Shown: positions 1 through 64,000 of the stretch, one piece after another
Position numbering within the stretch: position 1 is the first letter of the stretch
How the letters are laid out: each line of letters starts with the position of its first letter
Assembly: GCF_000711225.1 (NCBI RefSeq)
Contig: NZ_JOMG01000004.1
Coordinates: 744,001-808,000 of the forward strand
Direction: 5' to 3'
Origin: Pelobacter seleniigenes DSM 18267
GTDB taxonomy: Bacteria; Desulfobacterota; Desulfuromonadia; Desulfuromonadales; Geopsychrobacteraceae
DNA length: 64,000 nt
Position numbers and translations under genes: made by a program
Notes under the pieces: generated by a model
Told to the model about the DNA's origin: nothing
The model's input: the letters and a program-made list of their open reading frames with translations, nothing else
The model's database searches: none

Positions 1-1
1 C

Positions 2-3000
2 ATTATCAACCTGGAGCGGCGCAAGATCGCCGACATCCTGTTCAAGGAAGGCTCCATCATTATGGGCCTCGAGGTCAGCGCGGCCGCCAACGTCCTGACC
101 CTGGCCCCGGGCGTGGTCTACATCGACGGCCATCTCGAACAGGTGAGCGGCGCGACCCTGACCTATGATCCGGCCACCACCAGCGGGGCCGATTACGTTT
201 ACGTGGAGCTACTGAAGTACAACTACGGCTACACCCAGGACCCGGCCCTGATCAATCCGGCCACCGGCGAGCCGACCGCCGAACGGGAAAAATGGGTTCT
301 CTCCCTCAAGGCGACGGACACCAGCGGCCAGACACTGCCCAACAACGTGGCCGAGCGCCGGGTGATCCCGATCTACAAGTTCGACCGCGAGAGCGGCGAT
401 GTCACGCCCACGGTGCAGGAGAAGTCCAACCTCTACCTGCGGGATCTGCTGGGCACTCTGCCGGGCAGCCGGATCACCGTCTCCTCGATCACCGAGGACC
501 AGCTCTCCTTCGCCGCCGCCGAGGGGCTCAATTCCCTGATTCAGAATCTGGCCGAGCGCACCTTCGACCAGGCCGGAAGCTATCTGGTGCGGGGTTTCGA
601 CACCTTCATCGGCGGCGTCGACGACGACAGTGTGGAGGCGATCACCAACGCCGGACGCGCCTACATCCAGGGCTTCCGCCATCAGCGCGATCTGCCCACC
701 TCGACCCTGGTGCCCAAATCCATCGCCACCAAGTCGGTGCGCGGGGAGCAGAAGACCTTCGACATCAACAAGCGCCGCTATCCGGTCAACTCCACGCCGC
801 TCAAGGAGACGACCCAGGTGGAAGCCATCGTCGAGATCACCCGCAACGTCACTCGCGGCTCGGTGGGCGGCGGCGAAGACCTGCTCGATCCCAATCCCGT
901 GGTGGACATCCTCGAGGTCAGCCAGGGGGCGACCATCTTCCAGGAGGGCGTGGACTGGCAGCAGTCAGGCAACCATGTCGACTGGCTCGGCTCCGGCAAC
1001 GAACCGGCTATCGGCACCACCTACACGGTGCGCTGGACCTACACCAAGCAGATGGTCAAGGGCACCGACTACGTGGACAGCGGCTGGTTCGGACAGGCCA
1101 ACCATCCGGCGGCCGGAAACTATTTCTATCTGGTGACCGCCTACAACGCCACCGGCGAGACGGCCTTCAACGCCGCTGCGGTCGTTGCCCGGGCCACTGC
1201 CGCCGGTGAGATGAACAAGCTCTCCTGGCTGCCGGTCAGCGGCGCGACCGGCTATCGCGTCTACCGGGCCGCCACCAACGGCGCACGCACAGACTACAAG
1301 CGCTTGATGGAGCTGGGCAGCGAGGCGCTCTCCTACATCGACGACGGCGTCGAGGAGATCGGCACCGCTTCGCCTCCGGCCACCAACACGGCCGGGCTCA
1401 CCATGTCGCCGGTCCAGCTCGAGCTGGGCAACCTCAACGTGATCAACTTCGGGCGAGGCAGCCTTGGCGACCAGCCGGTGAACGGTTCCAACTGCAGCCT
1501 GGACTACGACTATTACCTCGGCCGCCGCGACATCGTTTACGCCACCACCACCGAGATCAAGCGTCTGGAAGGGGCTCCGGCGGATTTCCCGAAGCTGCCC
1601 ATCGTCCCGGAGAACGCCCTGGGGCTGTGCAGCATCAACTGTCCCCCCAACTCCACCGACATGGAGATCCGCAACTTCGGCCTGACCCGCATCACCATGG
1701 ACCAGATCCACGACATCATCCAGGACGTCGAGGACCTGAAGTACAACGACGCCCAGTACCAGATGAATAACGAGCTGCAGAATCGGGACGCCCAGACCAA
1801 GAAAGGCATCTACTCGGACGACTTCTCGAACACCGCCCAGTCGGACATCTACCACGCCGAATGGGACGCCCGGGTCAACGAGATCGCCCGCTTCGTCGCG
1901 CCGGACCGCATTCCGCACTCCACCGTGCTCTCGGTCGATCAGGCGGGCAGCAACGCCAGCTTCTTCGGCAGTCTGGCGCTGCTACCGGGCAACGAGACCG
2001 TGCTCGTTGAACAGAACGACTGGTCCGAAGAGCGCAACATCAACCCCTACGCCGTGTTCGACAAGCCCCCGGCCATGCTGCAGATCACGCCCAACCTCGG
2101 GCGGCGCGGCCAGACCGGCATCGCCGTCACCGGCATCAACTTCACCCCGAGCAAGTCCGGCATCGTGCTGCGCTGCGACGGCCAGGTGATGGCCAGCAAC
2201 CTGATCAGCGACGAGGCCGGTCGGGTCAGCGCCTCCTTCACCATTCCGACCAACGCCCGCAACGGCAACCGCATCGTGGAGATGGCCGACGGCGTCTACT
2301 CGGCCCGGGCCAGCCTGCAGATCAACGATCCGCTGGTCATCACCCGCATCGAGCGCATCATCGAGAACCGCATCATCCGCGTGCCCGTGGTGCAGGTGGT
2401 CTGGCGCACCCAGACCATCTTCGTGCCCCGCGATCCGCTGGCCCAGACCTTCAGCTTCACCCAAAACCAGGTGATCTCCAGCATCGGACTGCAGTTCACC
2501 GCTAGGGACCCGAGCATCCCGGTCACGGTGCAGATTCGCGGCGTCACCACCGGTCTGCCCAACGGCGTGGTGTTCGCCGAGAAGGTGCTGGCCCCGAACG
2601 AGATCAGCCTGAGCGGCGAGACCCGCATTCGCTTCGATGACCCGTTCTACGCCGAGGCCAACACCAGCTATTCCGTGGTGCTGCTGACCAACAGCACCAA
2701 CTACAAGGTGCGTACCGCCACCCTGGGCAAGATGGGCCGCTGGGGCATCATCACCCGCCAGACCTACATGGAGGGCGTGCTGCTGGAGAGCTCCAACGCC
2801 GAGACCTGGACCCCGCTCAACGGCTCCGACCTGGCGATGAAGATCTACGGCTACAACTTCCAGTCCGAGGGGATGATCCGCTTCCAGCCGATCACCGGCG
2901 TGCAGTTCTCCGACATCAACCTCGACGAATACTCGGCCATCCCCCAGGGCACCGGTCTCGACTGGGAATACTCCACCGACGGCGGCGTGACCTGGGACGC

Positions 3001-3445
3001 CATGGTTCCCGCCGAGGAGGAACGGCTGCCCAACCTCGCCACCCGGGTTCAGATCCGCGTGCGCCTGAGCAGCTCGCTTTCCAACGACACTCCGGCCATC
3101 AACTTCCGCGACGTCAACCTGGTGGGCTACCTCAACAAGACCACCGGGGCCTACCTGACCCGCGAGAACGAGCTGACCCAGGGCGTGGAATCGACCAAGG
3201 CCTATGTGCAGATGCAGATCCCCAGCGGCACCACCCTGCAATGGTTCGCCAGCAACGACGGCGGCCTGACCTGGGAGGCGATGACCATCCAGGACACCCG
3301 GCCCATCGACGAGAACTGGACCGAGTACACCCTGGTGCGCACCTTCACCGACAACACCGGCAACAAGGTCCGTTACAAGGCCGAGATGACCGGCACGCCG
3401 CTGATCTACCCGCGCATCCATTCGCTGGGCGCGACCCTGAGCTAA
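2..3445 (+). CDS. DUF4815 phage tail-type structural protein (5' end outside window)
   Basis: The reading frame is open from base 2, so the gene begins before the window. A methionine codon at 62 is internal: the residues before it (KIADILFKEGSII) continue the conserved N-terminal stretch of the DUF4815 family. DUF4815 proteins are large virion or tail-associated proteins of phages and phage-like particles. About 1,150 residues are visible. They include a fibronectin-like segment near residues 360-470, an IPT/TIG-like segment near 690-770 and beta-rich carbohydrate-binding-like modules towards the end. There is no signal peptide or membrane segment in the visible part. A second small gene follows 12 bp downstream. 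Composition is very GC-rich, like the 6.3-16 kb region and unlike the right half of the window. The family call is from recognised sequence pattern; the exact virion role is inferred. Confidence 0.72.
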   Translation: MINLERRKIADILFKEGSIIMGLEVSAAANVLTLAPGVVYIDGHLEQVSGATLTYDPATTSGADYVYVELLKYNYGYTQDPALINPATGEPTAEREKWVLSLKATDTSGQTLPNNVAERRVIPIYKFDRESGDVTPTVQEKSNLYLRDLLGTLPGSRITVSSITEDQLSFAAAEGLNSLIQNLAERTFDQAGSYLVRGFDTFIGGVDDDSVEAITNAGRAYIQGFRHQRDLPTSTLVPKSIATKSVRGEQKTFDINKRRYPVNSTPLKETTQVEAIVEITRNVTRGSVGGGEDLLDPNPVVDILEVSQGATIFQEGVDWQQSGNHVDWLGSGNEPAIGTTYTVRWTYTKQMVKGTDYVDSGWFGQANHPAAGNYFYLVTAYNATGETAFNAAAVVARATAAGEMNKLSWLPVSGATGYRVYRAATNGARTDYKRLMELGSEALSYIDDGVEEIGTASPPATNTAGLTMSPVQLELGNLNVINFGRGSLGDQPVNGSNCSLDYDYYLGRRDIVYATTTEIKRLEGAPADFPKLPIVPENALGLCSINCPPNSTDMEIRNFGLTRITMDQIHDIIQDVEDLKYNDAQYQMNNELQNRDAQTKKGIYSDDFSNTAQSDIYHAEWDARVNEIARFVAPDRIPHSTVLSVDQAGSNASFFGSLALLPGNETVLVEQNDWSEERNINPYAVFDKPPAMLQITPNLGRRGQTGIAVTGINFTPSKSGIVLRCDGQVMASNLISDEAGRVSASFTIPTNARNGNRIVEMADGVYSARASLQINDPLVITRIERIIENRIIRVPVVQVVWRTQTIFVPRDPLAQTFSFTQNQVISSIGLQFTARDPSIPVTVQIRGVTTGLPNGVVFAEKVLAPNEISLSGETRIRFDDPFYAEANTSYSVVLLTNSTNYKVRTATLGKMGRWGIITRQTYMEGVLLESSNAETWTPLNGSDLAMKIYGYNFQSEGMIRFQPITGVQFSDINLDEYSAIPQGTGLDWEYSTDGGVTWDAMVPAEEERLPNLATRVQIRVRLSSSLSNDTPAINFRDVNLVGYLNKTTGAYLTRENELTQGVESTKAYVQMQIPSGTTLQWFASNDGGLTWEAMTIQDTRPIDENWTEYTLVRTFTDNTGNKVRYKAEMTGTPLIYPRIHSLGATLS

Positions 3446-3457
3446 GGAGGCACGGCC

Positions 3458-3709
3458 ATGATCGTTCGACGCAAAGGCGGCCTGACCGAGTTCATCCCCA
3501 CGCCGCAGGAGAAGCGCGACGGCCTGATCCGCGACCACGCCCTGGGCCTGCTGGAGAATCTGCACCAGCGCCTGGCGCGGCTGGAACGGGCGTCAAAGCT
3601 CCCGACCGACGAAGCGGAGGCCTTCACGGCGCTGCTGGCGCGGATGCGGGCCGATGAGTCGCGCAACCTCGAGCTGCACGCCAGCCTGTTTCAGGATTAT
3701 CTGGAATAA
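3458..3709 (+). CDS. Small hypothetical phage-type protein
   Basis: This 83-residue protein starts at an ATG preceded by an excellent AAGGAGG ribosome site. It lies 12 bp after the DUF4815 gene, so the two are almost certainly co-transcribed. It is charged and predicted mostly helical (a Leu/Glu/Arg-rich segment at about residues 25-80), with no membrane segment. Position next to a tail-type structural gene suggests a small virion accessory or chaperone, but I do not recognise the family. A strong terminator follows 21 bp after its stop, so this is the last gene of the phage-like transcript. Confidence 0.6.
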   Translation: MIVRRKGGLTEFIPTPQEKRDGLIRDHALGLLENLHQRLARLERASKLPTDEAEAFTALLARMRADESRNLELHASLFQDYLE

Positions 3710-3730
3710 TTACTTGATTGAGGGGAAAGG

Positions 3731-3764
3731 AAAGACCTCCTGAGTTTACGCTCAGGAGGTCTTT
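3731..3764. terminator. Bidirectional rho-independent terminator
   Basis: A perfect 14-bp stem (AAAGACCTCCTGAG paired with CTCAGGAGGTCTTT) encloses a 6-nt loop. The arms start with A-runs and end with T-runs, so the hairpin can act in both directions. It separates the plus-strand phage genes from the convergent minus-strand methyltransferase/ArsR operon. Confidence 0.85.
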
Positions 3765-3777
3765 GTAAAGAGAGGCT

Positions 3778-4107
3778 TTAGTGAGTCCAGTCGATGATCT
3801 GGATCTCATCACCGACCTTTTTGACAATCGCTTCCCGCATCGCTGCGAAGTGTGGGCATGCGACCCCAATGGGGTTTCCTTTTGAAATGCAGGAGGCGAA
3901 AACGATGGCTTCAGCGCCTCTGTCCACCATCAATTTGGCCCTCGGAATGGCTCGTTTTCCAGGACAGCCGCCACAACTGACGAAGCCAACGACCTCGGCC
4001 GGGCCGCTTTCCTCGAATGCCATCTTGCCCGCAGCGGCGACTTTAAAGTCCGTATTTCCCGGACACATATCCTCTGTTTGTTGACACCTGATAATACCAA
4101 CCTTCAT
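3778..4107 (-). CDS. CGGC domain-containing protein
   Basis: This 109-residue cytoplasmic protein carries the CGGC motif (SCGGCPGKR, about residue 45) that names the family. Further conserved cysteines lie at CPGN near residue 15, FASCISKG near 72 and GVACPHF near 83. The family is thought to bind a metal or redox cofactor through these cysteines; no reaction is established. Its ATG overlaps the stop of the upstream methyltransferase gene (ATGA), so the two are translationally coupled. It is the last gene of a five-gene operon containing an ArsR-type repressor and a DsrE protein, which suggests a role in metalloid or sulfur/thiol stress (inference). Confidence 0.8.
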   Translation of the reverse strand: MKVGIIRCQQTEDMCPGNTDFKVAAAGKMAFEESGPAEVVGFVSCGGCPGKRAIPRAKLMVDRGAEAIVFASCISKGNPIGVACPHFAAMREAIVKKVGDEIQIIDWTH

Positions 4108-4778
4108 CCATGATCTCCTTTGTTGTTATTTGTCCTGAAAAAAGAAAGCACGACGAAACTCTCATCTCGGAGAGTCACTCTGCTTATGTCATCGCCGCCA
4201 AGTGGTTCATCTGGAATCGGCAGAACGCAATCGTGTTCGGTTTGACAGGTGAAACCTGCGTTTTCCGCTAACGCTTTGATTTCCTCCGAAGTATAGAAAT
4301 GGGCGGAGGAATAAAAGGTGTGGCCTCGCTTTCCTCGCAGCGAATGGTAAACACCCCACGGACTGTTCGAGGGGACGAAACTGATGACCAGACGTCCGCT
4401 ATCAGTCAAGACGCGCCAGCATTCCATAAGCGTTTTCCTGGGGTCATTCAGAAAACAGATGGTACAGACCAGCAACACGCCATCAAATGAAGAGTCTTCA
4501 AAGGGAAGTCGCTCGCCAGGAGCCAAATGGGCTTCAATGCCGCGCTCAGACGCGATGTCGACCATTTCCTGAGAAGGGTCGATACCCACTTGAACCCCCA
4601 GCGCGTTTGCGAAACGGCCGGAGCCGACCCCAACTTCGAGCCAGCGGCCACTTACCGGATCGACGGCCTGTCGCAGGCAATCCAGCTCCAGCGAAAAAAT
4701 CCGGGACCCGTGCTCGGAATCAAACCACTGATCGTATTCGGCGGCGTGAGTTTCAAAGGGGCTGGGCTGGTTCTTCAT
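4104..4778 (-). CDS. Class I SAM-dependent methyltransferase
   Basis: The 224-residue protein has the class I Rossmann methyltransferase layout: motif I WLEVGVGSGRFANAL near residue 46, the acidic SAM-ribose position GIDPSQEMV near 65, motif IV-like FEDSSFDGVLLVCTICF near 95-110 and a post-II LTDSGRLVIS strand near 125. The C-terminal half contains a Tyr-rich cap (HFYTSEEIKAL) typical of small-molecule methyltransferases. The substrate cannot be read from sequence. It lies 13 bp after the ArsR-type regulator and overlaps the CGGC gene by 4 bp, so it belongs to the same transcript. An arsenite methyltransferase would be attractive in this context, but the cysteine pattern of ArsM is not evident. 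Confidence 0.85.
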   Translation of the reverse strand: MKNQPSPFETHAAEYDQWFDSEHGSRIFSLELDCLRQAVDPVSGRWLEVGVGSGRFANALGVQVGIDPSQEMVDIASERGIEAHLAPGERLPFEDSSFDGVLLVCTICFLNDPRKTLMECWRVLTDSGRLVISFVPSNSPWGVYHSLRGKRGHTFYSSAHFYTSEEIKALAENAGFTCQTEHDCVLPIPDEPLGGDDISRVTLRDESFVVLSFFRTNNNKGDHG

Positions 4779-4791
4779 ATCGGCAATCCAT

Positions 4792-5124
4792 TCATTTTTC
4801 CGCCGACATCAGCCCGGTGACTGATTGACAATTCCTGTCTTCGTAATCCCCGGCGAGCACGCACATCAACGCCTTGATCAATGCTGGGTTCGTGAGGAAA
4901 TAGCACCGCTTTTTCCCGTCTTCAGTGAAACTGACAACTCCCTCGCGTCTCAGAATCGACAGGTGCTGTGACAGGTTGGGTTGCGGAACGCTGAGAATCT
5001 CGCAGACATCGCTGACGCATTTCGTGCCATCCTTCAAAGAATCCAGGATGGCAAGTCGCGTCGGATGAGCCAATACGCGCAACAGGTCCGCCCATTCGGC
5101 ATAATTACTTGTTTCCACAGTCAC
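4792..5124 (-). CDS. ArsR/SmtB-family winged-helix repressor
   Basis: I place the start at the GTG at 5124, behind GCGAGG. The frame stays open to 5193, but that would overlap the end of the DsrE gene and add a non-homologous leader. The resulting 110-residue protein is a standard ArsR winged helix: ADLLRVLAHPTRLAIL, then the recognition helix region VPQPNLSQHLSILRREGVV and the wing TEDGKKRCYFL. The third helix reads KCVSDVC. It aligns with the CVCDLC arsenite site of E. coli-type ArsR, with the first and third cysteines kept and the second replaced by Ser. Arsenite, antimonite or another thiophilic inducer is therefore plausible but not proven. It sits inside the operon it probably controls. 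Confidence 0.88.
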   Translation of the reverse strand: MTVETSNYAEWADLLRVLAHPTRLAILDSLKDGTKCVSDVCEILSVPQPNLSQHLSILRREGVVSFTEDGKKRCYFLTNPALIKALMCVLAGDYEDRNCQSVTGLMSAEK

Positions 5125-5156
5125 GTCCTCGCTGATATTTCCAATTGGGTAGGCAC

Positions 5157-5513
5157 TCAAAAGGTGAGCACCTTGTCGCTGTCCACCACCCATTCAGAAA
5201 GCGCGGCCATCGTGGACTGCTCCGCCCCTTCAAAATACGGGTGGTTTTTATAGATCCCGCAACGGGCCATGCAGGTGCCGCAAACCTTTACGGGAACACC
5301 TCCGACGATAAGATCTTTCAGCATCTGCGAAAGGTCCTGGTCGTAACCTTCCGGCGGCTTACAGACATCCCTTGCCATATCTACGGCATCGTTCATAAGG
5401 AAAATCCGCACGCTCTGGCCGGTTTCCAATAGCTTTCCGGCAAGACGCAGACCGTTCCAGGTCACGTCCGTGTTGTCATAAGGTTCGCGGTTGAAAATAA
5501 TCAAGATATTCAT
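5157..5513 (-). CDS. DsrE-family sulfur-relay-like protein
   Basis: This 118-residue protein follows a good AGGAGAG ribosome site. It has the DsrE/DsrF fold signature: N-terminal MNILIIFNREPYDNTD strand, a GLRLAGKLLETGQSVRIFLMNDAV core and the active cysteine loop VCGTCMARCGI near residue 80. The family includes sulfur-transfer proteins such as TusD and DsrE that carry persulfide on a cysteine. Single DsrE genes next to ArsR-type regulators are common in stress loci, so this one is more likely a stress or sulfur-handling protein than part of dissimilatory sulfur oxidation. It lies 13 bp after the first methyltransferase and 32 bp before the regulator. Confidence 0.85.
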   Translation of the reverse strand: MNILIIFNREPYDNTDVTWNGLRLAGKLLETGQSVRIFLMNDAVDMARDVCKPPEGYDQDLSQMLKDLIVGGVPVKVCGTCMARCGIYKNHPYFEGAEQSTMAALSEWVVDSDKVLTF

Positions 5514-5526
5514 GGTTCTCTCCTGG

Positions 5527-6117
5527 TTAAAATGAGGTTTCCGGCCTGATCAGTAGGATTCCAAAGTGGTACGGGCAGCATGCCGAAATATCGATTTGCT
5601 CATGCCGCTTGAATCCAGCGGCTTCCGCCCAGGCTTTGCACTGTTCAGGGCTGGGCCTGATCTCCATGGATGGTCCGCGAGGGGTGGGAATGTCACGTCT
5701 CCAATGGATGACCGAGGCGATCCCACCAGGCTTCAAAATCCGTAGAGCTTCCTTCAGCAGTTCCACGGGATGTTCGATATGCAGAAGGTTGTAAATCATG
5801 ACATGCGCGACGCTCCCATCGGGCAGCCCTGTGCCGTTCTCGACGAAATCGCGTGCTGCTAACCGAACATTATGGAGACCCAGGCGGTTACATTTCTCAT
5901 CTACGAGGGTGACGAGGTCAGCCTCGATATCAAAGCTATGAACAAACCCTGAGATCTTTTTGGCAGTCGGGATCGTGAACGTCCCGTAACCCGACCCAAA
6001 CTCAGCAACATCCCCCTGATCGACACGGCTGGCAACCAGCGTATCGACAAGACAGTCGGCGTCGAAAAAACTGTCCCAATAATCTTCATCCGGCATGCCG
6101 CTCTCTCGGCCTTTCAT
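5527..6117 (-). CDS. Class I SAM-dependent methyltransferase (UbiE-like)
   Basis: First gene of the minus-strand operon; its ATG follows AAGGAGC at good spacing. The 196 residues show motif I VAEFGSGYGTFTIP near residue 37, acidic FDIEADLV near 60, motif IV AHVMIYNLLHIEHP near 105 and a KPGGIASVIHW strand near 128, a typical UbiE/Methyltransf_11 arrangement. A CC pair sits in ISACCPYHFG near the C terminus; a conserved late cysteine pair occurs in some metalloid methyltransferases, but that alone does not identify the substrate. Together with the second methyltransferase, DsrE, ArsR and CGGC genes it suggests detoxification of a metalloid or thiol-reactive compound. Confidence 0.82.
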   Translation of the reverse strand: MKGRESGMPDEDYWDSFFDADCLVDTLVASRVDQGDVAEFGSGYGTFTIPTAKKISGFVHSFDIEADLVTLVDEKCNRLGLHNVRLAARDFVENGTGLPDGSVAHVMIYNLLHIEHPVELLKEALRILKPGGIASVIHWRRDIPTPRGPSMEIRPSPEQCKAWAEAAGFKRHEQIDISACCPYHFGILLIRPETSF

Positions 6118-6145
6118 TCCTCAGCTCCTTTGCGCGTTCGTATTC

Positions 6146-6169
6146 TCATATTCGCACATCAATATATGA
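6146..6169. promoter_or_regulatory. Candidate ArsR-type operator
   Basis: An inverted repeat TCATAT - 12 bp - ATATGA lies 29 bp upstream of the first gene of the ArsR-containing operon. ArsR/SmtB repressors bind AT-rich 12-2-12 type dyads overlapping their promoters, so position and form fit. The arms are short and no other copy is present here for comparison. Confidence 0.35.
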
Positions 6170-6362
6170 AATGGCGCGACAAGGTTCAAGCCTAAATTCC
6201 AGAATCTATCAAGTCATTGAAAATACACGTGTTAAATGTCGGCTTCGGCTGTTCTTCTACTTGATTTGTGTCCGGAAAGAAGCATTCATTCATGGTGTAA
6301 GCAGAGGCTAAAAATCCTTGCCCGACAACGACTTAGAAGCGCCATGAACGACGGAGGCACGC

Positions 6363-7325
6363 ATGAACCTGAAAGAGATCCACTACGGGATCGAGATCGA
6401 GACCGTAAAACGCACCCGGGAGCAGATCGCCTGGGCCATCCACTCGGTGGTGGGCGGCACGGTCCGCCATGTCGGCATCCCCAGCAGCTATGACCCCTGG
6501 GAGGTCGAGGACCTGCGCGGCCGCGTCTGGAAGGTGGTGGGGGACGCCTCCCTGACCAGCGTCCCGGCCCATCTGCGGGCCGAGGTGGTCAGCCCGGTGC
6601 TCGGCTACGACGACATCCCGCAACTGCAGGAGGCGGTCCGGGCCATCCGCCGCGCCGGGGGCAAGATCAACAGCCAGTGCGGCATCCACATCCATATCGA
6701 CGCCGCGCCTTTCGACGGCAGGCACCTGGGGAACCTGGCCAAGATCATCTACAAGCAGGAACCGCTGATCCTCCACGCCCTCGGCATCAGCCGCGACCGG
6801 CTCAACCGCTACACCCGGCCGGTCAGCGACGAGCTGATCCAGCGCATCGAACAGCATCGCCCGCGCACCAAGGACCAGCTCAACCGCATCTGGTACGGCT
6901 ACCACAACCGCCAGCCCCAGCACTACGACAACAGCCGCTACCACGGGGTCAATCTGCACAACGTCTGGTACCGGGGCACGGTGGAGTTCCGCTGGTTCGA
7001 GGCGACCCTCCACGCGGGGCGGATCAAGGCCTACCTGCAGTTCTGCCTCGCCGTTGCCGCCAAGGCGCTCAACGGCCGGGCCGCTTCCAGCCGCAAGCGG
7101 GACTTCGATCCCCAAAGCGCCAAGTACGACTTCCGGGTCTTCCTGCTCCACCTCGGCCTGATCGGCGACGAGTTCAAGACCGCCCGCAAGCATCTGATGG
7201 CCAACATGCCCGGCGACGCCGCCTTCAAGAACGGACGGCCCAAACCGGAGGACGTCCTGCCGGACGAAACCGAAACCACCACTCTCACCAACGAGGCCGG
7301 GCAAGTTCCCGGCCTCACTGTTTAA
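6363..7325 (+). CDS. Amidoligase family protein (COOH-NH2 ligase)
   Basis: The start ATG follows GGAGGC. The 320-residue protein carries the hallmark motifs of the phage/prophage amidoligase family of the ATP-grasp/glutamine-synthetase-like COOH-NH2 ligases: YGIEIETV near residue 8, AEVVSPVL near 73, CGIHIHID near 107 and [21 protein letters not shown] near 205-225. These supply the acidic, His and Arg residues that bind Mg-ATP and the carboxylate. The expected reaction is ATP-dependent joining of an amine or ammonia to a carboxyl group on a peptide or small molecule. The next three genes (DUF5049, glutamine amidotransferase, gamma-glutamylcyclotransferase) follow with a 12-bp gap or overlaps, so all four form one operon. 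The C-terminal 40 residues are low-complexity. The target is unknown. Confidence 0.88.
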
Positions 7326-7336
7326 GGAGGTGCCCA

Positions 7337-7858
7337 ATGAAGATTCTGATCCGCTCAACCACGCTGGACGGCGAACCGATCCCCGGCAGCGGGGAAACCA
7401 TCCAGGCAGCCGACTGCCTCGAAGTTGTCGAGCTGATGCGCGGCCAGACGCCGTTCACCGCCAGCCGAGCGCCCCGGGACTACATGACCGAGGTGCTCTC
7501 CGGCATTGAAGGCGGACCGACCCAGCCTCTGCCGGAGGACGCCGCCGCTGCGGCCGCCGAGTTTCTCACCCGCCTGGCCCGGCATGGCTTGATTGAGTTT
7601 CTGCCCGACGACAAGGCCAGCGATCCCTGGCCGGAACGCTTCCTCGAAGCCCTGGAGACGGTGCGGCTCTCCGGTCGCACCAACATGCTCGACCACCCGG
7701 AGGTGACCCGGCTGACCGCCGAGATGGGCTACCCGGAGGTGGCCGAGTGGCTGGCGGACCACCGGCGCGAATACGCGACCTTCGTCCTCGAAGGGACGAG
7801 ACCGCTCGGCAAGAACTTCGGCGGCAAGGGGGACCCGGCTCCATGTGCGGACAAGTAG
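7337..7858 (+). CDS. DUF5049 domain-containing protein
   Basis: I take the ATG at 7337, which sits behind TAAGGAGG; the frame is open further upstream, but that would run back over the amidoligase gene. The protein has 173 residues. The C-terminal 65 (WPERFLEALETVRLSGRTNM, then MGYPEVAEWLADHRREY) match the DUF5049 pattern, a small helical domain frequent in phage genomes. The N-terminal 100 residues are less familiar: an Ala-rich helical linker (AAAAAAEFLTRLA) joins a small beta segment to the DUF5049 domain. Its stop lies 16 bp inside the next gene. Function unknown; a substrate adaptor or carrier for the ligase/amidotransferase pair is an inference from context. Confidence 0.75.
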   Translation: MKILIRSTTLDGEPIPGSGETIQAADCLEVVELMRGQTPFTASRAPRDYMTEVLSGIEGGPTQPLPEDAAAAAAEFLTRLARHGLIEFLPDDKASDPWPERFLEALETVRLSGRTNMLDHPEVTRLTAEMGYPEVAEWLADHRREYATFVLEGTRPLGKNFGGKGDPAPCADK

Positions 7859-8640
7859 GCATCATCTTCGGCCGCAAGCGCAGACGGCCCGACGAGCGGG
7901 ATTACCTGCGCGAGGTCTTCATCCGCATGCTGCTGCACAGCGAGGAACGCGGCCCGCACGCCTCCGGTCTGGCCTGGCTCAAGATCGACGGCAGGCACCG
8001 GATCTTCAAACGGCCGATGCGGGCGCACGAGCTGGTCTACGAGAAGCTGTTCCAGGAGATGCTCGGGCAGGTCGACAACGAGACTACCATCCTTATGGGG
8101 CACACCCGCTGGCGCACCCGGGGCAACGAGTTCAACAACCGCAACAACCATCCCATCCGGGCCGGGATCGTCATCGGCACCCACAACGGCACCATCTACA
8201 ACGCCGACCACCTGTTCCGCCGCCTCGGGCTGCCGCGCTACGCCGAGGTGGACAGCGAGCTGATCTTCCGCCTGGCCGACCGTTTCGCGCCCGAAGGCCC
8301 TATCGACCAGGAGGGGTTGAAGAAGGCACTTGCCCTCTGTCGCGGCCAGATGAGCGCCGTGCTGGCCTCGCGGCTAGACCCCGGAACCATCACCGTGCTC
8401 AAGGGCAACAAGCCGCTCTGCCTGCGCATCCACCGCCAGCACCGGGTGGTGCTCTACGCCTCGGAGACTGCCTTTATCGACTTTGCCGTGGACAACGAGA
8501 AGGGCTGGCGCGAGCTGGAGGTGCCGCCCATGACCATGCTCACCATCCGCCACGAGGATGTGCGGGCCATCGAAAACAGCGAATTCCGCTTCATACCCCA
8601 GGAGCGCAAAGGGACACTGCCCGAAGGAGTGAATGCATGA
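7843..8640 (+). CDS. Class II glutamine amidotransferase
   Basis: The protein begins MCGQVGIIFG, so removal of Met exposes the catalytic N-terminal Cys of the Ntn-type class II amidotransferases; this fixes the start at 7843. Other family motifs follow in order: RGPHASGLA near residue 38, GHTRWRTRGN near 86, NNHPIR near 99, GTHNGTIYN near 110 and EVDSELIF near 131. The domain hydrolyses glutamine and releases ammonia. At 265 residues it is a stand-alone glutaminase domain with no synthetase partner domain, so ammonia is probably delivered to another protein, most simply the amidoligase two genes upstream. It overlaps the DUF5049 gene by 16 bp and the next gene by 4 bp. Confidence 0.9.
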   Translation: MCGQVGIIFGRKRRRPDERDYLREVFIRMLLHSEERGPHASGLAWLKIDGRHRIFKRPMRAHELVYEKLFQEMLGQVDNETTILMGHTRWRTRGNEFNNRNNHPIRAGIVIGTHNGTIYNADHLFRRLGLPRYAEVDSELIFRLADRFAPEGPIDQEGLKKALALCRGQMSAVLASRLDPGTITVLKGNKPLCLRIHRQHRVVLYASETAFIDFAVDNEKGWRELEVPPMTMLTIRHEDVRAIENSEFRFIPQERKGTLPEGVNA

Positions 8641-9161
8641 ACATCGGAGACACCGCGAAGCTGAACACAAATCCGGAAGACAGTCCCGAGACCATCCTCC
8701 GGCTCTTCGTCTACGGCACCCTGAAACGGGGCTACTGGAACCATCAACGCTTCTGCGCCCAGGCCCGCAGCATCGAACCAGCCGTGGTCTGGGGCAGGCT
8801 CTACCATCTCCACGCCGGTTTCCCGGCCCTGGAAGTGCCGGAAGGTCTGATCCTGGCCCGGGGCACCGCCAATCCACTGGCCGATGCCCGCAGGCAGCAG
8901 GAGATCGGCACGCCGCGCTTCGGACGCCCGACCGGCGACTGGGATCTGATCCATGGGGAACTGGTGACCTTCACCGACCCGCAACGCGACCTGCTGCCCA
9001 TCGACCGGCTGGAAGGCTTCCGGCCCGGCGGGCACAGCATGTACCAGCGGGTGATGGTGGCGGTGCTTTGCAAGCGCACCTCGATTCCAGCCTGGATCTA
9101 CCGGATGCCCCGTGTTGAAACCGGCACTCGGCTTGACTCCGGCGTCTGGCATCGAGCGTGA
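8637..9161 (+). CDS. Gamma-glutamylcyclotransferase-like (AIG2/GGCT) protein
   Basis: The ATG overlaps the stop of the amidotransferase gene (ATGA). The 174-residue protein has the GGCT-fold signature LFVYGTLKRG near residue 24, which forms the substrate loop, and the catalytic Glu in PIDRLEGF near 130, followed by the conserved YQRVMV strand and WIYR. Enzymes of this fold cyclise a gamma-glutamyl group to 5-oxoproline, freeing the attached amine or amino acid. In this operon it could edit or recycle gamma-glutamyl-type bonds made by the amidoligase. A 15-residue N-terminal extension is unusual. No membrane segment or signal is seen. Confidence 0.87.
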   Translation: MNIGDTAKLNTNPEDSPETILRLFVYGTLKRGYWNHQRFCAQARSIEPAVVWGRLYHLHAGFPALEVPEGLILARGTANPLADARRQQEIGTPRFGRPTGDWDLIHGELVTFTDPQRDLLPIDRLEGFRPGGHSMYQRVMVAVLCKRTSIPAWIYRMPRVETGTRLDSGVWHRA

Positions 9162-9195
9162 TAGAAAATAATCGGCTCAAATCGGTAAAGATCGT

Positions 9196-9225
9196 TTGAC
9201 ATAGCACATAGTGCCTTTGTATATT
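9196..9225 (+). promoter_or_regulatory. Sigma-70-type promoter of the restriction-modification operon
   Basis: TTGACA (9196-9201) and TATATT (9220-9225) are separated by 18 bp, close to the consensus for housekeeping sigma factor. It lies in the 160-bp gap between the amidoligase cassette and the small HTH gene, pointing at the latter. The roughly 95-nt leader has no obvious terminator. Confidence 0.65.
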
Positions 9226-9321
9226 GATGGAGTTTTTTAACCTGGGAGAGGTGCGTCCAGTCTCTCCCGTTTCGCCTCTGGCGGACGTGGCAAACAACCA
9301 AAACGCCCGTGGAGCAAGAGA

Positions 9322-9537
9322 ATGAACGAGATGGAAGACCGCTGGTTATCAATAACCGAGATCTGCAAGTACCTCGGGGTCAGCAACGACACCGTGTACA
9401 AATGGATCGACAAGCATGGTATGCCCGCCCACCGCATGGGTCGACTTTGGAAGTTCAAGAAAGATGAAGTGGACGAGTGGGTCAAGGCTGGCGGCGCGGC
9501 CGAGCCTGTAGAAACCGACAAGAAGCGCAAGGAGTAA
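9322..9537 (+). CDS. Excisionase/MerR-type helix-turn-helix protein
   Basis: A 71-residue protein with a single HTH_17 domain: WLSITEICKYLGVSNDTVYKWID followed by MPAHRMGRLWKFKKDEVDEWV. This fold is found in phage excisionases and in small DNA-binding proteins heading type I restriction operons. It is the first gene downstream of the 9196-9225 promoter and ends 9 bp before hsdM, so it is probably a controller of the operon, though an excisionase role for a mobile island cannot be excluded. Confidence 0.85.
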   Translation: MNEMEDRWLSITEICKYLGVSNDTVYKWIDKHGMPAHRMGRLWKFKKDEVDEWVKAGGAAEPVETDKKRKE

Positions 9538-9546
9538 TAACGGGCT

Positions 9547-11679
9547 ATGAACCATGTGATCCACAACAGCATCGTGAATTTTATCTGGGGTATCGCCGAC
9601 GACGTGTTGCGCGATGTCTATGTGCGCGGCAAGTACCGCGATGTGATCCTGCCGATGACGGTTATCCGCCGCCTCGATGCGCTCTTGGAGCCGAGCAAAG
9701 AAAAGGTGCTCGGCATGAAGAAGCAGCTCGACGGGGCCGGGATCGCCAATCAACACGCCGCGCTCTGCCAGGCCTCCGGCGAGGCCTTTTACAACGTTTC
9801 GCCCTTTACCCTGCGCGACCTGAAGAACCGTGCCAAGCAACAGCAACTCAAGGCCGATTTCGAAGCCTACCTGGACGGCTTTTCGCCCAACGTCCAGGAG
9901 ATCCTCGACAAGTTCAAGTTCCGCAACCAGATCCCCACGTTGATCGAGGCGGACATCCTCGGCCACCTGATCGAGAAGTTCCTCGACGGCCGCATCAACC
10001 TCAGCCCGAAGCCGGTGCAGGACGTGGACGGCAACGAGATCCTTCCGGCGCTCGACAACCACTCCATGGGCACCATCTTCGAGGAGCTGATCCGCCGTTT
10101 CAACGAAGAGAACAACGAAGAAGCCGGAGAGCACTTCACGCCCCGCGACGTGGTCAAGCTCATGGCCGACCTGATTTTCCTGCCGGTGAAGGGTGATATC
10201 GAGTCCGGCACTTACCTCGTTTACGACGGGGCCTGCGGCACCGGCGGCATGCTGACCGTGGCGGAGGAGCGCCTGACCGAACTGGCGGCAAACCACAGCA
10301 AGGATGTTTCTATTCATCTATATGGGCAGGAAATAAACCCTGAAACTTATGCAATCACAAAAGCCGACCTGCTGCTGAAAGGCGAAGGGGCCGAGGCAGA
10401 GAACATGAAGTACGGCTCCACGCTCTCCAGCGATGCCTTCCCGTCGCAGGAATTCGACTTCATGCTCTCCAATCCGCCCTACGGCAAGAGCTGGAAGACC
10501 GACTTGGAGCGCCTGGGCGGCAAGGGCGACATCAAAGACCCGCGCTTCGTCACCCAGCACGGCGGCGACCCGGAATACAAGATGATCACCCGTTCCTCGG
10601 ACGGGCAGCTCATGTTCCTGGTCAACAAGCTCTCCAAGATGAAGCACACCACCCGCCTCGGCAGCCGCATCGCCGAGGTTCACAACGGCTCGTCGCTCTT
10701 CACCGGCGACGCCGGTCAGGGTGAGAGCAACATCCGCCGCTGGATCATCGAAAACGACTGGCTGGAGGCCATCATCGCCCTGCCGGAGAACATGTTCTAC
10801 AACACCGGCATCGCTACCTACATCTGGGTACTGACCAACCGCAAGAGCGAGGAACGCAAGGGCAAGGTCCAGCTCATCGACACCACCGAATGGTACGTTC
10901 CGCTGCGCCGCAATCTTGGGAAGAAGAATTGCGAATTCTCCGAGGAACACATCCGCGCCATCTGCGACCTAGTGGTCAATCCGGTCGAGACCGAGAAATC
11001 CAAGATCTTCCCCAACGAGGCCTTCGGCTACTGGAAGGTGACGGTGGACCGCCCGCTGCGCCTCGCCGTTGACCTGAGCCCGGCCCGGCTGGAACGGTTT
11101 GTGAAAACCTGCACCAAGGCGAAGGAAGAGCCGCTGGCCAACCTGGCCAGTCGCGTGGCCGAGCCCCTCGGTGCTGGGCCGCACCTGGATTTCAACGCCT
11201 TCATGGATGCCTGCGACACCGATGCCGACAAACACGGCGTCAAGCTCACCGCCAAGCGCAAGAAGCTGCTGCAAAGCGAGCTCTGCGACACCAGCGAGGA
11301 TGCCGCGCCGGTGCTGAAGAAGATTTACAAGCCCGGCAAGGCCACGCCCGACCCCATCCACGGACTGTTCGAGGCCGAGGTGAATGGTAAGACCTGCGTG
11401 GTCGAATACGAGCCGGATACCGCTCTGCGCGACAGCGAGCAGGTGCCGCTGCTGGAGGAAGGCGGTATCGATGCGTTCTTCCGGCGCGAGGTGCTGCCCT
11501 ACACCCCGGATGCCTGGATCGACCCGGGTAAGACACAGGTGGGTTACGAGATCTCCTTCACCCGCCATTTCTATCGGCCAGCGCCCATGCGCACCCTGGA
11601 TGAGATTAAGGATGACATCTATGCCCTGGAGCAGGAAACCGAAGGGCTGCTGGAACAGATTGTCGGGGAGGCTGAGTAA
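9547..11679 (+). CDS. hsdM: Type I restriction-modification system, M subunit (N6-adenine methyltransferase)
   Basis: The 710-residue protein has the HsdM N-terminal helical domain (residues about 5-160) and an N6-adenine methyltransferase domain. SAM-binding motif I is VYDGACGTGGML near residue 226 and catalytic motif IV is NPPYG at about residue 309. It methylates adenine in the sequence read by HsdS and is required for both modification and restriction. At 710 residues it is longer than the usual 500-550. The extra C-terminal part (from about residue 500) holds a Lys/Asp-rich region and a final coiled-coil-like segment that may hold HsdS. Its stop overlaps the start of hsdS by one base. 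Confidence 0.95.
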   Translation: MNHVIHNSIVNFIWGIADDVLRDVYVRGKYRDVILPMTVIRRLDALLEPSKEKVLGMKKQLDGAGIANQHAALCQASGEAFYNVSPFTLRDLKNRAKQQQLKADFEAYLDGFSPNVQEILDKFKFRNQIPTLIEADILGHLIEKFLDGRINLSPKPVQDVDGNEILPALDNHSMGTIFEELIRRFNEENNEEAGEHFTPRDVVKLMADLIFLPVKGDIESGTYLVYDGACGTGGMLTVAEERLTELAANHSKDVSIHLYGQEINPETYAITKADLLLKGEGAEAENMKYGSTLSSDAFPSQEFDFMLSNPPYGKSWKTDLERLGGKGDIKDPRFVTQHGGDPEYKMITRSSDGQLMFLVNKLSKMKHTTRLGSRIAEVHNGSSLFTGDAGQGESNIRRWIIENDWLEAIIALPENMFYNTGIATYIWVLTNRKSEERKGKVQLIDTTEWYVPLRRNLGKKNCEFSEEHIRAICDLVVNPVETEKSKIFPNEAFGYWKVTVDRPLRLAVDLSPARLERFVKTCTKAKEEPLANLASRVAEPLGAGPHLDFNAFMDACDTDADKHGVKLTAKRKKLLQSELCDTSEDAAPVLKKIYKPGKATPDPIHGLFEAEVNGKTCVVEYEPDTALRDSEQVPLLEEGGIDAFFRREVLPYTPDAWIDPGKTQVGYEISFTRHFYRPAPMRTLDEIKDDIYALEQETEGLLEQIVGEAE

Positions 11680-13100
11680 TGAAGCTGGCCCCTTATCCAG
11701 ACTACAAGGACGCGGGTGTGAGCTGGGTCGGGAGCATTCCCGCGCATTGGCCTGAGAAGCGGGCAAAATATTACTTCAAAGAGATCGATGAACGCTCCCA
11801 GGCAGGCGACGAAGAAATGCTCTCGGTGTCGCACATCACGGGAGTGACACCCCGCAGCCAGAAGAACGTAACCATGTTCAAGGCCGAGTCGAATGTCGGC
11901 CAAAAATGCTGCCAACCAGGCGATCTGGTCATCAATACGATGTGGGCCTGGATGTCTGCACTCGGTGTCTCGAATCATGCTGGAATTGTAAGCCCCGCTT
12001 ATGGCGTTTACCGGCCAAGAGGCAACCAGGCCTACGATAACTATTATCTCGATCATCTGTTGCGGATTGAAGGATATCGGTCGGAATATATTTGCCGGTC
12101 AACGGGCATTCGCTCTTCACGGCTCAGGCTCTATCCCGATAAATTTCTGAGCATGCCGGTGGTCTGCCCTCCGCAGGAAGAGCAACAGACCATCGCACGA
12201 TTCCTGAAGGCGCAGGACCGCTTGTTCCGTAAATTCATCCGCAACAAGCGGCGGCTCATCGAACTGCTCAAGGAGCAGAAGCAGAACGTCATCAACCAAG
12301 CCGTGACCCGGGGGCTTGATCCCAAGGTCAATTTCAAGCCCAGCGGCGTGGAATGGATCGGAGATATTCCGGAGCATTGGGACGCCAGACGGCTCCGCAC
12401 GCTGGCGGCGGTCAGGGCAAGTGGCGTCGACAAGAACACGAACGAGGACGAAGTCCCGGTCATGCTCTGCAACTACGTGGACGTTTACAAGAACGACCGC
12501 ATCACCGCTGCCATCGATTTCATGAAGGCCACGGCCACGCTGGAAGAAATTCGCGCTTTTGAGCTGAAAGCGGGTGACGTGATCATCACCAAGGACTCCG
12601 AAAGCTGGGATGACATCGCCATTCCCACTTTCGTGCCCGAGGCAATTCCAGGCGTCGTTTGTGCCTATCACTTGGCCTTGATCAGACCGTTCTCAGGGGA
12701 AATCGAAGGCGAGTTTCTGTTCAGGGCCTTCTCATCCGACCCCGTGGCAGACCAGTTCCGGATTGCCGCCACCGGCGTTACTCGCTTTGGCTTGGCGCAA
12801 GGTGCAATCAAGGGAGCGTTCTTCCCACTCCCGCCGTTGGACGAACAGCGGGCGATTATTGCTCACATCAATGAGAAGTGCGCCGAGATAAGCCAGGCGA
12901 TTTCAAGGGCCGAGCGTGAGATCGAACTGATGCGCGAATACCGCACCCGGCTGATTTCCGATGTGGTCACCGGTCAGGTGGATGTACGCGGCATCGAGGT
13001 GCCGGATGTTGCTGTGGACGAACTGCTTGCGATAGATGAGGACACCAGTGAGTCCGATGACGTGATCGATGACGAGGGGGATATGGATGAAACCGACTGA
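11679..13100 (+). CDS. hsdS: Type I restriction-modification system, specificity subunit
   Basis: This 473-residue protein shows the two-fold HsdS architecture. Each half opens with a similar motif (VSWVGSIPAHW near residue 10, VEWIGDIPEHW near 222) and ends with PPQEEQQTIARFL or PPLDEQRAIIAHI before a long helix. The two variable target-recognition domains thus read a bipartite DNA site. The last 40 residues are strikingly acidic (ending DDEGDMDETD), which is not part of the core fold. The ATG overlaps the end of hsdM, and hsdR starts inside its last codons, so the three genes are tightly coupled. The target sequence cannot be predicted from the protein. Confidence 0.93.
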   Translation: MKLAPYPDYKDAGVSWVGSIPAHWPEKRAKYYFKEIDERSQAGDEEMLSVSHITGVTPRSQKNVTMFKAESNVGQKCCQPGDLVINTMWAWMSALGVSNHAGIVSPAYGVYRPRGNQAYDNYYLDHLLRIEGYRSEYICRSTGIRSSRLRLYPDKFLSMPVVCPPQEEQQTIARFLKAQDRLFRKFIRNKRRLIELLKEQKQNVINQAVTRGLDPKVNFKPSGVEWIGDIPEHWDARRLRTLAAVRASGVDKNTNEDEVPVMLCNYVDVYKNDRITAAIDFMKATATLEEIRAFELKAGDVIITKDSESWDDIAIPTFVPEAIPGVVCAYHLALIRPFSGEIEGEFLFRAFSSDPVADQFRIAATGVTRFGLAQGAIKGAFFPLPPLDEQRAIIAHINEKCAEISQAISRAEREIELMREYRTRLISDVVTGQVDVRGIEVPDVAVDELLAIDEDTSESDDVIDDEGDMDETD

Positions 13101-16074
13101 CACCAGCGAAAAGGGCCTGGAATCGATCATCGTCGCCTCCCTTGTGGAGGATGCCGGATATGTTCAAGGCGACCCGCAGGACTACGACCGCGAACATGCC
13201 GTCGACCTGGCCAAGTTGCTGCAATTTCTCGCCGCCACCCAGCCCGATACCTTTGAGGCTCTCGGCATCGACGAGGAAGGCCCCAAGCGCACCCAGTTCC
13301 TGCACCGCCTGCAGGGCGAGATCGCCAAGCGCGGCGTGGTAGACGTGCTGCGCGGCGGCATCAAGCACGGCCCGGCCCATGTGGACATTTTCTACGGCAC
13401 GCCGACGCCGGGCAACGTGAAGGCAGCGGAACGGTTCGCGGCCAACATCTTCAGCGTCACCCGCCAGCTCCGCTACAGCCGCAACGAGACTGCTCTCTCC
13501 CTCGACATGGCCGTGTTCATCAACGGCCTGCCCATCGCCACCTTCGAACTCAAAAATAAGCTCACCAAGCAGACGGTGCTCGATGCCGTGCAGCAGTACC
13601 AGCGCGACCGCGACCCGAAGGAGCTGCTGTTTCAGTTCGGCCGTTGCGTCGTCCATTTTGCCGTGGACGATCACGAGGTGCGTTTCTGTACCCACCTCAA
13701 GGGCAAGGGCTCGTGGTTTCTGCCCTTCGACAAAGGCTACAACGACGGCGCTGGCAATCCGCCGAACCCTCATGGGCTCGCCACCGATTACCTGTGGAAG
13801 GAGACCCTCTCCAAAGAGGGGTTGACCGATATCCTGGAAAACTACGCCCAGGTGGTGGAGGAAAAGGACGAGAAGACCGGCAAAAAGAGGTGCAAGCAGA
13901 TTTTCCCTCGCTACCACCAGTTGAAGGTGGTGCGCATGCTGCTGGCCAATGCCGCTGAGAGTGGCATCGGCAGGCGCTACCTGATCCAGCACTCGGCGGG
14001 CAGCGGCAAAAGTAACTCCATCGCCTGGCTGGCGCACCAGCTCGTGGGGCTGGAGCACGAGAGCAAGGCGTTGTTCGATTCGGTCATCGTGGTCACCGAC
14101 CGACGGGTGCTCGACAAACAGATCCGCGACACCATCAAGCAGTTCGCCCAGGTCTCCGCCACCGTCGGCCATGCCGAACACTCCGGCGACCTGCGCAAAT
14201 TCCTCAAGGCCGGGAAGAAAATCATCATCACCACCGTGCAGAAGTTCCCGTTCATACTCGATGAGATCGGCGACGAACACCGCCAGAGCAAGTTCGCCAT
14301 CATCATCGACGAGGCCCATTCCAGCCAGGGCGGCAAGACCACCGCCGCCATGAACCGTGTGCTGGAAGAGACCGCGCCCTACGGCGGCTCTGATGCCGAG
14401 GGGGAAGAGACAGTCGAGGACAAGATCAACAAGATCATGGAAGGCCGGAAGATGGTGACCAACGCCAGCTACTTTGCCTTCACCGCGACCCCAAAGAACA
14501 AGACCCTGGAGATCTTCGGCGAGCCGGACCCGCAACCCGACGGCACAGTAAAGCATCACCCGTTCCACAGCTACACCATGAAACAGGCCATCCAGGAGGG
14601 CTTCATCCTCGATGTGCTGAAGAACTACACCCCGGTTGAGAGTTATTACCGCCTGGCCAAGACCGTGGAGGACGACCCGCTCTTCGACGCCAAGAAAGCC
14701 CAGAAGAAGCTGCGTCGCTATGTGGAGTCCCACGAGCATGCCATCCGCGAGAAGGCCGAGATCATGGTGGACCACTTCCACGCCCAGGTGATCGGCCATC
14801 GCAAGATCGGCGGCCATGCCCGGGCCATGGTCATCACCAACGGCATTGTGCGGGCCATCCAGTATTTCCACGCCTTCAAGGATTACCTCAAGGAGCGCAA
14901 GAGCCCTTACGAGCCCATCGTGGCTTTTTCCGGGGAGCACGAGTACGGCGGCAAAAAGGTCACTGAGGCGACCCTGAACGGCTTTCCCAGCAGTCAGATC
15001 CCGGACAAGGTTCAGCAGGACCCGTACCGCTTCCTGATCGTCGCCGACAAGTATCAGACCGGCTACGACGAACCACTGCTGCACACCATGTACGTGGACA
15101 AGGCGCTTTCCAGCATCAAGGCGGTGCAGACCCTCTCGCGGCTCAATCGCGCCCATCCGCAGAAGCACGACACTTTTGTGCTCGATTTCTACAACGACTC
15201 GGAGACCATCCAGAAGTCGTTCGAGCCCTATTACCGGACCACCATCCTCAGTGACGAGACCGACCCCAACAAGCTCCATGATCTGAAGTCGGATCTGGAC
15301 GGCTACCAGGTCTATTCGCAAACGCAAATCGACGACCTGGTGGGGCTCTACCTGAACGGCGCGGACCGCGACAAGCTCGACCCGATCCTGGATGCCTGCG
15401 TGGCCACCTACAACGCCGATCTCGATGAAGACGGCCAGGTGGACTTCAAGGGCAAGGCCAAGGCTTTCGTCCGCACCTACGGCTTTCTGTCCTCGATTCT
15501 GGCGTACTCGAATGCCGACTGGGAAAAGCTGTCGATCTTTCTGAATTTCCTGATCCCGAAACTCCCCGCGCCCAAGGAAGAGGACCTGTCCCGGGGCATC
15601 CTGGAGGCCATCGACATGGACAGCTACCGTGTCGAGGTGAAAACCAGCCTGAAGATTGGCCTTCCGGATCAGGATGCCGAAATCGGACCGGTGCCGACCA
15701 GCGGCGGCGGCCGCAAACCGGAACCTGAGCTGGACCAACTGAGCAACATCATCAAGGCGTTCAACGACCAGTTCGGCAACATCGATTGGAAGGACGGCGA
15801 CAAGATCCGCAAGGTTATCGCCGAGGAGATCCCGGCCAAGGTGGCGGCGGACGCGGCCTACCAGAACGCCATGAAGAACAACGACAAGAAGACCGCCCGG
15901 ATTGAGCACGACGCCGCGCTACAGCGCGTCATGATCGACCTCCTGTCCGACCATACCGAACTGTTCAAGCAGTTCAGCGACAACCCGTCTTTCAAGAAGT
16001 GGCTGGGCGACACCATTTTCGGCGTGACCTACCAGCAACAGGCCGGACAATCGCCGAGAGGAGAGGCGCTGTGA
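13087..16074 (+). CDS. hsdR: Type I restriction endonuclease, R subunit
   Basis: I place the start at ATG 13087 (MKPTDTSEKGLE), behind GAGGGGG; an earlier in-frame codon at 13069 has no ribosome site. The 995-residue protein has the nuclease domain (Glu-X-Lys in TFELKNK near residue 154), Walker A SAGSGKSNSIAW near 302, the DEAH box IIDEAHSSQGGKT near 407 and the TATP motif III near 464. It is the ATP-driven translocase and nuclease that cuts unmodified DNA. It overlaps hsdS by 14 bp and, unusually, its stop overlaps the GTG start of a response-regulator gene. No frameshift or missing motif is seen, so the system should be active. Confidence 0.95.
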   Translation: MKPTDTSEKGLESIIVASLVEDAGYVQGDPQDYDREHAVDLAKLLQFLAATQPDTFEALGIDEEGPKRTQFLHRLQGEIAKRGVVDVLRGGIKHGPAHVDIFYGTPTPGNVKAAERFAANIFSVTRQLRYSRNETALSLDMAVFINGLPIATFELKNKLTKQTVLDAVQQYQRDRDPKELLFQFGRCVVHFAVDDHEVRFCTHLKGKGSWFLPFDKGYNDGAGNPPNPHGLATDYLWKETLSKEGLTDILENYAQVVEEKDEKTGKKRCKQIFPRYHQLKVVRMLLANAAESGIGRRYLIQHSAGSGKSNSIAWLAHQLVGLEHESKALFDSVIVVTDRRVLDKQIRDTIKQFAQVSATVGHAEHSGDLRKFLKAGKKIIITTVQKFPFILDEIGDEHRQSKFAIIIDEAHSSQGGKTTAAMNRVLEETAPYGGSDAEGEETVEDKINKIMEGRKMVTNASYFAFTATPKNKTLEIFGEPDPQPDGTVKHHPFHSYTMKQAIQEGFILDVLKNYTPVESYYRLAKTVEDDPLFDAKKAQKKLRRYVESHEHAIREKAEIMVDHFHAQVIGHRKIGGHARAMVITNGIVRAIQYFHAFKDYLKERKSPYEPIVAFSGEHEYGGKKVTEATLNGFPSSQIPDKVQQDPYRFLIVADKYQTGYDEPLLHTMYVDKALSSIKAVQTLSRLNRAHPQKHDTFVLDFYNDSETIQKSFEPYYRTTILSDETDPNKLHDLKSDLDGYQVYSQTQIDDLVGLYLNGADRDKLDPILDACVATYNADLDEDGQVDFKGKAKAFVRTYGFLSSILAYSNADWEKLSIFLNFLIPKLPAPKEEDLSRGILEAIDMDSYRVEVKTSLKIGLPDQDAEIGPVPTSGGGRKPEPELDQLSNIIKAFNDQFGNIDWKDGDKIRKVIAEEIPAKVAADAAYQNAMKNNDKKTARIEHDAALQRVMIDLLSDHTELFKQFSDNPSFKKWLGDTIFGVTYQQQAGQSPRGEAL

Positions 16075-16748
16075 GGATTCTTGTCGTTGAAGACGACAAA
16101 CAAACCCTGCAATTCATTGCCAAGGGATTACGACAGGAAGGCTTCGCCGTGGACCTTGCCTCCAATGGCGAAGACGGACTTCATTTCGCCCTTACAGAGC
16201 CTTATGACGCTGCGGTGGTCGACGTGATGTTGCCCAAATTGGATGGTCTGGCCCTGATAGACGAAATGCGCAGCAACCGGGTTCATACCCCGGTTATCGT
16301 TTTAAGCGCCAAGGGTTCGGTGGATGACCGTATCAAGGGGTTACAGGCGGGAGGCGACGATTATCTGGTAAAGCCCTTCGCTTTCTCGGAGTTGGTCGCG
16401 CGTCTTCAGGCTCTCATCAGAAGGGCTACTCGAGAGGATGCACCGACGTTTCTCTCCGTCGGCAATCTCGAAATGGATTTGGTGAAGCGAAAGGTCTTTC
16501 GTGACGGGGTTTCAATCGATTTGCAACCCAAGGAATTCGCCTTGCTGGAGTATTTGATGAGGAACATGGGCCGGGTTGTATCGAAAACGATGATCATGGA
16601 GCACGTTTGGGATTACAACTTCGATCCTCGGACCACAGTGGTGGAAGCTCGCGTATGCCGGCTGCGGGACAAGGTCGACCGCCCATTCGGGAACGACCTT
16701 ATCCACACAGTCAGGGGAGTCGGCTATGTTCTGGAAGAGCGGGCGTAG
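16071..16748 (+). CDS. OmpR-family response regulator
   Basis: The start is the GTG at 16071 (VRILVVEDDKQTL), preceded by GAGAGGAG and overlapping the hsdR stop as GTGA; upstream in-frame codons belong to hsdR. The 225-residue protein has a receiver domain with the phospho-acceptor Asp51 in AAVVDVMLPKLDG, Thr/Ser switch in PVIVLSAKG and Lys in LVKPF, then an OmpR/PhoB winged helix from about residue 125 (LQPKEFALLEYL ... VVEARVCRLRDKVD). It resembles the CusR/QseB subgroup. The cognate kinase gene overlaps its end by 23 bp. Direct repeats at 18144-18187 are a likely target. Confidence 0.92.
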   Translation: MRILVVEDDKQTLQFIAKGLRQEGFAVDLASNGEDGLHFALTEPYDAAVVDVMLPKLDGLALIDEMRSNRVHTPVIVLSAKGSVDDRIKGLQAGGDDYLVKPFAFSELVARLQALIRRATREDAPTFLSVGNLEMDLVKRKVFRDGVSIDLQPKEFALLEYLMRNMGRVVSKTMIMEHVWDYNFDPRTTVVEARVCRLRDKVDRPFGNDLIHTVRGVGYVLEERA

Positions 16749-18144
16749 ATTCCTAAGGACAACAACCTTCCGGTTGACCCTTTGGTATCTTGGTGTCTTC
16801 AGCGCCCTATCCGTGGCGGTGTTTCTGGTCGTTTATGTGTCTCTGGCATTGCGTCTCCAGGCCCAGACGGACAGTGAGCTTTTGGACAAATCGAAGGAAT
16901 TCGTGACGCTTTACCGGGAACACGGCATCAAAGCGCTTCAGGCCGAGTTCGCGCGAGAGGCGGAGTCGCAAGGCACGGGCCACGTGCTTTTTCAGTTGCT
17001 TTCGTCCAGCGGAATCCCCCTGGCATCTTCCAATCTGAGTCAATGGAAGGAACTCGATATAACCCGCTCAAAAGAGCCCTCTGTTCAAGAAAGCCAGCCG
17101 TCTTATCGGACTATATCTCTGCGTAGGCAAAGGCATAAGATCAGGTTGCTTTCCATGCCGATCAGCGGCGGAGAATGGATCGACGTCGGCAGTTCGCTTC
17201 AGCGTGAGGAGCTTATTCTGGAGAGATACCGGGAAACGTTCGGTGTCGCTCTCATGGTCATGGTGGGGTGCGGAGGTCTTTTCGGCTTTTTGCTGGCCCG
17301 AAAAGCCATGGCCGGAGTTCAAAGAGTCACGGACACGGCGACTGGCATCGGAAGAAACGATCTTGGCCGAAGGGTGCCGCTGACCGACGAAGGGGAAGAG
17401 ATAAACGCCCTGGCCCTGGCCTTCAACGCCATGCTCGAACGGATAGAGATTCTCCTGGGCGAGTTTCGGCAGGTCACCGACAATGTCGCCCACGAATTGC
17501 GCACCCCTATCACCCGAATCCGAGGGATGGCCGAAACGACGCTCAAGGGAAACGATGATCTTTGCGAGTATAAAGAAACGGTGGCTTCGGTCATAGACGG
17601 ATGCGACGACCTCATCGAGATGATCGGCACCATGCTCGAAATTGCAAAGACAGATTCCGGTACTGTGGACCTCGATCTGGTTCTCTTGGATCTTCTCGAA
17701 CTCGTCGAAGAAGCCGCAGACCTGTTCACGCCCATGGCCGAGGATAAAGGCATCGATATCCGACTGAACAAACCGTACAGGACGGCAACGGTCGTTGGTG
17801 ACCGGCGCAGACTTCAGCGCGTGGTGTCGAACCTTTTGGACAATGCCATCAAGTACACGCCCCATGGTGGCGTAATAACCGTTTCAATCGAGATTGAAGC
17901 GGGAAATGTGAAAGTTGCTATTGCCGATACCGGTATCGGTATTAACGAAAACGACCTCCCTCATATTTTTGAGCGATTCTACCGTTGCGATCATAGCCGC
18001 TCCACCCCAGGAAGCGGCCTCGGGCTCAGCCTGGCCCTGGCTATCGTTCATGCTCATGGAGGCGACATCACCGTGCAAAGCTCCGAGCATGGCAGCACCT
18101 TCTCTTTCTTCCTTCCCGCCTCATCGTCTCCTGATCGCTCCTGA
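16726..18144 (+). CDS. Sensor histidine kinase
   Basis: The 472-residue inner-membrane kinase has an N-terminal transmembrane helix (about residues 18-42), a periplasmic sensor region of roughly 120 residues, a second helix (about 170-190), a HAMP segment, a HisKA domain with the phospho-acceptor His256 in NVAHELRTPITRIRG and a HATPase domain with N box LLDNAIKYT, G1 IADTGIGI and G2 GSGLGLSLA. The layout matches QseC/CusS-type kinases. The sensor loop has no recognisable metal site. It overlaps the response regulator and is followed, after a probable regulated promoter, by undecaprenyl-lipid genes, so it may sense envelope or lipid-carrier stress (inference). Confidence 0.92.
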   Translation: MFWKSGRRFLRTTTFRLTLWYLGVFSALSVAVFLVVYVSLALRLQAQTDSELLDKSKEFVTLYREHGIKALQAEFAREAESQGTGHVLFQLLSSSGIPLASSNLSQWKELDITRSKEPSVQESQPSYRTISLRRQRHKIRLLSMPISGGEWIDVGSSLQREELILERYRETFGVALMVMVGCGGLFGFLLARKAMAGVQRVTDTATGIGRNDLGRRVPLTDEGEEINALALAFNAMLERIEILLGEFRQVTDNVAHELRTPITRIRGMAETTLKGNDDLCEYKETVASVIDGCDDLIEMIGTMLEIAKTDSGTVDLDLVLLDLLELVEEAADLFTPMAEDKGIDIRLNKPYRTATVVGDRRRLQRVVSNLLDNAIKYTPHGGVITVSIEIEAGNVKVAIADTGIGINENDLPHIFERFYRCDHSRSTPGSGLGLSLALAIVHAHGGDITVQSSEHGSTFSFFLPASSSPDRS

Positions 18145-18201
18145 AGTTTACCAAAAAGTAAACTTGGGCGAATGTTCCGGTAAACTTCGACCTCCTATAT
18201 T
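18144..18201 (+). promoter_or_regulatory. Candidate response-regulator box and promoter of uppP operon
   Basis: Two identical GTAAACTT repeats (18158-18165 and 18180-18187) are spaced 22 bp apart, two helical turns, as for PhoB/OmpR-type sites. An inverted copy, AAGTTTAC, at 18144-18151 forms a dyad with the first. A TATATT -10 element lies at 18196-18201, and the second repeat sits where a -35 would be, as in activator-dependent promoters. It lies just after the kinase gene and before uppP. Confidence 0.5.
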
Positions 18202-18248
18202 AGTCGCATGTTTGGAGATGAAATGAACTTTCAAGACATGGAGAAATA

Positions 18249-19250
18249 GTGCCCATGGGGAAAAGATTACATACAGCCTTCATCGTCGGTTTGACATTGT
18301 TGGCGTGTTCCTTTTCGGCTCTCGGCTCTGAAGGAACGCTTGGAGCAAATCCGGTGGTCGCTGTTGAACAGAAAATGATGACCACCCCCCAGGCCGTGGT
18401 TTTGGGCGTGGTCGAAGGACTTACGGAATATTTGCCTGTCAGCTCCACGGGCCATCTCCTGCTGGCGGAAAAGATCATGGGTATCGGCGAAGATCCTTAT
18501 CAATCTCCAGCGCAGCGTGAACAAACCAAGGAAGCCGTTGACGCTTACACCATCTGTATTCAGGCAGGAGCCATCCTGGCCGTGCTTTGGCTCTATTTCG
18601 GGAGGATCAAACAGATCTTGCTTGGGGTGGTGGGCAAGGATTCCACCGGCCGCCGTCTGCTATTCAACGTGACGGCCGGGTTTCTGCCTGCGGCGGTTTT
18701 AGGCTTGCTGTTCAACAAAGTGATCAAATCGTACCTTTTCGGGCCGTGGCCTGTTGTCATCGCATGGCTGCTCGGCGGCCTCGCCATATTGGCCGTGAGC
18801 TGGCGCAACCGAAAAAGGAATCAGGGGACACGACTCGGTAGCCTACTGGAGGACATGACCTGGCAGATGGCCTTGATCATCGGTTTTGCCCAATGCATCG
18901 CCATGTGGCCTGGGGTCAGTCGTAGCCTGGTTACCATTGTGGGCGGCCTGCTGGTAGGGCTGACAATGGAGGCGGCCGTCGAATACAGTTTTTTGTTGGG
19001 AGTCGTGACGCTCGGCGCGGCCACGGCATATGACACGTTGAAGCATGGTCAATTGATGCTTCAGACATTCGATCATTATTCGCTGATCGTCGGCGTAGTG
19101 GTGGCCTTCATCGCCGCAGTCGTTTCCGTGAAATGGATGGTGAGCTACCTGTCCCGGCATGGATTGGAGATCTTTGGCTACTACCGTGTGGCTATTGCCG
19201 TGGCGACGACGGTATTCCTGCTGACGACGAAAATGATATGGATTCAATAA
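18249..19250 (+). CDS. uppP: Undecaprenyl-diphosphate phosphatase
   Basis: This 333-residue membrane protein carries both BacA/UppP signature regions: EGLTEYLPVSSTGHLL near residue 60 and PGVSRSLVTIVGG near 225, which supply the catalytic Glu/Ser/Arg residues. It removes a phosphate from undecaprenyl diphosphate so the lipid carrier can be reused for peptidoglycan and other surface polymers; overproduction gives bacitracin resistance. About eight membrane helices are expected. It is about 60 residues longer than typical UppP because of a signal-like N-terminal segment and a hydrophilic insert (residues about 82-98). The GTG at 18249 has GGAG at good spacing; ATG 18255 is an alternative. It is first in a long plus-strand operon. 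Confidence 0.93.
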   Translation: MPMGKRLHTAFIVGLTLLACSFSALGSEGTLGANPVVAVEQKMMTTPQAVVLGVVEGLTEYLPVSSTGHLLLAEKIMGIGEDPYQSPAQREQTKEAVDAYTICIQAGAILAVLWLYFGRIKQILLGVVGKDSTGRRLLFNVTAGFLPAAVLGLLFNKVIKSYLFGPWPVVIAWLLGGLAILAVSWRNRKRNQGTRLGSLLEDMTWQMALIIGFAQCIAMWPGVSRSLVTIVGGLLVGLTMEAAVEYSFLLGVVTLGAATAYDTLKHGQLMLQTFDHYSLIVGVVVAFIAAVVSVKWMVSYLSRHGLEIFGYYRVAIAVATTVFLLTTKMIWIQ

Positions 19251-19303
19251 ACCCCGCCGCCTCTCAATTCCATTGATGGCACCGGCGGTCTATAGGAAAG
19301 AAT

Positions 19304-19729
19304 ATGAAATCATTTAGTTCAAATGTACACAGATGGGTTGACCGAACTTCTGTTTTGCCCGTTTCACTTGATCATTTGATTAGCGCAATCGGCCGTGTAG
19401 TCACGGATTCCCGCTTTTTACTTCACATCACCGGTAAGATCCGACGTTTCTGGCTGGTCCATTTTAGAAAACAATATATTCAAACACAACTCATGGTCCG
19501 TCATGGCGATTGCCGGCAATGTGGAAGTTGCTGCAATCTGCTCTTTACATGTCCCACGCTGACAAAACAAGGGAGATGTCTTGTCTATGGTTCGTGCCGT
19601 CCCAGTGCCTGCAAGGTTTTCCCAATTGATCAACGGGACATCGAGGAAATTCGCCTTTGTGGTGGTCATTGCGGCTATCGGTTTGAGAAAAAAGACTCAT
19701 ACCCGATGGCCGAAATAGGAAGGCGTTGA
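19304..19729 (+). CDS. YkgJ-family cysteine cluster protein
   Basis: The 141-residue protein contains the YkgJ-type metal-binding cluster: CRQCGSCC near residue 68, [12 protein letters not shown] near 92 and a later CGGHCGY. The family is annotated as zinc or iron chelating; no reaction is known. The N-terminal 65 residues are basic and have no signal or membrane helix. It lies 53 bp after uppP and 1 bp before a DedA gene, so it belongs to the same transcript, and could be an accessory metalloprotein of the lipid-recycling cluster (inference). Confidence 0.82.
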
Positions 19730-19730
19730 A

Positions 19731-20354
19731 ATGTTTCATCAATTCATTGTTTGGTTGTCTCATACCGTTGGTGAGTGGGGGTATCCCGGCATTGTCATGC
19801 TCATGGCCCTGGAATCGTCGTTTTTCCCATTTCCCAGCGAGGTGGTGATCCCACCGGCCGCCTATCTTGCGGCAAGCGGAAAAATGAATATCGGGATGGT
19901 CATTTTTTGCGGCACGCTGGGCAGCCTGCTGGGGGCTGTGTTCAACTACTGGATCGCCATGAAGTTCGGGAGACCGTTCTTTGAAAAGTACGGGCGATAC
20001 CTGCTGGTCAGCCACCATTCTCTGGAAAAGGCTGACCGTTTTTTTGACCGCCATGGGCATATCAGCACATTTATCGGTCGGCTGTTGCCGGGAATCCGCC
20101 AATACATCTCGTTACCGGCGGGATTGGCTCGCATGGGTGTCTTTACCTTTTGCGTCGCAACGGCGTTAGGCGCTGGGTTATGGGTGCTGGTGTTGGCCGG
20201 TTTGGGGTTCTGGTTTGGCCGTAACGAACAGCTCGTGTTGCAAAATCTGCAATGGGTCACTTTGATGTTGATAGCGGGGTGCGGCGTTATTGTGTTTTTC
20301 TATTGGCGCAAATGGCAAAGCCGCCCCAGACGGATTCAGGGGAGTTCAGAATAA
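19731..20354 (+). CDS. DedA-family membrane protein
   Basis: The 207-residue protein has the DedA/SNARE-associated layout: an early acidic re-entrant motif [20 protein letters not shown] near residue 24 and the arginine motif [16 protein letters not shown] near 118, with about five hydrophobic segments. Members of this family are now known as flippases for undecaprenyl phosphate and some other lipids, returning the carrier to the cytoplasmic face. That role fits the flanking UppP and PAP2 phosphatases. It starts 1 bp after the YkgJ gene stop and ends 3 bp before an MFS gene. The exact lipid cannot be read from sequence. Confidence 0.9.
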
Positions 20355-20357
20355 GGT

Positions 20358-21563
20358 ATGAGCACGAACACCCCTTTTAAGCGTATCCCGATCAGTATTT
20401 GGGCTCTTGGCTTGGTGAGCATGTTCATGGACATCTCGTCCGAGATGATCCACAGCCTGCTTCCCCTATTTCTGGTTGGCACCTTGGGTGCCAGTACGGT
20501 CGTTGTTGGTCTGATCGAAGGTTTGGCCGAGTCCACAGCCCTCATTGTCAAAGTCTTCTCCGGCGCATTCAGCGACTATCTGGGCAAGCGCAAGGGGCTG
20601 GCTGTATTTGGTTATTCCTTGGGCGCGTTGACCAAGCCGTTGTTTGCCATCGCGCCGACTGCGGGTGTCGTCTTCACGGCACGAATACTGGATCGAGTGG
20701 GGAAAGGTGTGCGTGGCGCTCCGCGCGATGCACTGGTTGCGGACATCGCGCCAGTCGAGGTGCGCGGTGCGGCATTCGGCCTGCGCCAATCACTCGACAC
20801 AGTGGGTGCGTTCCTTGGCCCTCTGATGGCGGTCGGCCTGATGCTGCTCTGGGCCAATGACTTCCGGGCCGTGTTTTGGGTTGCTGTCATCCCAGGCATG
20901 ATCGCTGTCGTTCTGCTTCTGTTCGGTGTACGCGAACCGGAGCGGCACGTCGGCGGGAAACGCACCAATCCGATTCGTCGTGACAACCTCAAGCGCCTGA
21001 CGGGTGCGTACTGGTGGGTGGTCGGTATCGGTGCGGTGTTCACTTTGGCGCGGTTCAGTGAAGCATTCCTGGTGCTTCGCGCCCAACAGGGAGGTATTCC
21101 AGTCGCCTATGTCCCGCTGGTGATGATGGGCATGAACGTGGTCTATTCGGGATCAGCCTATCCGTTTGGCAGGCTGTCGGATCGAATGAACCACGGCAAG
21201 TTGCTATCGCTGGGCTTGATGGTCCTGATCGCAGCCGATCTGGTTTTGGCCGCAAATGATCATTGGCTCACTGTGGCTGTCGGAGTGTCCTTGTGGGGCT
21301 TTCACATGGGAATTACCCAGGGATTGCTTGCGACCATGGTTGCCGATACCGCTCCTGTGGATCTGCGTGGCACCGCCTTCGGTTTTTTTAACCTAGTCAG
21401 CGGCATCGCCATGTTGATCGCCAGCGTCACCGCAGGGCTCCTCTGGGACCGCTTTGGCGCATCCTTCACTTTCTATGCGGGGGCGGCTTTCGCAGTGCTG
21501 GCGCTGATGGGTCTTGCCCTTTACGCATGGCGACAGCGACAACTTTCAGAGGTGTCTCGATGA
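20358..21563 (+). CDS. MFS transporter
   Basis: A 401-residue major facilitator protein with about 12 predicted helices and the loop 2-3 motif A (GAFSDYLGKRKG near residue 73), repeated in weaker form in the second half (GRLSDRMNHGK near 272). The motif ARILDRVGKGVRGAPRDAL near residue 108 is typical of a bacterial MFS subgroup often found near phosphatase and DedA genes. The substrate is unknown; drug or metabolite export by proton antiport is the usual family role. Its stop overlaps the next start as ATGA. Confidence 0.88.
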   Translation: MSTNTPFKRIPISIWALGLVSMFMDISSEMIHSLLPLFLVGTLGASTVVVGLIEGLAESTALIVKVFSGAFSDYLGKRKGLAVFGYSLGALTKPLFAIAPTAGVVFTARILDRVGKGVRGAPRDALVADIAPVEVRGAAFGLRQSLDTVGAFLGPLMAVGLMLLWANDFRAVFWVAVIPGMIAVVLLLFGVREPERHVGGKRTNPIRRDNLKRLTGAYWWVVGIGAVFTLARFSEAFLVLRAQQGGIPVAYVPLVMMGMNVVYSGSAYPFGRLSDRMNHGKLLSLGLMVLIAADLVLAANDHWLTVAVGVSLWGFHMGITQGLLATMVADTAPVDLRGTAFGFFNLVSGIAMLIASVTAGLLWDRFGASFTFYAGAAFAVLALMGLALYAWRQRQLSEVSR

Positions 21564-22165
21564 CAACGAGTCTCAATATAGAAATCTTCACCTGGATTCA
21601 TTCCGGTGCTGGAACACGTCCACTGTTGGACGGCCTGGCCGTCTTTTTTGCTGAAGGCGGTCCCTTTATTTTGGCGATTCTATTTGTCGCGCTGTGGTTC
21701 ATTGCAGGCAACCAAAGAAAAATAATCCTACTTGAGGCGACCTGGGCGGCGGTTCTCGGCCTGGTTGTCAACCAGATTATCGGTCTCTTCTATTTTCACC
21801 CGCGCCCATACATGGTCGGTCTCTGCGATCCGCTTTTTGCCCACGGGCCGGAAACCTCCTTTCCCAGCGACCACGCCACGCTCATGTTCGCCGCTGCGTT
21901 TTATCTGCTTTTCACCCGGCGTAGTACTGTCTTCGGTTTTTCGTTGTTGGCAATCGCATTGTTTACCGCCTGGGGACGGGTATATTCGGGCATCCATTTT
22001 CCCTTCGACATGATCGGCAGTTTGGTCGTTGGTTCCATGAGCGCCTGGTTCGTGCGCTTTTCAGTAACACCGCTAAGACCATTGAACGAACGATTCATCC
22101 ATATCTTTAATCAGGCTGCAGGTCGACTTTTTGGAAAGAGCAAGCGCCCTGCGGAGAGGCTATAA
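21560..22165 (+). CDS. PAP2-family phosphatase (BcrC-like undecaprenyl diphosphatase)
   Basis: I use ATG 21560, which overlaps the MFS stop. The 201-residue membrane protein has the three PAP2 motifs: HPRPY near residue 73, PSDHATLMFA near 98 and GRVYSGIHFPFDMIGS near 144, with the catalytic His residues in the last two. BcrC-type members dephosphorylate undecaprenyl diphosphate in the periplasmic leaflet, complementing UppP. Five to six helices are expected. It is the second of three carrier-lipid phosphatase domains encoded in this cluster, which points to lipid-carrier recycling rather than general lipid turnover. Confidence 0.9.
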   Translation: MTTSLNIEIFTWIHSGAGTRPLLDGLAVFFAEGGPFILAILFVALWFIAGNQRKIILLEATWAAVLGLVVNQIIGLFYFHPRPYMVGLCDPLFAHGPETSFPSDHATLMFAAAFYLLFTRRSTVFGFSLLAIALFTAWGRVYSGIHFPFDMIGSLVVGSMSAWFVRFSVTPLRPLNERFIHIFNQAAGRLFGKSKRPAERL

Positions 22166-22170
22166 ATCGT

Positions 22171-24255
22171 ATGCATTACCTGAATACGTTACTGGCCTTT
22201 ATCACCCATCACCCCGGGCTGGCCTACGGCGCGATTTTCATCATCTCTCTATCTGAATCCCTGGCTTTGGTGGGACTGCTGGTGCCGGGCACGGTGATCA
22301 TGTTCGGTGTCGGTGCGATTGTGGCTACAGGCAGCTTGAGCTTGTTTCCCGTTCTTCTAATGGCCATGATCGGAGCGATTGCCGGAGACGGTATCAGCTA
22401 CTGGTTGGGACATCATTACAAAGAAAGGCTGGTCAATATCTGGCCGTTTTCACGCTACCCCGGAATGTTAAACAAGGGAGAATCCTTCTTTCATCGGCAC
22501 GGGGGCAAGAGCGTTCTTTTCGGCCGTTTCGTGGGGCCGGTGCGTCCGGTGATACCGGTCGTGGCGGGGATGCTGGGCATGCGCCCGGTGCGTTTTAGTG
22601 TCGTCAACATTCTTTCGGCCATTGGCTGGGCGTTGGTTTATATCCTGCCGGGGGTCTTTTTCGGAGCATCTCTTGCGGTGGCCGGGACCGTCAGTACCAG
22701 ATTGGCCGTGCTCGTGTTGATATTCGTGGCCGGGATATGGAGCCTCATCTGGATATCCCGCAAGACCCTGTCTCTATTAGACCGCAAAGGACCGGCGGTT
22801 TTTGCCAGCTTGAAGCAATGGACAACGACGGAATCTCTACATCTACGGACAATAGTCCGGCCAGTTAAACGACTTCTTGCACTCCTGATTTTTCGCGAAC
22901 AAGGAGAAGAAGTGCTGTTCGCATTTTTAACTCTGCTCCTATTTGCCGCAGGATGGGGCTTTTTGGGTGTGTTGCAGGATGTTCTGGCAAAAGACCCGCT
23001 GGTTGTCGCGGACCAGGCGGTATACCACTTTCTTCAATCTCTTCGTACCCCGTGGGCAGATAATGCCTTTGTCGCGGTTACCGAGTTGGGCGATTCGTTC
23101 GTCAATATCGCTCTGTTCTGCACAGTCCTGCTTGTTCTGCTTGTGAAACGCTGCCACCGGGCGGCGTCTTTTTGGGCTTTAACGGTTCTCGGAGGACTCC
23201 TGGCTGTTCAAGTGCTCAAGTGGACAATTCACTTGCCGCGCCCCGTGTCTATTTACGACGGGGCCTCCGCCTTTAGCTTCCCCAGTGGGCACACAACCAT
23301 GAGTGTGGTTCTTTATGGGTTTCTGGCCATCTTGATCGTCAGACAGATTGGTTCTGCCTGGCGGTGGGGATTGGTCTCCAGCGTTGTACTCATTGCCTTT
23401 ATCATCGGATTTTCGCGACTCTATCTGGGCGCACACTGGCTTTCCGATGTGTTGGGCGGCTATTTCATTGGTACGAGCTGGGCGACTATAGTCGGTATCG
23501 CCTACCTGAAAAAGGCGGATAAACCTGTGCCCAAGCGCCTGCTGGCTGGAGCCGTCATAGGCGTCGTTCTCATTGTCGGTGGATGGCATGTGACCCGGCA
23601 GCATAAAAAGGATCTGTCGTTTTATGCTCCACGCCACACGATGCAAACCATGGCGCTTGCATCGTGGCTGACTGATGGATGGCGAGACCTTCCCGCCTAT
23701 CGGATTGACCTGGCGGGCGAAAAGGAGCAGCCCCTTACCATTCAGTGGGTGGGATCGACCGACGAGCTGACCCGGTATCTCTTATCCAAACAATGGCAAA
23801 CACCGTCGCCGCTGGACCTCAAAGACCTCCTGAGGATGCTTTCTCCAGACACGCCGATTGGAGAACTGCCGGTGTTGCCTCGTTTGCATAATGGCCGAAT
23901 CGATGTGGTGCGCCTTGTTCAGCCCGTCGACGAAACGCGTCGATGGGTGCTGAGACTCTGGCCTACGGATTTAAAGATATCGGAAAATGGCGCTCCCGTT
24001 TTCGAGGGGACGATAGAGGTGCAAAACCGGCGGCACCTTGCCGACATGATTCTTCTGGCGACGGATTCCGGCAGGTATGGCTTGCCTTTGACGAGGCTGA
24101 CGGAAGTACTCAACGGGCGATTCACCATGAAACTGGTGAATCGTAAGGGTGACGAGATTATCACTGAGAACGAGGATCGTAGAGTGGTCTGGCATGGCGG
24201 AGTTCTACTCATACGCCGAAATGCCGAGCCCGATGGAGTTCCAAGCAAACGATGA
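22171..24255 (+). CDS. DedA-PAP2-LssY fusion membrane protein
   Basis: This 694-residue protein is a three-domain fusion. Residues about 1-195 are a DedA domain (SLSESLALVGLLVPGTVI, then FGRFVGPVRPVIPVVAGM). Residues about 240-440 are a PAP2 phosphatase (PRPVSIYD, SFPSGHTTMSVV, SRLYLGAHWLSDVLGG). Residues about 465-690 resemble the LssY C-terminal domain, a soluble module of unknown function. A fused flippase and phosphatase suggests direct hand-over of undecaprenyl phosphate after dephosphorylation (inference). This fusion type is known in several proteobacteria. It lies 5 bp after the PAP2 gene and overlaps the TolC gene by 4 bp. Confidence 0.9.
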   Translation: MHYLNTLLAFITHHPGLAYGAIFIISLSESLALVGLLVPGTVIMFGVGAIVATGSLSLFPVLLMAMIGAIAGDGISYWLGHHYKERLVNIWPFSRYPGMLNKGESFFHRHGGKSVLFGRFVGPVRPVIPVVAGMLGMRPVRFSVVNILSAIGWALVYILPGVFFGASLAVAGTVSTRLAVLVLIFVAGIWSLIWISRKTLSLLDRKGPAVFASLKQWTTTESLHLRTIVRPVKRLLALLIFREQGEEVLFAFLTLLLFAAGWGFLGVLQDVLAKDPLVVADQAVYHFLQSLRTPWADNAFVAVTELGDSFVNIALFCTVLLVLLVKRCHRAASFWALTVLGGLLAVQVLKWTIHLPRPVSIYDGASAFSFPSGHTTMSVVLYGFLAILIVRQIGSAWRWGLVSSVVLIAFIIGFSRLYLGAHWLSDVLGGYFIGTSWATIVGIAYLKKADKPVPKRLLAGAVIGVVLIVGGWHVTRQHKKDLSFYAPRHTMQTMALASWLTDGWRDLPAYRIDLAGEKEQPLTIQWVGSTDELTRYLLSKQWQTPSPLDLKDLLRMLSPDTPIGELPVLPRLHNGRIDVVRLVQPVDETRRWVLRLWPTDLKISENGAPVFEGTIEVQNRRHLADMILLATDSGRYGLPLTRLTEVLNGRFTMKLVNRKGDEIITENEDRRVVWHGGVLLIRRNAEPDGVPSKR

Positions 24256-25712
24256 AACGTGAATATTCCCGACCAAGACAATCTCTTAAAAAATGGGCAC
24301 GCTACTGGCGGCATGCAGTCGTTTTTTTGTTCCTTGTTACCGTCAGTGGCTGTGCCGCATACCGCCCAATGCCCATCACCGAGGAGGCGGTTCGCGCCAG
24401 GTTGCAGTCTCCCGACATGGGACAGGTGCGAGCGCTTGCGCGTGAAATCAAGCATCCGATTCTCCACCCGGTCGAGTTGAAGGCGGATGAGGGACTCTCC
24501 CCTAACGGCGCGGCCGTTCTGGCGGTTTTGTTGAATCCATCCCTGCGTGCGATTCGCGATCAAAGAGCACTGTCGGACGCACAGATTCTTGATGCAGGTT
24601 TATTGCCTAATCCGGAGTTGACATACAGCCTTGACGTGCCGACAGGCGGCGACACGGCAGGCAGGGTAAACGCATTTGGGCTCGGGTTGGACTGGAATGT
24701 GACGTCGCTTATCACCAGGGCTTCAAAAGTGCGTGAGGCAAAGGCCCGAGGGGAGGCTGTCGATTTGGATATCGCCTGGCGGGAGTGGCAGGTGGCCCAG
24801 GGGGCGAAGGCAGCCGTCTACCAATTGTCGAGCCTGCGGAGTCAAATTGCGCTGCTTGAACAAGTCCATAAACAGGCGGTGGAAAACCTGGCGTATGTCC
24901 GGAACGCCGTCTCGAACGGTTTCATGACCGCAAGCGATTTGAATTCAATCCGGACCGTCAATTCAAGCGTGAATGAGCGGCTGCTCTCGCTTGAGAAACA
25001 GGCCGATCAACAACGCCTGAACCTGCTGCGATTGATGGGACTTCCGACTGACTCGCAGATCCATTTGCGTAAAAACCTATCACTGCCGTCCAGGATCATC
25101 TTGCCGAATATGTCTTTAATCGACGGGCTTGAGCAAAGGCGATTGGATCTTCTCGCATTACGGCGGGGGTATGACAGTCAAGAAGCTGCGGTTCGAGCGG
25201 CCGTGTTGGAGCAGTTCCCAAAGATCACTATCGGCCCTACGTTCAGCAGGGATACAGACAACATACGGACAACCGGATTCGGCCTAAACATTGGGTTGCC
25301 GATCTTTAACCAAGGCCAGGGAAAAATAGCGGTTGAGCGGGCAACTCGCAAGAAGCTTTACGATGAGTACATAACCCGTGTTTTTGAAGCCCGCTCAGAT
25401 ATTAAACAAGTTGAATCCGGTATTCGTTTCTTGAACGAGCAGATTGCCGCCGCCCAGGCAACGGAAGCAGATCTTGGGAAGCTGGAGGAAGACTACCGCA
25501 CCGCTTTGGCCGATGGACGAGCCGATGCCCTGGTCTATTACCGTACATGGACTGATCTGATCGATGCGCAGATAAAAATTGTTGATCTTAAAGGGCAACT
25601 GGCCCAGGCCGTGGTCGCGCTCGAACTGGCGACAGGCTTTTTTGAAATTCCTGGACCTGACAAATCGTCTGAAGCGGTATCGATAAAGTCCAGTGTGGAG
25701 AAAGAACAATGA
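24252..25712 (+). CDS. TolC-family outer membrane efflux lipoprotein
   Basis: The 486-residue protein has a signal peptide ending in a lipobox (FLVTVSGC, Cys near residue 34) and two repeated TolC helical halves with long heptad-type coils, e.g. LSSLRSQIALLEQVHKQAV near 192 and a matching segment near 395. It would form the trimeric outer-membrane channel of the tripartite efflux pump encoded by the next two genes, with which it overlaps by 4 bp. It also overlaps the fusion gene upstream, so the lipid-recycling and efflux genes form a single transcript. Confidence 0.9.
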   Translation: MKREYSRPRQSLKKWARYWRHAVVFLFLVTVSGCAAYRPMPITEEAVRARLQSPDMGQVRALAREIKHPILHPVELKADEGLSPNGAAVLAVLLNPSLRAIRDQRALSDAQILDAGLLPNPELTYSLDVPTGGDTAGRVNAFGLGLDWNVTSLITRASKVREAKARGEAVDLDIAWREWQVAQGAKAAVYQLSSLRSQIALLEQVHKQAVENLAYVRNAVSNGFMTASDLNSIRTVNSSVNERLLSLEKQADQQRLNLLRLMGLPTDSQIHLRKNLSLPSRIILPNMSLIDGLEQRRLDLLALRRGYDSQEAAVRAAVLEQFPKITIGPTFSRDTDNIRTTGFGLNIGLPIFNQGQGKIAVERATRKKLYDEYITRVFEARSDIKQVESGIRFLNEQIAAAQATEADLGKLEEDYRTALADGRADALVYYRTWTDLIDAQIKIVDLKGQLAQAVVALELATGFFEIPGPDKSSEAVSIKSSVEKEQ

Positions 25713-26809
25713 AGCGTAAAAATTATATCACCCTGGCGCTGGTGGCCGCGATCATCGGCTTGGGAGCCTATGCCCTTTTGCACTTCGAACCCGGGGAGAC
25801 GGTCGCCGGAAAAACCGCCTCCGATTCATCATCCGCCCCCGAGTCGCTGATCAGCACCGCGTATCCTACTAAGCGCACTTTCCCGCTTCAGGTTCATTGG
25901 GTCGGCACAGTGGAATCACAGGCGTCCATCGAATTGGCCGCTCTCGTGGCTGGGCGGGTCGAGAGCATCGATGCCGAGGATCAACGCCCTGTCAAAATGG
26001 GCCAATCCGTAATCCGACTGGGAGGCCCCCAAATCGAAGATACCCGCGCCAGACTCACGGCTCAGATCGAATCCCTGGAAACGCAGGTTCAACTTAGCCA
26101 GGAAACACTTGTGCGCCTTGAAGAGAACCTCAAGACCCGGTTGGCGACCAAGGACCAGGTGGCTGCGGCGCAAGAAGCGAAGGTCAGGCTGGAGACGCAG
26201 TTGCGCGATGCGCGGTTGAACCTGACAACCTTAAACCGGCAAAGCCGTATAACTGCGTCCATGAAGGGGATATTTACCAACCGGCGGGTTAGCGTGGGGC
26301 AGGGAGTAGCCGCAGGTCAAGTTATCGGCGACGTCATCGACACGGATCGGTTGCGAGTCAAAGCATCACTTTTTCCCCCACGGGACCTTGAGTTGCAAGG
26401 CAGGGAGGCGGCTATTCGCCTCAGTGAAAGCCAAACCATCACAGGCATTGTCCGGCAAGTTCTCCCGATGGCTTCCGGCACAGGGGCTGTGACTGTGTGG
26501 ATTGAAGGCCCGCAAATAGACGCGCAACTGCGACCTGGTCAAACAGTCGGTGGGGAAATCGTGGCTCAATCGAAGTCCGGCGTCCTGGCTGTACCGGAAT
26601 CGGCAATCGTTTATGATCCCCAGGACCATCCATTTTTATTTGTGGGTAAAGACGGTACCTATGAGCGGCTCAGCATCCAAACAGGAATGACGCAAGACGG
26701 CTGGATCGAGGTTCTTTCCGGCTTGAAAGAGGACCAGTTGGTTGTTGTCAGGGGAGCTTATGAGCTTTTCTACCGAAAATTCAATGAACAGTTCAAGGTG
26801 CAGGATTAA
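25709..26809 (+). CDS. RND efflux periplasmic adaptor subunit
   Basis: A 366-residue membrane-fusion protein: N-terminal anchor helix (about residues 5-25), a lipoyl/barrel-sandwich half (VESIDAEDQRPVKMGQ near 92), an alpha-helical hairpin (ESLETQVQLSQETLVRLEEN near 123), the second lipoyl half (ASMKGIFTNRRVSVGQGV near 188) and beta-barrel and membrane-proximal domains. It links the RND permease to the TolC-type channel. There is no lipobox, so it is probably anchored by the N-terminal helix. It overlaps the TolC gene by 4 bp and lies 3 bp before the permease gene. Confidence 0.92.
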   Translation: MKRKNYITLALVAAIIGLGAYALLHFEPGETVAGKTASDSSSAPESLISTAYPTKRTFPLQVHWVGTVESQASIELAALVAGRVESIDAEDQRPVKMGQSVIRLGGPQIEDTRARLTAQIESLETQVQLSQETLVRLEENLKTRLATKDQVAAAQEAKVRLETQLRDARLNLTTLNRQSRITASMKGIFTNRRVSVGQGVAAGQVIGDVIDTDRLRVKASLFPPRDLELQGREAAIRLSESQTITGIVRQVLPMASGTGAVTVWIEGPQIDAQLRPGQTVGGEIVAQSKSGVLAVPESAIVYDPQDHPFLFVGKDGTYERLSIQTGMTQDGWIEVLSGLKEDQLVVVRGAYELFYRKFNEQFKVQD

Positions 26810-26812
26810 GGC

Positions 26813-29800
26813 ATGCGTAAGTTTCTCCAACTGACTATCGCCAATCCCATCGCGGTCCTTCTGTTTGTCGTCGTTGTCGCCTGGGGAGGCATTTTCGCAC
26901 TGCTGCATCTGCCCGTGGGGCTGTTTCCGGGACTGGATGTGCCGGTGGTCAATGTAATCTCTCACGATCCCGGCACCGCGTCCGAGGACATGGAGCTGCT
27001 CATCACCCGCCCAATCGAGGACCGTATTCGTGCAATTCCTGGTGTGCGGCGCGTATCCTCAACCTCGGTCGAGGGGATTTCTCAGATTACCGCCGAGTTC
27101 GCCTGGGGGACCCGGTTGACCGACGCTCGGCAGCTTGTCCAGGCGGAGCTTTCGTCCGTGCAAAGCGATCTACCGGCTAACGTTACGCCACGTCTGGAAA
27201 ATATCGGGACCACGCTTCAAGAGGTCGCTGGTTACGTTGTTTACGGCGCGGGAAACCCGGTTAATCTCCGTACCACAGTGCAGTTGAATCTCGCCAGTCG
27301 CCTGATGGGCGTGGAAGGAGTATCCCGAGTGGAGGTGCTGGGCGGTGATGAGCCGGCGTTTGTCGTTCACGTCCGCCCCGAGGCGTTGGCCCGTGCCCAT
27401 TTGACTATCAGTGATGTGACAGCCGCGCTGGCCAGGTATAACCAGGTGGCAGCAGCCGACTACATAACCAGAGGGTCGCGGGAGTACCTTATTCGCGGTG
27501 ACAGTCGACTGCAGACCATCTCCGATGTTCTCTCGGTGCCAGTGGTTGAAAATGGTGCCAACTCCGTTCTTCTCAAAGATATCGCAACCGTTACGTCGGG
27601 GCGCGTACCGCGTCATTATACCGTGCATGGAAATGGCTTGCCTGCGGTTTCGTTTGTTGTCTTTAAGCAGCCTAATGCCAGCACAATTGATGTAGTGCGC
27701 GGCGTTGATCGTGAACTGAAGGATTTTCGGTCCCTTTTGCCTCAAGGTGCCCAAGTTCGAAAGTTTTACGATCAGTCCGATATCGTGACCGAGGCACGCG
27801 ATTCCCTTTTTCATGATCTGATTGTCGGTGCATTGCTTGCCGCCGCTGTGCTTTTTTTCTTTATGGGAACGGTGCGGGCAACCTTGATCGTCACTGCGAC
27901 CATTCCTATCACGCTGCTGGCAACCCTGGCGCTGATGCAGGCATTCGGCCAGACTCTCAATGTGATCACCCTCTCGGCACTCACGCTGGCGGTCGGCATG
28001 GTGGTCGACGATGCCATCGTGGTGGCCGAAAACGTGGTGCGACATCTACAGGCAACAGGAGACCGTCAGTCCGCCAGCCTGGATGGAGCTGCGGAAATCG
28101 CGGGACCGGATGCCTCGGGAACTTTCACTACGGTGGCTGCATTTGCGCCCCTGCTTTTTCTCGGAGGGATAGCCGGTCTTTTCGTGCGGCCATTCGGACT
28201 GGTGGTCAGTGTGGCCTTGCTGGCTTCGCTCATCGTCTCCTTGACCTTCGTGCCGATGATGTTTGGCCGCATCGGTTCGACCGGACAGCGTCGCGCTGTC
28301 GGTTCACGTCTGTTGACCCGTATCGACGCGGGTCTGCGAAAGACGCTCCAATTTGCCTTTGCCCACCGGGGCCTGAGTGTGGTGGCGGGCGTCATGATGC
28401 TTGGACTTGGGGGCCTTGCCGCATGGCTGGGGCCGATCGGTGTCTTGCCGCCAATCGACGAGGGAGCCCTTCTGATCGAATACGTTATGCCGCCGGGCAC
28501 ATCGCTCCAGGAAAGTAATCGCATCGGCGATATCCTGGAGCGTACAGCTCTCGCCCAGCCTGACATTGAAACCGTACAACGCCGCACTGGTTCACCGGCG
28601 AGCGGATTCCAGATCGAAGGTGTAAACAAGGGGGAGATGGTCATGAAACTTGTTCCACGTGGCAGCCGTCACTATACCGTAGAACAGATCTTCGACCATT
28701 TGCGTGCCTCCTATAGCAAAATACCCGGTGTGGCATTTTTGTATCATCAACCGACCCAAGAAAAGATGGACGAGAGCCTTTCCGGTTTACCGGCCATGTT
28801 CGGCGTGACCATATTCGGCCCCGACATGAATGAATTGGTGTCTTTAGCCGGGCAAGTTGAAAAGGTAATGGCTCAAGACTCAACGATTGCCAACATCGTG
28901 AACAACACAAAAATCAAGAGTCCTCAGATCATTGTCCGGCCGAATCCGGTTGAATTGGCCCGCGTCGGCCTTTCTCCGGCTGATATTTTTGAAACGATCC
29001 AGGCAGGCCGGTTTGGGGTTCAGGCCACAACCATCCTTCACCAGCGGCAACAGGTGCAGGTCCTGGTTAAAAGCAATGTCCCTTCCGATAGCACGATTGA
29101 TTGGCTGAGAGATCTCACCATCCCTACGGCATCGGGGCAAGCCGTTCCACTTAAAACAGTGGCTGATATTCAAATTACGCATTTGCCTGCGGCTGTAACA
29201 CGCCTCAACGGAGAACGTGAAATCACCATTCTGGCTGAAGTTGATGGGAGTATTTCTGCCGCTGTGAGTCGGCTTCAACAGAGGTTTTCGTCAATCTCTC
29301 TTCCGGATGGATATAGTATCGCCTTCACTGGTCAGTACCAGGTTCTCCAGCGCACGATAATGGACTTCGTCCTGATCGGGCTGGCGGCTGTAATATTGAT
29401 ATATCTCCTCATGGCCATGCAATTTCATTCTTTTTTACAGCCACTTATTATCCTGGTGACCATTCCTGTCGCCCTTGTTGGAGCAATCGTGGTTCTTGCG
29501 CTCACCCAGGTCGGACTGGACGTTTCTGTAGGCATGGGGGCTCTCACACTCATAGGCATCGCTGTCAACAACGCTATTGTGCTGCTTGATTACACTAATC
29601 AACAGATCAACGCCGGGCATACGATCTCCGCTGCGCTCCAGGAAGCCGCTTCCATCCGTCTTCGACCTATCCTTATGACGGCTATAACTACAATTTTCGC
29701 GTTGATCCCGGTTGCGGTGAACCCCGCCGTTGGCTCGCGGATATTCCAACCATTTGCAATAACCGTAATCGGGGGCTTCTATCATCCACCGTTGCCACCC

Positions 29801-29869
29801 TGGTTCTGGTTCCTGTGCTTAGGACCTTTCTTTCACGCCAATGGAAATAGCAGAGGATGTGAATTTTGA
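26813..29869 (+). CDS. RND efflux permease, frameshifted at the C terminus
   Basis: The 1,018-residue open frame is an inner-membrane RND transporter with 12 helices and two large periplasmic loops. Helix 4 carries VGMVVDDAIVVAENV, with the Asp-Asp proton-relay pair typical of the HAE-1 drug-export branch rather than the metal-export branch. After ITVIGG the frame runs into a non-homologous tail. Restoring one base in or next to the G run at 29771-29775 yields LLSSTVATLVLVPVLRTF, the normal last helix, with a stop at 29848-29850. The gene has therefore lost one base, by mutation or sequencing error. Loss of half of helix 12 would probably impair the pump if real. Confidence 0.9.
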   Translation: MRKFLQLTIANPIAVLLFVVVVAWGGIFALLHLPVGLFPGLDVPVVNVISHDPGTASEDMELLITRPIEDRIRAIPGVRRVSSTSVEGISQITAEFAWGTRLTDARQLVQAELSSVQSDLPANVTPRLENIGTTLQEVAGYVVYGAGNPVNLRTTVQLNLASRLMGVEGVSRVEVLGGDEPAFVVHVRPEALARAHLTISDVTAALARYNQVAAADYITRGSREYLIRGDSRLQTISDVLSVPVVENGANSVLLKDIATVTSGRVPRHYTVHGNGLPAVSFVVFKQPNASTIDVVRGVDRELKDFRSLLPQGAQVRKFYDQSDIVTEARDSLFHDLIVGALLAAAVLFFFMGTVRATLIVTATIPITLLATLALMQAFGQTLNVITLSALTLAVGMVVDDAIVVAENVVRHLQATGDRQSASLDGAAEIAGPDASGTFTTVAAFAPLLFLGGIAGLFVRPFGLVVSVALLASLIVSLTFVPMMFGRIGSTGQRRAVGSRLLTRIDAGLRKTLQFAFAHRGLSVVAGVMMLGLGGLAAWLGPIGVLPPIDEGALLIEYVMPPGTSLQESNRIGDILERTALAQPDIETVQRRTGSPASGFQIEGVNKGEMVMKLVPRGSRHYTVEQIFDHLRASYSKIPGVAFLYHQPTQEKMDESLSGLPAMFGVTIFGPDMNELVSLAGQVEKVMAQDSTIANIVNNTKIKSPQIIVRPNPVELARVGLSPADIFETIQAGRFGVQATTILHQRQQVQVLVKSNVPSDSTIDWLRDLTIPTASGQAVPLKTVADIQITHLPAAVTRLNGEREITILAEVDGSISAAVSRLQQRFSSISLPDGYSIAFTGQYQVLQRTIMDFVLIGLAAVILIYLLMAMQFHSFLQPLIILVTIPVALVGAIVVLALTQVGLDVSVGMGALTLIGIAVNNAIVLLDYTNQQINAGHTISAALQEAASIRLRPILMTAITTIFALIPVAVNPAVGSRIFQPFAITVIGGFYHPPLPPWFWFLCLGPFFHANGNSRGCEF

Positions 29870-30438
29870 TGGATATGTTTCTCTTGGTGCGTTTTAGGCG
29901 TTTAACGAATTCAATTTGATTCCGAGTTTGGGAACCGAACCGGCGTCCGAAAATCGGATGCGAGGTTGTTGCGGTTCGATGCCAGGTGTCCGGTTTTACT
30001 ACAAACTCGTCACCATCGTCCGGTGCCGGGAAATCTGGGGAGAAAATCGTTTCTCTGGTCGGGTTTGCGGGAAGTGGTTGTGCGAGATGACTTCGGCGTT
30101 TATTATCAAGGAGTTACGAGGAGCGCGGGCTTTGAGACTGTTTTGTGGTAGGTCGGCGTTCCCTCCACCAATTAAATCAAGTGAAAACAATATGTTATGG
30201 TTTTCACTCTTTCTGACTTTCGCCATTTTCCGATGTTGTCGGGTGATGGCGAAAGTTTTTTTTGGCTTCAGCAAAAGTCCGGGCCAAAATATTCCTTTTC
30301 TGGATTGCGATAAGTGTTCCTTTTCCTTTTCTCCTTGCCTCCACTTGAGTTGATTGATTGACGTTCCCCCGGTGTCCACGAAACCGGGGGAGGCCACTTC
30401 TGAAGGCTTGGAATTATCCGGAAGCTTTAGCCGGTCTC
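29870..30438. other. Gene-free stretch after the efflux operon
   Basis: About 570 bp with no supportable gene. An open frame on the plus strand (29916-30353) has no ribosome site, atypical composition and no recognisable domain; an opposing frame is equally weak. A hairpin with 8-bp arms (CCCCCGGT, 30366-30373, and ACCGGGGG, 30383-30390) lies between the two convergent operons but has no T-run. It may be an eroded gene or a structured spacer. Confidence 0.4.
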
Positions 30439-32187
30439 CTACTGTTCCATCCGTTTGAGTAGTTGAAGGTAGTAGCCGCCTTTTTTCAGTAACTCATGAT
30501 GATTGCCTTGTTCCACGATTCGCCCATCCTTCATCACCAGGATCAATTCTGAGTGCTGGATCGTCGAGAGCCGATGGGCAATGGCAATGACCGTTTTTTC
30601 TTTAAAAATCCTGGCGGTGGCCTTTTGGATAAGATTTTCTGTCACAGAATCGACCGAGCTGGTTGCCTCGTCGAGCAGAATCAAATCGCTTTTTCCAGCA
30701 ATGGCTCGGGCAAACGAGATTAACTGAGCCTGGCCAGCAGAGAGGTTTTTGCCGTTATCGATGATCCTGTAATCCAGCCCCTCCCTGAAACGATCAATGA
30801 ATTGATCCGCATAAACAAATTCAACAGCATTTTTGACCTCCTGCTCACCAATTTCGGGTCGGCCTAAAGAGATATTGAATCTGATGCTTTCATTGAACAA
30901 AAACACATCCTGCTGCATCAGAGTGGTACAGGAGAACAGTTCTGTTTTGGAGATATCCCGCAGTTCCCTACCGTTGAGCCGGATGCTCCCCTGATAATTG
31001 TCATAGGCTTTGGTGATCAGTCTCAGGATAGTCGATTTGCCGGAACCGGTCGCGCCGACAATGGCAATGTTTTCGCCCCGGTTCAGGCTGAAACAAATCT
31101 GGTCCAGCACCCGGGTCCCCTCGTTGTAGGAGAAAGCGACCTCTTTGAACTCCAGGGTCTTGAAGCTCATGCGTTTAGCATTGGCCAGGGGGACGAGCTG
31201 TCCTTTTTCCGAGGGTTCGGCAAAAAGGCGGTCGATATGCTCCAGGGCCGAGAGAGCCCGCTGGATCAGGGCGATTTGCTGAGCAAATTCACGAATAGGG
31301 ATGAACAGGCGGTTCAAGGTGTTGATAAAACCGACCAGCACCCCGATGGTCACGACTCCCTTCAGGATACCGCCGATACCGATCCAGATAATTCCCGCCA
31401 TGGTCACGGAGGTCAGTCCTTCAATCACCGAATAGAGCAGGGAGTCATAGATATTCGATTTGGTCTGGGCCTCCATAAATCGCCGATTTTTCTGCTTGAA
31501 ACGGCGGACGGCCTTCATTTCCGCGGCATAAAGCTGGATGGTTTTGATGCCGTTCAGACATTCTTGCAGGTAGGCCGTGGCATCGGCCAGCCCTTCCCTC
31601 GATTCGTTGTAATAGACCCGCAGCTTGTTTCTGAGCAGGTTCGTCAGAAAATAGACAGGCGGCAGGATGCAAAGGATCACCAAGGTCAGGTGCCAGGAGA
31701 GGTAAAGCAGAAAGCCAAACAGGGCGATGGTCTTGATGATATCGGTGACCAGGGAAAGCACCCCGATGGCCACCGATTCGCCGATCGCCTCCCCATCGGA
31801 GGTCATGCGGCTGAGGGTGACTCCGATGGGGGTGCTGTCATAATACTTCCGGGGCAGGGTTAGGCTGTGGCGATAGAGGTCCTTACGCATATCGGCGATA
31901 GCCATCTGCCCGGTCCGTTGGAGGCTGTAGGTGTAGATTGCATCGGCAATATAGTTAACGACGACCGCCCCCGCCAGTAGCGAGACCATGAAGACCAGCC
32001 CCTTGATCTCGGCGACGACTAGGTAGTCATCCACGATCTTGATCAGCAGCCAGGGGTTGAGTAGGGTCCCGCCGATGGAGAACGGGACTGCCAGAAGGCT
32101 GTAGATCACCCACCTGCGGTAGGGTGCCATGTAGGCAAAAAATCCACGGATCAGTTGCCAGTCAGATTTTTTTGTGTTCTCTTTCAA
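30439..32187 (-). CDS. ABC exporter half-transporter with canonical ATP site
   Basis: This roughly 580-residue protein fuses a six-helix ABC type-1 exporter membrane domain with an ATPase domain: Walker A VGATGSGKSTIL, signature LSAGQAQLIS and Walker B LILLDEATSSVD with the catalytic Glu present. The signature departs from LSGGQ. The upstream half-transporter has the opposite pattern (normal signature, altered Walker B), so the two form an asymmetric heterodimer as in LmrCD, BmrCD or TM287/288. No ATG occurs near the expected N terminus. TTG at 32187 behind GGGAAAG gives KENTKKSDWQ after Met; TTG 32223 is an alternative. The exported substrate is unknown, most likely lipids or drugs. Confidence 0.88.
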   Translation of the reverse strand: MKENTKKSDWQLIRGFFAYMAPYRRWVIYSLLAVPFSIGGTLLNPWLLIKIVDDYLVVAEIKGLVFMVSLLAGAVVVNYIADAIYTYSLQRTGQMAIADMRKDLYRHSLTLPRKYYDSTPIGVTLSRMTSDGEAIGESVAIGVLSLVTDIIKTIALFGFLLYLSWHLTLVILCILPPVYFLTNLLRNKLRVYYNESREGLADATAYLQECLNGIKTIQLYAAEMKAVRRFKQKNRRFMEAQTKSNIYDSLLYSVIEGLTSVTMAGIIWIGIGGILKGVVTIGVLVGFINTLNRLFIPIREFAQQIALIQRALSALEHIDRLFAEPSEKGQLVPLANAKRMSFKTLEFKEVAFSYNEGTRVLDQICFSLNRGENIAIVGATGSGKSTILRLITKAYDNYQGSIRLNGRELRDISKTELFSCTTLMQQDVFLFNESIRFNISLGRPEIGEQEVKNAVEFVYADQFIDRFREGLDYRIIDNGKNLSAGQAQLISFARAIAGKSDLILLDEATSSVDSVTENLIQKATARIFKEKTVIAIAHRLSTIQHSELILVMKDGRIVEQGNHHELLKKGGYYLQLLKRMEQ

Positions 32188-32246
32188 GGTGCTTTCCCAA
32201 AATAGGAATCGATGGCTAAGCAAAAATTTTGTCCCACAAGGCCTGG

Positions 32247-32299
32247 TGGTTTTTCAGGGGCGAAGGCCACCATCAGGTGGTCGAGGTCCTGAAAAACCA
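32247..32299. repeat. Nested inverted repeat between the ABC genes
   Basis: A perfect 12-bp outer dyad (TGGTTTTTCAGG, 32247-32258, and CCTGAAAAACCA, 32288-32299) surrounds an inner 6-bp stem (GCCACC and GGTGGT, 32266-32281). It lies in the 150-bp leader of the downstream half-transporter. It could fold in the mRNA to protect or attenuate the transcript, or be a small mobile palindrome. Confidence 0.5.
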
Positions 32300-32337
32300 G
32301 CGTAACGCCGTGGGCGGACTTTTTGCGACGCCATCGC

Positions 32338-34095
32338 TCATCCCTGCTGCGCCTTTTGCAGTTCCCATGTCTGCTTATAGAGCCCTGGCCGGGCAATGAG
32401 CTCCTTGTGAGTCCCCTGATCGACCAGGTTTCCCTCATCCAGAACCAGAATTAAATCCGCCCCTTCCAGGGCTTGGACCCGATGAGAGACGATCAGCAGA
32501 GATCTGGAGTGCTTGCGTTTGAGTATTTCTCCCAGCAGGAACCGTTCAGTTTCATAATCGACCGCAGACAGGACATTATCCAGTATAAGGAGGTCACAGG
32601 GCTCCATCATCGATCGTGCCAGACTGATCCTCTGCTTCTGCCCTCCGGATAGCATGATTCCTTTTTCTCCGACCAGGGTGTTGAGCTGCTCGGGGAAGCG
32701 CTCTATTTCTTCTCTCAAGGCCGATTCATAAATAATCTGCTGGAGCTTTTCCTCGCCCGGATGTTCCTGCGTCGACTGGCCAAACAAGATATTCTGTTCC
32801 ACCGACTCAGAAAACAAAAACACATCCTGGCTTACGGTGCGGATCGCTCGCCTTAAATCTTCAAAGGAGAGTTCCAAGATGTCTTTGTTACCCAGAAACA
32901 CCGTACCAGGAGGAGGTTCCAGATAACGATTCAGACAGTTGACCAAACTGCTCTTTCCAGAACCGATTTTTCCCAGAATCCCGACCGTTTGCCCTGGAAG
33001 GATGGAGAAACTGACATTGGACAGGACAGGCTCACCGTCATAAGCAAAGGTCAGGTTTTTGACGAAAAGTCCCTTGTCAAACAGAGATTTTCTGGTTTCT
33101 GTAGGCAGATTCTCCAAGCCCTCATAGGGGGTATCCGCATTGATGATGGTCTCCAGGCTGGTCATCCCCACCATCCCCTGCTGGTAAAGAGTGGTCAGCC
33201 AGCCCAGGCCCATGAGTGGCATAGTCAACAGCCCGGTATAGGCGATGAAGGCAGTGATCTCGCCAATAGTGAAGTTGCCATGAATGACGTAGATTCCCCC
33301 CACCATGAGCACCAGAACCTTCAGGATATTTTCCAAGTTGATCAGGATAGGCATCAAAAAGGAACGGACAAATGAGATGCGCAATGATTGGTTCAACAGG
33401 CCTTGGTTGTGGCGGGCGAATTCCTGTTCACTCCAGTTGGTCAGGCCGTAATTCTTGATGACATCAATCCCGGACAGGGAAGAGACAATAAAGGCGGAAA
33501 GGGACTGCAGACGGGTCATTCTCTCCCTGGTGTGTCCCATCACCACCTTCATCCCGATTCGCACAATTAAAAAGACCGCAAACACCGGCACTATACAATA
33601 GAGAGTCAAGCGCGGGGAAAGTTCCCACATCTTGTACGGGGTCAGGGACAGGCTGGCGATGATGTTGAAAAACTGCATCAAACCAAAGCCACAGATTAAG
33701 CGCACTCCGGTTATGTCGTTTTGCAAACGAGAGATAATGCTCCCCGTTTCATTCTGGTCGTAATAAGTTCTTTGCAGCTTGGTCAGGCGGGTAAAAAGAT
33801 CATTTTTCAGCTTGTACTCGATCGCCCGGCCAGGGTTGAAAAAGAAAATTCGCGAACAAGTGCGAACAACAATCACTAATAGCGCAAGGGCAAACATCAG
33901 GATCAAATAATGATATAGCTCATCTGAATTCGATCGAAGATGATCCTTCCCCTGGCTCAGGATATCCACGCTCAATTTCAAATAAGTAGGGATCGTTACT
34001 GCCAGCCAGTTGGTGGCAAAAATAAACAGTATTCCCAATCCGTAGGACGTTTTGTGTTGAGAAATGTAATGGCGGAGGAGGTGAAAACGGCTCAT
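32338..34095 (-). CDS. ABC exporter half-transporter with degenerate ATP site
   Basis: A 585-residue exporter half-transporter: six membrane helices in residues about 15-310, then an ATPase domain with Walker A LGKIGSGKSSLVN, signature LSGGQKQRIS and Walker B LLILDNVLSAVD. The residue after the Walker B Asp is Asn instead of the catalytic Glu, so one of the two composite ATP sites should hydrolyse poorly. Its partner is the next gene downstream on the same strand, which has a normal Walker B but an altered signature, as expected for heterodimeric exporters. The ATG at 34095 has GGAGG upstream. Substrate unknown. Confidence 0.9.
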   Translation of the reverse strand: MSRFHLLRHYISQHKTSYGLGILFIFATNWLAVTIPTYLKLSVDILSQGKDHLRSNSDELYHYLILMFALALLVIVVRTCSRIFFFNPGRAIEYKLKNDLFTRLTKLQRTYYDQNETGSIISRLQNDITGVRLICGFGLMQFFNIIASLSLTPYKMWELSPRLTLYCIVPVFAVFLIVRIGMKVVMGHTRERMTRLQSLSAFIVSSLSGIDVIKNYGLTNWSEQEFARHNQGLLNQSLRISFVRSFLMPILINLENILKVLVLMVGGIYVIHGNFTIGEITAFIAYTGLLTMPLMGLGWLTTLYQQGMVGMTSLETIINADTPYEGLENLPTETRKSLFDKGLFVKNLTFAYDGEPVLSNVSFSILPGQTVGILGKIGSGKSSLVNCLNRYLEPPPGTVFLGNKDILELSFEDLRRAIRTVSQDVFLFSESVEQNILFGQSTQEHPGEEKLQQIIYESALREEIERFPEQLNTLVGEKGIMLSGGQKQRISLARSMMEPCDLLILDNVLSAVDYETERFLLGEILKRKHSRSLLIVSHRVQALEGADLILVLDEGNLVDQGTHKELIARPGLYKQTWELQKAQQG

Positions 34096-34682
34096 ATCTA
34101 CTTTGTCTTGAGGCTCAGTTTGATCAGTTATTATCGAAAAAAGGTATCAGCTCCCAAAAAGCGGAGCAAGATGAAAAGCTGTTTATTAAAGCGACAGGCT
34201 CCGGGTCAGGTTTACTTTGCCAGTCTACAGCAATAACAGGTGGCTTAACACAGGAAGGTCAAATCCACTTATAAAACGAGCAGACCTGTTCTAACAATCG
34301 GGGCCATCTCTTCCGTCTCCGGATTGCCGTGGCCGGACAACAAGCATCGGTATACAGCGAAACAAACTGCTCGCAAGAGCACCCCTTTCAATCCTTTCGG
34401 CCAATTAGACCAGCGAATTTGACATGCCACAAACAAAACAGCCAGCCGGCCCTCGAAAAATTTTTCCAGAGGCTGATTTTCCGGCTACTTAGGGCGCGTG
34501 GTTTTACCAGAGAATAGGAAGGAAAAGATACTTATCTTACAAAACACTATACGATAAAGTGAACTAAAATTTAGCAATGTCGGACACTTAAATATTTTAA
34601 ACGATCGACTTGTTAAGGTCCTATCGCTTGGCAGGCTCATTATTTAATATATACTTAAAAATGCCCTTTGAGGTGAACCTTC
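34096..34682. other. Divergent intergenic region
   Basis: About 590 bp between the minus-strand ABC operon and the plus-strand DUF2254 gene. Short open frames here lack ribosome sites and recognisable sequence. The right end contains the promoter listed at 34628-34655. The middle, around 34420-34500, has no feature I can support. Confidence 0.5.
34628..34655 (+). promoter_or_regulatory. Sigma-70-type promoter upstream of DUF2254 gene
   Basis: TTGGCA (34628-34633) and TATACT (34650-34655) are separated by 16 bp, within an AT-rich stretch 28 bp upstream of the start codon. The start itself has GAGGTGA as ribosome site. Confidence 0.5.
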
Positions 34683-36044
34683 ATGCGCACCAAGATCTCA
34701 AATCTTTATGAAAGGATTCAATCTAGCTACTGGTTTATCCCTTCGATAATGGCTATCCAGGCTTTGGCATTCTCGACAATGATGGTCTATGTCGACTTAC
34801 TGAATGCTCAAATCGAATTTGTCGACTTATCTTGGCTCAAATTGACCGGTGCGACCGGTGAACAGAACATCTTATCCACCATTGCCGGCTCGATGATCAC
34901 CGTCACTGGCGTTATCTTCTCGATCACGGTTGTCTCCCTGTCGTTAACCGCTCAGCAGTACGGACCGCGATTATTGCAGAACTTCCTGCGTAACAGGGGG
35001 AACCAAATTGTCCTGGGGACGGTAACAGCCACATTTCTGTATTGTCTACTGGTTCTGAGAACTGTCAATGAGAGCCAGGGCCAAGAGTTTGTGCCGTATC
35101 TCTCGATCCTTTGTGCCTTATGTTTGGCCGTTTTGTGCGTCGGCATGCTGATTTATTTCATTCATAGCATCACCGTTTCGATTCAGGTTTCCACTGTTAT
35201 TGCCAATGTAAGCCGGGACCTTGGCCGAATGGTAGAGAGGCTCTTTCCCGATAAAATTCCCTGCTACATCACCTCACGCGAGAATGAAATAGTACTTGCC
35301 AACCAAATTCCCGAAGACTTCGCTGAACAGTGCAAACTGTTATCCTGTGATTCCTCAGGATACCTCCAGGCAATTGATTACGATGGACTGCTCAAACTTG
35401 CAGTTGAACATGATCTAATCTTGCGGGTTCTGCACCATGTCGGAGATTTTTTGGTTCGCGAATCAGATTTGATTGAAATCTGGCCGGGAATAAAGTGTGA
35501 GGATAAAGAACTCTGCCAGAGGATTAAGGGGCATTTCATCACAGGACCAAAGAGGATCCAGAATCAAGATCTGAAATTTCTCATCAGAGAGCTTGTAGAG
35601 ATCGCCAGCCGTGCCTTATCCCCAGGCATCAACGACCCGTTCACGGCGATGTCTTGTATTGACCACTTGACCCTGTCGCTTTGCGAACTTGCGCAACGAG
35701 CCTTTCCCTCTCCGGGTCGAATAGATAAGAACAATAAAATTCGAATTATCGATGTCCCCCCATCGTTTCGAGAAATTGTCGATCTGGCGTTTGATCAAAT
35801 ACGGCAATATGGTCGCTCACATACAGTGGTCATTCTTCATCTCCTTGAGGGGATCAGCCGCATCTTGCCGTTCACTCGGAACGTAGAACAGCGTGATGCC
35901 TTACTTCGTCAGGCATCAATTATCGAGCATGACGGCCAGTCGGGGCTGCCAGTGACGGAAGACCGCGAAATGATACATGCCAAGTATCTATGCATCTTCG
36001 AATTAGTTAAGGACAAATTTGGACTAACCGGGGACCTCCCATGA
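34683..36044 (+). CDS. DUF2254 domain-containing membrane protein
   Basis: A 453-residue protein of the DUF2254 family. It has four hydrophobic segments in its first 165 residues (e.g. GSMITVTGVIFSITVVSLSL near 75), then a soluble region with the conserved motif ASRALSPGINDPFTAMSCID near 310. The family is widespread and of unknown function. Here the gene overlaps that of an MscS-type channel by 4 bp (ATGA), so an envelope-stress or osmotic role is plausible by association only. Confidence 0.88.
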   Translation: MRTKISNLYERIQSSYWFIPSIMAIQALAFSTMMVYVDLLNAQIEFVDLSWLKLTGATGEQNILSTIAGSMITVTGVIFSITVVSLSLTAQQYGPRLLQNFLRNRGNQIVLGTVTATFLYCLLVLRTVNESQGQEFVPYLSILCALCLAVLCVGMLIYFIHSITVSIQVSTVIANVSRDLGRMVERLFPDKIPCYITSRENEIVLANQIPEDFAEQCKLLSCDSSGYLQAIDYDGLLKLAVEHDLILRVLHHVGDFLVRESDLIEIWPGIKCEDKELCQRIKGHFITGPKRIQNQDLKFLIRELVEIASRALSPGINDPFTAMSCIDHLTLSLCELAQRAFPSPGRIDKNNKIRIIDVPPSFREIVDLAFDQIRQYGRSHTVVILHLLEGISRILPFTRNVEQRDALLRQASIIEHDGQSGLPVTEDREMIHAKYLCIFELVKDKFGLTGDLP

Positions 36045-37495
36045 TTCAAAGGCAGTTATATAGCAGACCCGGTCGGATGCTTTGCCTGCCTGGTCCAAAG
36101 ATGTGGTGTCTGATAGCACTTTTATGCTTGATCCACATTTTTTTAGCGACATCATCTATTGCTCAGCCCATCTCTTCGTCTGATGTCTCAGCCACGACAG
36201 TAGATGACATGACCGGACCGATTGCGGATCGAATTGAAGTCGAGCCACGCGTCAGCGACGCAGCAATTGCCAAGCGACTAAACAAGATCATGGCCTCGAC
36301 CGGCTGGTTTACCGCACTCGACGTCCAGGTCAAGGACGGTGTGGTCTTCCTGGATGGCCGAACGAGAGAAGCCGAGTTCAGGGCCTGGGCAGCAGAGCTT
36401 GCCAGCAGGACCAGTGATGTGGTTGCCGTGGTCAACCGCATTCAACTTGAGGAGCAATCACCGTGGGAGTTGACCCCGGCCTGGACCGAGATCAACCGTC
36501 TTTGGCAAAAGTTTCTGCAGAAGTTGCCAGGAATGGGTCTTGGTGTCCTGGTCTTAAGCGTCGCCATTCTGTGTGCCATAACGCTGGCCTCGGCCACACG
36601 CCGTGCGCTTGCACAAAGGCTCAAGCCACTACTTCGGGATGTTGCGGCACGTGCCGTCAGCATCCCGATCGTGCTCTTAGGCCTCTACCTGATGCTTCAG
36701 ATCGGTGGCCTTTCAGGCTTGGCGGCGACGGTAGTCGGTGGCACAGGACTTGTCGGTTTAGTTGCCGGAATCGCCTTCCGCGAAATTCTTGAGAACTATC
36801 TGGCGAGTATTCTAATCAGCCTACGTAACCCGTTCAAACTTGATGATCTAGTCGAGATTGCCGGGCACACTGGAATCGTTCAACGGGTAACCACTCGTGG
36901 AACAGTCTTAATGAACCTCGACGGTAACCACGTGCAAATTCCAAACGCCATGGTCTACAAAAGCATTATCCTCAACTTTACGGCAAACCCCAATCGAAGA
37001 GAGACTTTCATCGTTGGCATCGGTTACGAGAACGAAGCCTCGACGGCCCAAAAAATTGCCCTCCATGTGCTCGTTGACCACCCGGCGGTTCTCCAAGAGC
37101 CAGAGCCGTTGGTCTTAGTTGACCGACTCGGCGCGGCCACAGTCGATCTTCAGGTCAGCTTCTGGTATGAAGGAACCAGCTTCAACGGGCCAAAGGTTAG
37201 GTCATCTGTAATCCGCCTGGTCAAAAGGGCTTTTGAAGAACATGGCATCTCAATGCCGGACGAAGCACGTGAAGTCGTGTTCCCCCAAGGTGTACCTGTG
37301 CAGTTGGTCAAGCAGGAGTTGACGAAAGAAACTGAAACCGTTGTTGAGGCTAATAATCAAGGAACCCTGGAACCCAACCTGATCAAAGCCACTGGTGAAG
37401 GGGATTTTAGTAGTGAAGACGAATTGCTGAGAAAACAGGCGCGACAAGCCAGAAACCCTGAAGAGGGGGCTGACCTTCTCAATGAAAAAGGATAA
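36041..37495 (+). CDS. MscS-family mechanosensitive channel with BON domain
   Basis: The 484-residue protein has a signal peptide (cleavage near AQPISSS, about residue 43), a BON domain at about residues 70-130 (KDGVVFLDGRTREAEFRAWA), three or more membrane helices and the MscS pore/beta region (GLVGLVAGIAFREILENYLASI near 230, then NPFKLDDLVEIAGHTGIV near 262). MscS channels release solutes on hypo-osmotic shock; BON domains are thought to bind phospholipids or envelope surfaces. A BON domain in the periplasmic N terminus is a known variant. The last 60 residues are charged and low-complexity. Confidence 0.9.
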   Translation: MIQRQLYSRPGRMLCLPGPKMWCLIALLCLIHIFLATSSIAQPISSSDVSATTVDDMTGPIADRIEVEPRVSDAAIAKRLNKIMASTGWFTALDVQVKDGVVFLDGRTREAEFRAWAAELASRTSDVVAVVNRIQLEEQSPWELTPAWTEINRLWQKFLQKLPGMGLGVLVLSVAILCAITLASATRRALAQRLKPLLRDVAARAVSIPIVLLGLYLMLQIGGLSGLAATVVGGTGLVGLVAGIAFREILENYLASILISLRNPFKLDDLVEIAGHTGIVQRVTTRGTVLMNLDGNHVQIPNAMVYKSIILNFTANPNRRETFIVGIGYENEASTAQKIALHVLVDHPAVLQEPEPLVLVDRLGAATVDLQVSFWYEGTSFNGPKVRSSVIRLVKRAFEEHGISMPDEAREVVFPQGVPVQLVKQELTKETETVVEANNQGTLEPNLIKATGEGDFSSEDELLRKQARQARNPEEGADLLNEKG

Positions 37496-37689
37496 GCCTT
37501 CAGCTACCGCCTTCCTGATGTTGATCAGCATTGAAAAATGACCCACCATCGGCGTCCAACTTTGACCTAGCTATTTGATTGTTTTCCCCCTGTAGGAAGT
37601 AATTGCCGCCATTTAGATGACTCTTGACCCTGTGCCGATTTTGCGAAAAAGCGAGCCAAGATTGCATGCTGATCAACAGGGACAAGATT

Positions 37690-38367
37690 TCAATTCGTCG
37701 GCATCACCTCAATCTCTCTCACGGTGCTATGGTGGGGAGCATTCAGGGCAAAAACGACCGCGCTTGCAATGTCCGTTGGTTTCAGCTTATCTGGTTTTGG
37801 CTCGTCAAAAAACTCGGTGTTGACCATTCCTGGACAGATGATCGTGCAGCGACCTCCCCACTCCTTCATCTCTCTTGCGAGATTATGCCCAAAACCGGAA
37901 GCGAACCACTTGGAAGCGCCGTAAACGGAACCAGACAAATAGACTTTACCAGCGACTGAGCTTGTTATAAGAAAATGCCCCTTCGTCTCTCTTAAATGCG
38001 GCAATGTCGTCTTTGCGGTATACAAAAGAGCTTTCACATTCAAATCGATCATCTGGTCCCACTCTTTGGGATCGCCATTTTCCATACCCGCTTTGTCTAG
38101 ACCTTTGCCGGCATTTGCATAGACAGCGTCAATTTTCCCAAACTTCTCAACTGTTGCCTGGACCGCTTTATCAAGTTCTTTTAGCTTAGTGATGTCGGCA
38201 GGAATAGCAATGGCGTTGTCCTTTCCGACTTCATCAACAATTTCTTTCAGTTTGCTTTTACGTCTTGCCACCAGTGCGAGTTTATAGCCATTCTTGGCGG
38301 CCATAAAAGCAGTTGCGCGACCAATGCCGCTTGAAGCGCCAGTTATCAGTAAAACCTTTTCTTTCAT
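37690..38367 (-). CDS. SDR-family NAD(P)-dependent oxidoreductase
   Basis: I place the start at ATG 38367 (MKEKVLLITGASSG), behind GGAG; the frame upstream is non-homologous. The 225-residue classical short-chain dehydrogenase has the cofactor motif TGASSGIGRA near residue 9, NAG in VYANAGKG near 82, catalytic Ser in ITSSVAGKV near 130 and the YGASK Tyr/Lys pair near 145. ARRK after the second strand favours NADP. The substrate is unknown. The gene stands alone and points away from the epimerase gene. Confidence 0.9.
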   Translation of the reverse strand: MKEKVLLITGASSGIGRATAFMAAKNGYKLALVARRKSKLKEIVDEVGKDNAIAIPADITKLKELDKAVQATVEKFGKIDAVYANAGKGLDKAGMENGDPKEWDQMIDLNVKALLYTAKTTLPHLRETKGHFLITSSVAGKVYLSGSVYGASKWFASGFGHNLAREMKEWGGRCTIICPGMVNTEFFDEPKPDKLKPTDIASAVVFALNAPHHSTVREIEVMPTN

Positions 38368-38863
38368 ATTTTCTCCAATATTGAAAGTTGATAGGAATTT
38401 GCTTTTAAGAGATGCGCCAACGGCGCGGCGGAACCGCTCCTCCCGACCTGCCGTCACCATAGTTCTCCTAAAATTCAGCCCTTCTCTTTATATTACCGCT
38501 CTTCGATTGTCCGTCAAATCCACAACCCAGGCAGGTAAACCTTTCAAGCCCAACGGCTCTTAACGGTCATGAAATAGATAAATCTGGGGCAGGCTGAATA
38601 TTCCGGTTTCAAAAAATAATGAATTTTGCAAAGACATCAGCTGCTGCAACGATGTCCCATATCTAGGTTTGTCCCGATCCTTTTTCACAAGTTTTGCAGA
38701 GATTTTTGAAGTAATGAGGCGATCCAACAATTTGTGCTATGATTCGCCGGATCATTCAAAACAAGTTGTTGAAAAAGTCCACCCCTGGCCTCTTTCAAGA
38801 CCGGTGGAGAAAAGTGAGAGTTTCTCCACCTTTGCAAATTCAGATTCTAAAAAATAGTATGGT
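38368..38863. other. Divergent intergenic region with hairpin
   Basis: About 500 bp between the SDR gene and the epimerase gene. A perfect hairpin (GGTGGAGAAA, 38803-38812, and TTTCTCCACC, 38821-38830, with an 8-nt loop) lies 33 bp before the epimerase start, where it would be in the leader of that mRNA. No T-run follows, so it is not a classic terminator. No other gene is supported here. Confidence 0.45.
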
Positions 38864-39883
38864 GTGCATCAATTGAGTAAAAAGCGAATTTTCATTACAG
38901 GGATCGCAGGTTTTTTAGGGAGTCATATAGCGGACAGGTGTCTGGCTGAAGGGTACAGGGTGTCGGGATGTGACAACCTGACGGGTGGCTATCTTGACAA
39001 TGTTCCGCGTGGTGCTGTGTTTCATCAGGTCGATTGCAATGATTTTGCGTCACTGGCCCCTTTGATGAAAGATGTCGATATCGTCTACCATTGCGCGGCT
39101 ACAGCTTATGAAGGCCTCTCCGTCTTCAGCCCCCATCTGGTGACCCGGAACGTGGTCACGGCCACCAGTGGCGTTGTTTCCGCGGCGGCGGCCGGAGGGG
39201 TGGGGCGCTTTGTGCTCTGCTCGTCCATGGCCAGGTACGGCACAAATAAGGTTCCGTTTACCGAGGATATGGTGCCGGCTCCTCAGGACCCTTACGGTAT
39301 CGCCAAATGGAGTGCGGAACGGCTGCTGGCCAATATCGCCGAAACCCACGGGATGGAGTGGGTGGTGGCGGTTCCTCACAATATCATCGGGCCACGGCAG
39401 CGCTATGACGATCCCTATCGCAACGTGGCCGCTATCTTCATCAACCTGATGTTGCAAGGACGGCAACCCTATATCTACGGGGATGGCAATCAGAAACGCT
39501 GCTTCAGTTTTGTCTCTGATGTGGTGGATCCGCTTTTCCTTATGGCGACCAACGACCGTTGTGTCCGGGAGGTGATCAATATTGGCCCCGATGATGAATT
39601 TGTGACCATCAACGAGCTTGCCACCATGATCGCTCGGCTTCTTGACTTTGATCTGCAACCGAATCGGATCGATGGTCGTCCCCAGGAGGTTTCCTTTGCC
39701 AACTGCAACGCCGACAAAGCCCGGCGCTTGCTCGCTTACCAGCCGAAGGTGAAACTCGAAGAGGGCTTGGTGGTTATGATTGACTGGATAAAATCGCGTG
39801 GACCGCGGCCTTTTCTGCATAATGTGGAGTTGGAAATAGCCGGGCCGACTGCGCCGAAAACATGGTCGAAGAAGATCCTGTGA
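38864..39883 (+). CDS. NAD-dependent epimerase/dehydratase (extended SDR)
   Basis: The 339-residue protein is an extended SDR of the UDP-glucose 4-epimerase type: GIAGFLGSHIAD near residue 13 (Gly motif for NAD), YHCAATAYEG near 75, Ser/Met in LCSSMARYG near 120, catalytic YGIAK near 148 and the substrate-binding region NIIGPRQRYDDPYRN near 175. It would interconvert nucleotide sugars for surface polysaccharide. The start is taken at GTG 38864, which has no good ribosome site, so the true start may differ. Its stop is followed by a strong AAGGAGG that appears to serve the next gene. Confidence 0.88.
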   Translation: MHQLSKKRIFITGIAGFLGSHIADRCLAEGYRVSGCDNLTGGYLDNVPRGAVFHQVDCNDFASLAPLMKDVDIVYHCAATAYEGLSVFSPHLVTRNVVTATSGVVSAAAAGGVGRFVLCSSMARYGTNKVPFTEDMVPAPQDPYGIAKWSAERLLANIAETHGMEWVVAVPHNIIGPRQRYDDPYRNVAAIFINLMLQGRQPYIYGDGNQKRCFSFVSDVVDPLFLMATNDRCVREVINIGPDDEFVTINELATMIARLLDFDLQPNRIDGRPQEVSFANCNADKARRLLAYQPKVKLEEGLVVMIDWIKSRGPRPFLHNVELEIAGPTAPKTWSKKIL

Positions 39884-39966
39884 TAAGGAGGATATCGGAC
39901 TTTACATGAATCTGCTACGAAACCGTCTGATCGGCCCATATTCCCGATCCTTTTCGACAAATAGCT

Positions 39967-41346
39967 ATGGCTATTCGCTCTCAAATGATCGAAAATCTGT
40001 TCTCGAGCAGCCAATTTCTCGCAATGATCCGCAAAGTCCGACAGCCTCCTATGCTGCTCGATAACGAAACGGAAGGCGCAGGGCTCACACCAAAGGCCGC
40101 TACGCTTTTGGCGGAGGCCACGGCATTGGAAGGACGCCTGCATCGGCCCGGAGTGCGCGATGACTATCGCACCCGGCTCGAGCAGGTTGTCTTATTGGCT
40201 ACCAGTCGGCTGGATAGCGCGGTGGAAAACCGCGAGGTTAAGTTGCTGCAATGGCTGTTGGTTCAGGCTCAGGCGGCCCGGGCCGAGGATGCGCGTTATG
40301 GTGCCGGGCAGCTTTCGCGTGGGTCGCAGCGGGCGCCAACCTTGGCAGATTGTGAAGACGGCTGGCAGCGCGTTAAGGAGATCGTTTGCACTGCAGAAGA
40401 GTCGGCATTGGAGGCCGCTCGATTTGCCCGGCTACTTGATACCGCCAAAGCGCAAGCGCTGGCCTGCAGAGCTGAGGCTGCTGCAAATGCCGCCAGACAA
40501 ATCATCACAGAGCGGAACCGCGCCTACACCTTTCATGCCGATCCCGGTTTTTCCTTTGGTGAAGGCTGGTACCTGGCTGCTGCGGCACTGTTTGCCGGCC
40601 TTCTCATTCAGATTCGGCCTGGCGCTGTCCAGGAATTGCCGGCCAAGCGCTTCCTTTGCGCTGCCGGCCTAGTAGGCTCCCTGCGCCCATATCGGTCTCG
40701 TCCGGCGAGTCCCAAACATCTGACCCACATCATTGCTGAAGCTTTTCATGCCGACGCGCCCACAGCACAACGCACCCTGCGCGCAGCATTTCTGGGCGAC
40801 GAGTCGCCAGCGGCTTCCTTAAGATCATGGATCGATGGCAAGGTGGGCGGAAACCCTGAACAGAAGGTGCTGCTATGGGTTCGAACGGGTGACCATGATG
40901 CCGGGCGCAATACCTGCTTCGATGAATTGCACCAGCTTGCTGAACTGGTATCGGATGCCGGGCTCATGCCCATCTTTTTCGGCGATGCTGTTCCTTTAGA
41001 GCTGGTTCCGACACGCGCTGTCAACCTGACCCTGTGCTGGAAAGAACCGCTCTTTCAGGGGCCGGACATGCGCCGAGCTCAACTGCAACTGTTTGAAGAG
41101 TTGCGGTGCCGCCACGGTCTGGTGGGACAGCTTGGTGTGACTACGGCCGGCATGGACGGACCGGCGCTGATGGGATTACCCACCCTTTATCTCACCCAGG
41201 AACGCAACGTCCGCCTGGGCAAGTGGGTGGGCGCCGTTCCGGGCTATCAGGAAGTCGTGCGCGAACCGGGCTATTTTGACATCATCCGCACCACCCTGCA
41301 GCAGTGGCAGCAGTCAGCCCCCGGGCTTGCTGACCGAATCTCTTGA
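39967..41346 (+). CDS. Hypothetical protein, possibly glycan-related
   Basis: A 459-residue protein I cannot assign. The N-terminal 185 residues are helical and Ala/Arg/Leu-rich. A hydrophobic stretch near 195 (YLAAAALFAGLLIQI) could be a membrane segment. The C-terminal 170 residues (LLWVRTGDHDAGRNTCFDEL, then GMDGPALMGLPTLYLT) have a Rossmann-like look reminiscent of GT-B glycosyltransferases, in which GPALMGLPT would be the donor-binding loop. It follows the epimerase by 83 bp, supporting a sugar-related role (inference). A strong AAGGAGG at 39885-39891 instead precedes a 52-codon frame starting at ATG 39906, so the N terminus may be frameshifted or misassigned. Confidence 0.6.
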   Translation: MAIRSQMIENLFSSSQFLAMIRKVRQPPMLLDNETEGAGLTPKAATLLAEATALEGRLHRPGVRDDYRTRLEQVVLLATSRLDSAVENREVKLLQWLLVQAQAARAEDARYGAGQLSRGSQRAPTLADCEDGWQRVKEIVCTAEESALEAARFARLLDTAKAQALACRAEAAANAARQIITERNRAYTFHADPGFSFGEGWYLAAAALFAGLLIQIRPGAVQELPAKRFLCAAGLVGSLRPYRSRPASPKHLTHIIAEAFHADAPTAQRTLRAAFLGDESPAASLRSWIDGKVGGNPEQKVLLWVRTGDHDAGRNTCFDELHQLAELVSDAGLMPIFFGDAVPLELVPTRAVNLTLCWKEPLFQGPDMRRAQLQLFEELRCRHGLVGQLGVTTAGMDGPALMGLPTLYLTQERNVRLGKWVGAVPGYQEVVREPGYFDIIRTTLQQWQQSAPGLADRIS

Positions 41347-41505
41347 AATTGGCAAGATCGGTTGGAAATACATCGTTTTTATGACAGCGCTGGTTGCAAA
41401 GGCTACTTTTGATCAATTCAACAGCCGTGCGCAGAAATGCCGCGTGACTTCAACGGTTACCGGTGATTTGTCTTACAAAAGATTGAATAACATCGAGGGG
41501 AAGAA

Positions 41506-42697
41506 ATGGCTCTGGATTACGCCACATTAGAGTTGCTCCGCCAAAATCGTTTGCCTGGCGGTTACTGCGTGCTCAGCATGCGCCGCTGGTGGCCGGTTTT
41601 CTGGACCGGGTATTCATTGTGCCCAATGTCCGCAATCTGTCTCAGGCAGATTTGGTCGAGGCTTTAGAAGACGAGCTCTTCACTTTGCGTGAACAACTGG
41701 GTGCTGAAGCTTTTCCCGGAACTGCGCAAAGTTATCTTAATGATTGGGCCGACAACGACAAGGGATGGTTGCGGAAATTTTATCCACCCGGGACGGACGA
41801 ACCATACTTTGACCTGACTCCGGCAACGGAAAAGCGGCGGAGTTGTTTGCTTCTTTGGTTGAACTGATCAGGGAAAAACAGCCTGTTTTAATCCCCTGGC
41901 TGGTCAAGCGACCGTTGCGTGCCTTGGCCTTGGCCGAAGATTGGCCGCAACTACTGGATATTGTCGCCTGGTGTTTGACCCATCCTCGGCCCGCGATATA
42001 TCTGCGACAGATCGATCTGCCGGGTGTTCATACCAAATTGATCGAAGGCCATCGCGGGGTACTGACGGAACTCCTTGACCTTGTCTTGCCTGAGGATTGC
42101 ATTGATGGGGTGCACACGGGCATCGGCGGCTTCTGCCGGCGGTATGGGTTCATCGACAAACCTGCGCGAGTTCGTTTTCGGGTGTTGGCCGCGAATGTTC
42201 GATTGCTGCCAGTCGAAGCAGATCAGGATATCACCCTGACTCAGGCCGCCTTTGCCACCCTTGATCCGCCAGTAGCGAAGGTCTTCATCACTGAAAACGA
42301 GGTCAACTTTCTGGCCTTTCCGGAGGTTCCTGATGCACTGGTCATTTTCGGGGCGGGATATGGCTTTGACAACCTTGCCGCCGCCCCTTGGCTGCACCGG
42401 AAGAACCTTTATTATTGGGGGGATATCGATACCCATGGTTTTGCCATTCTCAACCAGCTGCGTGGCTTTTTTCCCCACGTGGAATCTTTTCTCATGGATC
42501 AGCAGACACTTTTGGCCCATAGATCTCTTTGGGGCGTTGAGGGGCAGCCTGAAACCGGGATGCTTTCCCGATTAAACGCTGAGGAATCAACCCTTTATGA
42601 TCAACTGCGGTAAAATCACTGGGGAGATCGAGTTCGACTTGAGCAAGAGCGGATAAGGTTCGATTTATTACTTGAGGTCCTGCACGAGTTGGTCTGA
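41506..42697 (+). pseudogene. Wadjet defence relic: JetA N-terminus joined to JetD C-terminus
   Basis: The locus starts at ATG 41506 with LELLRQN, shifts frame near 41555 (WRLLRAQHAPLVAGFLDRVF follows) and reads as the N-terminal ~105 residues of JetA (DUF3375), including DDKGWLRKFYPPG-like sequence (DNDKGWLRKFYPPGTDEP) and FDLTPATEK. A second one-base loss in an A-run near 41830 shifts into a frame that passes directly into JetD: PWLVKRPLRALALAEDW, YLRQIDLPGVHTK, then the DUF2220 TOPRIM region ITENEVNF and YWGDIDTHGFAILNQL. A TAA at 42611-42613 interrupts the frame; the remaining 28 codons (WGDRVRLEQERIRF) still match the JetD end. The rest of jetA, jetB, jetC and the start of jetD are missing. 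JetABCD is an SMC-type anti-plasmid system; this copy is dead. Confidence 0.85.
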
Positions 42698-43066
42698 AAC
42701 AATAGGCTTTTTTTATAAGAAGCGGGTGCGGAGTATGGGGTATCATTTTGATGCCTATGATACGTCTTTGGGCGACTACGCGAGTTCACCTTGCAAACCC
42801 TTTGCAAAACATGCTACCAATTCTGTCTGTCATTTGTCGAACCAGCCGCCCGGTATCCATGGGCATTATCAAATCAAGACTGGTCTCGACTCTCATTTCG
42901 TAATACATGTGAATCAGATCTTCCGCTTCAATATTGCCAGGGCCGTTTGGCACGGCAGGCTTGGGGAAGCTTTTCAATCAGCTTTTCGTTGCCCTGTTAC
43001 CTCTAACGGCTGAGCAGGTACGCAATTATTTCAAGCCTTTAAAGATCGTTTAAGCTCCTTGATGGC
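42698..43066. other. Spacer between Wadjet relic and AbrB-family gene
   Basis: About 370 bp. A 63-codon frame on the minus strand (42786-42977) has a protein-like sequence (EAEDLIHMYYEMRVETSLDL) but a stop immediately upstream and no ribosome site, so it may be a scrap of an older gene. I see no other feature. Confidence 0.35.
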
Positions 43067-43087
43067 TTGGCCATAGAATTCAATGCA

Positions 43088-44197
43088 ATGATAAACAACA
43101 ATAAAAAAACTCTATTTCAGTGGTTCTTTCTTTTCGCGCTGTCCTTTGCCCTATTCTTCGGATTTCATCATTTCCGGCTCCCTGCCGCACTTTTGCTTGG
43201 GCCGATGCTGGCGGCGATTTTGCTGTCATCCTTTGACCTGACGGTCACCGTCAGCAAGCCGTTGTTTGTGCTTGCCCAGTCATTTGTTGGTATTATGATT
43301 GCCGGACAGCTGCCGGTGACCATTTTATCGCAGGTTTCGGTCCACTGGCCAATCTTCCTCAGCGGTGCCCTGTTTACTGTTGTTGCTGCGGCCGTGTTGG
43401 GTTGGTTACTGTCCAGATCCGGGCTTTTTTCAGGCAATACGGCAATTTGGGGGACTTCACCCGGTGCGGCAACGGTCATGACCGTCATGTCCGAGTCCTT
43501 TGGAGCGGATATCAGGCTGGTGGCGTTGATGCAATACCTGCGGGTTGCCTGCTGCACTTTTTCCGTGACGTTGGTTGCCAAGTACCTCGGGGGGAGCGGC
43601 GACCATCCGCCGTCTCCGCACTTTGATCTCTTCACAATCAGCTCAGGCCGTGATTTCCTCTGGACCGCAGCGATTGCCGTTTTGACTTTTGTGTTTTTGC
43701 AAAAGGTCAACAAGCAGAGTATGGCTTTTATCCTGCCTATGGTTCTGGGGATAGCCTTCAAAATGCTTGGACTGACACAAATTGTTCTGCCGGGAGCTCT
43801 GGTCGCCATCGCCTATACCATTATCGGTTGGAGCATCGGGCTGCGCTTTACCCGGGCAATTCTCCGGCATGCCGCCAAGCTTATGCCTGTCTTATTACTG
43901 TCCATTGCCGTGTTGATCGCAGTGAATGCAGCGTTTGGTTTGGTCATCGCCAAATGGGCGGGGACTGATTATCTGACCGCCTTTCTGGCAACCAGCCCGG
44001 GTGGCGCGGATTCTGTCGCCATTATTGCAGCATCGACTCCGGTCGATGTCGGTTTTGTGGTGTCGATGCAGATCATCCGGTTTTTTATGGTGATCATTTT
44101 AAGCCCGGTGCTGGCTCGCTGGCTTTCCAACCTGAGGCGGAGTTCCGTTGGTGTTGTGGAGTCGCAAGGTATCGAAAGAGATGAGTGTTCCGACTGA
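43088..44197 (+). CDS. AbrB-family integral membrane protein (ammonia monooxygenase-like, PF05145)
   Basis: A 369-residue membrane protein of the bacterial AbrB duplication family, with about ten helices arranged as two similar halves: LPAALLLGPMLAAILLS and WGTSPGAATVMTVMSESFGAD in the first, FLATSPGGADSVAIIAAS in the second. The paired S-P-G-(A/G)-A motifs mark the repeat. Despite the name it is not the AbrB transition-state regulator; the function is unsettled and transport is likely. I use ATG 43088 because it gives a clean cytoplasmic N terminus before helix 1; TTG 43067 is in frame too. A terminator follows 72 bp after the stop. Confidence 0.87.
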   Translation: MINNNKKTLFQWFFLFALSFALFFGFHHFRLPAALLLGPMLAAILLSSFDLTVTVSKPLFVLAQSFVGIMIAGQLPVTILSQVSVHWPIFLSGALFTVVAAAVLGWLLSRSGLFSGNTAIWGTSPGAATVMTVMSESFGADIRLVALMQYLRVACCTFSVTLVAKYLGGSGDHPPSPHFDLFTISSGRDFLWTAAIAVLTFVFLQKVNKQSMAFILPMVLGIAFKMLGLTQIVLPGALVAIAYTIIGWSIGLRFTRAILRHAAKLMPVLLLSIAVLIAVNAAFGLVIAKWAGTDYLTAFLATSPGGADSVAIIAASTPVDVGFVVSMQIIRFFMVIILSPVLARWLSNLRRSSVGVVESQGIERDECSD

Positions 44198-44268
44198 ATA
44201 GTGAAAGTCAACAATCCCAGTAGAAATTAACCGGCCTGCTTGGTCATGCCGTCAGTTCGCTCAGAAAA

Positions 44269-44303
44269 AATCAGGGTCATCCATATCTGGGATGACCCTG
44301 ATT
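44269..44303. terminator. Rho-independent terminator
   Basis: A perfect 14-bp stem (AATCAGGGTCATCC and GGATGACCCTGATT) with a 7-nt loop is preceded by an A-run and followed by a T-rich stretch. It sits between the convergent AbrB-family gene and the cytochrome remnant and can serve both. Confidence 0.85.
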
Positions 44304-44336
44304 CTCTTACTTTTTCAATCTGCTATAAACGAATTG

Positions 44337-44627
44337 TCAGGGGGAGAGCGATTCCCTCATCCTGACTGGGAACGATGGAGCTGACGGCTCCATCTGGTGG
44401 CAGCTCTCACAATCTCCTTCTACGGAAAAAGCCGTGCTCCCCTCATGACAGGTACCGCATGATTCTCCTTCAGACATAGCGTCCATGGTCACCTTTTTAT
44501 TCTCCGATGGATATCCATATTGCCGATTGGTGCCTTGTTCCCAGAGGCCGATCGCGAATATCACAATACCTGTGCAATCCTCTGGTTCGGTTATTTTTCG
44601 ACAGCGCTTCAACTTAGTTATTGTCAT
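44337..44627 (-). pseudogene. Truncated c(7)-type triheme cytochrome remnant
   Basis: The C-terminal part of this 96-codon frame matches the end of periplasmic c(7)-type triheme cytochromes: VTMDAMSEGESCGTCH near residue 46 and CESCH near 73 are two CxxCH haem sites with the usual spacing. The first 40 codons are unrelated; there is no signal peptide, and the apparent start codon lies inside the 44611-44657 palindrome. The gene has lost its 5' part, including the signal, at least one haem site and axial His residues. Such cytochromes are typical of Geobacter/Desulfuromonas-type bacteria, which supports the organism guess. Confidence 0.6.
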
Positions 44628-44657
44628 CCGGAAACTCTGGATGACAATAACTAAGTT
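44611..44657. repeat. Perfect 19-bp palindromic element, copy 1
   Basis: AACTTAGTTATTGTCATCC (44611-44629) is followed after 9 nt by its exact reverse complement (44639-44657). Read on the minus strand, its core matches an element at 46535-46559 at nearly every base. It lies exactly where the cytochrome gene is truncated, suggesting a mobile palindrome or a recombination point. Confidence 0.65.
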
Positions 44658-44797
44658 TTCAGATTGGGAACGAGAAATTTTCGTTGTGGCAAGGAAATCA
44701 AGAGGTTATACGGAGACGTACTTCTTTACGCCGCACAAGAAAACCCGCAGATTGACACCGACACAGCGGAAAAGGGCCGTTTCCGGATGAAAACTAG

Positions 44798-45085
44798 TTA
44801 TTTGAAACTTTCGATAACTGCCTGCAAGCGTGCATCAAGATCAGAGATAATCCCTTCAGTGGCGTTTTTGATATCCTCCCAGCTATCCTCACCCTGTTTT
44901 TTTATGTCTTCGAGCTTTTCCTGAACCTCAGCTCGCTTCTTTTTTAATTCATCAATAGATTTTTCGTACTGCAGGCGACTCTCTGCTTCTGCCTGGGCGG
45001 CCTTTGCATTGAGTTCATCAATTTTGGCATCCCATTTATCGAGATATGCTTCGAGTTTCTTTTGGTAATTTTTTTTGTCAGTCAT
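44798..45085 (-). CDS. sll1863-like coiled-coil stress protein
   Basis: A 95-residue protein starting at ATG 45085, behind GGGGAG. Nearly the whole sequence is one charged amphipathic helix (KKLEAYLDKWDAKIDELNAK, then QYEKSIDELKKKRAEVQEKL), matching the small sll1863-type stress-response family seen in cyanobacteria and deltaproteobacteria. No membrane segment or cysteine is present. The biochemical role is not established; it may act as a chaperone-like or structural helper. It stands alone on the minus strand beside a small Cys-rich gene. Confidence 0.7.
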   Translation of the reverse strand: MTDKKNYQKKLEAYLDKWDAKIDELNAKAAQAEAESRLQYEKSIDELKKKRAEVQEKLEDIKKQGEDSWEDIKNATEGIISDLDARLQAVIESFK

Positions 45086-45186
45086 GTCTGCTCCCCTGAA
45101 CGAACAAGCCATTCATGGCTTGCGTCATGCGTGGCTTGTTTATGGGTGATCATAGCGAATAAACGGCAAATTTCTGTTTGTTCTAA

Positions 45187-45363
45187 TCAGGGACCGAAAC
45201 TTTCCTGATGTAATTCGGTTAGGGTGCGCCCACAACATGTGTTGTTTTTTTCTTTTGCCGTTTTCTTGTCATATTTTTTATTGCAGCTTTTGCAGATAAA
45301 AGCTGATTTATCTTCAAGTTCTTGAGACGCTTTTGAAAATTTGTCATTGTATTGTTCTGACAT
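45187..45363 (-). CDS. Small zinc-ribbon-like protein (58 residues)
   Basis: A 58-codon gene with an excellent AAGGAGA ribosome site 5 bp before its ATG at 45363. The product (MSEQYNDKFSKASQ...) has cysteines as ICKSC near residue 24 and NTCCG near 42, a CxxC...CC pattern suggesting one bound zinc. A longer frame in another register over the same bases has no such ribosome site and an Arg/Lys-rich, unlikely sequence. The function is unknown; small ribbon proteins of this type often act with stress or translation factors. It lies 101 bp upstream of the coiled-coil gene on the same strand. Confidence 0.65.
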   Translation of the reverse strand: MSEQYNDKFSKASQELEDKSAFICKSCNKKYDKKTAKEKNNTCCGRTLTELHQESFGP

Positions 45364-45741
45364 ATATTCTCCTTTCTTCTTTTTAAAAGTTTAACATGAA
45401 GACGGTCTGCGTCAAATGAACTGTTTGTTTCCACTGTCAACGATAAAGAACTTAGGTGAATAAAAGAATTATCTATCGCTAAAATTGATATTATTGAAAA
45501 ACGCTATCCGCCTGTCGAAAAACGGCCTGCCGAGCCCATGGAGGGGCCATCGAAAGCATTTTTCTCAACCGAGCTTGAATAAGCTCTAGGATGACCTTTG
45601 GCCTTTTAGGGCTTTCCAAAATACGGCGTAATCTTTTTGGGCTCTCTGTTTTGTCTCTTAGAGTTTGGGGCTGCTTGTGATGCCACCTGCAAGTTTGTTA
45701 AGGTTTAATGAGGGAAGAGACGACAGTAAAGGAGTTGGAAA
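45364..45741. other. Divergent intergenic region
   Basis: About 380 bp between the minus-strand zinc-ribbon gene and the plus-strand PRC-barrel gene. It must hold both promoters, but I see no convincing -35/-10 pair and no repeats or genes. Confidence 0.4.
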
Positions 45742-46470
45742 ATGGGTGAACTAAGAAAGTTGAGCGATTTGACAGGTTATAATTTTCAAGCAAGTGATGG
45801 AGATATTGGTCGTTTGGAAGAGGTCTATTTCGATGACCAACGCTGGCAGGTTCGTTACCTTGTGGTACGGACCGGAAGTTGGTTGCTGGGCCGACAGGTC
45901 TTGCTGCTTCCCGCAGCAGTTGTTGGAATTGATGATAAGAACCATTCCATTCAAGTTGATTTGACCCAACAACAGATCAAGGATGCTCCGCCGGTCGACA
46001 GCGAAGAGCCTGTTTCTCGCTATTATCAACAGCAATACCACAGCTATTACGACTGGGAACCATATTGGACGACTGACCCGTTGTTTCAGGCTAACCCTTT
46101 GATTTTGCCGCTTAATCAATCGGAAACTACAGAGCCGGAGAACCCACATCTACGCACCAGCGATGAGGTTTCAGGCTACAATCTTGAGGCGGAAGGAGGC
46201 TCGGTGGGACACGTTGAGGACTTGATTCTGGATGATCAGACCTGGACAGTCCGTTTCCTGGAAATTGATACGCGTAATTGGCTCCCTGGTCGCCATGTCC
46301 TGATTTCACCCGCGTGGGTTGAAAAGATTGATTGGAGCAAACAACGCGTGCAAGTCAAGCTTTCGCATCAACTCGTGAAAAGTGCGCCGGAATATGATTC
46401 TTCCCAACTAGTCAGCCGGGAATATCAGCTGGCTCTGTACAAGCACTACGGAAAGGTATTTACCGACTGA
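45742..46470 (+). CDS. PRC-barrel domain-containing protein
   Basis: The ATG follows AAAGGAG. The 242-residue protein has two PRC-barrel units: residues about 4-80 (LSDLTGYNFQASDGDIGRLE, RYLVVRTGSWLLGRQVLL) and about 135-210 (SGYNLEAEGGSVGHVEDLIL, RFLEIDTRNWLPGRHVLISP), joined by a Tyr/Gln-rich linker. PRC-barrels occur in photosynthetic reaction centres, RimM and many small stress proteins; the double form is common in bacteria from stressed environments. It is cytoplasmic, with no signal. No partner gene is adjacent. Confidence 0.88.
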   Translation: MGELRKLSDLTGYNFQASDGDIGRLEEVYFDDQRWQVRYLVVRTGSWLLGRQVLLLPAAVVGIDDKNHSIQVDLTQQQIKDAPPVDSEEPVSRYYQQQYHSYYDWEPYWTTDPLFQANPLILPLNQSETTEPENPHLRTSDEVSGYNLEAEGGSVGHVEDLILDDQTWTVRFLEIDTRNWLPGRHVLISPAWVEKIDWSKQRVQVKLSHQLVKSAPEYDSSQLVSREYQLALYKHYGKVFTD

Positions 46471-46534
46471 GAATTATGATCAAATTTTTATCTCAAGGGC
46501 TTTGATTCCCTTTAACCTTAGCGGTTGCCCTTCG

Positions 46535-46559
46535 GAGTTTCCGGATGGCAACTAACTAA
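46535..46559. repeat. Dispersed repeat element, copy 2
   Basis: GAGTTTCCGGATGGCAACTA followed by ACTAA is almost identical to the minus-strand core of the 44611-44657 palindrome (one substitution and one inserted base). Flanking bases (TTAGCGGTTGCC before, CTAA after) give a degraded dyad. The two copies are in opposite orientation, about 1.9 kb apart. Apart from this, the 295-bp spacer 46471-46765 holds nothing I recognise. Confidence 0.5.
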
Positions 46560-46765
46560 TAAGGCTAAGCCTGCGGCGGCACGTCTTGACAGATGATCCG
46601 GAATTCATTCAAATATTCACCAACGGGGCACGAGTGACTATGCTGTGGCTCTCCGCGCGTGTTCAACATATCCACCTAAGACACCGCCAATTCCATACGA
46701 CCACCGCTTTGCAGGCCACCTCCCATGGTTAGCAGGACCGTCATATCCAGGAAATCCGGATTGAA

Positions 46766-47443
46766 TCATGAAAGCTTTGCCAGCAGCGCCTCCGCTGCGG
46801 ATTCTGACGAAGCAGGGTTTTGTCCCGTGATCAACAGGCCGTCAATGACGACATGAGGTTGCCAGTCCGCCAGCTTCGTATATTTTCCCCCGTTTTCCTT
46901 AAGCATATCCTCGACCAGGAAAGGGACGATCTTGGTCAATCCGACGGCTGCTTCCTCACTATTTGCGAAGCCGGTCACCGTTTTGCCTTCCACGACTGGT
47001 CTGCCCTCGGGGGTCTTGGGATGGCGTAACACACCAGGAGCGTGACAAACGGCGGCGACTGGTTTTCCAGCAGCCAACAGCGTTTGGATGAGGCTAATGC
47101 TAGCCGCATCTTCGGCCAGATCCCAAAGGGGACCATGGCCGCCCGGATAAAAGACAGCGTCAAAATCATTGGCAGAAATATCTGCCAGTTTGAGCGTATT
47201 GGCCAAAACTTCCTGGGCCGCCGGATCTGCTTTAAAGCGGTGGGTCGCTTGGGTTTGAAAATCCTCGGTATCGCTTTTGGGATCAAGTGGCGGCTGGCCG
47301 CCGAGGGGGGACGCAAGGGTGATTTCAGCACCGGCGTCTTTGAAGACGTAGTAAGGTGCGGCAAATTCTTCTAGCCAGAAACCGGTTTTTTCGCCGCTTT
47401 TACCGAGTTTATCGTGTGAGGTCAAAACCATTAATATTTTCAT
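46766..47443 (-). CDS. DJ-1/PfpI-family type 1 glutamine amidotransferase-like protein
   Basis: The start is ATG 47443 (MKILMVLTSHDKLG); an upstream extension of the frame overlaps the neighbouring gene and is non-homologous. The 225-residue protein belongs to the Hsp31/glyoxalase III-like branch: nucleophile elbow AAVCHAPG with Cys near residue 132, the Glu/His region GKSGEKTGFWLEEFA near 15 and YPGGHGPLWDL near 102. Members detoxify methylglyoxal or act as holding chaperones. It lies downstream of a CurA-like reductase on the same strand, 25 bp apart, so the pair probably handles reactive carbonyls. Confidence 0.87.
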   Translation of the reverse strand: MKILMVLTSHDKLGKSGEKTGFWLEEFAAPYYVFKDAGAEITLASPLGGQPPLDPKSDTEDFQTQATHRFKADPAAQEVLANTLKLADISANDFDAVFYPGGHGPLWDLAEDAASISLIQTLLAAGKPVAAVCHAPGVLRHPKTPEGRPVVEGKTVTGFANSEEAAVGLTKIVPFLVEDMLKENGGKYTKLADWQPHVVIDGLLITGQNPASSESAAEALLAKLS

Positions 47444-47468
47444 GTTGACTCCTTGCTGAACAGATGCG

Positions 47469-48494
47469 TCAGTCATTGGCGACTCGAATGACCAACTTGC
47501 CGAAATTCTTGCCTTGGAGCAGACCGATAAAGGCCTGCGGCGCGTTTTCAAGCCCATCAACCAGATCTTCGCGGAACTTGATCTTACCCTCTTTGACCCA
47601 GTCACTCATCTGGCTGAAAAACTCGTCATAACGATGATTGTAATAGTCAAAGATGATGAATCCCTGCATTTTGATCCGTTTGGTGAGCAATGTGCGAGCC
47701 AACAGTCCAAGCCGGTCCGGCCCTTCGGGCAGCGCGGTGTCGTTATAGTGGGCGATCAGCCCACACACAGGAATGCGTGCGGCCGTATTCAATAAAGGTA
47801 GAACGGCATCGAACACTTTACCGCCGACGCTTTCGAAGTAGACGTCGATCCCTTTGGGACACGCCAGCGCTAACTGTTTATCGAAATCGGCAGCGTAGTG
47901 GTCGATGCAGGCATCAAAGCCTAACTCTTCAGTCGCAAAGCGGCATTTCTTTTCACCACCAGCTACACCAATCACAGTGCACCCCTTGATCTTGGCAATC
48001 TGTCCCACGAGCGAGCCGACTGCACCGCTGGCGGCAGCGACAACGACTGTTTCACCTGCTTTTGGTTGACCAATGTCAAGCAGGCCAACATAGGCTGTAA
48101 AGCCAGGCATACCGAGAACGCCAAGAGCTAAAGAAGGTTTTGGAATCCGCGGGTCAATTTTGCCGAGATCCGAGCCATCGGAAAGGGCATAATCCTGCCA
48201 GCCATTGAAGCTGAGGACCAGATCGCCGTTTTGATAATCTGGATGAAGGGACTTTTCAACGCGTGAAACGGTGCCACCGACCATTTCGGCCCCAACCTCC
48301 ACCGGTGGGGCGTAGGACGGGGCATCACTCATGCGACCACGCATATATGGATCAAGTGACAGATACAGGGTCCGCAACAAAACCTGCCCCTTCTCAGGAA
48401 CCGGGATAGCTGTTTTTTCAAGTCTGAAGTTGTTTTCAGTGGGGGCCCCGACTGGACGTGAATTCAGGATGATTTTGCGATTGACGTTCTGCAT
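47469..48494 (-). CDS. NADP-dependent MDR-family oxidoreductase (CurA-like)
   Basis: A 341-residue zinc-free medium-chain reductase of the leukotriene B4 12-hydroxydehydrogenase/CurA type. It has the substrate motif SLDPYMRGRMSD near residue 47, LGMPGFTAYVGLLDIG near 125, the NADP motif AASGAVGSLVGQIAKIKG near 152 and YFESVGGKVFDAV near 232. Such enzymes reduce alpha,beta-unsaturated carbonyls using NADPH. Full length, with a GGAGA ribosome site. It forms a likely two-gene operon with the DJ-1-like gene. Confidence 0.9.
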   Translation of the reverse strand: MQNVNRKIILNSRPVGAPTENNFRLEKTAIPVPEKGQVLLRTLYLSLDPYMRGRMSDAPSYAPPVEVGAEMVGGTVSRVEKSLHPDYQNGDLVLSFNGWQDYALSDGSDLGKIDPRIPKPSLALGVLGMPGFTAYVGLLDIGQPKAGETVVVAAASGAVGSLVGQIAKIKGCTVIGVAGGEKKCRFATEELGFDACIDHYAADFDKQLALACPKGIDVYFESVGGKVFDAVLPLLNTAARIPVCGLIAHYNDTALPEGPDRLGLLARTLLTKRIKMQGFIIFDYYNHRYDEFFSQMSDWVKEGKIKFREDLVDGLENAPQAFIGLLQGKNFGKLVIRVAND

Positions 48495-48666
48495 GATCGT
48501 TATCTCTCCTAAAAAAATAAGTGCCGATCTGATTGAACTTTAACCGCTTTGTCAGAAACCAGGATTCAAAGCCGTTCAGTTTTCACTCAAAGCATAACAG
48601 GTTTTGTTGCTTATTCATGGTCCAGGCAGGGGAGCGTCTCTTGTTGATCGACAATCATCTATGGGG

Positions 48667-51153
48667 TCAGAGGCTGTTTTTCAACCGTCTGTTAGTCCGT
48701 GCCGTGGCCGGAGCGTTCCAGGGATCGTCCGGCCAGGGGTGTTTAGGGTAGCGGCCGCGCATCTCTTTGCGGACTTCAGGGTAGACCTGGTCCCAGAAAT
48801 GCTCCAGGTCCCGGGTCACGGCCAGGGGCCTGCCGGCCGGCGAGAGCAGGTGGATCAGTACCGGCAGGCGACCGCCCAGAATGGTCGGGCCCTGGCGCAG
48901 GCCGAACAGTTCCTGCAGTTTGGCTGCCAATACCGGAGGACCATCGGTACAATAGTCAAGACGAATGTGCGAGCCGCTGGGGACCTCGATCCGTTCCGGC
49001 ACCAAATGTTCAAGACGGGAACGCAGTTCCCAGGGGAGCAAGTTCTGTAAGGCGGGAAGGGGATCGAAGCGTTCCAGGGCCGTTCGCGTGGTGATCCCTT
49101 CAACATAAGGAGCCAACCACTCTTCCAGCTGGGCTTCCAGGGCGCTCGGACTGAGGTCGGGCCAACCGTCCTCCAACCCGGCCGCGGCGCAGTGGCGAAC
49201 CCGGGCAAGGAACTGCCGGGTTGCACAAGGCCAGTTCAAACCTTCGATACCAAACTGGCGGATCCCGGCCAACAGGGCCTGAACCTGCTCCTGGCGGGTC
49301 GCTTTAAGGGGGCGTTCGCTCAGCGCCAGAGCTCCCAGGCTGACGACTTCTTTCGCTACCACCCGGTCTTCCCGTTCCTCCCAATAAACCTGACGCCGGG
49401 GCTGCAATCGCTCGGCAAAGATCTCTTCAAGGGTGGAACGGTCAATCTTGCTGGCGACAATAATGTCCGTTTGATTCTCGCGTTGTTCTAATTCAATGGC
49501 AATGAGAAACGGTGGTCGCTTGACCCCGCTGCGCGCGGAGAGCACCGCACCGCTGCCGTCGCTGAGCAGGTAGCGGTCGGTCCCCGGCTCCCTCTGCCGG
49601 GCGATGCGGTCTGGCCAGGCTGTGGCCAGCCAGCGACCGATCTGTTCCGGATCCGCGGGCCAGGCTGTTGGCATGCTCTGGCCAAGCAGGCGTTGCAGGT
49701 CAGCGGCTGCACGGCGCACTGCCGCGGTGCCGGGCAATGGCGGGCGTTGCGATAATAACTGCCAGCGGGTCTCCAGATCACAAGCGGTGATGCTCTGGGC
49801 CGCGGTGGGGGGGAGCAGGTCCCTTTCACTCAGCAGGGCCGCAAGTTCGCAGGCCAGTGCGTCTGCGCCGTCAGTTTCCGCTGCCAGCAGCAGTCGGGCC
49901 AGGCGCGGCGGCAAGGGCAGGCGCACCATCCGTTTACCAAGATCGGTCGGCCGGCCATGGCGGTCGAGGGCGCCCAGCTGCTGTAGCAGTTGACCGGCCT
50001 GCTCAAGCTGGCTCGGGCTCGGCGGGTCGAGCCAGGTGAGCCGCTCGGGATTGTTTTCGCCCCAACAGGCCAGCTCTAAAAGTAATGGCGCCAGGTCGGC
50101 GTTACGGATTTCCGGCGGAGCCTGGGGCAGCAGTTGGTCCTGCTGACCAGTGCTCCACAGCCGGAAGCAATGCCCCGGGCCCAGGCGTCCGGCGCGCCCT
50201 TGGCGCTGGGTGGCGCTGGCTGCCGAGATCCGCTTCAGTTCAATTCTGGTGATGCCGCTGCCGAGATCAAAGCGGGGGCGACGCTCCCAGCCGCTGTCGA
50301 CCACGCTGCTGATGCCGCTGATGGTCAGGCTGGTTTCCGCGATATTGGTGGCCAGCACTACCCGGCGGCGAGGTCCGGGCTCCAAGGCCAGGCGCTGGTC
50401 AGCGAAAGGCATGGCGCCAAACAAGGGCCGGACATCGACCTCAGGCAAGCTGTCCAGCTCTTCGGCACAGCGGCGGATTTCACCAGCGCCGGGCAAAAAA
50501 GCGAGGATATCACCATCCGTCTCCTGCAGCGCAATCCGTACTCCGGCAGCAACGCTGGCGGCGATACTGCGTTCCTTGGGGTGGGGGAGGTAACGAGTGG
50601 TCACCGGGTAGGAGCGTCCGGCGCTGGTCAGCACCGGGCAATTGTGCAGCAGCGCCGCGACCGGTTCCGCATCCAGGGTGGCGGACATCACCAGCAGTTT
50701 CAGATCCTCGCGCAGGGCCGCCTGGGTATCGCAACACAGAGCCAGGGCCAGATCGGAATGGAGGTTGCGTTCATGGAATTCATCGAAAATGACCAAGCCG
50801 ATTCCGGTCAGTTCAGGATCGGCCTGAAGCCGCCGGGTCAGGATCCCTTCAGTGACCACCTCGATACGGGTTGCCCGGGAGCGTTTGCTTTCAAAGCGAA
50901 CACTGTAGCCGACCCTGTTCCCCACTTTTTCGCCCAGCTGGGCGGCCATGTATTCGGCGGCGTGACGGGCAGCCAGCCGACGCGGTTGCAGCATCAGGAT
51001 CGATCTATCCTCCAACCAGGGCTCGGCCAGCAGGTCAAGGGGGACGCGGGTGGTTTTCCCGGCGCCGGGCGGGGCCTGCAGAACCACTGCGGTATTCTCT
51101 GCCAAGGCCTGGCGCAGTTCGGGAAGGATGATGTCGATGGGTAACGCGTTCAT
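48667..51153 (-). CDS. hrpB: ATP-dependent helicase HrpB
   Basis: The 828-residue protein is a DEAH/RHA-family helicase: Walker A QAPPGAGKTTRVP near residue 28, DEFH box IFDEFHERN near 124, SAT at MSATLD near 155, LAFLPGAGEIRR near 218, and QRQGRAGRLGPG near 316, followed by the HA2 and HrpB C-terminal domains to the end (KHPWPDDPW). HrpB is a conserved bacterial RNA helicase-like protein; its role in most species is unclear. Length is normal. It stands alone on the minus strand. Confidence 0.95.
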   Translation of the reverse strand: MNALPIDIILPELRQALAENTAVVLQAPPGAGKTTRVPLDLLAEPWLEDRSILMLQPRRLAARHAAEYMAAQLGEKVGNRVGYSVRFESKRSRATRIEVVTEGILTRRLQADPELTGIGLVIFDEFHERNLHSDLALALCCDTQAALREDLKLLVMSATLDAEPVAALLHNCPVLTSAGRSYPVTTRYLPHPKERSIAASVAAGVRIALQETDGDILAFLPGAGEIRRCAEELDSLPEVDVRPLFGAMPFADQRLALEPGPRRRVVLATNIAETSLTISGISSVVDSGWERRPRFDLGSGITRIELKRISAASATQRQGRAGRLGPGHCFRLWSTGQQDQLLPQAPPEIRNADLAPLLLELACWGENNPERLTWLDPPSPSQLEQAGQLLQQLGALDRHGRPTDLGKRMVRLPLPPRLARLLLAAETDGADALACELAALLSERDLLPPTAAQSITACDLETRWQLLSQRPPLPGTAAVRRAAADLQRLLGQSMPTAWPADPEQIGRWLATAWPDRIARQREPGTDRYLLSDGSGAVLSARSGVKRPPFLIAIELEQRENQTDIIVASKIDRSTLEEIFAERLQPRRQVYWEEREDRVVAKEVVSLGALALSERPLKATRQEQVQALLAGIRQFGIEGLNWPCATRQFLARVRHCAAAGLEDGWPDLSPSALEAQLEEWLAPYVEGITTRTALERFDPLPALQNLLPWELRSRLEHLVPERIEVPSGSHIRLDYCTDGPPVLAAKLQELFGLRQGPTILGGRLPVLIHLLSPAGRPLAVTRDLEHFWDQVYPEVRKEMRGRYPKHPWPDDPWNAPATARTNRRLKNSL

Positions 51154-51311
51154 GCCCAGAAAGTAAAGCAGGCGACGGTTTCCTGCAAGATGAAAGTCGG
51201 TTGTCGCAATTGCGGAAGGGCTGTTGCTGAAGCGAAATTTTAAAGTGTTTCATTGGCCGGGCAGTTGCTATACTGCCTGCGGCCAATCTGAAATTTTGAC
51301 AGGAGGAGCTT

Positions 51312-52166
51312 ATGATCAGACGCAGAATCAAACGGATATCAACCAGTGTCCCGACCATGGACGGGGCTGGCGTGCACCTGCGCCGGGCATTCGCCAATAA
51401 CGAAACAGAGCTTTTTGATCCATTTCTGCTCCTCGATGATTTTCGCTCTGATAATCCGGCTCACTACCAAAAAGGTTTTCCATGGCATCCGCATCGCGGT
51501 ATCGAAACCATCACCTATGTGCTCAAAGGAGATGTTGAGCATGGTGACAGCCTCGGCAACAAGGGAGATATCAGTGATGGTGATGTTCAGTGGATGACGG
51601 CCGGCAGCGGGATCATTCATCAGGAAATGCCCAAGGGTGATCAGCAGGGGCGAATGGATGGTTTCCAGCTCTGGGCCAATCTGCCTGCCGCGCATAAAAT
51701 GATGCCGCCGCGCTACCGGGATATCACCGCAGCGCAGATACCGACGGTCAAACTGGACGGTGGAGTCGAGATCAAGGTGGTCTGTGGTCGGGTCGGTGAG
51801 ATTGCCGGGCCGGTCACCGATGTCATGATCGAACCTGAATACCTGGATGTCCGCGTGCCCGCCCATGGAACCTTCCATCACCCGACCCCGTCAGGACATA
51901 CTGTCTTTGCTTATATATTTGCCGGGGAGGGGCGTTTCGAGGAGGACGACAGCGTCCCCATCGGCGATCATACCCTGGTCCTGTTTGAGGACGGAGAACA
52001 GATTCAGGTCGTTGCCGCAGAACAGGAACTGCGGTTTTTGCTGATTTCCGGCAAGCCTCTGGGCGAGCCTATTGCCTGGGGCGGGCCGATCGTGATGAAT
52101 ACTCAGGAAGAGCTGCAACTGGCTTTTGACGAGTTGCGTGACGGCAATTTTATCAAGCATTCCTGA
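51312..52166 (+). CDS. Pirin family protein
   Basis: The ATG follows AGGAGGAG. The 284-residue double-cupin protein has the pirin metal site in the first cupin (PWHPHRGIETITYVLKGDVE with GIIHQEMP downstream) and the second cupin domain from about residue 170. Bacterial pirins bind Fe or similar metals; some have quercetinase activity, others influence metabolic enzymes. Length and motifs are complete. Downstream lies a YaeQ gene after a 287-bp spacer, so co-transcription is uncertain. Confidence 0.93.
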   Translation: MIRRRIKRISTSVPTMDGAGVHLRRAFANNETELFDPFLLLDDFRSDNPAHYQKGFPWHPHRGIETITYVLKGDVEHGDSLGNKGDISDGDVQWMTAGSGIIHQEMPKGDQQGRMDGFQLWANLPAAHKMMPPRYRDITAAQIPTVKLDGGVEIKVVCGRVGEIAGPVTDVMIEPEYLDVRVPAHGTFHHPTPSGHTVFAYIFAGEGRFEEDDSVPIGDHTLVLFEDGEQIQVVAAEQELRFLLISGKPLGEPIAWGGPIVMNTQEELQLAFDELRDGNFIKHS

Positions 52167-52453
52167 GCTTTTTCGGCCGGCCACAGCGGTTCCGCCACCT
52201 GTCGTTCATTGTTGGTCTGGGACCGGTTCTGCCTCATCCGTTCCCAACGGGGATAATGACCTGCGGGGGCTGTTTCCTTGGCAGGCTGGCGGAAAAGCGT
52301 CTGTCAGGCCCGCGGCTGAGCGGTTAAAAAGGATTGTGACCCTCTTCACCGAGCGTATTTGAAGCAATCCGCGGGTGGTCTTTTTCAACCCTCCTGTTGG
52401 TTTTCTCCAGGTTTTATTCATTTATCAAACAGCTTACAGATAAGGAACCGCTG

Positions 52454-52999
52454 ATGGCCCTGACTGCAACCATCTTTAGAATAAATCTGCAAATTGCCGA
52501 TATGGATCGCAATTACTATGCGGAGCACCAGTTGACCCTGGCCCGCCACCCATCCGAGACCAATGAACGGATGATGGTGCGGGTCCTCGCCTTCGCCCTG
52601 CACGCCGATGAGCGGCTCACCTTTACCAAGGGGTTGTGCGTGGATGACGAGCCGGACTTGTGGAAACGATCATTAACGGAAGAGATCGAGTTGTGGATCG
52701 ATGTCGGCCTGCCGGATGAACGGCGGGTGCGCAAAGCCTGCAATCGGGCGACTCAGGTTTACCTGTACACTTACGGTGGCCGTGGTGCGGATCTCTGGTG
52801 GCAGAAGAACAACGCCAAGTTGCAGCGTTTTGCCAACCTTCATGTCGTTGATGTTCCTGAAGACGCCAGTAAAATGCTTGGCAGTCTGGTCGATCGCAGC
52901 ATGCAGCTGCAATTTACGATACAGGACGGCGCAATCTGGCTGAGCTGTGGCGAGCAGAGCTGCAGTATAAACCTCAGGGTGAAAAAGGCGCCGGATTGA
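52454..52999 (+). CDS. YaeQ family protein
   Basis: I place the start at ATG 52454 (MALTATIFRINLQIADMDRN), behind AAGGAA; the upstream extension is not conserved. The 181-residue protein matches YaeQ, a PD-(D/E)XK-like fold: HPSETNERMMVRVLAFALHA near residue 33, EIELWIDVGLPDERRVRKA near 75 and VYLYTYGG near 98. E. coli YaeQ was linked to suppression of RfaH defects, but its reaction is not known. Full length. Confidence 0.92.
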   Translation: MALTATIFRINLQIADMDRNYYAEHQLTLARHPSETNERMMVRVLAFALHADERLTFTKGLCVDDEPDLWKRSLTEEIELWIDVGLPDERRVRKACNRATQVYLYTYGGRGADLWWQKNNAKLQRFANLHVVDVPEDASKMLGSLVDRSMQLQFTIQDGAIWLSCGEQSCSINLRVKKAPD

Positions 53000-53142
53000 T
53001 CAGCAGCCCTTGGTGCTGATCTTTGTTTTCGCCGTGCCGGGGCCGTCCCATTCGCCGTCCGTATTCTGTTGAATAATCTGATCGATTTGTAAGAATGACA
53101 TGGATTATGCGCTGTTTTCGACAGCCAATGAGAAAAAGCCAT

Positions 53143-53182
53143 ACGAACCCCGGGGTGTCTTTCAAGACACCCCGGGGTTCGT
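53143..53182. terminator. Strong bidirectional terminator
   Basis: A perfect 19-bp dyad, ACGAACCCCGGGGTGTCTT with its reverse complement, is separated by two bases (effective loop TTCAAG). On the minus strand it is followed by CTTTTTCTC, so it terminates the esterase gene at 53226. It can also stop transcripts coming from the YaeQ side. Confidence 0.85.
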
Positions 53183-53225
53183 TATGGACTGCAGCGAAAA
53201 AAATCTGGTTGTCAAGAACCGGAAT

Positions 53226-55214
53226 TTAATACTCCGGGTAGATCTGAATACGATCGCCGGCAACCTTGAATCCGGACGGACTGTAATAACGAGTCAGGTT
53301 CCCCCCGGCATCCGTTTCGCTGCTGAAGTGTTTCAGGTAGTTCCAGAGCAGTGGCATCTCTTCATGAATGCAGTTGTGGGACCGGAACAGGTTCTTTCCG
53401 ACTTTAAAAACCGGGACGTCCATTCCCGCGAATTCCCTGTTCCAGGTCCAGGTATGAAAACGGTCATGCCAGCCGCTCATGGTGTAGCCAGAGCCGTCAC
53501 CGAGGGCAAGCCCTCCATTTACGTTCAGGAAATAGCCCGCCCAGCTGTCGAGGCTGTTGAATTCCAAATCCCACAGTGAACCACCGAAAGAGGTGATGTC
53601 TCCCGCACCATAAATCATGTAGTTCGGGATCATCTCGTAGCTCGCCGGGGTGGTGGGGCCGCTGAAACCGTCGAGCCGGACGTTTCCGTCGGCATCCGGA
53701 GCCGACGGGCCGGATGTCGAGGCGACAGCCGCGAAATATTCCGGTTTGGCTACGGCGAAGCTCTGTGTTGCCATACTTCCGGCCGATTGACCCGTGCTGT
53801 ATATCCGGGCTGGGTCTATGGAGTAATTCGTGGAGACAAAATCGCGTAACTGCTGGAAGAACATGTCATTGTCTCTATGGCTCACGGATACGGAGCTGCT
53901 GCTGTACTGCTCGCAGGGAAGCACCAGGATAACCCCTTCTTTGCTGGCGACCTTCCACCAGGCTGTAGCATCGATGAAAACCTTGTCGGTCTGGCTGTTT
54001 CCGGCCCATACGAAGAGAACCGGTGCGGCGTCGCCCCAGATGAACCTAGCCGACCTGGGGGCGTATACCATGAACTCCCGGACATAGCCGTTGACCATCA
54101 TGTTGAAGATTTCAATGCCAAGTTTTTTATAATCGGCCCTTATGACCAGTTGATTGGCATACCCGACTGCGTTTTCGTAGCGTGAATAGAAGTACATGAA
54201 CTCCTGGATATCGCTCTGGGTGTTTTTGTTCCAGTAGCTGACCGGGCGGTCAAGAATGGCGACTTTTGAAATTGAGCCCATATACGAGGTCATCCAGCGG
54301 TTCGAAGGGTCTTTCTGCATGTAAACCATGCCGAAATCCCTGTCTCCGTGCCCTTTGGATTGACAGTCATTGGAGGCTTTCCAGTAGGCGATGCTGGCGG
54401 CGGCACTCCTTGCGGGGTTGATATACCAGGTCGGCAACACGGTCTCGGCGTAGGTCAGCTTTTCAAAACCCTCCGGAAACTCGATAACCCCGTAACTTCC
54501 ATTTTCGCCGCCGTATTCAAGAGCGGCATACTGTTCGATAAATGAGGCGGGAAGTCCTTTCGAATCCAGATAAACCTGACTGATGACCTTGAGCGGATTG
54601 GCGACAGCCCAGGCTTCCAGGGCTGGAGCTCCTTTACCATACCCGACGAAATAGTTTTCCCCAAATATGGAAAAATAATTGTTGGAGGCGTAGAAACCCA
54701 GGGCGGCGTTCACATAAGCGATTTCTTCTTCGTAACTTCCCCAGCCTCCGGCACCCGGTTCAAGAACGAACAGGCCTTCTCCCCTGTGGTTCGCCATATC
54801 GACCCAGCCCGCTTTCCATAAAAACTCCGCCGTGTTCACACCGTCCGGGACGGCGATCACGGTGTAATAGGAGCGGATTGGCGTTTCCGGGGAGATATAG
54901 ATCTTGGCGGTACGGATGAACCCGTCGACATTAAAGGATTTTTCCCAGTATCCGATCATTTCCGCGGGAAGCCGGTTTGCCCGACTGTAATCGTACTCCG
55001 GATAAGGACGATCGTCCAGAGAGCCGGGGGGCTGAAATTTAAAGTGTTTTGAGTGAACGGCGGGGTGGTGGCCATGATCCAGGTGGCTTTTTTTCGATTG
55101 ACTGTACTGGTAGGGTTTTGCCGAGGCGGTGTTCATGCTCGGGGGAAATAGAGCAAAAACGGTGAATAGATTGATCAGAACCAGGACTTTCAAGATCTTG
55201 TTCATCTTTGACAT
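53226..55214 (-). CDS. Secreted PHB-depolymerase-like/alpha-beta hydrolase
   Basis: I use ATG 55214 (MSKMNKILKVLVLINLFTVF), giving a signal peptide cleaved near ASAKPY and about 660 residues. The C-terminal part is an LpqC/PHB-depolymerase-type hydrolase: FVWAGNSQTDKVFIDATAWW, nucleophile elbow STGQSAGSMATQ near residue 477 and a late His in RSHNCIHEEMPLLWNYL as probable catalytic His. The N-terminal 350 residues form a large extra domain without a clear match, perhaps a second hydrolase-like fold. It is likely an extracellular or periplasmic esterase acting on polyesters or acylated polymers. It stands alone, with a strong terminator behind it. Confidence 0.78.
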   Translation of the reverse strand: MSKMNKILKVLVLINLFTVFALFPPSMNTASAKPYQYSQSKKSHLDHGHHPAVHSKHFKFQPPGSLDDRPYPEYDYSRANRLPAEMIGYWEKSFNVDGFIRTAKIYISPETPIRSYYTVIAVPDGVNTAEFLWKAGWVDMANHRGEGLFVLEPGAGGWGSYEEEIAYVNAALGFYASNNYFSIFGENYFVGYGKGAPALEAWAVANPLKVISQVYLDSKGLPASFIEQYAALEYGGENGSYGVIEFPEGFEKLTYAETVLPTWYINPARSAAASIAYWKASNDCQSKGHGDRDFGMVYMQKDPSNRWMTSYMGSISKVAILDRPVSYWNKNTQSDIQEFMYFYSRYENAVGYANQLVIRADYKKLGIEIFNMMVNGYVREFMVYAPRSARFIWGDAAPVLFVWAGNSQTDKVFIDATAWWKVASKEGVILVLPCEQYSSSSVSVSHRDNDMFFQQLRDFVSTNYSIDPARIYSTGQSAGSMATQSFAVAKPEYFAAVASTSGPSAPDADGNVRLDGFSGPTTPASYEMIPNYMIYGAGDITSFGGSLWDLEFNSLDSWAGYFLNVNGGLALGDGSGYTMSGWHDRFHTWTWNREFAGMDVPVFKVGKNLFRSHNCIHEEMPLLWNYLKHFSSETDAGGNLTRYYSPSGFKVAGDRIQIYPEY

Positions 55215-55638
55215 TTTTTGCCTCCCTGACATCCAATTGAATATGGAACTGCGACTCAAACAATCCTCAGGAATAAAATAATACCTCCTTTCTGGCGATT
55301 ATCCTACTTGTTGGGATGGTGAATTGAAGAGTGATATAAATCAGTATTGATTGCTTTTTGAAATATTCAACTCAAAACGATGTTATTTTTAAATAATAAT
55401 GAAGTTCTAAAATTATAAACGGCGAAAGACGGAGAGGGGCCGGGACAAGCCGGGCAGCAGGACCGGGGCGCAAAGACGAGTGCGGGCGCCGGGTAAAACA
55501 GGCGGCTTCTCCCATGATTGTTCGGACAGAGGGGGGCGTGGCGTGCATACCGGGCCGCTCAGGACAGGCCGTTCCCGGTTCTAGACCGCCGGCACCCGGA
55601 AGGAATGCCGGCGGTTTCTCAGTGACATGGTTAGTGTT
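55215..55638. other. Intergenic region with hairpin
   Basis: About 420 bp between two minus-strand genes. A 10-bp dyad (ACCGCCGGCA, 55585-55594, and TGCCGGCGGT, 55606-55615) lies 24 bp downstream of the DUF1318 gene and is a plausible, T-poor terminator for it. The AT-rich part at 55310-55420 should hold the esterase promoter. No gene is seen. Confidence 0.45.
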
Positions 55639-56223
55639 CTATTTCTGCTTCCAACCCCCGTCGGGGCTTTCCATGTACCAGCCTTTCTGAGCCTGATCCC
55701 GCCAGGAGTCGGCAAAGATGCTCTGCACTTCGTCAGCTTTATCGGGAAAATTATTGGCCTTGGCAATCTCCCGGTAGAGGCGCAGGCGATCGTCATTTTC
55801 CGCCTTAACCAACTGATTGAGTTGTCCTTTCTGCTTCAGGGACAGCCCTTCCGTGGTGCGTACCTTGAGCAGGCCGTCGTGACCTAAGCCCACATTGCCG
55901 GAGTTGAGCAGTTCGATGAGCTGGCCGGCGCGCTGTTTGATGGAGTCCTTGATCGCTCGGATCGCCGGGGTGCTGACGTTGATATCCTGGGCGGCATAGG
56001 CGGCGGTGGGTAACAACAGTTGGTAAAAGCCACTCCCCGGTGGCTGATTGGCGGGCGGGGCGGGGTTGTTATCTCCGCCGGTCGGCTTTTCACCCCAGAC
56101 CTCGTTGACGATCTTATCGGCGGCACCACGCATCTCTTCCGCCGGAAAATAGATGTTGATGGTCACGCAGGAAAATACTGCCAGGGTCAACATCAGGCTG
56201 AAACTGCGAAGGACAGTTTTCAT
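55639..56223 (-). CDS. DUF1318 (YdbL-type) lipoprotein
   Basis: Starting at ATG 56223, behind AAGGAGA, the 194-residue protein has a signal peptide with a lipobox (LAVFSC, Cys near residue 19), then INIYFPAEEMRGAADKIVNE and a C-terminal DUF1318 domain (RAIKDSIKQRAGQLIELLNS, then LYREIAKANNFPDKADEVQS). In E. coli ydbL follows ydbH and ynbE, whose products form an envelope-spanning lipid transfer bridge with YdbL as a regulator. Here it follows a YdbH-like gene by 117 bp. Its lipoprotein form, with ITINI-like sequence after the Cys, recalls YnbE, which has no separate gene here. Confidence 0.85.
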   Translation of the reverse strand: MKTVLRSFSLMLTLAVFSCVTINIYFPAEEMRGAADKIVNEVWGEKPTGGDNNPAPPANQPPGSGFYQLLLPTAAYAAQDINVSTPAIRAIKDSIKQRAGQLIELLNSGNVGLGHDGLLKVRTTEGLSLKQKGQLNQLVKAENDDRLRLYREIAKANNFPDKADEVQSIFADSWRDQAQKGWYMESPDGGWKQK

Positions 56224-56340
56224 TTTTTTTCTCCTTGAGCTGGTTGTTGAAATGTCCATCCAAAAACTTTTTCTGCCCGGCCGACAACTGGTGATTGTCG
56301 CGACCGGGCCAGAGACTGCTTGAGACATCCGGCACAGTTT

Positions 56341-59300
56341 TTACCCGCCCGTTCCCGTGGGAGCCGTGTCATTAGCGGTTTTGCCGCTGGTGCGATCGAT
56401 CCGGCTGAGCCGTTTGAGCATTTCCTTAAAGGAAATGGTCGGGGTGCTGATGGTGATATCGATACGCGGTGGCAACAAGGCTCCATACACCAGATAGCGT
56501 TTCGAATCAGGCAGCGCCGTGCCGATCAGGGTAAAGGTATCATTGACCAGCGAGCAGTCGAAGGCGATTTTTCGATACCGGTAAAAATCGATGAACCGGT
56601 AAATGCCTCGGGACAGAGCTGCTGAAATCCCCCCCTGACTGAGGATGCTGATATTATTCAAGGCCTTGACGCTGATGTTGCGGGTTCCGGCCGTGCGGGT
56701 GGAAACCGAGGCGACAAAAGCCGCCGGGGTGGCGCCGTACAGCTGCAGGCCATGAATATATCCGTCAAGTATGCCATTCATTTCGCCAAAGTCGAAGGTC
56801 CGGGTCGCCTGTTGCAGGTCGAGACCGTCAAAATCGATGTCCGCAAAAAAAGTCGGATGGCTGGAAAAGGGTTGGCTTAAGCGCATATTGCCGATTTGAA
56901 AGCGGCCGTCGAAAACGTTGATACCGGCGACTCCAGCTGTGCTGAGTTCCCGGTTACTGTAACGGATTTTGCCGAGGTCGGCACTCAGACTGCCCTGCAT
57001 GACAGGCAGTCCCAGCTCCCGGGTCAGACTCTCCAGGTTGACCCCGACGATGTTGATGGTCAGCTCCCCCTGCGGCAGATCGTCATTCCAGGCCAGGGCG
57101 ACATCCTCAATGGCCAGGGTTCCGTCAGCCAGCTGCAAACGCAGGGCAGAGGGCAGCGCGATTCGGTTGCGCTCGGCAAGAATTTCAACACGGGCCTGCT
57201 CCAGCCGGGCTGGACCGAGGACCAGAGACTGGACGCTGATGGCTCCCTGTTGCCGGGAAGGGGCGTTGGCCTCTGCGAGAGTGCCGCGGCCAACAATGAA
57301 GGGCAGGGCGCCGTGACCATCAGCAATGACGATTCGATCATTGTTCCACCGGGCGTTGAGCGCGCTGAGCTTGAGAGTTCCAGCAACCAGCCAGCCCGTG
57401 GCTTGACTTTGCAACTGAACGTCGAGCGCTGCAGCTCCGGAAAGATCCAGGGCGGTCAGCTGTGGCCAGGTTCCTTCCAGTAATGGTTGAATAGTTTTTT
57501 TATAACTATTTGTCATATCGTAAAATTCTATGTTGAACTTTGTTTTGAGAAGCTGTCCTCCGAGCCGTCCCTGGGCCGATAACCTGGCTACCTGTGGCAG
57601 TTCGATTTGCAGGGATTTTGCAGTCAGTTCCATGTCGATCAGATCGGCCCGACCCTGCAAGGAGAAGTTTGCCTGCTGCTGGGACAAGTCGGCATAGAAA
57701 ACCCCGGCAAGAACTTCGCGGACGCGGAGACTGCCGTTCAGGTCAAGGTCGATGTCCTGCACCGGCCAGTCTCCGGTGATCGTGCCGGCGACGGAGAGAG
57801 CAGCGGCCCCGACTCCGGACAGGCCGTCCGCCGAGTTGTAATTGAGGTCGTCGACTGAAAACCGGGTCAGCTGAATGGAATAGCCGGAACCGGACATGTC
57901 CGCCGTTGCCGTGACCCCGAGTCTTCCGTTCAGAACTGCGCCATAAGCGACTTCGCTAGTCGCTGATAACTCTCTGAAATTGAGCTGGTCAGCGGTTATT
58001 CGCAGCTGCGACCGGCCGGTCAGCTTCCTCAGCGTGAGCCCGGCCAGGACAGCTTTATCGAGGTTGATTCCAATTTGGCCGGTCCAGCCGGATTGAGTTG
58101 CAGTGAATCGTCCTTGCACGTTGATGCCGCTGGCTTCCCGGATCTCAGCCGGGATGCGTTCCGGTGGAAGCACTTGATTGATGACTGTCAGCTCAGCAAT
58201 TTGCAGGGATGCTTTGATATCCTGAAATGTTCCCGAAGCGGTCAGCAGAGGGTGGCTGGCCTGGGCCAATACGAGGGAGAAAGTCTCCTTGCCATCCTGC
58301 AGCGCCAGCTTGAGCTGTCCGCTGATGGTGCTGATATTGAACAGGTCGGCGGTGTTGCGTTCATTATCAGGCGTTCCCTGCAGGGTGGTACTGAGTTCCA
58401 GGTGGTTCCCGGCCAGGGAAAAGTCTGCTTTCAGTTGCAGGCCGCCACTTATTTTCAGGTCCGCGCCACCGAACAAAGCCTGTTTGAGCCTACCGGGGTC
58501 AGGACTGCGCAGTTTTGCCGTGCCGGTCAACCGGTTGCGGTTGTCGAGACTCGTGGTAAAGGACAACGCCGTCTGCGCCGGTCCGCTGAGCTGACCGTTG
58601 ATATCCCAACCCTGCGCACTCTGGGTGACAACCGCAGCGAGGTCGGAAAATGGTCCGCTGAACTGCTTCCAGGCCAGTTTTCCGGTGGCTACCGCCAGTT
58701 TCAGTTGGATGCTGTTGTTGTGTAGTGTAAAGCCTATTTTCACCCTGTTCAGGGAAAAACTCAGTTCTTTGGGGAGGGGTGTCGGCTGGCCCAAAGCGCT
58801 GAACAGCTCCTGTAGCTGCCTGCTGTCGAAATCTACCAGGGTAAAGCGGGTTTCCTGGAGGTCAATCCCGTCATCAGCCAGGGCCAATGTCAGAGGTGCT
58901 GTGAGGATGGGTTGCTCCAGCCAGGTCAGGCTCTGTATGGTCAGGGCCGCAGTGGGGGTGAGCTGCAGTTCCCCGGTTATGGAGAAAGGCTGCTGGTCTT
59001 GATCCGTGTGGCCGAAAGTGCCGGTCAGGCTGAACGGGCTATGCAAGTCCAGGGAACCGCTGACGTTGAGCTGCTGAAACTGGACGCTGTGGGATGGTGT
59101 ATTGATTTGCAGCCGGCCATCGGTTATGCGGATCAGCGCAATTGTCAAGGGTGGGCGGATGGGCAATTGCCGGGCAGACGTTGCGCTCTGCCCTTGATCT
59201 GCCGGCAAGGTCAGCCGCAGGCGGGGTTTGCTGATAAGTAATTTATCAAGGCGGCGTTGCCAGAGCGAGGTCAGGCTGAAATCGATCCTCAGCTGAGCGA

Positions 59301-59532
59301 TTTCAATATTGCCCTGGGCAGTGGAGATCTCCAGGTCAAGGGCTTCCAGCCCCTGATCCGTGCGCTGGAGGCGCGCGATGCTGACCTGGCCGTCGAGCAG
59401 GGTTGCTGCCAGTTTCTCCAGCTGTGGGCGGGCGATCCCGTTCAGCAGCTGATCCGCATAAATCCAGCCGATGCCACCGAGCAGAAGAATGACCAGTAGC
59501 GTCAAACCGATCCAGAGAGTGAACTTTTTCAT
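56341..59532 (-). CDS. YdbH-family AsmA-like intermembrane phospholipid transport protein
   Basis: A 1,063-residue protein with one N-terminal membrane anchor (LWIGLTLLVILLLGGIGWIY) and a very long beta-rich periplasmic part, as in the YdbH/TamB/YhdP AsmA-like group. The C-terminal dicarboxylate region (RYRKIAFDCSLVNDTFTLIG, then DITISTPTISFKEMLKRL) matches the YdbH family end. In E. coli YdbH works redundantly with TamB and YhdP to carry phospholipids to the outer membrane. The following DUF1318 lipoprotein gene supports the assignment. Numerous shorter frames on the opposite strand are shadows. Confidence 0.85.
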   Translation of the reverse strand: MKKFTLWIGLTLLVILLLGGIGWIYADQLLNGIARPQLEKLAATLLDGQVSIARLQRTDQGLEALDLEISTAQGNIEIAQLRIDFSLTSLWQRRLDKLLISKPRLRLTLPADQGQSATSARQLPIRPPLTIALIRITDGRLQINTPSHSVQFQQLNVSGSLDLHSPFSLTGTFGHTDQDQQPFSITGELQLTPTAALTIQSLTWLEQPILTAPLTLALADDGIDLQETRFTLVDFDSRQLQELFSALGQPTPLPKELSFSLNRVKIGFTLHNNSIQLKLAVATGKLAWKQFSGPFSDLAAVVTQSAQGWDINGQLSGPAQTALSFTTSLDNRNRLTGTAKLRSPDPGRLKQALFGGADLKISGGLQLKADFSLAGNHLELSTTLQGTPDNERNTADLFNISTISGQLKLALQDGKETFSLVLAQASHPLLTASGTFQDIKASLQIAELTVINQVLPPERIPAEIREASGINVQGRFTATQSGWTGQIGINLDKAVLAGLTLRKLTGRSQLRITADQLNFRELSATSEVAYGAVLNGRLGVTATADMSGSGYSIQLTRFSVDDLNYNSADGLSGVGAAALSVAGTITGDWPVQDIDLDLNGSLRVREVLAGVFYADLSQQQANFSLQGRADLIDMELTAKSLQIELPQVARLSAQGRLGGQLLKTKFNIEFYDMTNSYKKTIQPLLEGTWPQLTALDLSGAAALDVQLQSQATGWLVAGTLKLSALNARWNNDRIVIADGHGALPFIVGRGTLAEANAPSRQQGAISVQSLVLGPARLEQARVEILAERNRIALPSALRLQLADGTLAIEDVALAWNDDLPQGELTINIVGVNLESLTRELGLPVMQGSLSADLGKIRYSNRELSTAGVAGINVFDGRFQIGNMRLSQPFSSHPTFFADIDFDGLDLQQATRTFDFGEMNGILDGYIHGLQLYGATPAAFVASVSTRTAGTRNISVKALNNISILSQGGISAALSRGIYRFIDFYRYRKIAFDCSLVNDTFTLIGTALPDSKRYLVYGALLPPRIDITISTPTISFKEMLKRLSRIDRTSGKTANDTAPTGTGG

Positions 59533-59798
59533 AGGGCGTCGATTTCCAGGACGGCAGCATTATCTGAAAAAATTTTATCATCAGATGCTGTCATTGTGTT
59601 TTTTCCCGGTGGTAGACCCAAATATAATTCAGAATCATGTCGCCCGATAATTTTTTTGCTGATAGGGAGATGTCTCTGTATTTGAATGCAAACTTTTTGC
59701 GCGGAAAACAACCAATCCGTAACTAGGAGTCGCAAGGATCTCTTTGAACCCAGTTGTTCCCAAAACTTGGGAAGGTGTATCGATTGCGTAATTGCAGA

Positions 59799-60488
59799 CT
59801 ATTTTTTCAGTAACATGGTGTTGGCTTCGGTAAGATGTTTTTTCATGGCCGCTTTAGCGGATTGTATATCTCTTTTGCGAATCTCTTCCATGATCTGAAT
59901 ATGCTCTCTTAGTGCGATTTTGTATCTGTCGTCAATGACATACATTTCATGTGCAAAATCATTGATCAGATCTGAATAGGAAGACATCAGGTTAATAAGA
60001 AGAACGTTTTTGGTCAGTTCCGAAAGCCTCAAATGAAAATTAAAATTAGCTACAGCGGATAGCCCCTTGTCCTGCAGGTTTTTTATGTCGTTGTAAAGTG
60101 TCTCAATGTCACTATCGGAGGCCCGTTCAATCACAAGCTGGACGCATAATTCTTCCATGGGTGATCTGAGTTCCAGGGCATCACTGTAGGAGGCTTTTTT
60201 AAACAGGTTTTTTAATGAATCGGTATTATCGTTTTGGATGTCGGGCAAGTCCCGAATAAAAGTTCCATAGCCAGGGGTTCTGCGCAGGTAACCTTTGGCG
60301 CTGAGAATGGTTAATGCCTCCCTTAACACTCCTCGACTAATTCCGAATTCGGCGGCAAGCTCCGGCTCTGGCGGCAACTTTTCTCCTGCCTTCAACTTGC
60401 CGTCATGAAGCATCTGAATGATTTCATTGGCAACTTTTTCGGATAAATTTTCATTTTTGAAAGTTTTAAATTTCAGCGATTTTGTCAC
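59799..60488 (-). CDS. FadR/GntR-family transcriptional regulator (FCD domain)
   Basis: The 229-residue repressor has an N-terminal GntR winged helix (LKAGEKLPPEPELAAEFGIS, RGVLREALTILSAKGYLRR near residues 35-70) and a C-terminal FCD effector domain from about residue 85. The likely metal/ligand His positions are NFHLRLSEL near 145, ALREHIQIMEEI near 192 and AMKKHLTEA near 215. FCD regulators usually sense organic acids. The gene is divergent from the CoA-transferase operon, and a perfect FadR-type operator lies in between, so it very probably represses that operon and senses its substrate or CoA ester. Confidence 0.92.
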   Translation of the reverse strand: MTKSLKFKTFKNENLSEKVANEIIQMLHDGKLKAGEKLPPEPELAAEFGISRGVLREALTILSAKGYLRRTPGYGTFIRDLPDIQNDNTDSLKNLFKKASYSDALELRSPMEELCVQLVIERASDSDIETLYNDIKNLQDKGLSAVANFNFHLRLSELTKNVLLINLMSSYSDLINDFAHEMYVIDDRYKIALREHIQIMEEIRKRDIQSAKAAMKKHLTEANTMLLKK

Positions 60489-60699
60489 ATCCCCTCCTGT
60501 TTCCGGATATTGTCTTCATCTTGTTTGCCTTACGGGGAGTTGATCCTCTCCGGATTTTATCAGTTATTTTATCTTCTTTAAAAACAGCAGGTTAGAGTCT
60601 TTTTGATGGTGTCGGCGGCCCATCTAAGATTACTTGTTTTGTTTCTCAACAATTTGGAAGACCAACCTATTTTTAAGGAAATATAACAGAAAATAGTCA

Positions 60700-60751
60700 T
60701 TGACAACAGCCAAACCTTGCCCTAATGTTCGATTGTCAATTTGTTAAACAA
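60700..60751 (+). promoter_or_regulatory. Promoter and FadR-type operator of the CoA-transferase operon
   Basis: TTGACA at 60700-60705 and TAATGT at 60723-60728 (17-bp spacing) form a usable promoter. The palindrome TTGTTAAACAA at 60741-60751 fits the TNGTNNNACNA consensus of FadR-subfamily regulators exactly. It lies at about the transcription start, where binding would block the operon. Confidence 0.6.
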
Positions 60752-60762
60752 TTAAACATTTG

Positions 60763-62019
60763 ATGGGATGGCTAAAACAAATGCAGATTTTCAAGACAAT
60801 TGAATTTTTGAATGCTCCTTGTGGTCCTTTGCAAAACATTAAGGTTTTGGACTTGTCGCGGTTGGTTGCGGGTAACACGTTGACAATGTGCTTGGCTGAT
60901 TTTGGAGCTGAGGTTCTTAAAGTCGAGCCTGTCAAAGGTGATATTTTGCGGGACTGGAAAGTCGAAGGCATTTCTACCGCTTGGAAAACCTACAGCCGGA
61001 ACAAAAAAAGTTTGAGTGTTGATTTCCGGGCCAAGGGCGCAACAGATGTCGTACTAAACCTGGTCGAAGGTGCCGATATTTTTGTGGAGAGTTTTCGACC
61101 CGGGACTCTTGAAAAAATGGGACTGGCTCCGGAACTCCTTTTAAAAAGAAATCCCAGACTTATTGTTGTGCGCATCTCAGGGTGGGGGCAGGACGGGCCC
61201 TATGCGCACCGACCAGGTTTCGGAACCGTGGTTGAAGGGATTTCTGGATTTGCCTCTATGAATGGATTCTCCGATAGAGAGCCAGTTCTTCCACCTATTT
61301 ATCTTGCAGATATGACCGCAGGCCTTTATGGGGCTTTTGGTGTTATGGCCGCTTTGCGTCATGTCGAGATCGCCGATGGGGCAGGGCAGGTTATCGATTT
61401 GCCGCTTTTGGATCCTCTCTTTTCCATCCTTGGTCCTCAGGCGGCCAACTATCGGTTGACAGGCCAGATAAAACCACGAACCGGGAGTCGTTCAACTAAC
61501 AGTGGCCCTCGCAACGTTTACCGGACGAAAGATGATCGTTGGGTGTCCCTGTCTGCTTCGGCGCAAAGTATGGCGGAAAGATTATTTCGATCAATCGGGA
61601 AACCGGAGCTTATTGATGATCCGCGTTTCAAGACCAATGCAGATCGCGTGGCAAATGCGGAGGTTCTTGACGGGATTATTGGTGAATTCATAGGGAATCT
61701 GGATCAACAGGAGTGCGTCGAATTTTTTGATAAGGCCTCCGTTACCATCGGTCCTGTCTACGATATTGCCCAGATTGAACAGGATCCTCACTTCCAGGCC
61801 CGCAATATAGTTGTCGAGTTGCCAGATTCAGAAATGACCGCGATCCCTGTCCACACGATCACCCCCCGTTTGCTGTCAACCCCGGGTTGTTTTCGCCGTC
61901 CCGCTCCCGAACTTGGCGAACATACGCGCGAAGCTCTTGAAGAGGCAGGCTATTCCGCAACGGAAATTAATACCCTGATCAAGGATAAAATCGTCTTTGC
62001 CGCCAAGGGGGACCAGTGA
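60763..62019 (+). CDS. CaiB/BaiF family CoA-transferase
   Basis: The roughly 418-residue protein is a class III CoA-transferase: LQNIKVLDLSRLVAGNTLTM at the N terminus, VKGDILRDW near 60, FVESFRPGTLEKMG near 112 and the catalytic Asp in YLADMTAGLYGAFG near 187. It would move CoA from a donor such as succinyl-CoA to an organic acid, forming an acyl-CoA enzyme intermediate on that Asp. ATG 60763 or ATG 60781 could be the start; neither has a strong ribosome site. The next gene starts at its stop codon (GTGA), so CoA activation is coupled to the lyase. Confidence 0.9.
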   Translation: MGWLKQMQIFKTIEFLNAPCGPLQNIKVLDLSRLVAGNTLTMCLADFGAEVLKVEPVKGDILRDWKVEGISTAWKTYSRNKKSLSVDFRAKGATDVVLNLVEGADIFVESFRPGTLEKMGLAPELLLKRNPRLIVVRISGWGQDGPYAHRPGFGTVVEGISGFASMNGFSDREPVLPPIYLADMTAGLYGAFGVMAALRHVEIADGAGQVIDLPLLDPLFSILGPQAANYRLTGQIKPRTGSRSTNSGPRNVYRTKDDRWVSLSASAQSMAERLFRSIGKPELIDDPRFKTNADRVANAEVLDGIIGEFIGNLDQQECVEFFDKASVTIGPVYDIAQIEQDPHFQARNIVVELPDSEMTAIPVHTITPRLLSTPGCFRRPAPELGEHTREALEEAGYSATEINTLIKDKIVFAAKGDQ

Positions 62020-62891
62020 GAACCCGCTATTTATTACGCAGCAAGCTATTTGTTCCGGGAAACCGCCCAGACCTGTTTTCCAAGGCGCTGAGGTCTGCTG
62101 TTGATGCCGTCTCCTTTGATTTGGAAGATGCCGTTCACCCGTCATTGAAAAGCAGCGCGCGTAAGACTCTTGCTGATTTTATCAAAGGGGATGACGTTAA
62201 AAAAACCGACAAGCTGATTATTATCCGGATCAACGATCTGTCCAAACCGGAAGCTCCGGATGATATTAAAGCTGTGGTTTCACCTCGCCTTGATATTGTT
62301 AATATCCCTAAGGTTGAATCTTGCGCTGATATTAAAAAAGCGGTGGCGCTTTTACGTCAGGAGGAAGAAGAACAGGGCATGACAAGGCAAATTGCAATCC
62401 TCGCTAACATCGAAACACCGAAAGGGTTACGTTGTGCTGCTGAAATTGCATGCGCTGACTCCAGGGTTATGGGGTTGCAGATCGGCTTTGCCGATTTATT
62501 TGGAGCTCTGGGGGTTAATCGACAGGATCTTATGGCAACTCATCAGGTGCGGTTGTCAGTTAGAATTGCAGCTGGCGAAGCGGGAATCGATGCTTATGAT
62601 GCGGCATTTCTCAATATTAAAGATCATGACGCATTACGTGCTGAAGCGCAGATCTCAAAGCAACTTGGTTTCGCCGGCAAGTCTTGTATTCACCCATCCC
62701 AGATAGAACCCGTCAATGACGTTTTTATGCCTTCGGATATTGAGATAACGCAGGCCAGGGAACTGCTTGAATATGCCCGGTTGCATGATCAAAGTGGCGA
62801 AGGTGTTTTTGTTTTCAACGGCCAGATGATAGATAAGCCTGTGATCGAAGCCGCAGAGAGAATAGTTCAACTGAGCACTATTAACCGTTAA
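62016..62891 (+). CDS. HpcH/HpaI-family CoA ester lyase (CitE-like)
   Basis: The GTG start overlaps the upstream stop. The 291-residue TIM-barrel protein matches CitE/citramalyl-CoA and malyl-CoA lyases: LFVPGNRPDLFSKAL near residue 9, FDLEDAVHP near 33 (Mg-binding Asp/Glu), VNIPKVES near 91, ANIETPKGL near 130 and LQIGFADLFGALG near 150. It would cleave a hydroxyacyl-CoA into acetyl-CoA or a related thioester plus a keto acid. With the CoA-transferase and the TctC protein, citramalate, 2-methylcitrate-like or itaconate-type substrates are possible; the substrate is not fixed by sequence. Confidence 0.9.
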   Translation: MRTRYLLRSKLFVPGNRPDLFSKALRSAVDAVSFDLEDAVHPSLKSSARKTLADFIKGDDVKKTDKLIIIRINDLSKPEAPDDIKAVVSPRLDIVNIPKVESCADIKKAVALLRQEEEEQGMTRQIAILANIETPKGLRCAAEIACADSRVMGLQIGFADLFGALGVNRQDLMATHQVRLSVRIAAGEAGIDAYDAAFLNIKDHDALRAEAQISKQLGFAGKSCIHPSQIEPVNDVFMPSDIEITQARELLEYARLHDQSGEGVFVFNGQMIDKPVIEAAERIVQLSTINR

Positions 62892-62911
62892 CAAAAACAA
62901 AGGAGAGAAGA

Positions 62912-63877
62912 ATGAAAAAGGCTCTGACTTTTTGGTTGTTCATGTCCACTATGATGGTCGTTTTCGGACCATCCTCTGCAATCGCTGCAGACAAGTTTCC
63001 TGACCGCCCGCTTGAGTTTATCGCCTGTTATGGTCCCGGAGGCGGGCATGACATTATGATGCGGACCATGACAAAAATTCTGCGTGAGGAAGGCATCATT
63101 ACAACACCGATTAATGTTGTCAATAAACCGGGTGGTGGTGGCGCTGTCGGTATGGGCTATGTCAATAAGCATAAAGGTGACGGCCACTATCTTATGGCGA
63201 CGACCTCGTCTTTTATTACCACACCCCTAAAATCCGATATCGGCTTGACGTACAAAAATTTCACTCCGATCGCCCGCCTGGGGTTCGACCCGGAAGTGAT
63301 TCTGGTAAATACTGAGAAAAATTTTAACTCGCTGGATGACGTTCTGAAAAGTAAAGAGGTTCTCAACGTTGGCGGTTCAGGGCAGGGAAGCCTTGAACAT
63401 ATCATGACGGTGCAACTTGGAAAGGCCGTTAATAAAAAGTTGAACTATATTCCTTTCCAGGGGGATGGCCAAGTTGTTGCGGCTTTGATGGGTAATCAGG
63501 TTGACATGATCGTTTCCAACCCCGGTTCCGCTGTTGATTTCATCAAAGCTGGTAAATTCAAGGCATTAGGGATCAGTTCTGAAAAACGTCTTGAACTGAT
63601 GCCGGACGTCCCAACCTTGACCGAACTTGGTTATCCTTTAGTTCTGGGTCTGTTCCGTGGTGTTGCCGCTCCTGGCGATATCTCCAAAGAGGCTGCTGAT
63701 TTTTATAAAGAGGCGTTGCGTAAAATGGTGAAAACCGATGCCTGGAGAATCGACTATCTGGAAAAGAATAAAGTTTTGCCTGCTTATCTTGAGGGCGATG
63801 ACTATGGCAAATATCTTGATTTTATGAATGGGACCTATCACGACACTCTGGTCGAAGTCGGAATTCTTAAAAAATAA
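62912..63877 (+). CDS. Tripartite tricarboxylate transporter substrate-binding protein (TctC/Bug family)
   Basis: Behind AAAGGAGAG, the 321-residue protein has a signal peptide (FWLFMSTMMVVFGPSSAIAA, cleaved before DKFPDRPL) and the Bug/TctC fold: YGPGGGHDIMMRTM near 38, NKPGGGGAVGMGYVNK near 62 and GLFRGVAAPGDI near 250. Such proteins bind a carboxylate in the periplasm and deliver it to the TctA/TctB membrane parts, which should lie beyond the right edge. It completes the operon: uptake, CoA activation and CoA-ester cleavage. Confidence 0.93.
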   Translation: MKKALTFWLFMSTMMVVFGPSSAIAADKFPDRPLEFIACYGPGGGHDIMMRTMTKILREEGIITTPINVVNKPGGGGAVGMGYVNKHKGDGHYLMATTSSFITTPLKSDIGLTYKNFTPIARLGFDPEVILVNTEKNFNSLDDVLKSKEVLNVGGSGQGSLEHIMTVQLGKAVNKKLNYIPFQGDGQVVAALMGNQVDMIVSNPGSAVDFIKAGKFKALGISSEKRLELMPDVPTLTELGYPLVLGLFRGVAAPGDISKEAADFYKEALRKMVKTDAWRIDYLEKNKVLPAYLEGDDYGKYLDFMNGTYHDTLVEVGILKK

Positions 63878-63883
63878 CACAAG

Positions 63884-63920
63884 CAGAGCGTGGGGCCGGT
63901 TGTGCCGATCCCACGCTCTG
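63884..63920 (+). terminator. Terminator or attenuator after the TctC gene
   Basis: An 11-bp stem (CAGAGCGTGGG, 63884-63894, and CCCACGCTCTG, 63910-63920) with a 15-nt loop is followed by TTCTGCTTTATCTTTT. Placed after a highly expressed binding-protein gene, such a hairpin often attenuates transcription into the membrane components. The sequence up to the window end (63921-64000) shows no gene start. Confidence 0.7.
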
Positions 63921-64000
63921 TTCTGCTTTATCTTTTGATACCGGATCCGGCAGAGCAGAGTGTTTGTTTGGTTGATTATCGGCTTGAGAATGACAATGCC

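Follow-up and report, generated by a model that had tools for sequence, protein, structure and literature searches.

Described Wadjet systems and their loss

In the excerpts of PMC10586767 consulted, JetABC is described as the sensor of the Wadjet system and JetD as a Toprim nuclease with an N-terminal CAP-type domain, and all four subunits are required to suppress plasmid transformation. Excerpts of two other papers report broken Wadjet genes: a frameshifted jetC is mentioned among Wadjet pseudogenes in the PADLOC web-server paper (PMC9252829), and JetA and JetC pseudogenes are recorded in some strains of Xylella (PMC9148166). According to a further excerpt (PMC12287153), targeted deletion of jetABCD in Clostridium cellulovorans raised the uptake of a conjugative plasmid by about five orders of magnitude, and a spontaneous deletion of ~23 kb had taken the whole of jetABCD in a laboratory line. 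Wadjet pseudogenes are therefore mentioned in the literature, and in the parts of it consulted we found no mention of a jetA-jetD collapse.

Here we describe such a collapse in a window of 64,000 nucleotides from Pelobacter seleniigenes DSM 18267. Like the cases in the excerpts of PMC9252829 and PMC9148166, it consists of broken Wadjet genes in a natural genome, but it differs from what those excerpts describe in that one deletion fuses the first and the last genes of the operon. With C. cellulovorans, as excerpted, it shares the loss of the system through a spontaneous deletion, although here 5.4 kb appears to be missing within the operon of a sequenced genome, whereas there ~23 kb disappeared from a laboratory line. 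The intact type I Wadjet operons of three relatives (L022, L024, and L026) have jetA and jetD parts 79 to 90% identical to the remnant (protein, main blocks) and the same gene order, strand, and start region. In contrast to them, the remnant has neither jetB nor jetC, lacks the bulk of jetA and the beginning of jetD, and carries a frameshift, an out-of-frame joint, and a premature stop.

A type I operon reduced to two gene fragments

The locus is almost certainly a nonfunctional remnant of a type I Wadjet operon, produced by one internal deletion of ~5.4 kb and further decay. Its features are the following:

41506..41834, + strand: jetA 5' remnant, ~110 of ~482 codons (type I Wadjet kleisin, DUF3375)
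41543..41552 (near 41548), + strand: frameshift in the jetA remnant, a net one-base length change in the nucleotide alignment to L022, L024, and L026
41833..41835, + strand: deletion joint between jetA and jetD, out of frame, with at most ~2 bases of microhomology as judged from relatives
41834..42697, + strand: jetD 3' remnant, about codons 106 to 392 of 392, N-terminal part gone and C-terminal part present
42611-42613, + strand: premature TAA in jetD, where 7/7 aligned JetD have sense codons; behind it, 27 codons remain conserved up to the usual stop

An earlier note had called this a collapsed JetABCD locus, and matches to PF11855, PF11795, PF09983, and the PADLOC JetA1 and JetD1 profiles, far beyond chance for both pieces, confirm that identification. 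PF11855 matches the main open part of the jetA piece with an E value of 2.5e-22 and PADLOC JetA1 matches the piece with 1.1e-34. Only positions ~6 to 98 of 474 of PF11855 are covered, with the frameshift inside, and this partial coverage is a mark of ancestry, not of a working protein. Across the main block, JetA of six relatives (L022, L023, L024, L026, L027, and L028) is 83 to 90% identical to the remnant, and the start codon and the bases upstream can be aligned with those of intact operons. In the jetD piece, JetD_C (PF09983) is found with an E value of 3.8e-50, DUF3322 (PF11795) with 5.1e-23 (profile positions 105 to 190 of 190 only), and PADLOC JetD1 with 2.6e-102, and sequence comparison with solved MksG and JetD proteins gave values from 5.3e-22 to 2.8e-11. 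Seven near-complete JetD proteins (L022 to L028) are 77 to 83% identical to the remnant; one of these comparators, L025, belongs to an operon that is itself broken.

The retained jetD amounts to ~287 codons, 259 ahead of the TAA and 27 behind it, closed by a TGA at 42695-42697. These 27 codons can be aligned with the seven relatives and alone match JetD_C positions 158 to 178 (E of 6.7e-4; 19.5 bits, just below the curated cut-off of 22), in agreement with the previously reported in-frame TAA followed by intact JetD sequence. A JetD_C search across the genome found a single TAA inside this match, the same one. With ~105 N-terminal codons absent and a stop before the last 27, the gene is not a full-length JetD. 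Nor is there a four-gene A-B-C-D set: only two fragments remain, in the order and on the strand of the operon, and since they are directly joined there is no room at the locus for jetB between them. Homology to intact genes combined with a frameshift, an out-of-frame joint, and a premature stop identifies the locus as a pseudogene.

The deletion and its joint

Nucleotide alignments to L022, L024, and L026 show jetA homology without a gap from 41549 through 41834; from about 41834-41835 onward the sequence is homologous to jetD, up to the gene end. In the coordinates of the same three operons the missing length is ~5.41 to 5.42 kb, comprising jetB and jetC in full, the remainder of jetA, and ~105 jetD codons. 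A single internal deletion of several kilobases, as the earlier note had proposed, is thereby upheld, with an estimated extent of ~5.4 kb. Some details given there have to be revised. The jetA piece was put at ~105 codons, close to the ~110 found, and the jetD piece at ~255, too few for the ~287 retained. The junction was expected near 41860-41880, and alignment to intact relatives places it ~25 to 45 bases upstream, at 41833-41835. Finally, of the two frameshifts described there, only the one near 41548 stands. The second frame change coincides with the deletion joint and arises because the jetA and jetD frames differ there, so two independent frameshifts were rejected.

Deletion through long direct repeats was not supported. 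The two ends share only ~1 to 2 bases at the joint in the relatives, whose sequences stood in for the host's own ancestral sequence in this comparison, and illegitimate deletion is therefore the likely mechanism. One such event, with little or no end homology, would have removed the ~5.4 kb between jetA codon ~110 and jetD codon ~105. It would have taken away the KITE subunit (JetB), the SMC motor (JetC), the greater part of the kleisin (JetA), and the N-terminal portion of the JetD nuclease, after which neither plasmid sensing nor cleavage could be expected to work. Because jetB and jetC are gone, the remaining genes are truncated, and all four subunits are needed, the locus cannot work as a Wadjet system.

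Intact and collapsed operons in relatives

To place the remnant among its relatives, 55 related loci were collected from the genome collection using the JetD part as the query. The L022 record is that of Desulfuromonadales bacterium C14-02, and G045 carries the same locus; the L052 record is named Desulfuromonadaceae and shares its locus with G031. In 30 of the 55 loci all four jet genes lay on one strand with coverage of at least 84%, some of them in several pieces and hence possibly interrupted. The remaining 25 comprise 13 with a match no more than 150 bases from an end of the available sequence and 12 that are incomplete internally. The comparison with relatives keeping the full operon that the earlier note had called for thus found intact four-gene operons. 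The same note had named homologues carrying an intact JetA-JetD fusion gene as the evidence that would overturn it, and among the 55 related loci there was no open fusion of this kind. jetA directly adjoins jetD in only two (L063 and L072), with the parts in different frames in both, and a conserved fusion gene was accordingly rejected.

L072 (positions 898-1586; contig 148 of G124) is an independent out-of-frame collapse in which jetA codons 1 to 42 are joined to jetD codons 177 to 361. As in the remnant, the 5' end of jetA is joined out of frame to a 3' part of jetD, and jetB and jetC were not found within the locus. Its breakpoints are different, lying after codon ~42 of jetA and near codon ~175 of jetD, and, unlike in the remnant, the jetD match stops at residue 361 and contains no interrupting stop codon. 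Over 136 genomes of the host's order, PF11855 was found at 35 places and JetD_C at 40. Matching the two tables by hand gave 22 jetA-jetD pairs at full-operon spacing and two collapsed pairs, the remnant and that of G124. These counts leave aside the JetD_C places without a partner and 10 further PF11855 places (JetD_C partner on a different contig or absent, or truncation at a contig end). In G067 (L078:7005-7229), a jetA stub of ~75 codons is followed by unrelated sequence, and the genome has no JetD_C place. Judged from these comparisons, the collapse of Wadjet operons appears to be a recurrent kind of event here.

Several other loci of the set are broken in different ways. In Desulfobulbus elongatus DSM 2908 (L025:8440-10852), a truncated type I restriction gene hsdR (PF04313, PF18766) runs with an overlap into a jetD that is nearly complete, starting at residue ~4, with no match to jetA, jetB, or jetC on either strand of 13.8 kb; a deletion seems to have joined two neighboring defense systems. 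Two Chlorobiaceae MAGs (L035:3581-3832 and L039:6067-6315) have apparently the same in-frame joint from jetA codons 1 to 56 to the end of jetB, open over 82 to 83 codons and located ahead of near-complete jetC and jetD, which may be either a shared relic or a reduced variant. In a Synergistaceae MAG (L033:3066-6392), jetA codons 1 to 407 run into jetC from about residue 422 in one open frame, without a jetB match and with jetD near complete. Two decayed copies (L063 and L071) lie on a single Desulfosporosinus MAG contig (JARLHV010000081.1), one with jetA in three frames followed by jetD and no jetB or jetC matches, the other with an internally gapped jetC ahead of an incomplete jetD.

Other Wadjet genes in the host genome

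The host genome comprises 5,088,373 bases in 6 contigs and is rated 100% complete. PF11855 was found at one place, the remnant (Corynebacterium glutamicum served as the positive control), and the JetD query likewise returned only the remnant itself. JetC of L022 had no match anywhere in the host genome, and the same query does match in G045. A JetC query from a second Wadjet lineage, which matched in the positive controls G109 and G072, found nothing in the host genome either. JetD_C was found at two places, the remnant and a second on contig 2, both truncated, and neither the JetD query nor the JetD_C search found a complete jetD in the genome. The remnant is the only type I Wadjet copy found there. 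No second genome of the host's genus was seen among the matches listed.

The second JetD_C place is a JetD remnant of another Wadjet lineage (L077:8817-9536, minus strand; about 2932316-2933035 of host contig 2). It matches PADLOC JetD1 (PDLC00521) with an E value of 4e-58 from profile position 149 of 395 and is flanked by a piece of an IS240-type transposase on the 5' side (PF13610, E of 8.8e-20) and an IS4-family transposase on the 3' side. Its relatives L105 and L106 (44% and 39% identity) are in apparent four-gene operons, and JetA of L106 belongs to PF18982.

Genomic surroundings

Two genes precede the remnant:

38864-39883: epimerase gene, upstream of the jet remnant
39967-41346: conserved protein, upstream of the jet remnant, unmatched in Pfam and NCBIfam at the chosen cut-offs

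This pair (38864-41346) occurs together in 16 of the 17 relatives' loci fetched for it, with identities of 87 to 93% for the epimerase and 76 to 84% for the unmatched protein, and no jet genes were found in any of the 17. Sequence similar to the first ~30 residues of the 39967-41346 ORF is scattered over many places in several genomes, and this stretch may be a repeat that does not belong to the protein. A possible recoded in-frame TGA in relatives of the upstream gene was considered and rejected, as it coincides with the end of the aligned protein and reads as an ordinary stop. Downstream of the remnant is a gene for an AbrB-type membrane protein that has no close relative in 134 genomes (the best other match has 30% identity and is partial), and because of this an empty site predating the insertion is not visible.

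All 47 ORFs of the window taken for the scan (at least 110 amino acids, little overlap) were compared one by one with PADLOC profiles at cut-offs from 1 to 1e-10. They revealed one other convincing defense locus, a type I restriction-modification system at 9547-16071, ~25 kb from the remnant, whose methyltransferase, specificity, and restriction subunits are open frames. An adjacent ORF (15999-16745) has a weak SduA/DUF4263 match (E of 5.2e-7). Genes for efflux, ABC-transporter, MFS, BacA, and PAP2 proteins separate this system from the jet remnant. A Csa3-type match (4795-5193, E of 5.3e-15) and two weak mad2 matches were all located at 4 to 6 kb; like the SduA match, they are at least 24 kb from the remnant. 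Hits to the mad3, mad8, and Cas3 profiles fall on ABC transporters and a helicase-like ORF. All of these mad, Cas3, and Csa3-type matches probably reflect resemblance at the level of whole families.

Alternative explanations

That the remnant marks a former defense island whose other members were likewise lost, as the earlier note held, is improbable. The restriction-modification system ~25 kb upstream, with the weak SduA-like match beside it, could be taken as its trace, but apart from the remnant no convincing defense match was present among the scanned ORFs at 18 to 63 kb, and several clustered defense genes, which would make an island, are not found, the next being ~25 kb away. The conserved epimerase pair, which adjoins no jet gene in the relatives, also argues against it, and we do not retain the island claim. 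An intact operon might have been collapsed or misread in assembly or sequencing; the frameshift and the stop are each single-base events, and either may be a sequencing error. An intact operon is very improbable in view of several observations. The joint would demand a misassembly of 5.4 kb within a 951-kb contig, and the 1 to 2 bases shared by the relatives' ends provide no repeat to explain it. Neither jetA and jetC of this lineage nor any complete jetD was found elsewhere in an assembly rated complete, three kinds of lesion coincide, and similar collapses occur in other genomes.

The age of the decay bears on whether the jetD fragment might still be in use. Over 280 JetD codons compared with L022 to L028, the remnant has unique residues at 5 of the 165 sites that are invariant in the other seven JetD; the same count for each of these seven gives 3 to 12. 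With no excess of unique changes, the collapse looks recent, and the comparison suggests recent loss of the Wadjet operon, although the result is also expected under continued selection on the jetD fragment. Such selection would imply that the 256-codon jetD ORF (41843-42610) is expressed as a shortened product, for example a decoy or a free nuclease. Besides the lack of excess changes, its frame being open throughout is consistent with this, as is the median pairwise dN/dS, 0.10 to the remnant and not above the 0.17 among the other seven, with dS to the remnant above 1 and near saturation. Nevertheless, the earliest listed start codon, a TTG, lies immediately past the joint and by eye has no well-spaced ribosome site, and the premature TAA cuts off the conserved C terminus. 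Moreover, what survives of jetD in the L072 collapse is another segment, and the two collapses therefore have no conserved product in common. We consider a selected product exceedingly improbable and return to the reading of a decayed, nonfunctional operon.

Implications for plasmid defense

The locus is an ordinary pseudogene, with no new mechanism or component, and its added interest is modest, coming from the recurrent collapse and from the second Wadjet remnant in the same genome. A broader scenario, which we regard as doubtful, is that Wadjet operons in this phylogenetic neighborhood may repeatedly collapse by internal deletion, with the first part of jetA and/or a Toprim-only end of jetD left over, since loss of the sensor together with an unregulated nuclease would favor, or soon precede, inactivation of jetD; the host would then have lost two Wadjet lineages and may be open to small plasmids.

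The ends of the two small host contigs (8.3 and 6.4 kb) do not overlap, and their genes look chromosomal by eye; no free plasmid was shown. On host contig 5 (L097:8028-14111), RepA_C, a relaxase, and by eye conjugation-type ORFs lie inside a contig of 471 kb that carries housekeeping genes, again by eye; this block is perhaps an integrated plasmid.

The strain is probably without Wadjet protection against small circular plasmids, and from the rise in uptake reported in the excerpt on C. cellulovorans (PMC12287153) a more open uptake of plasmids would be expected in this host. The remnant is a clear-cut case, apparently a recent one, of the loss of an anti-plasmid system, by a deletion from the first to the last gene followed by point decay. 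Together with the second jetD remnant and the collapses in relatives, it provides a small comparative set for asking how frequent Wadjet loss is and whether it accompanies plasmid gain.
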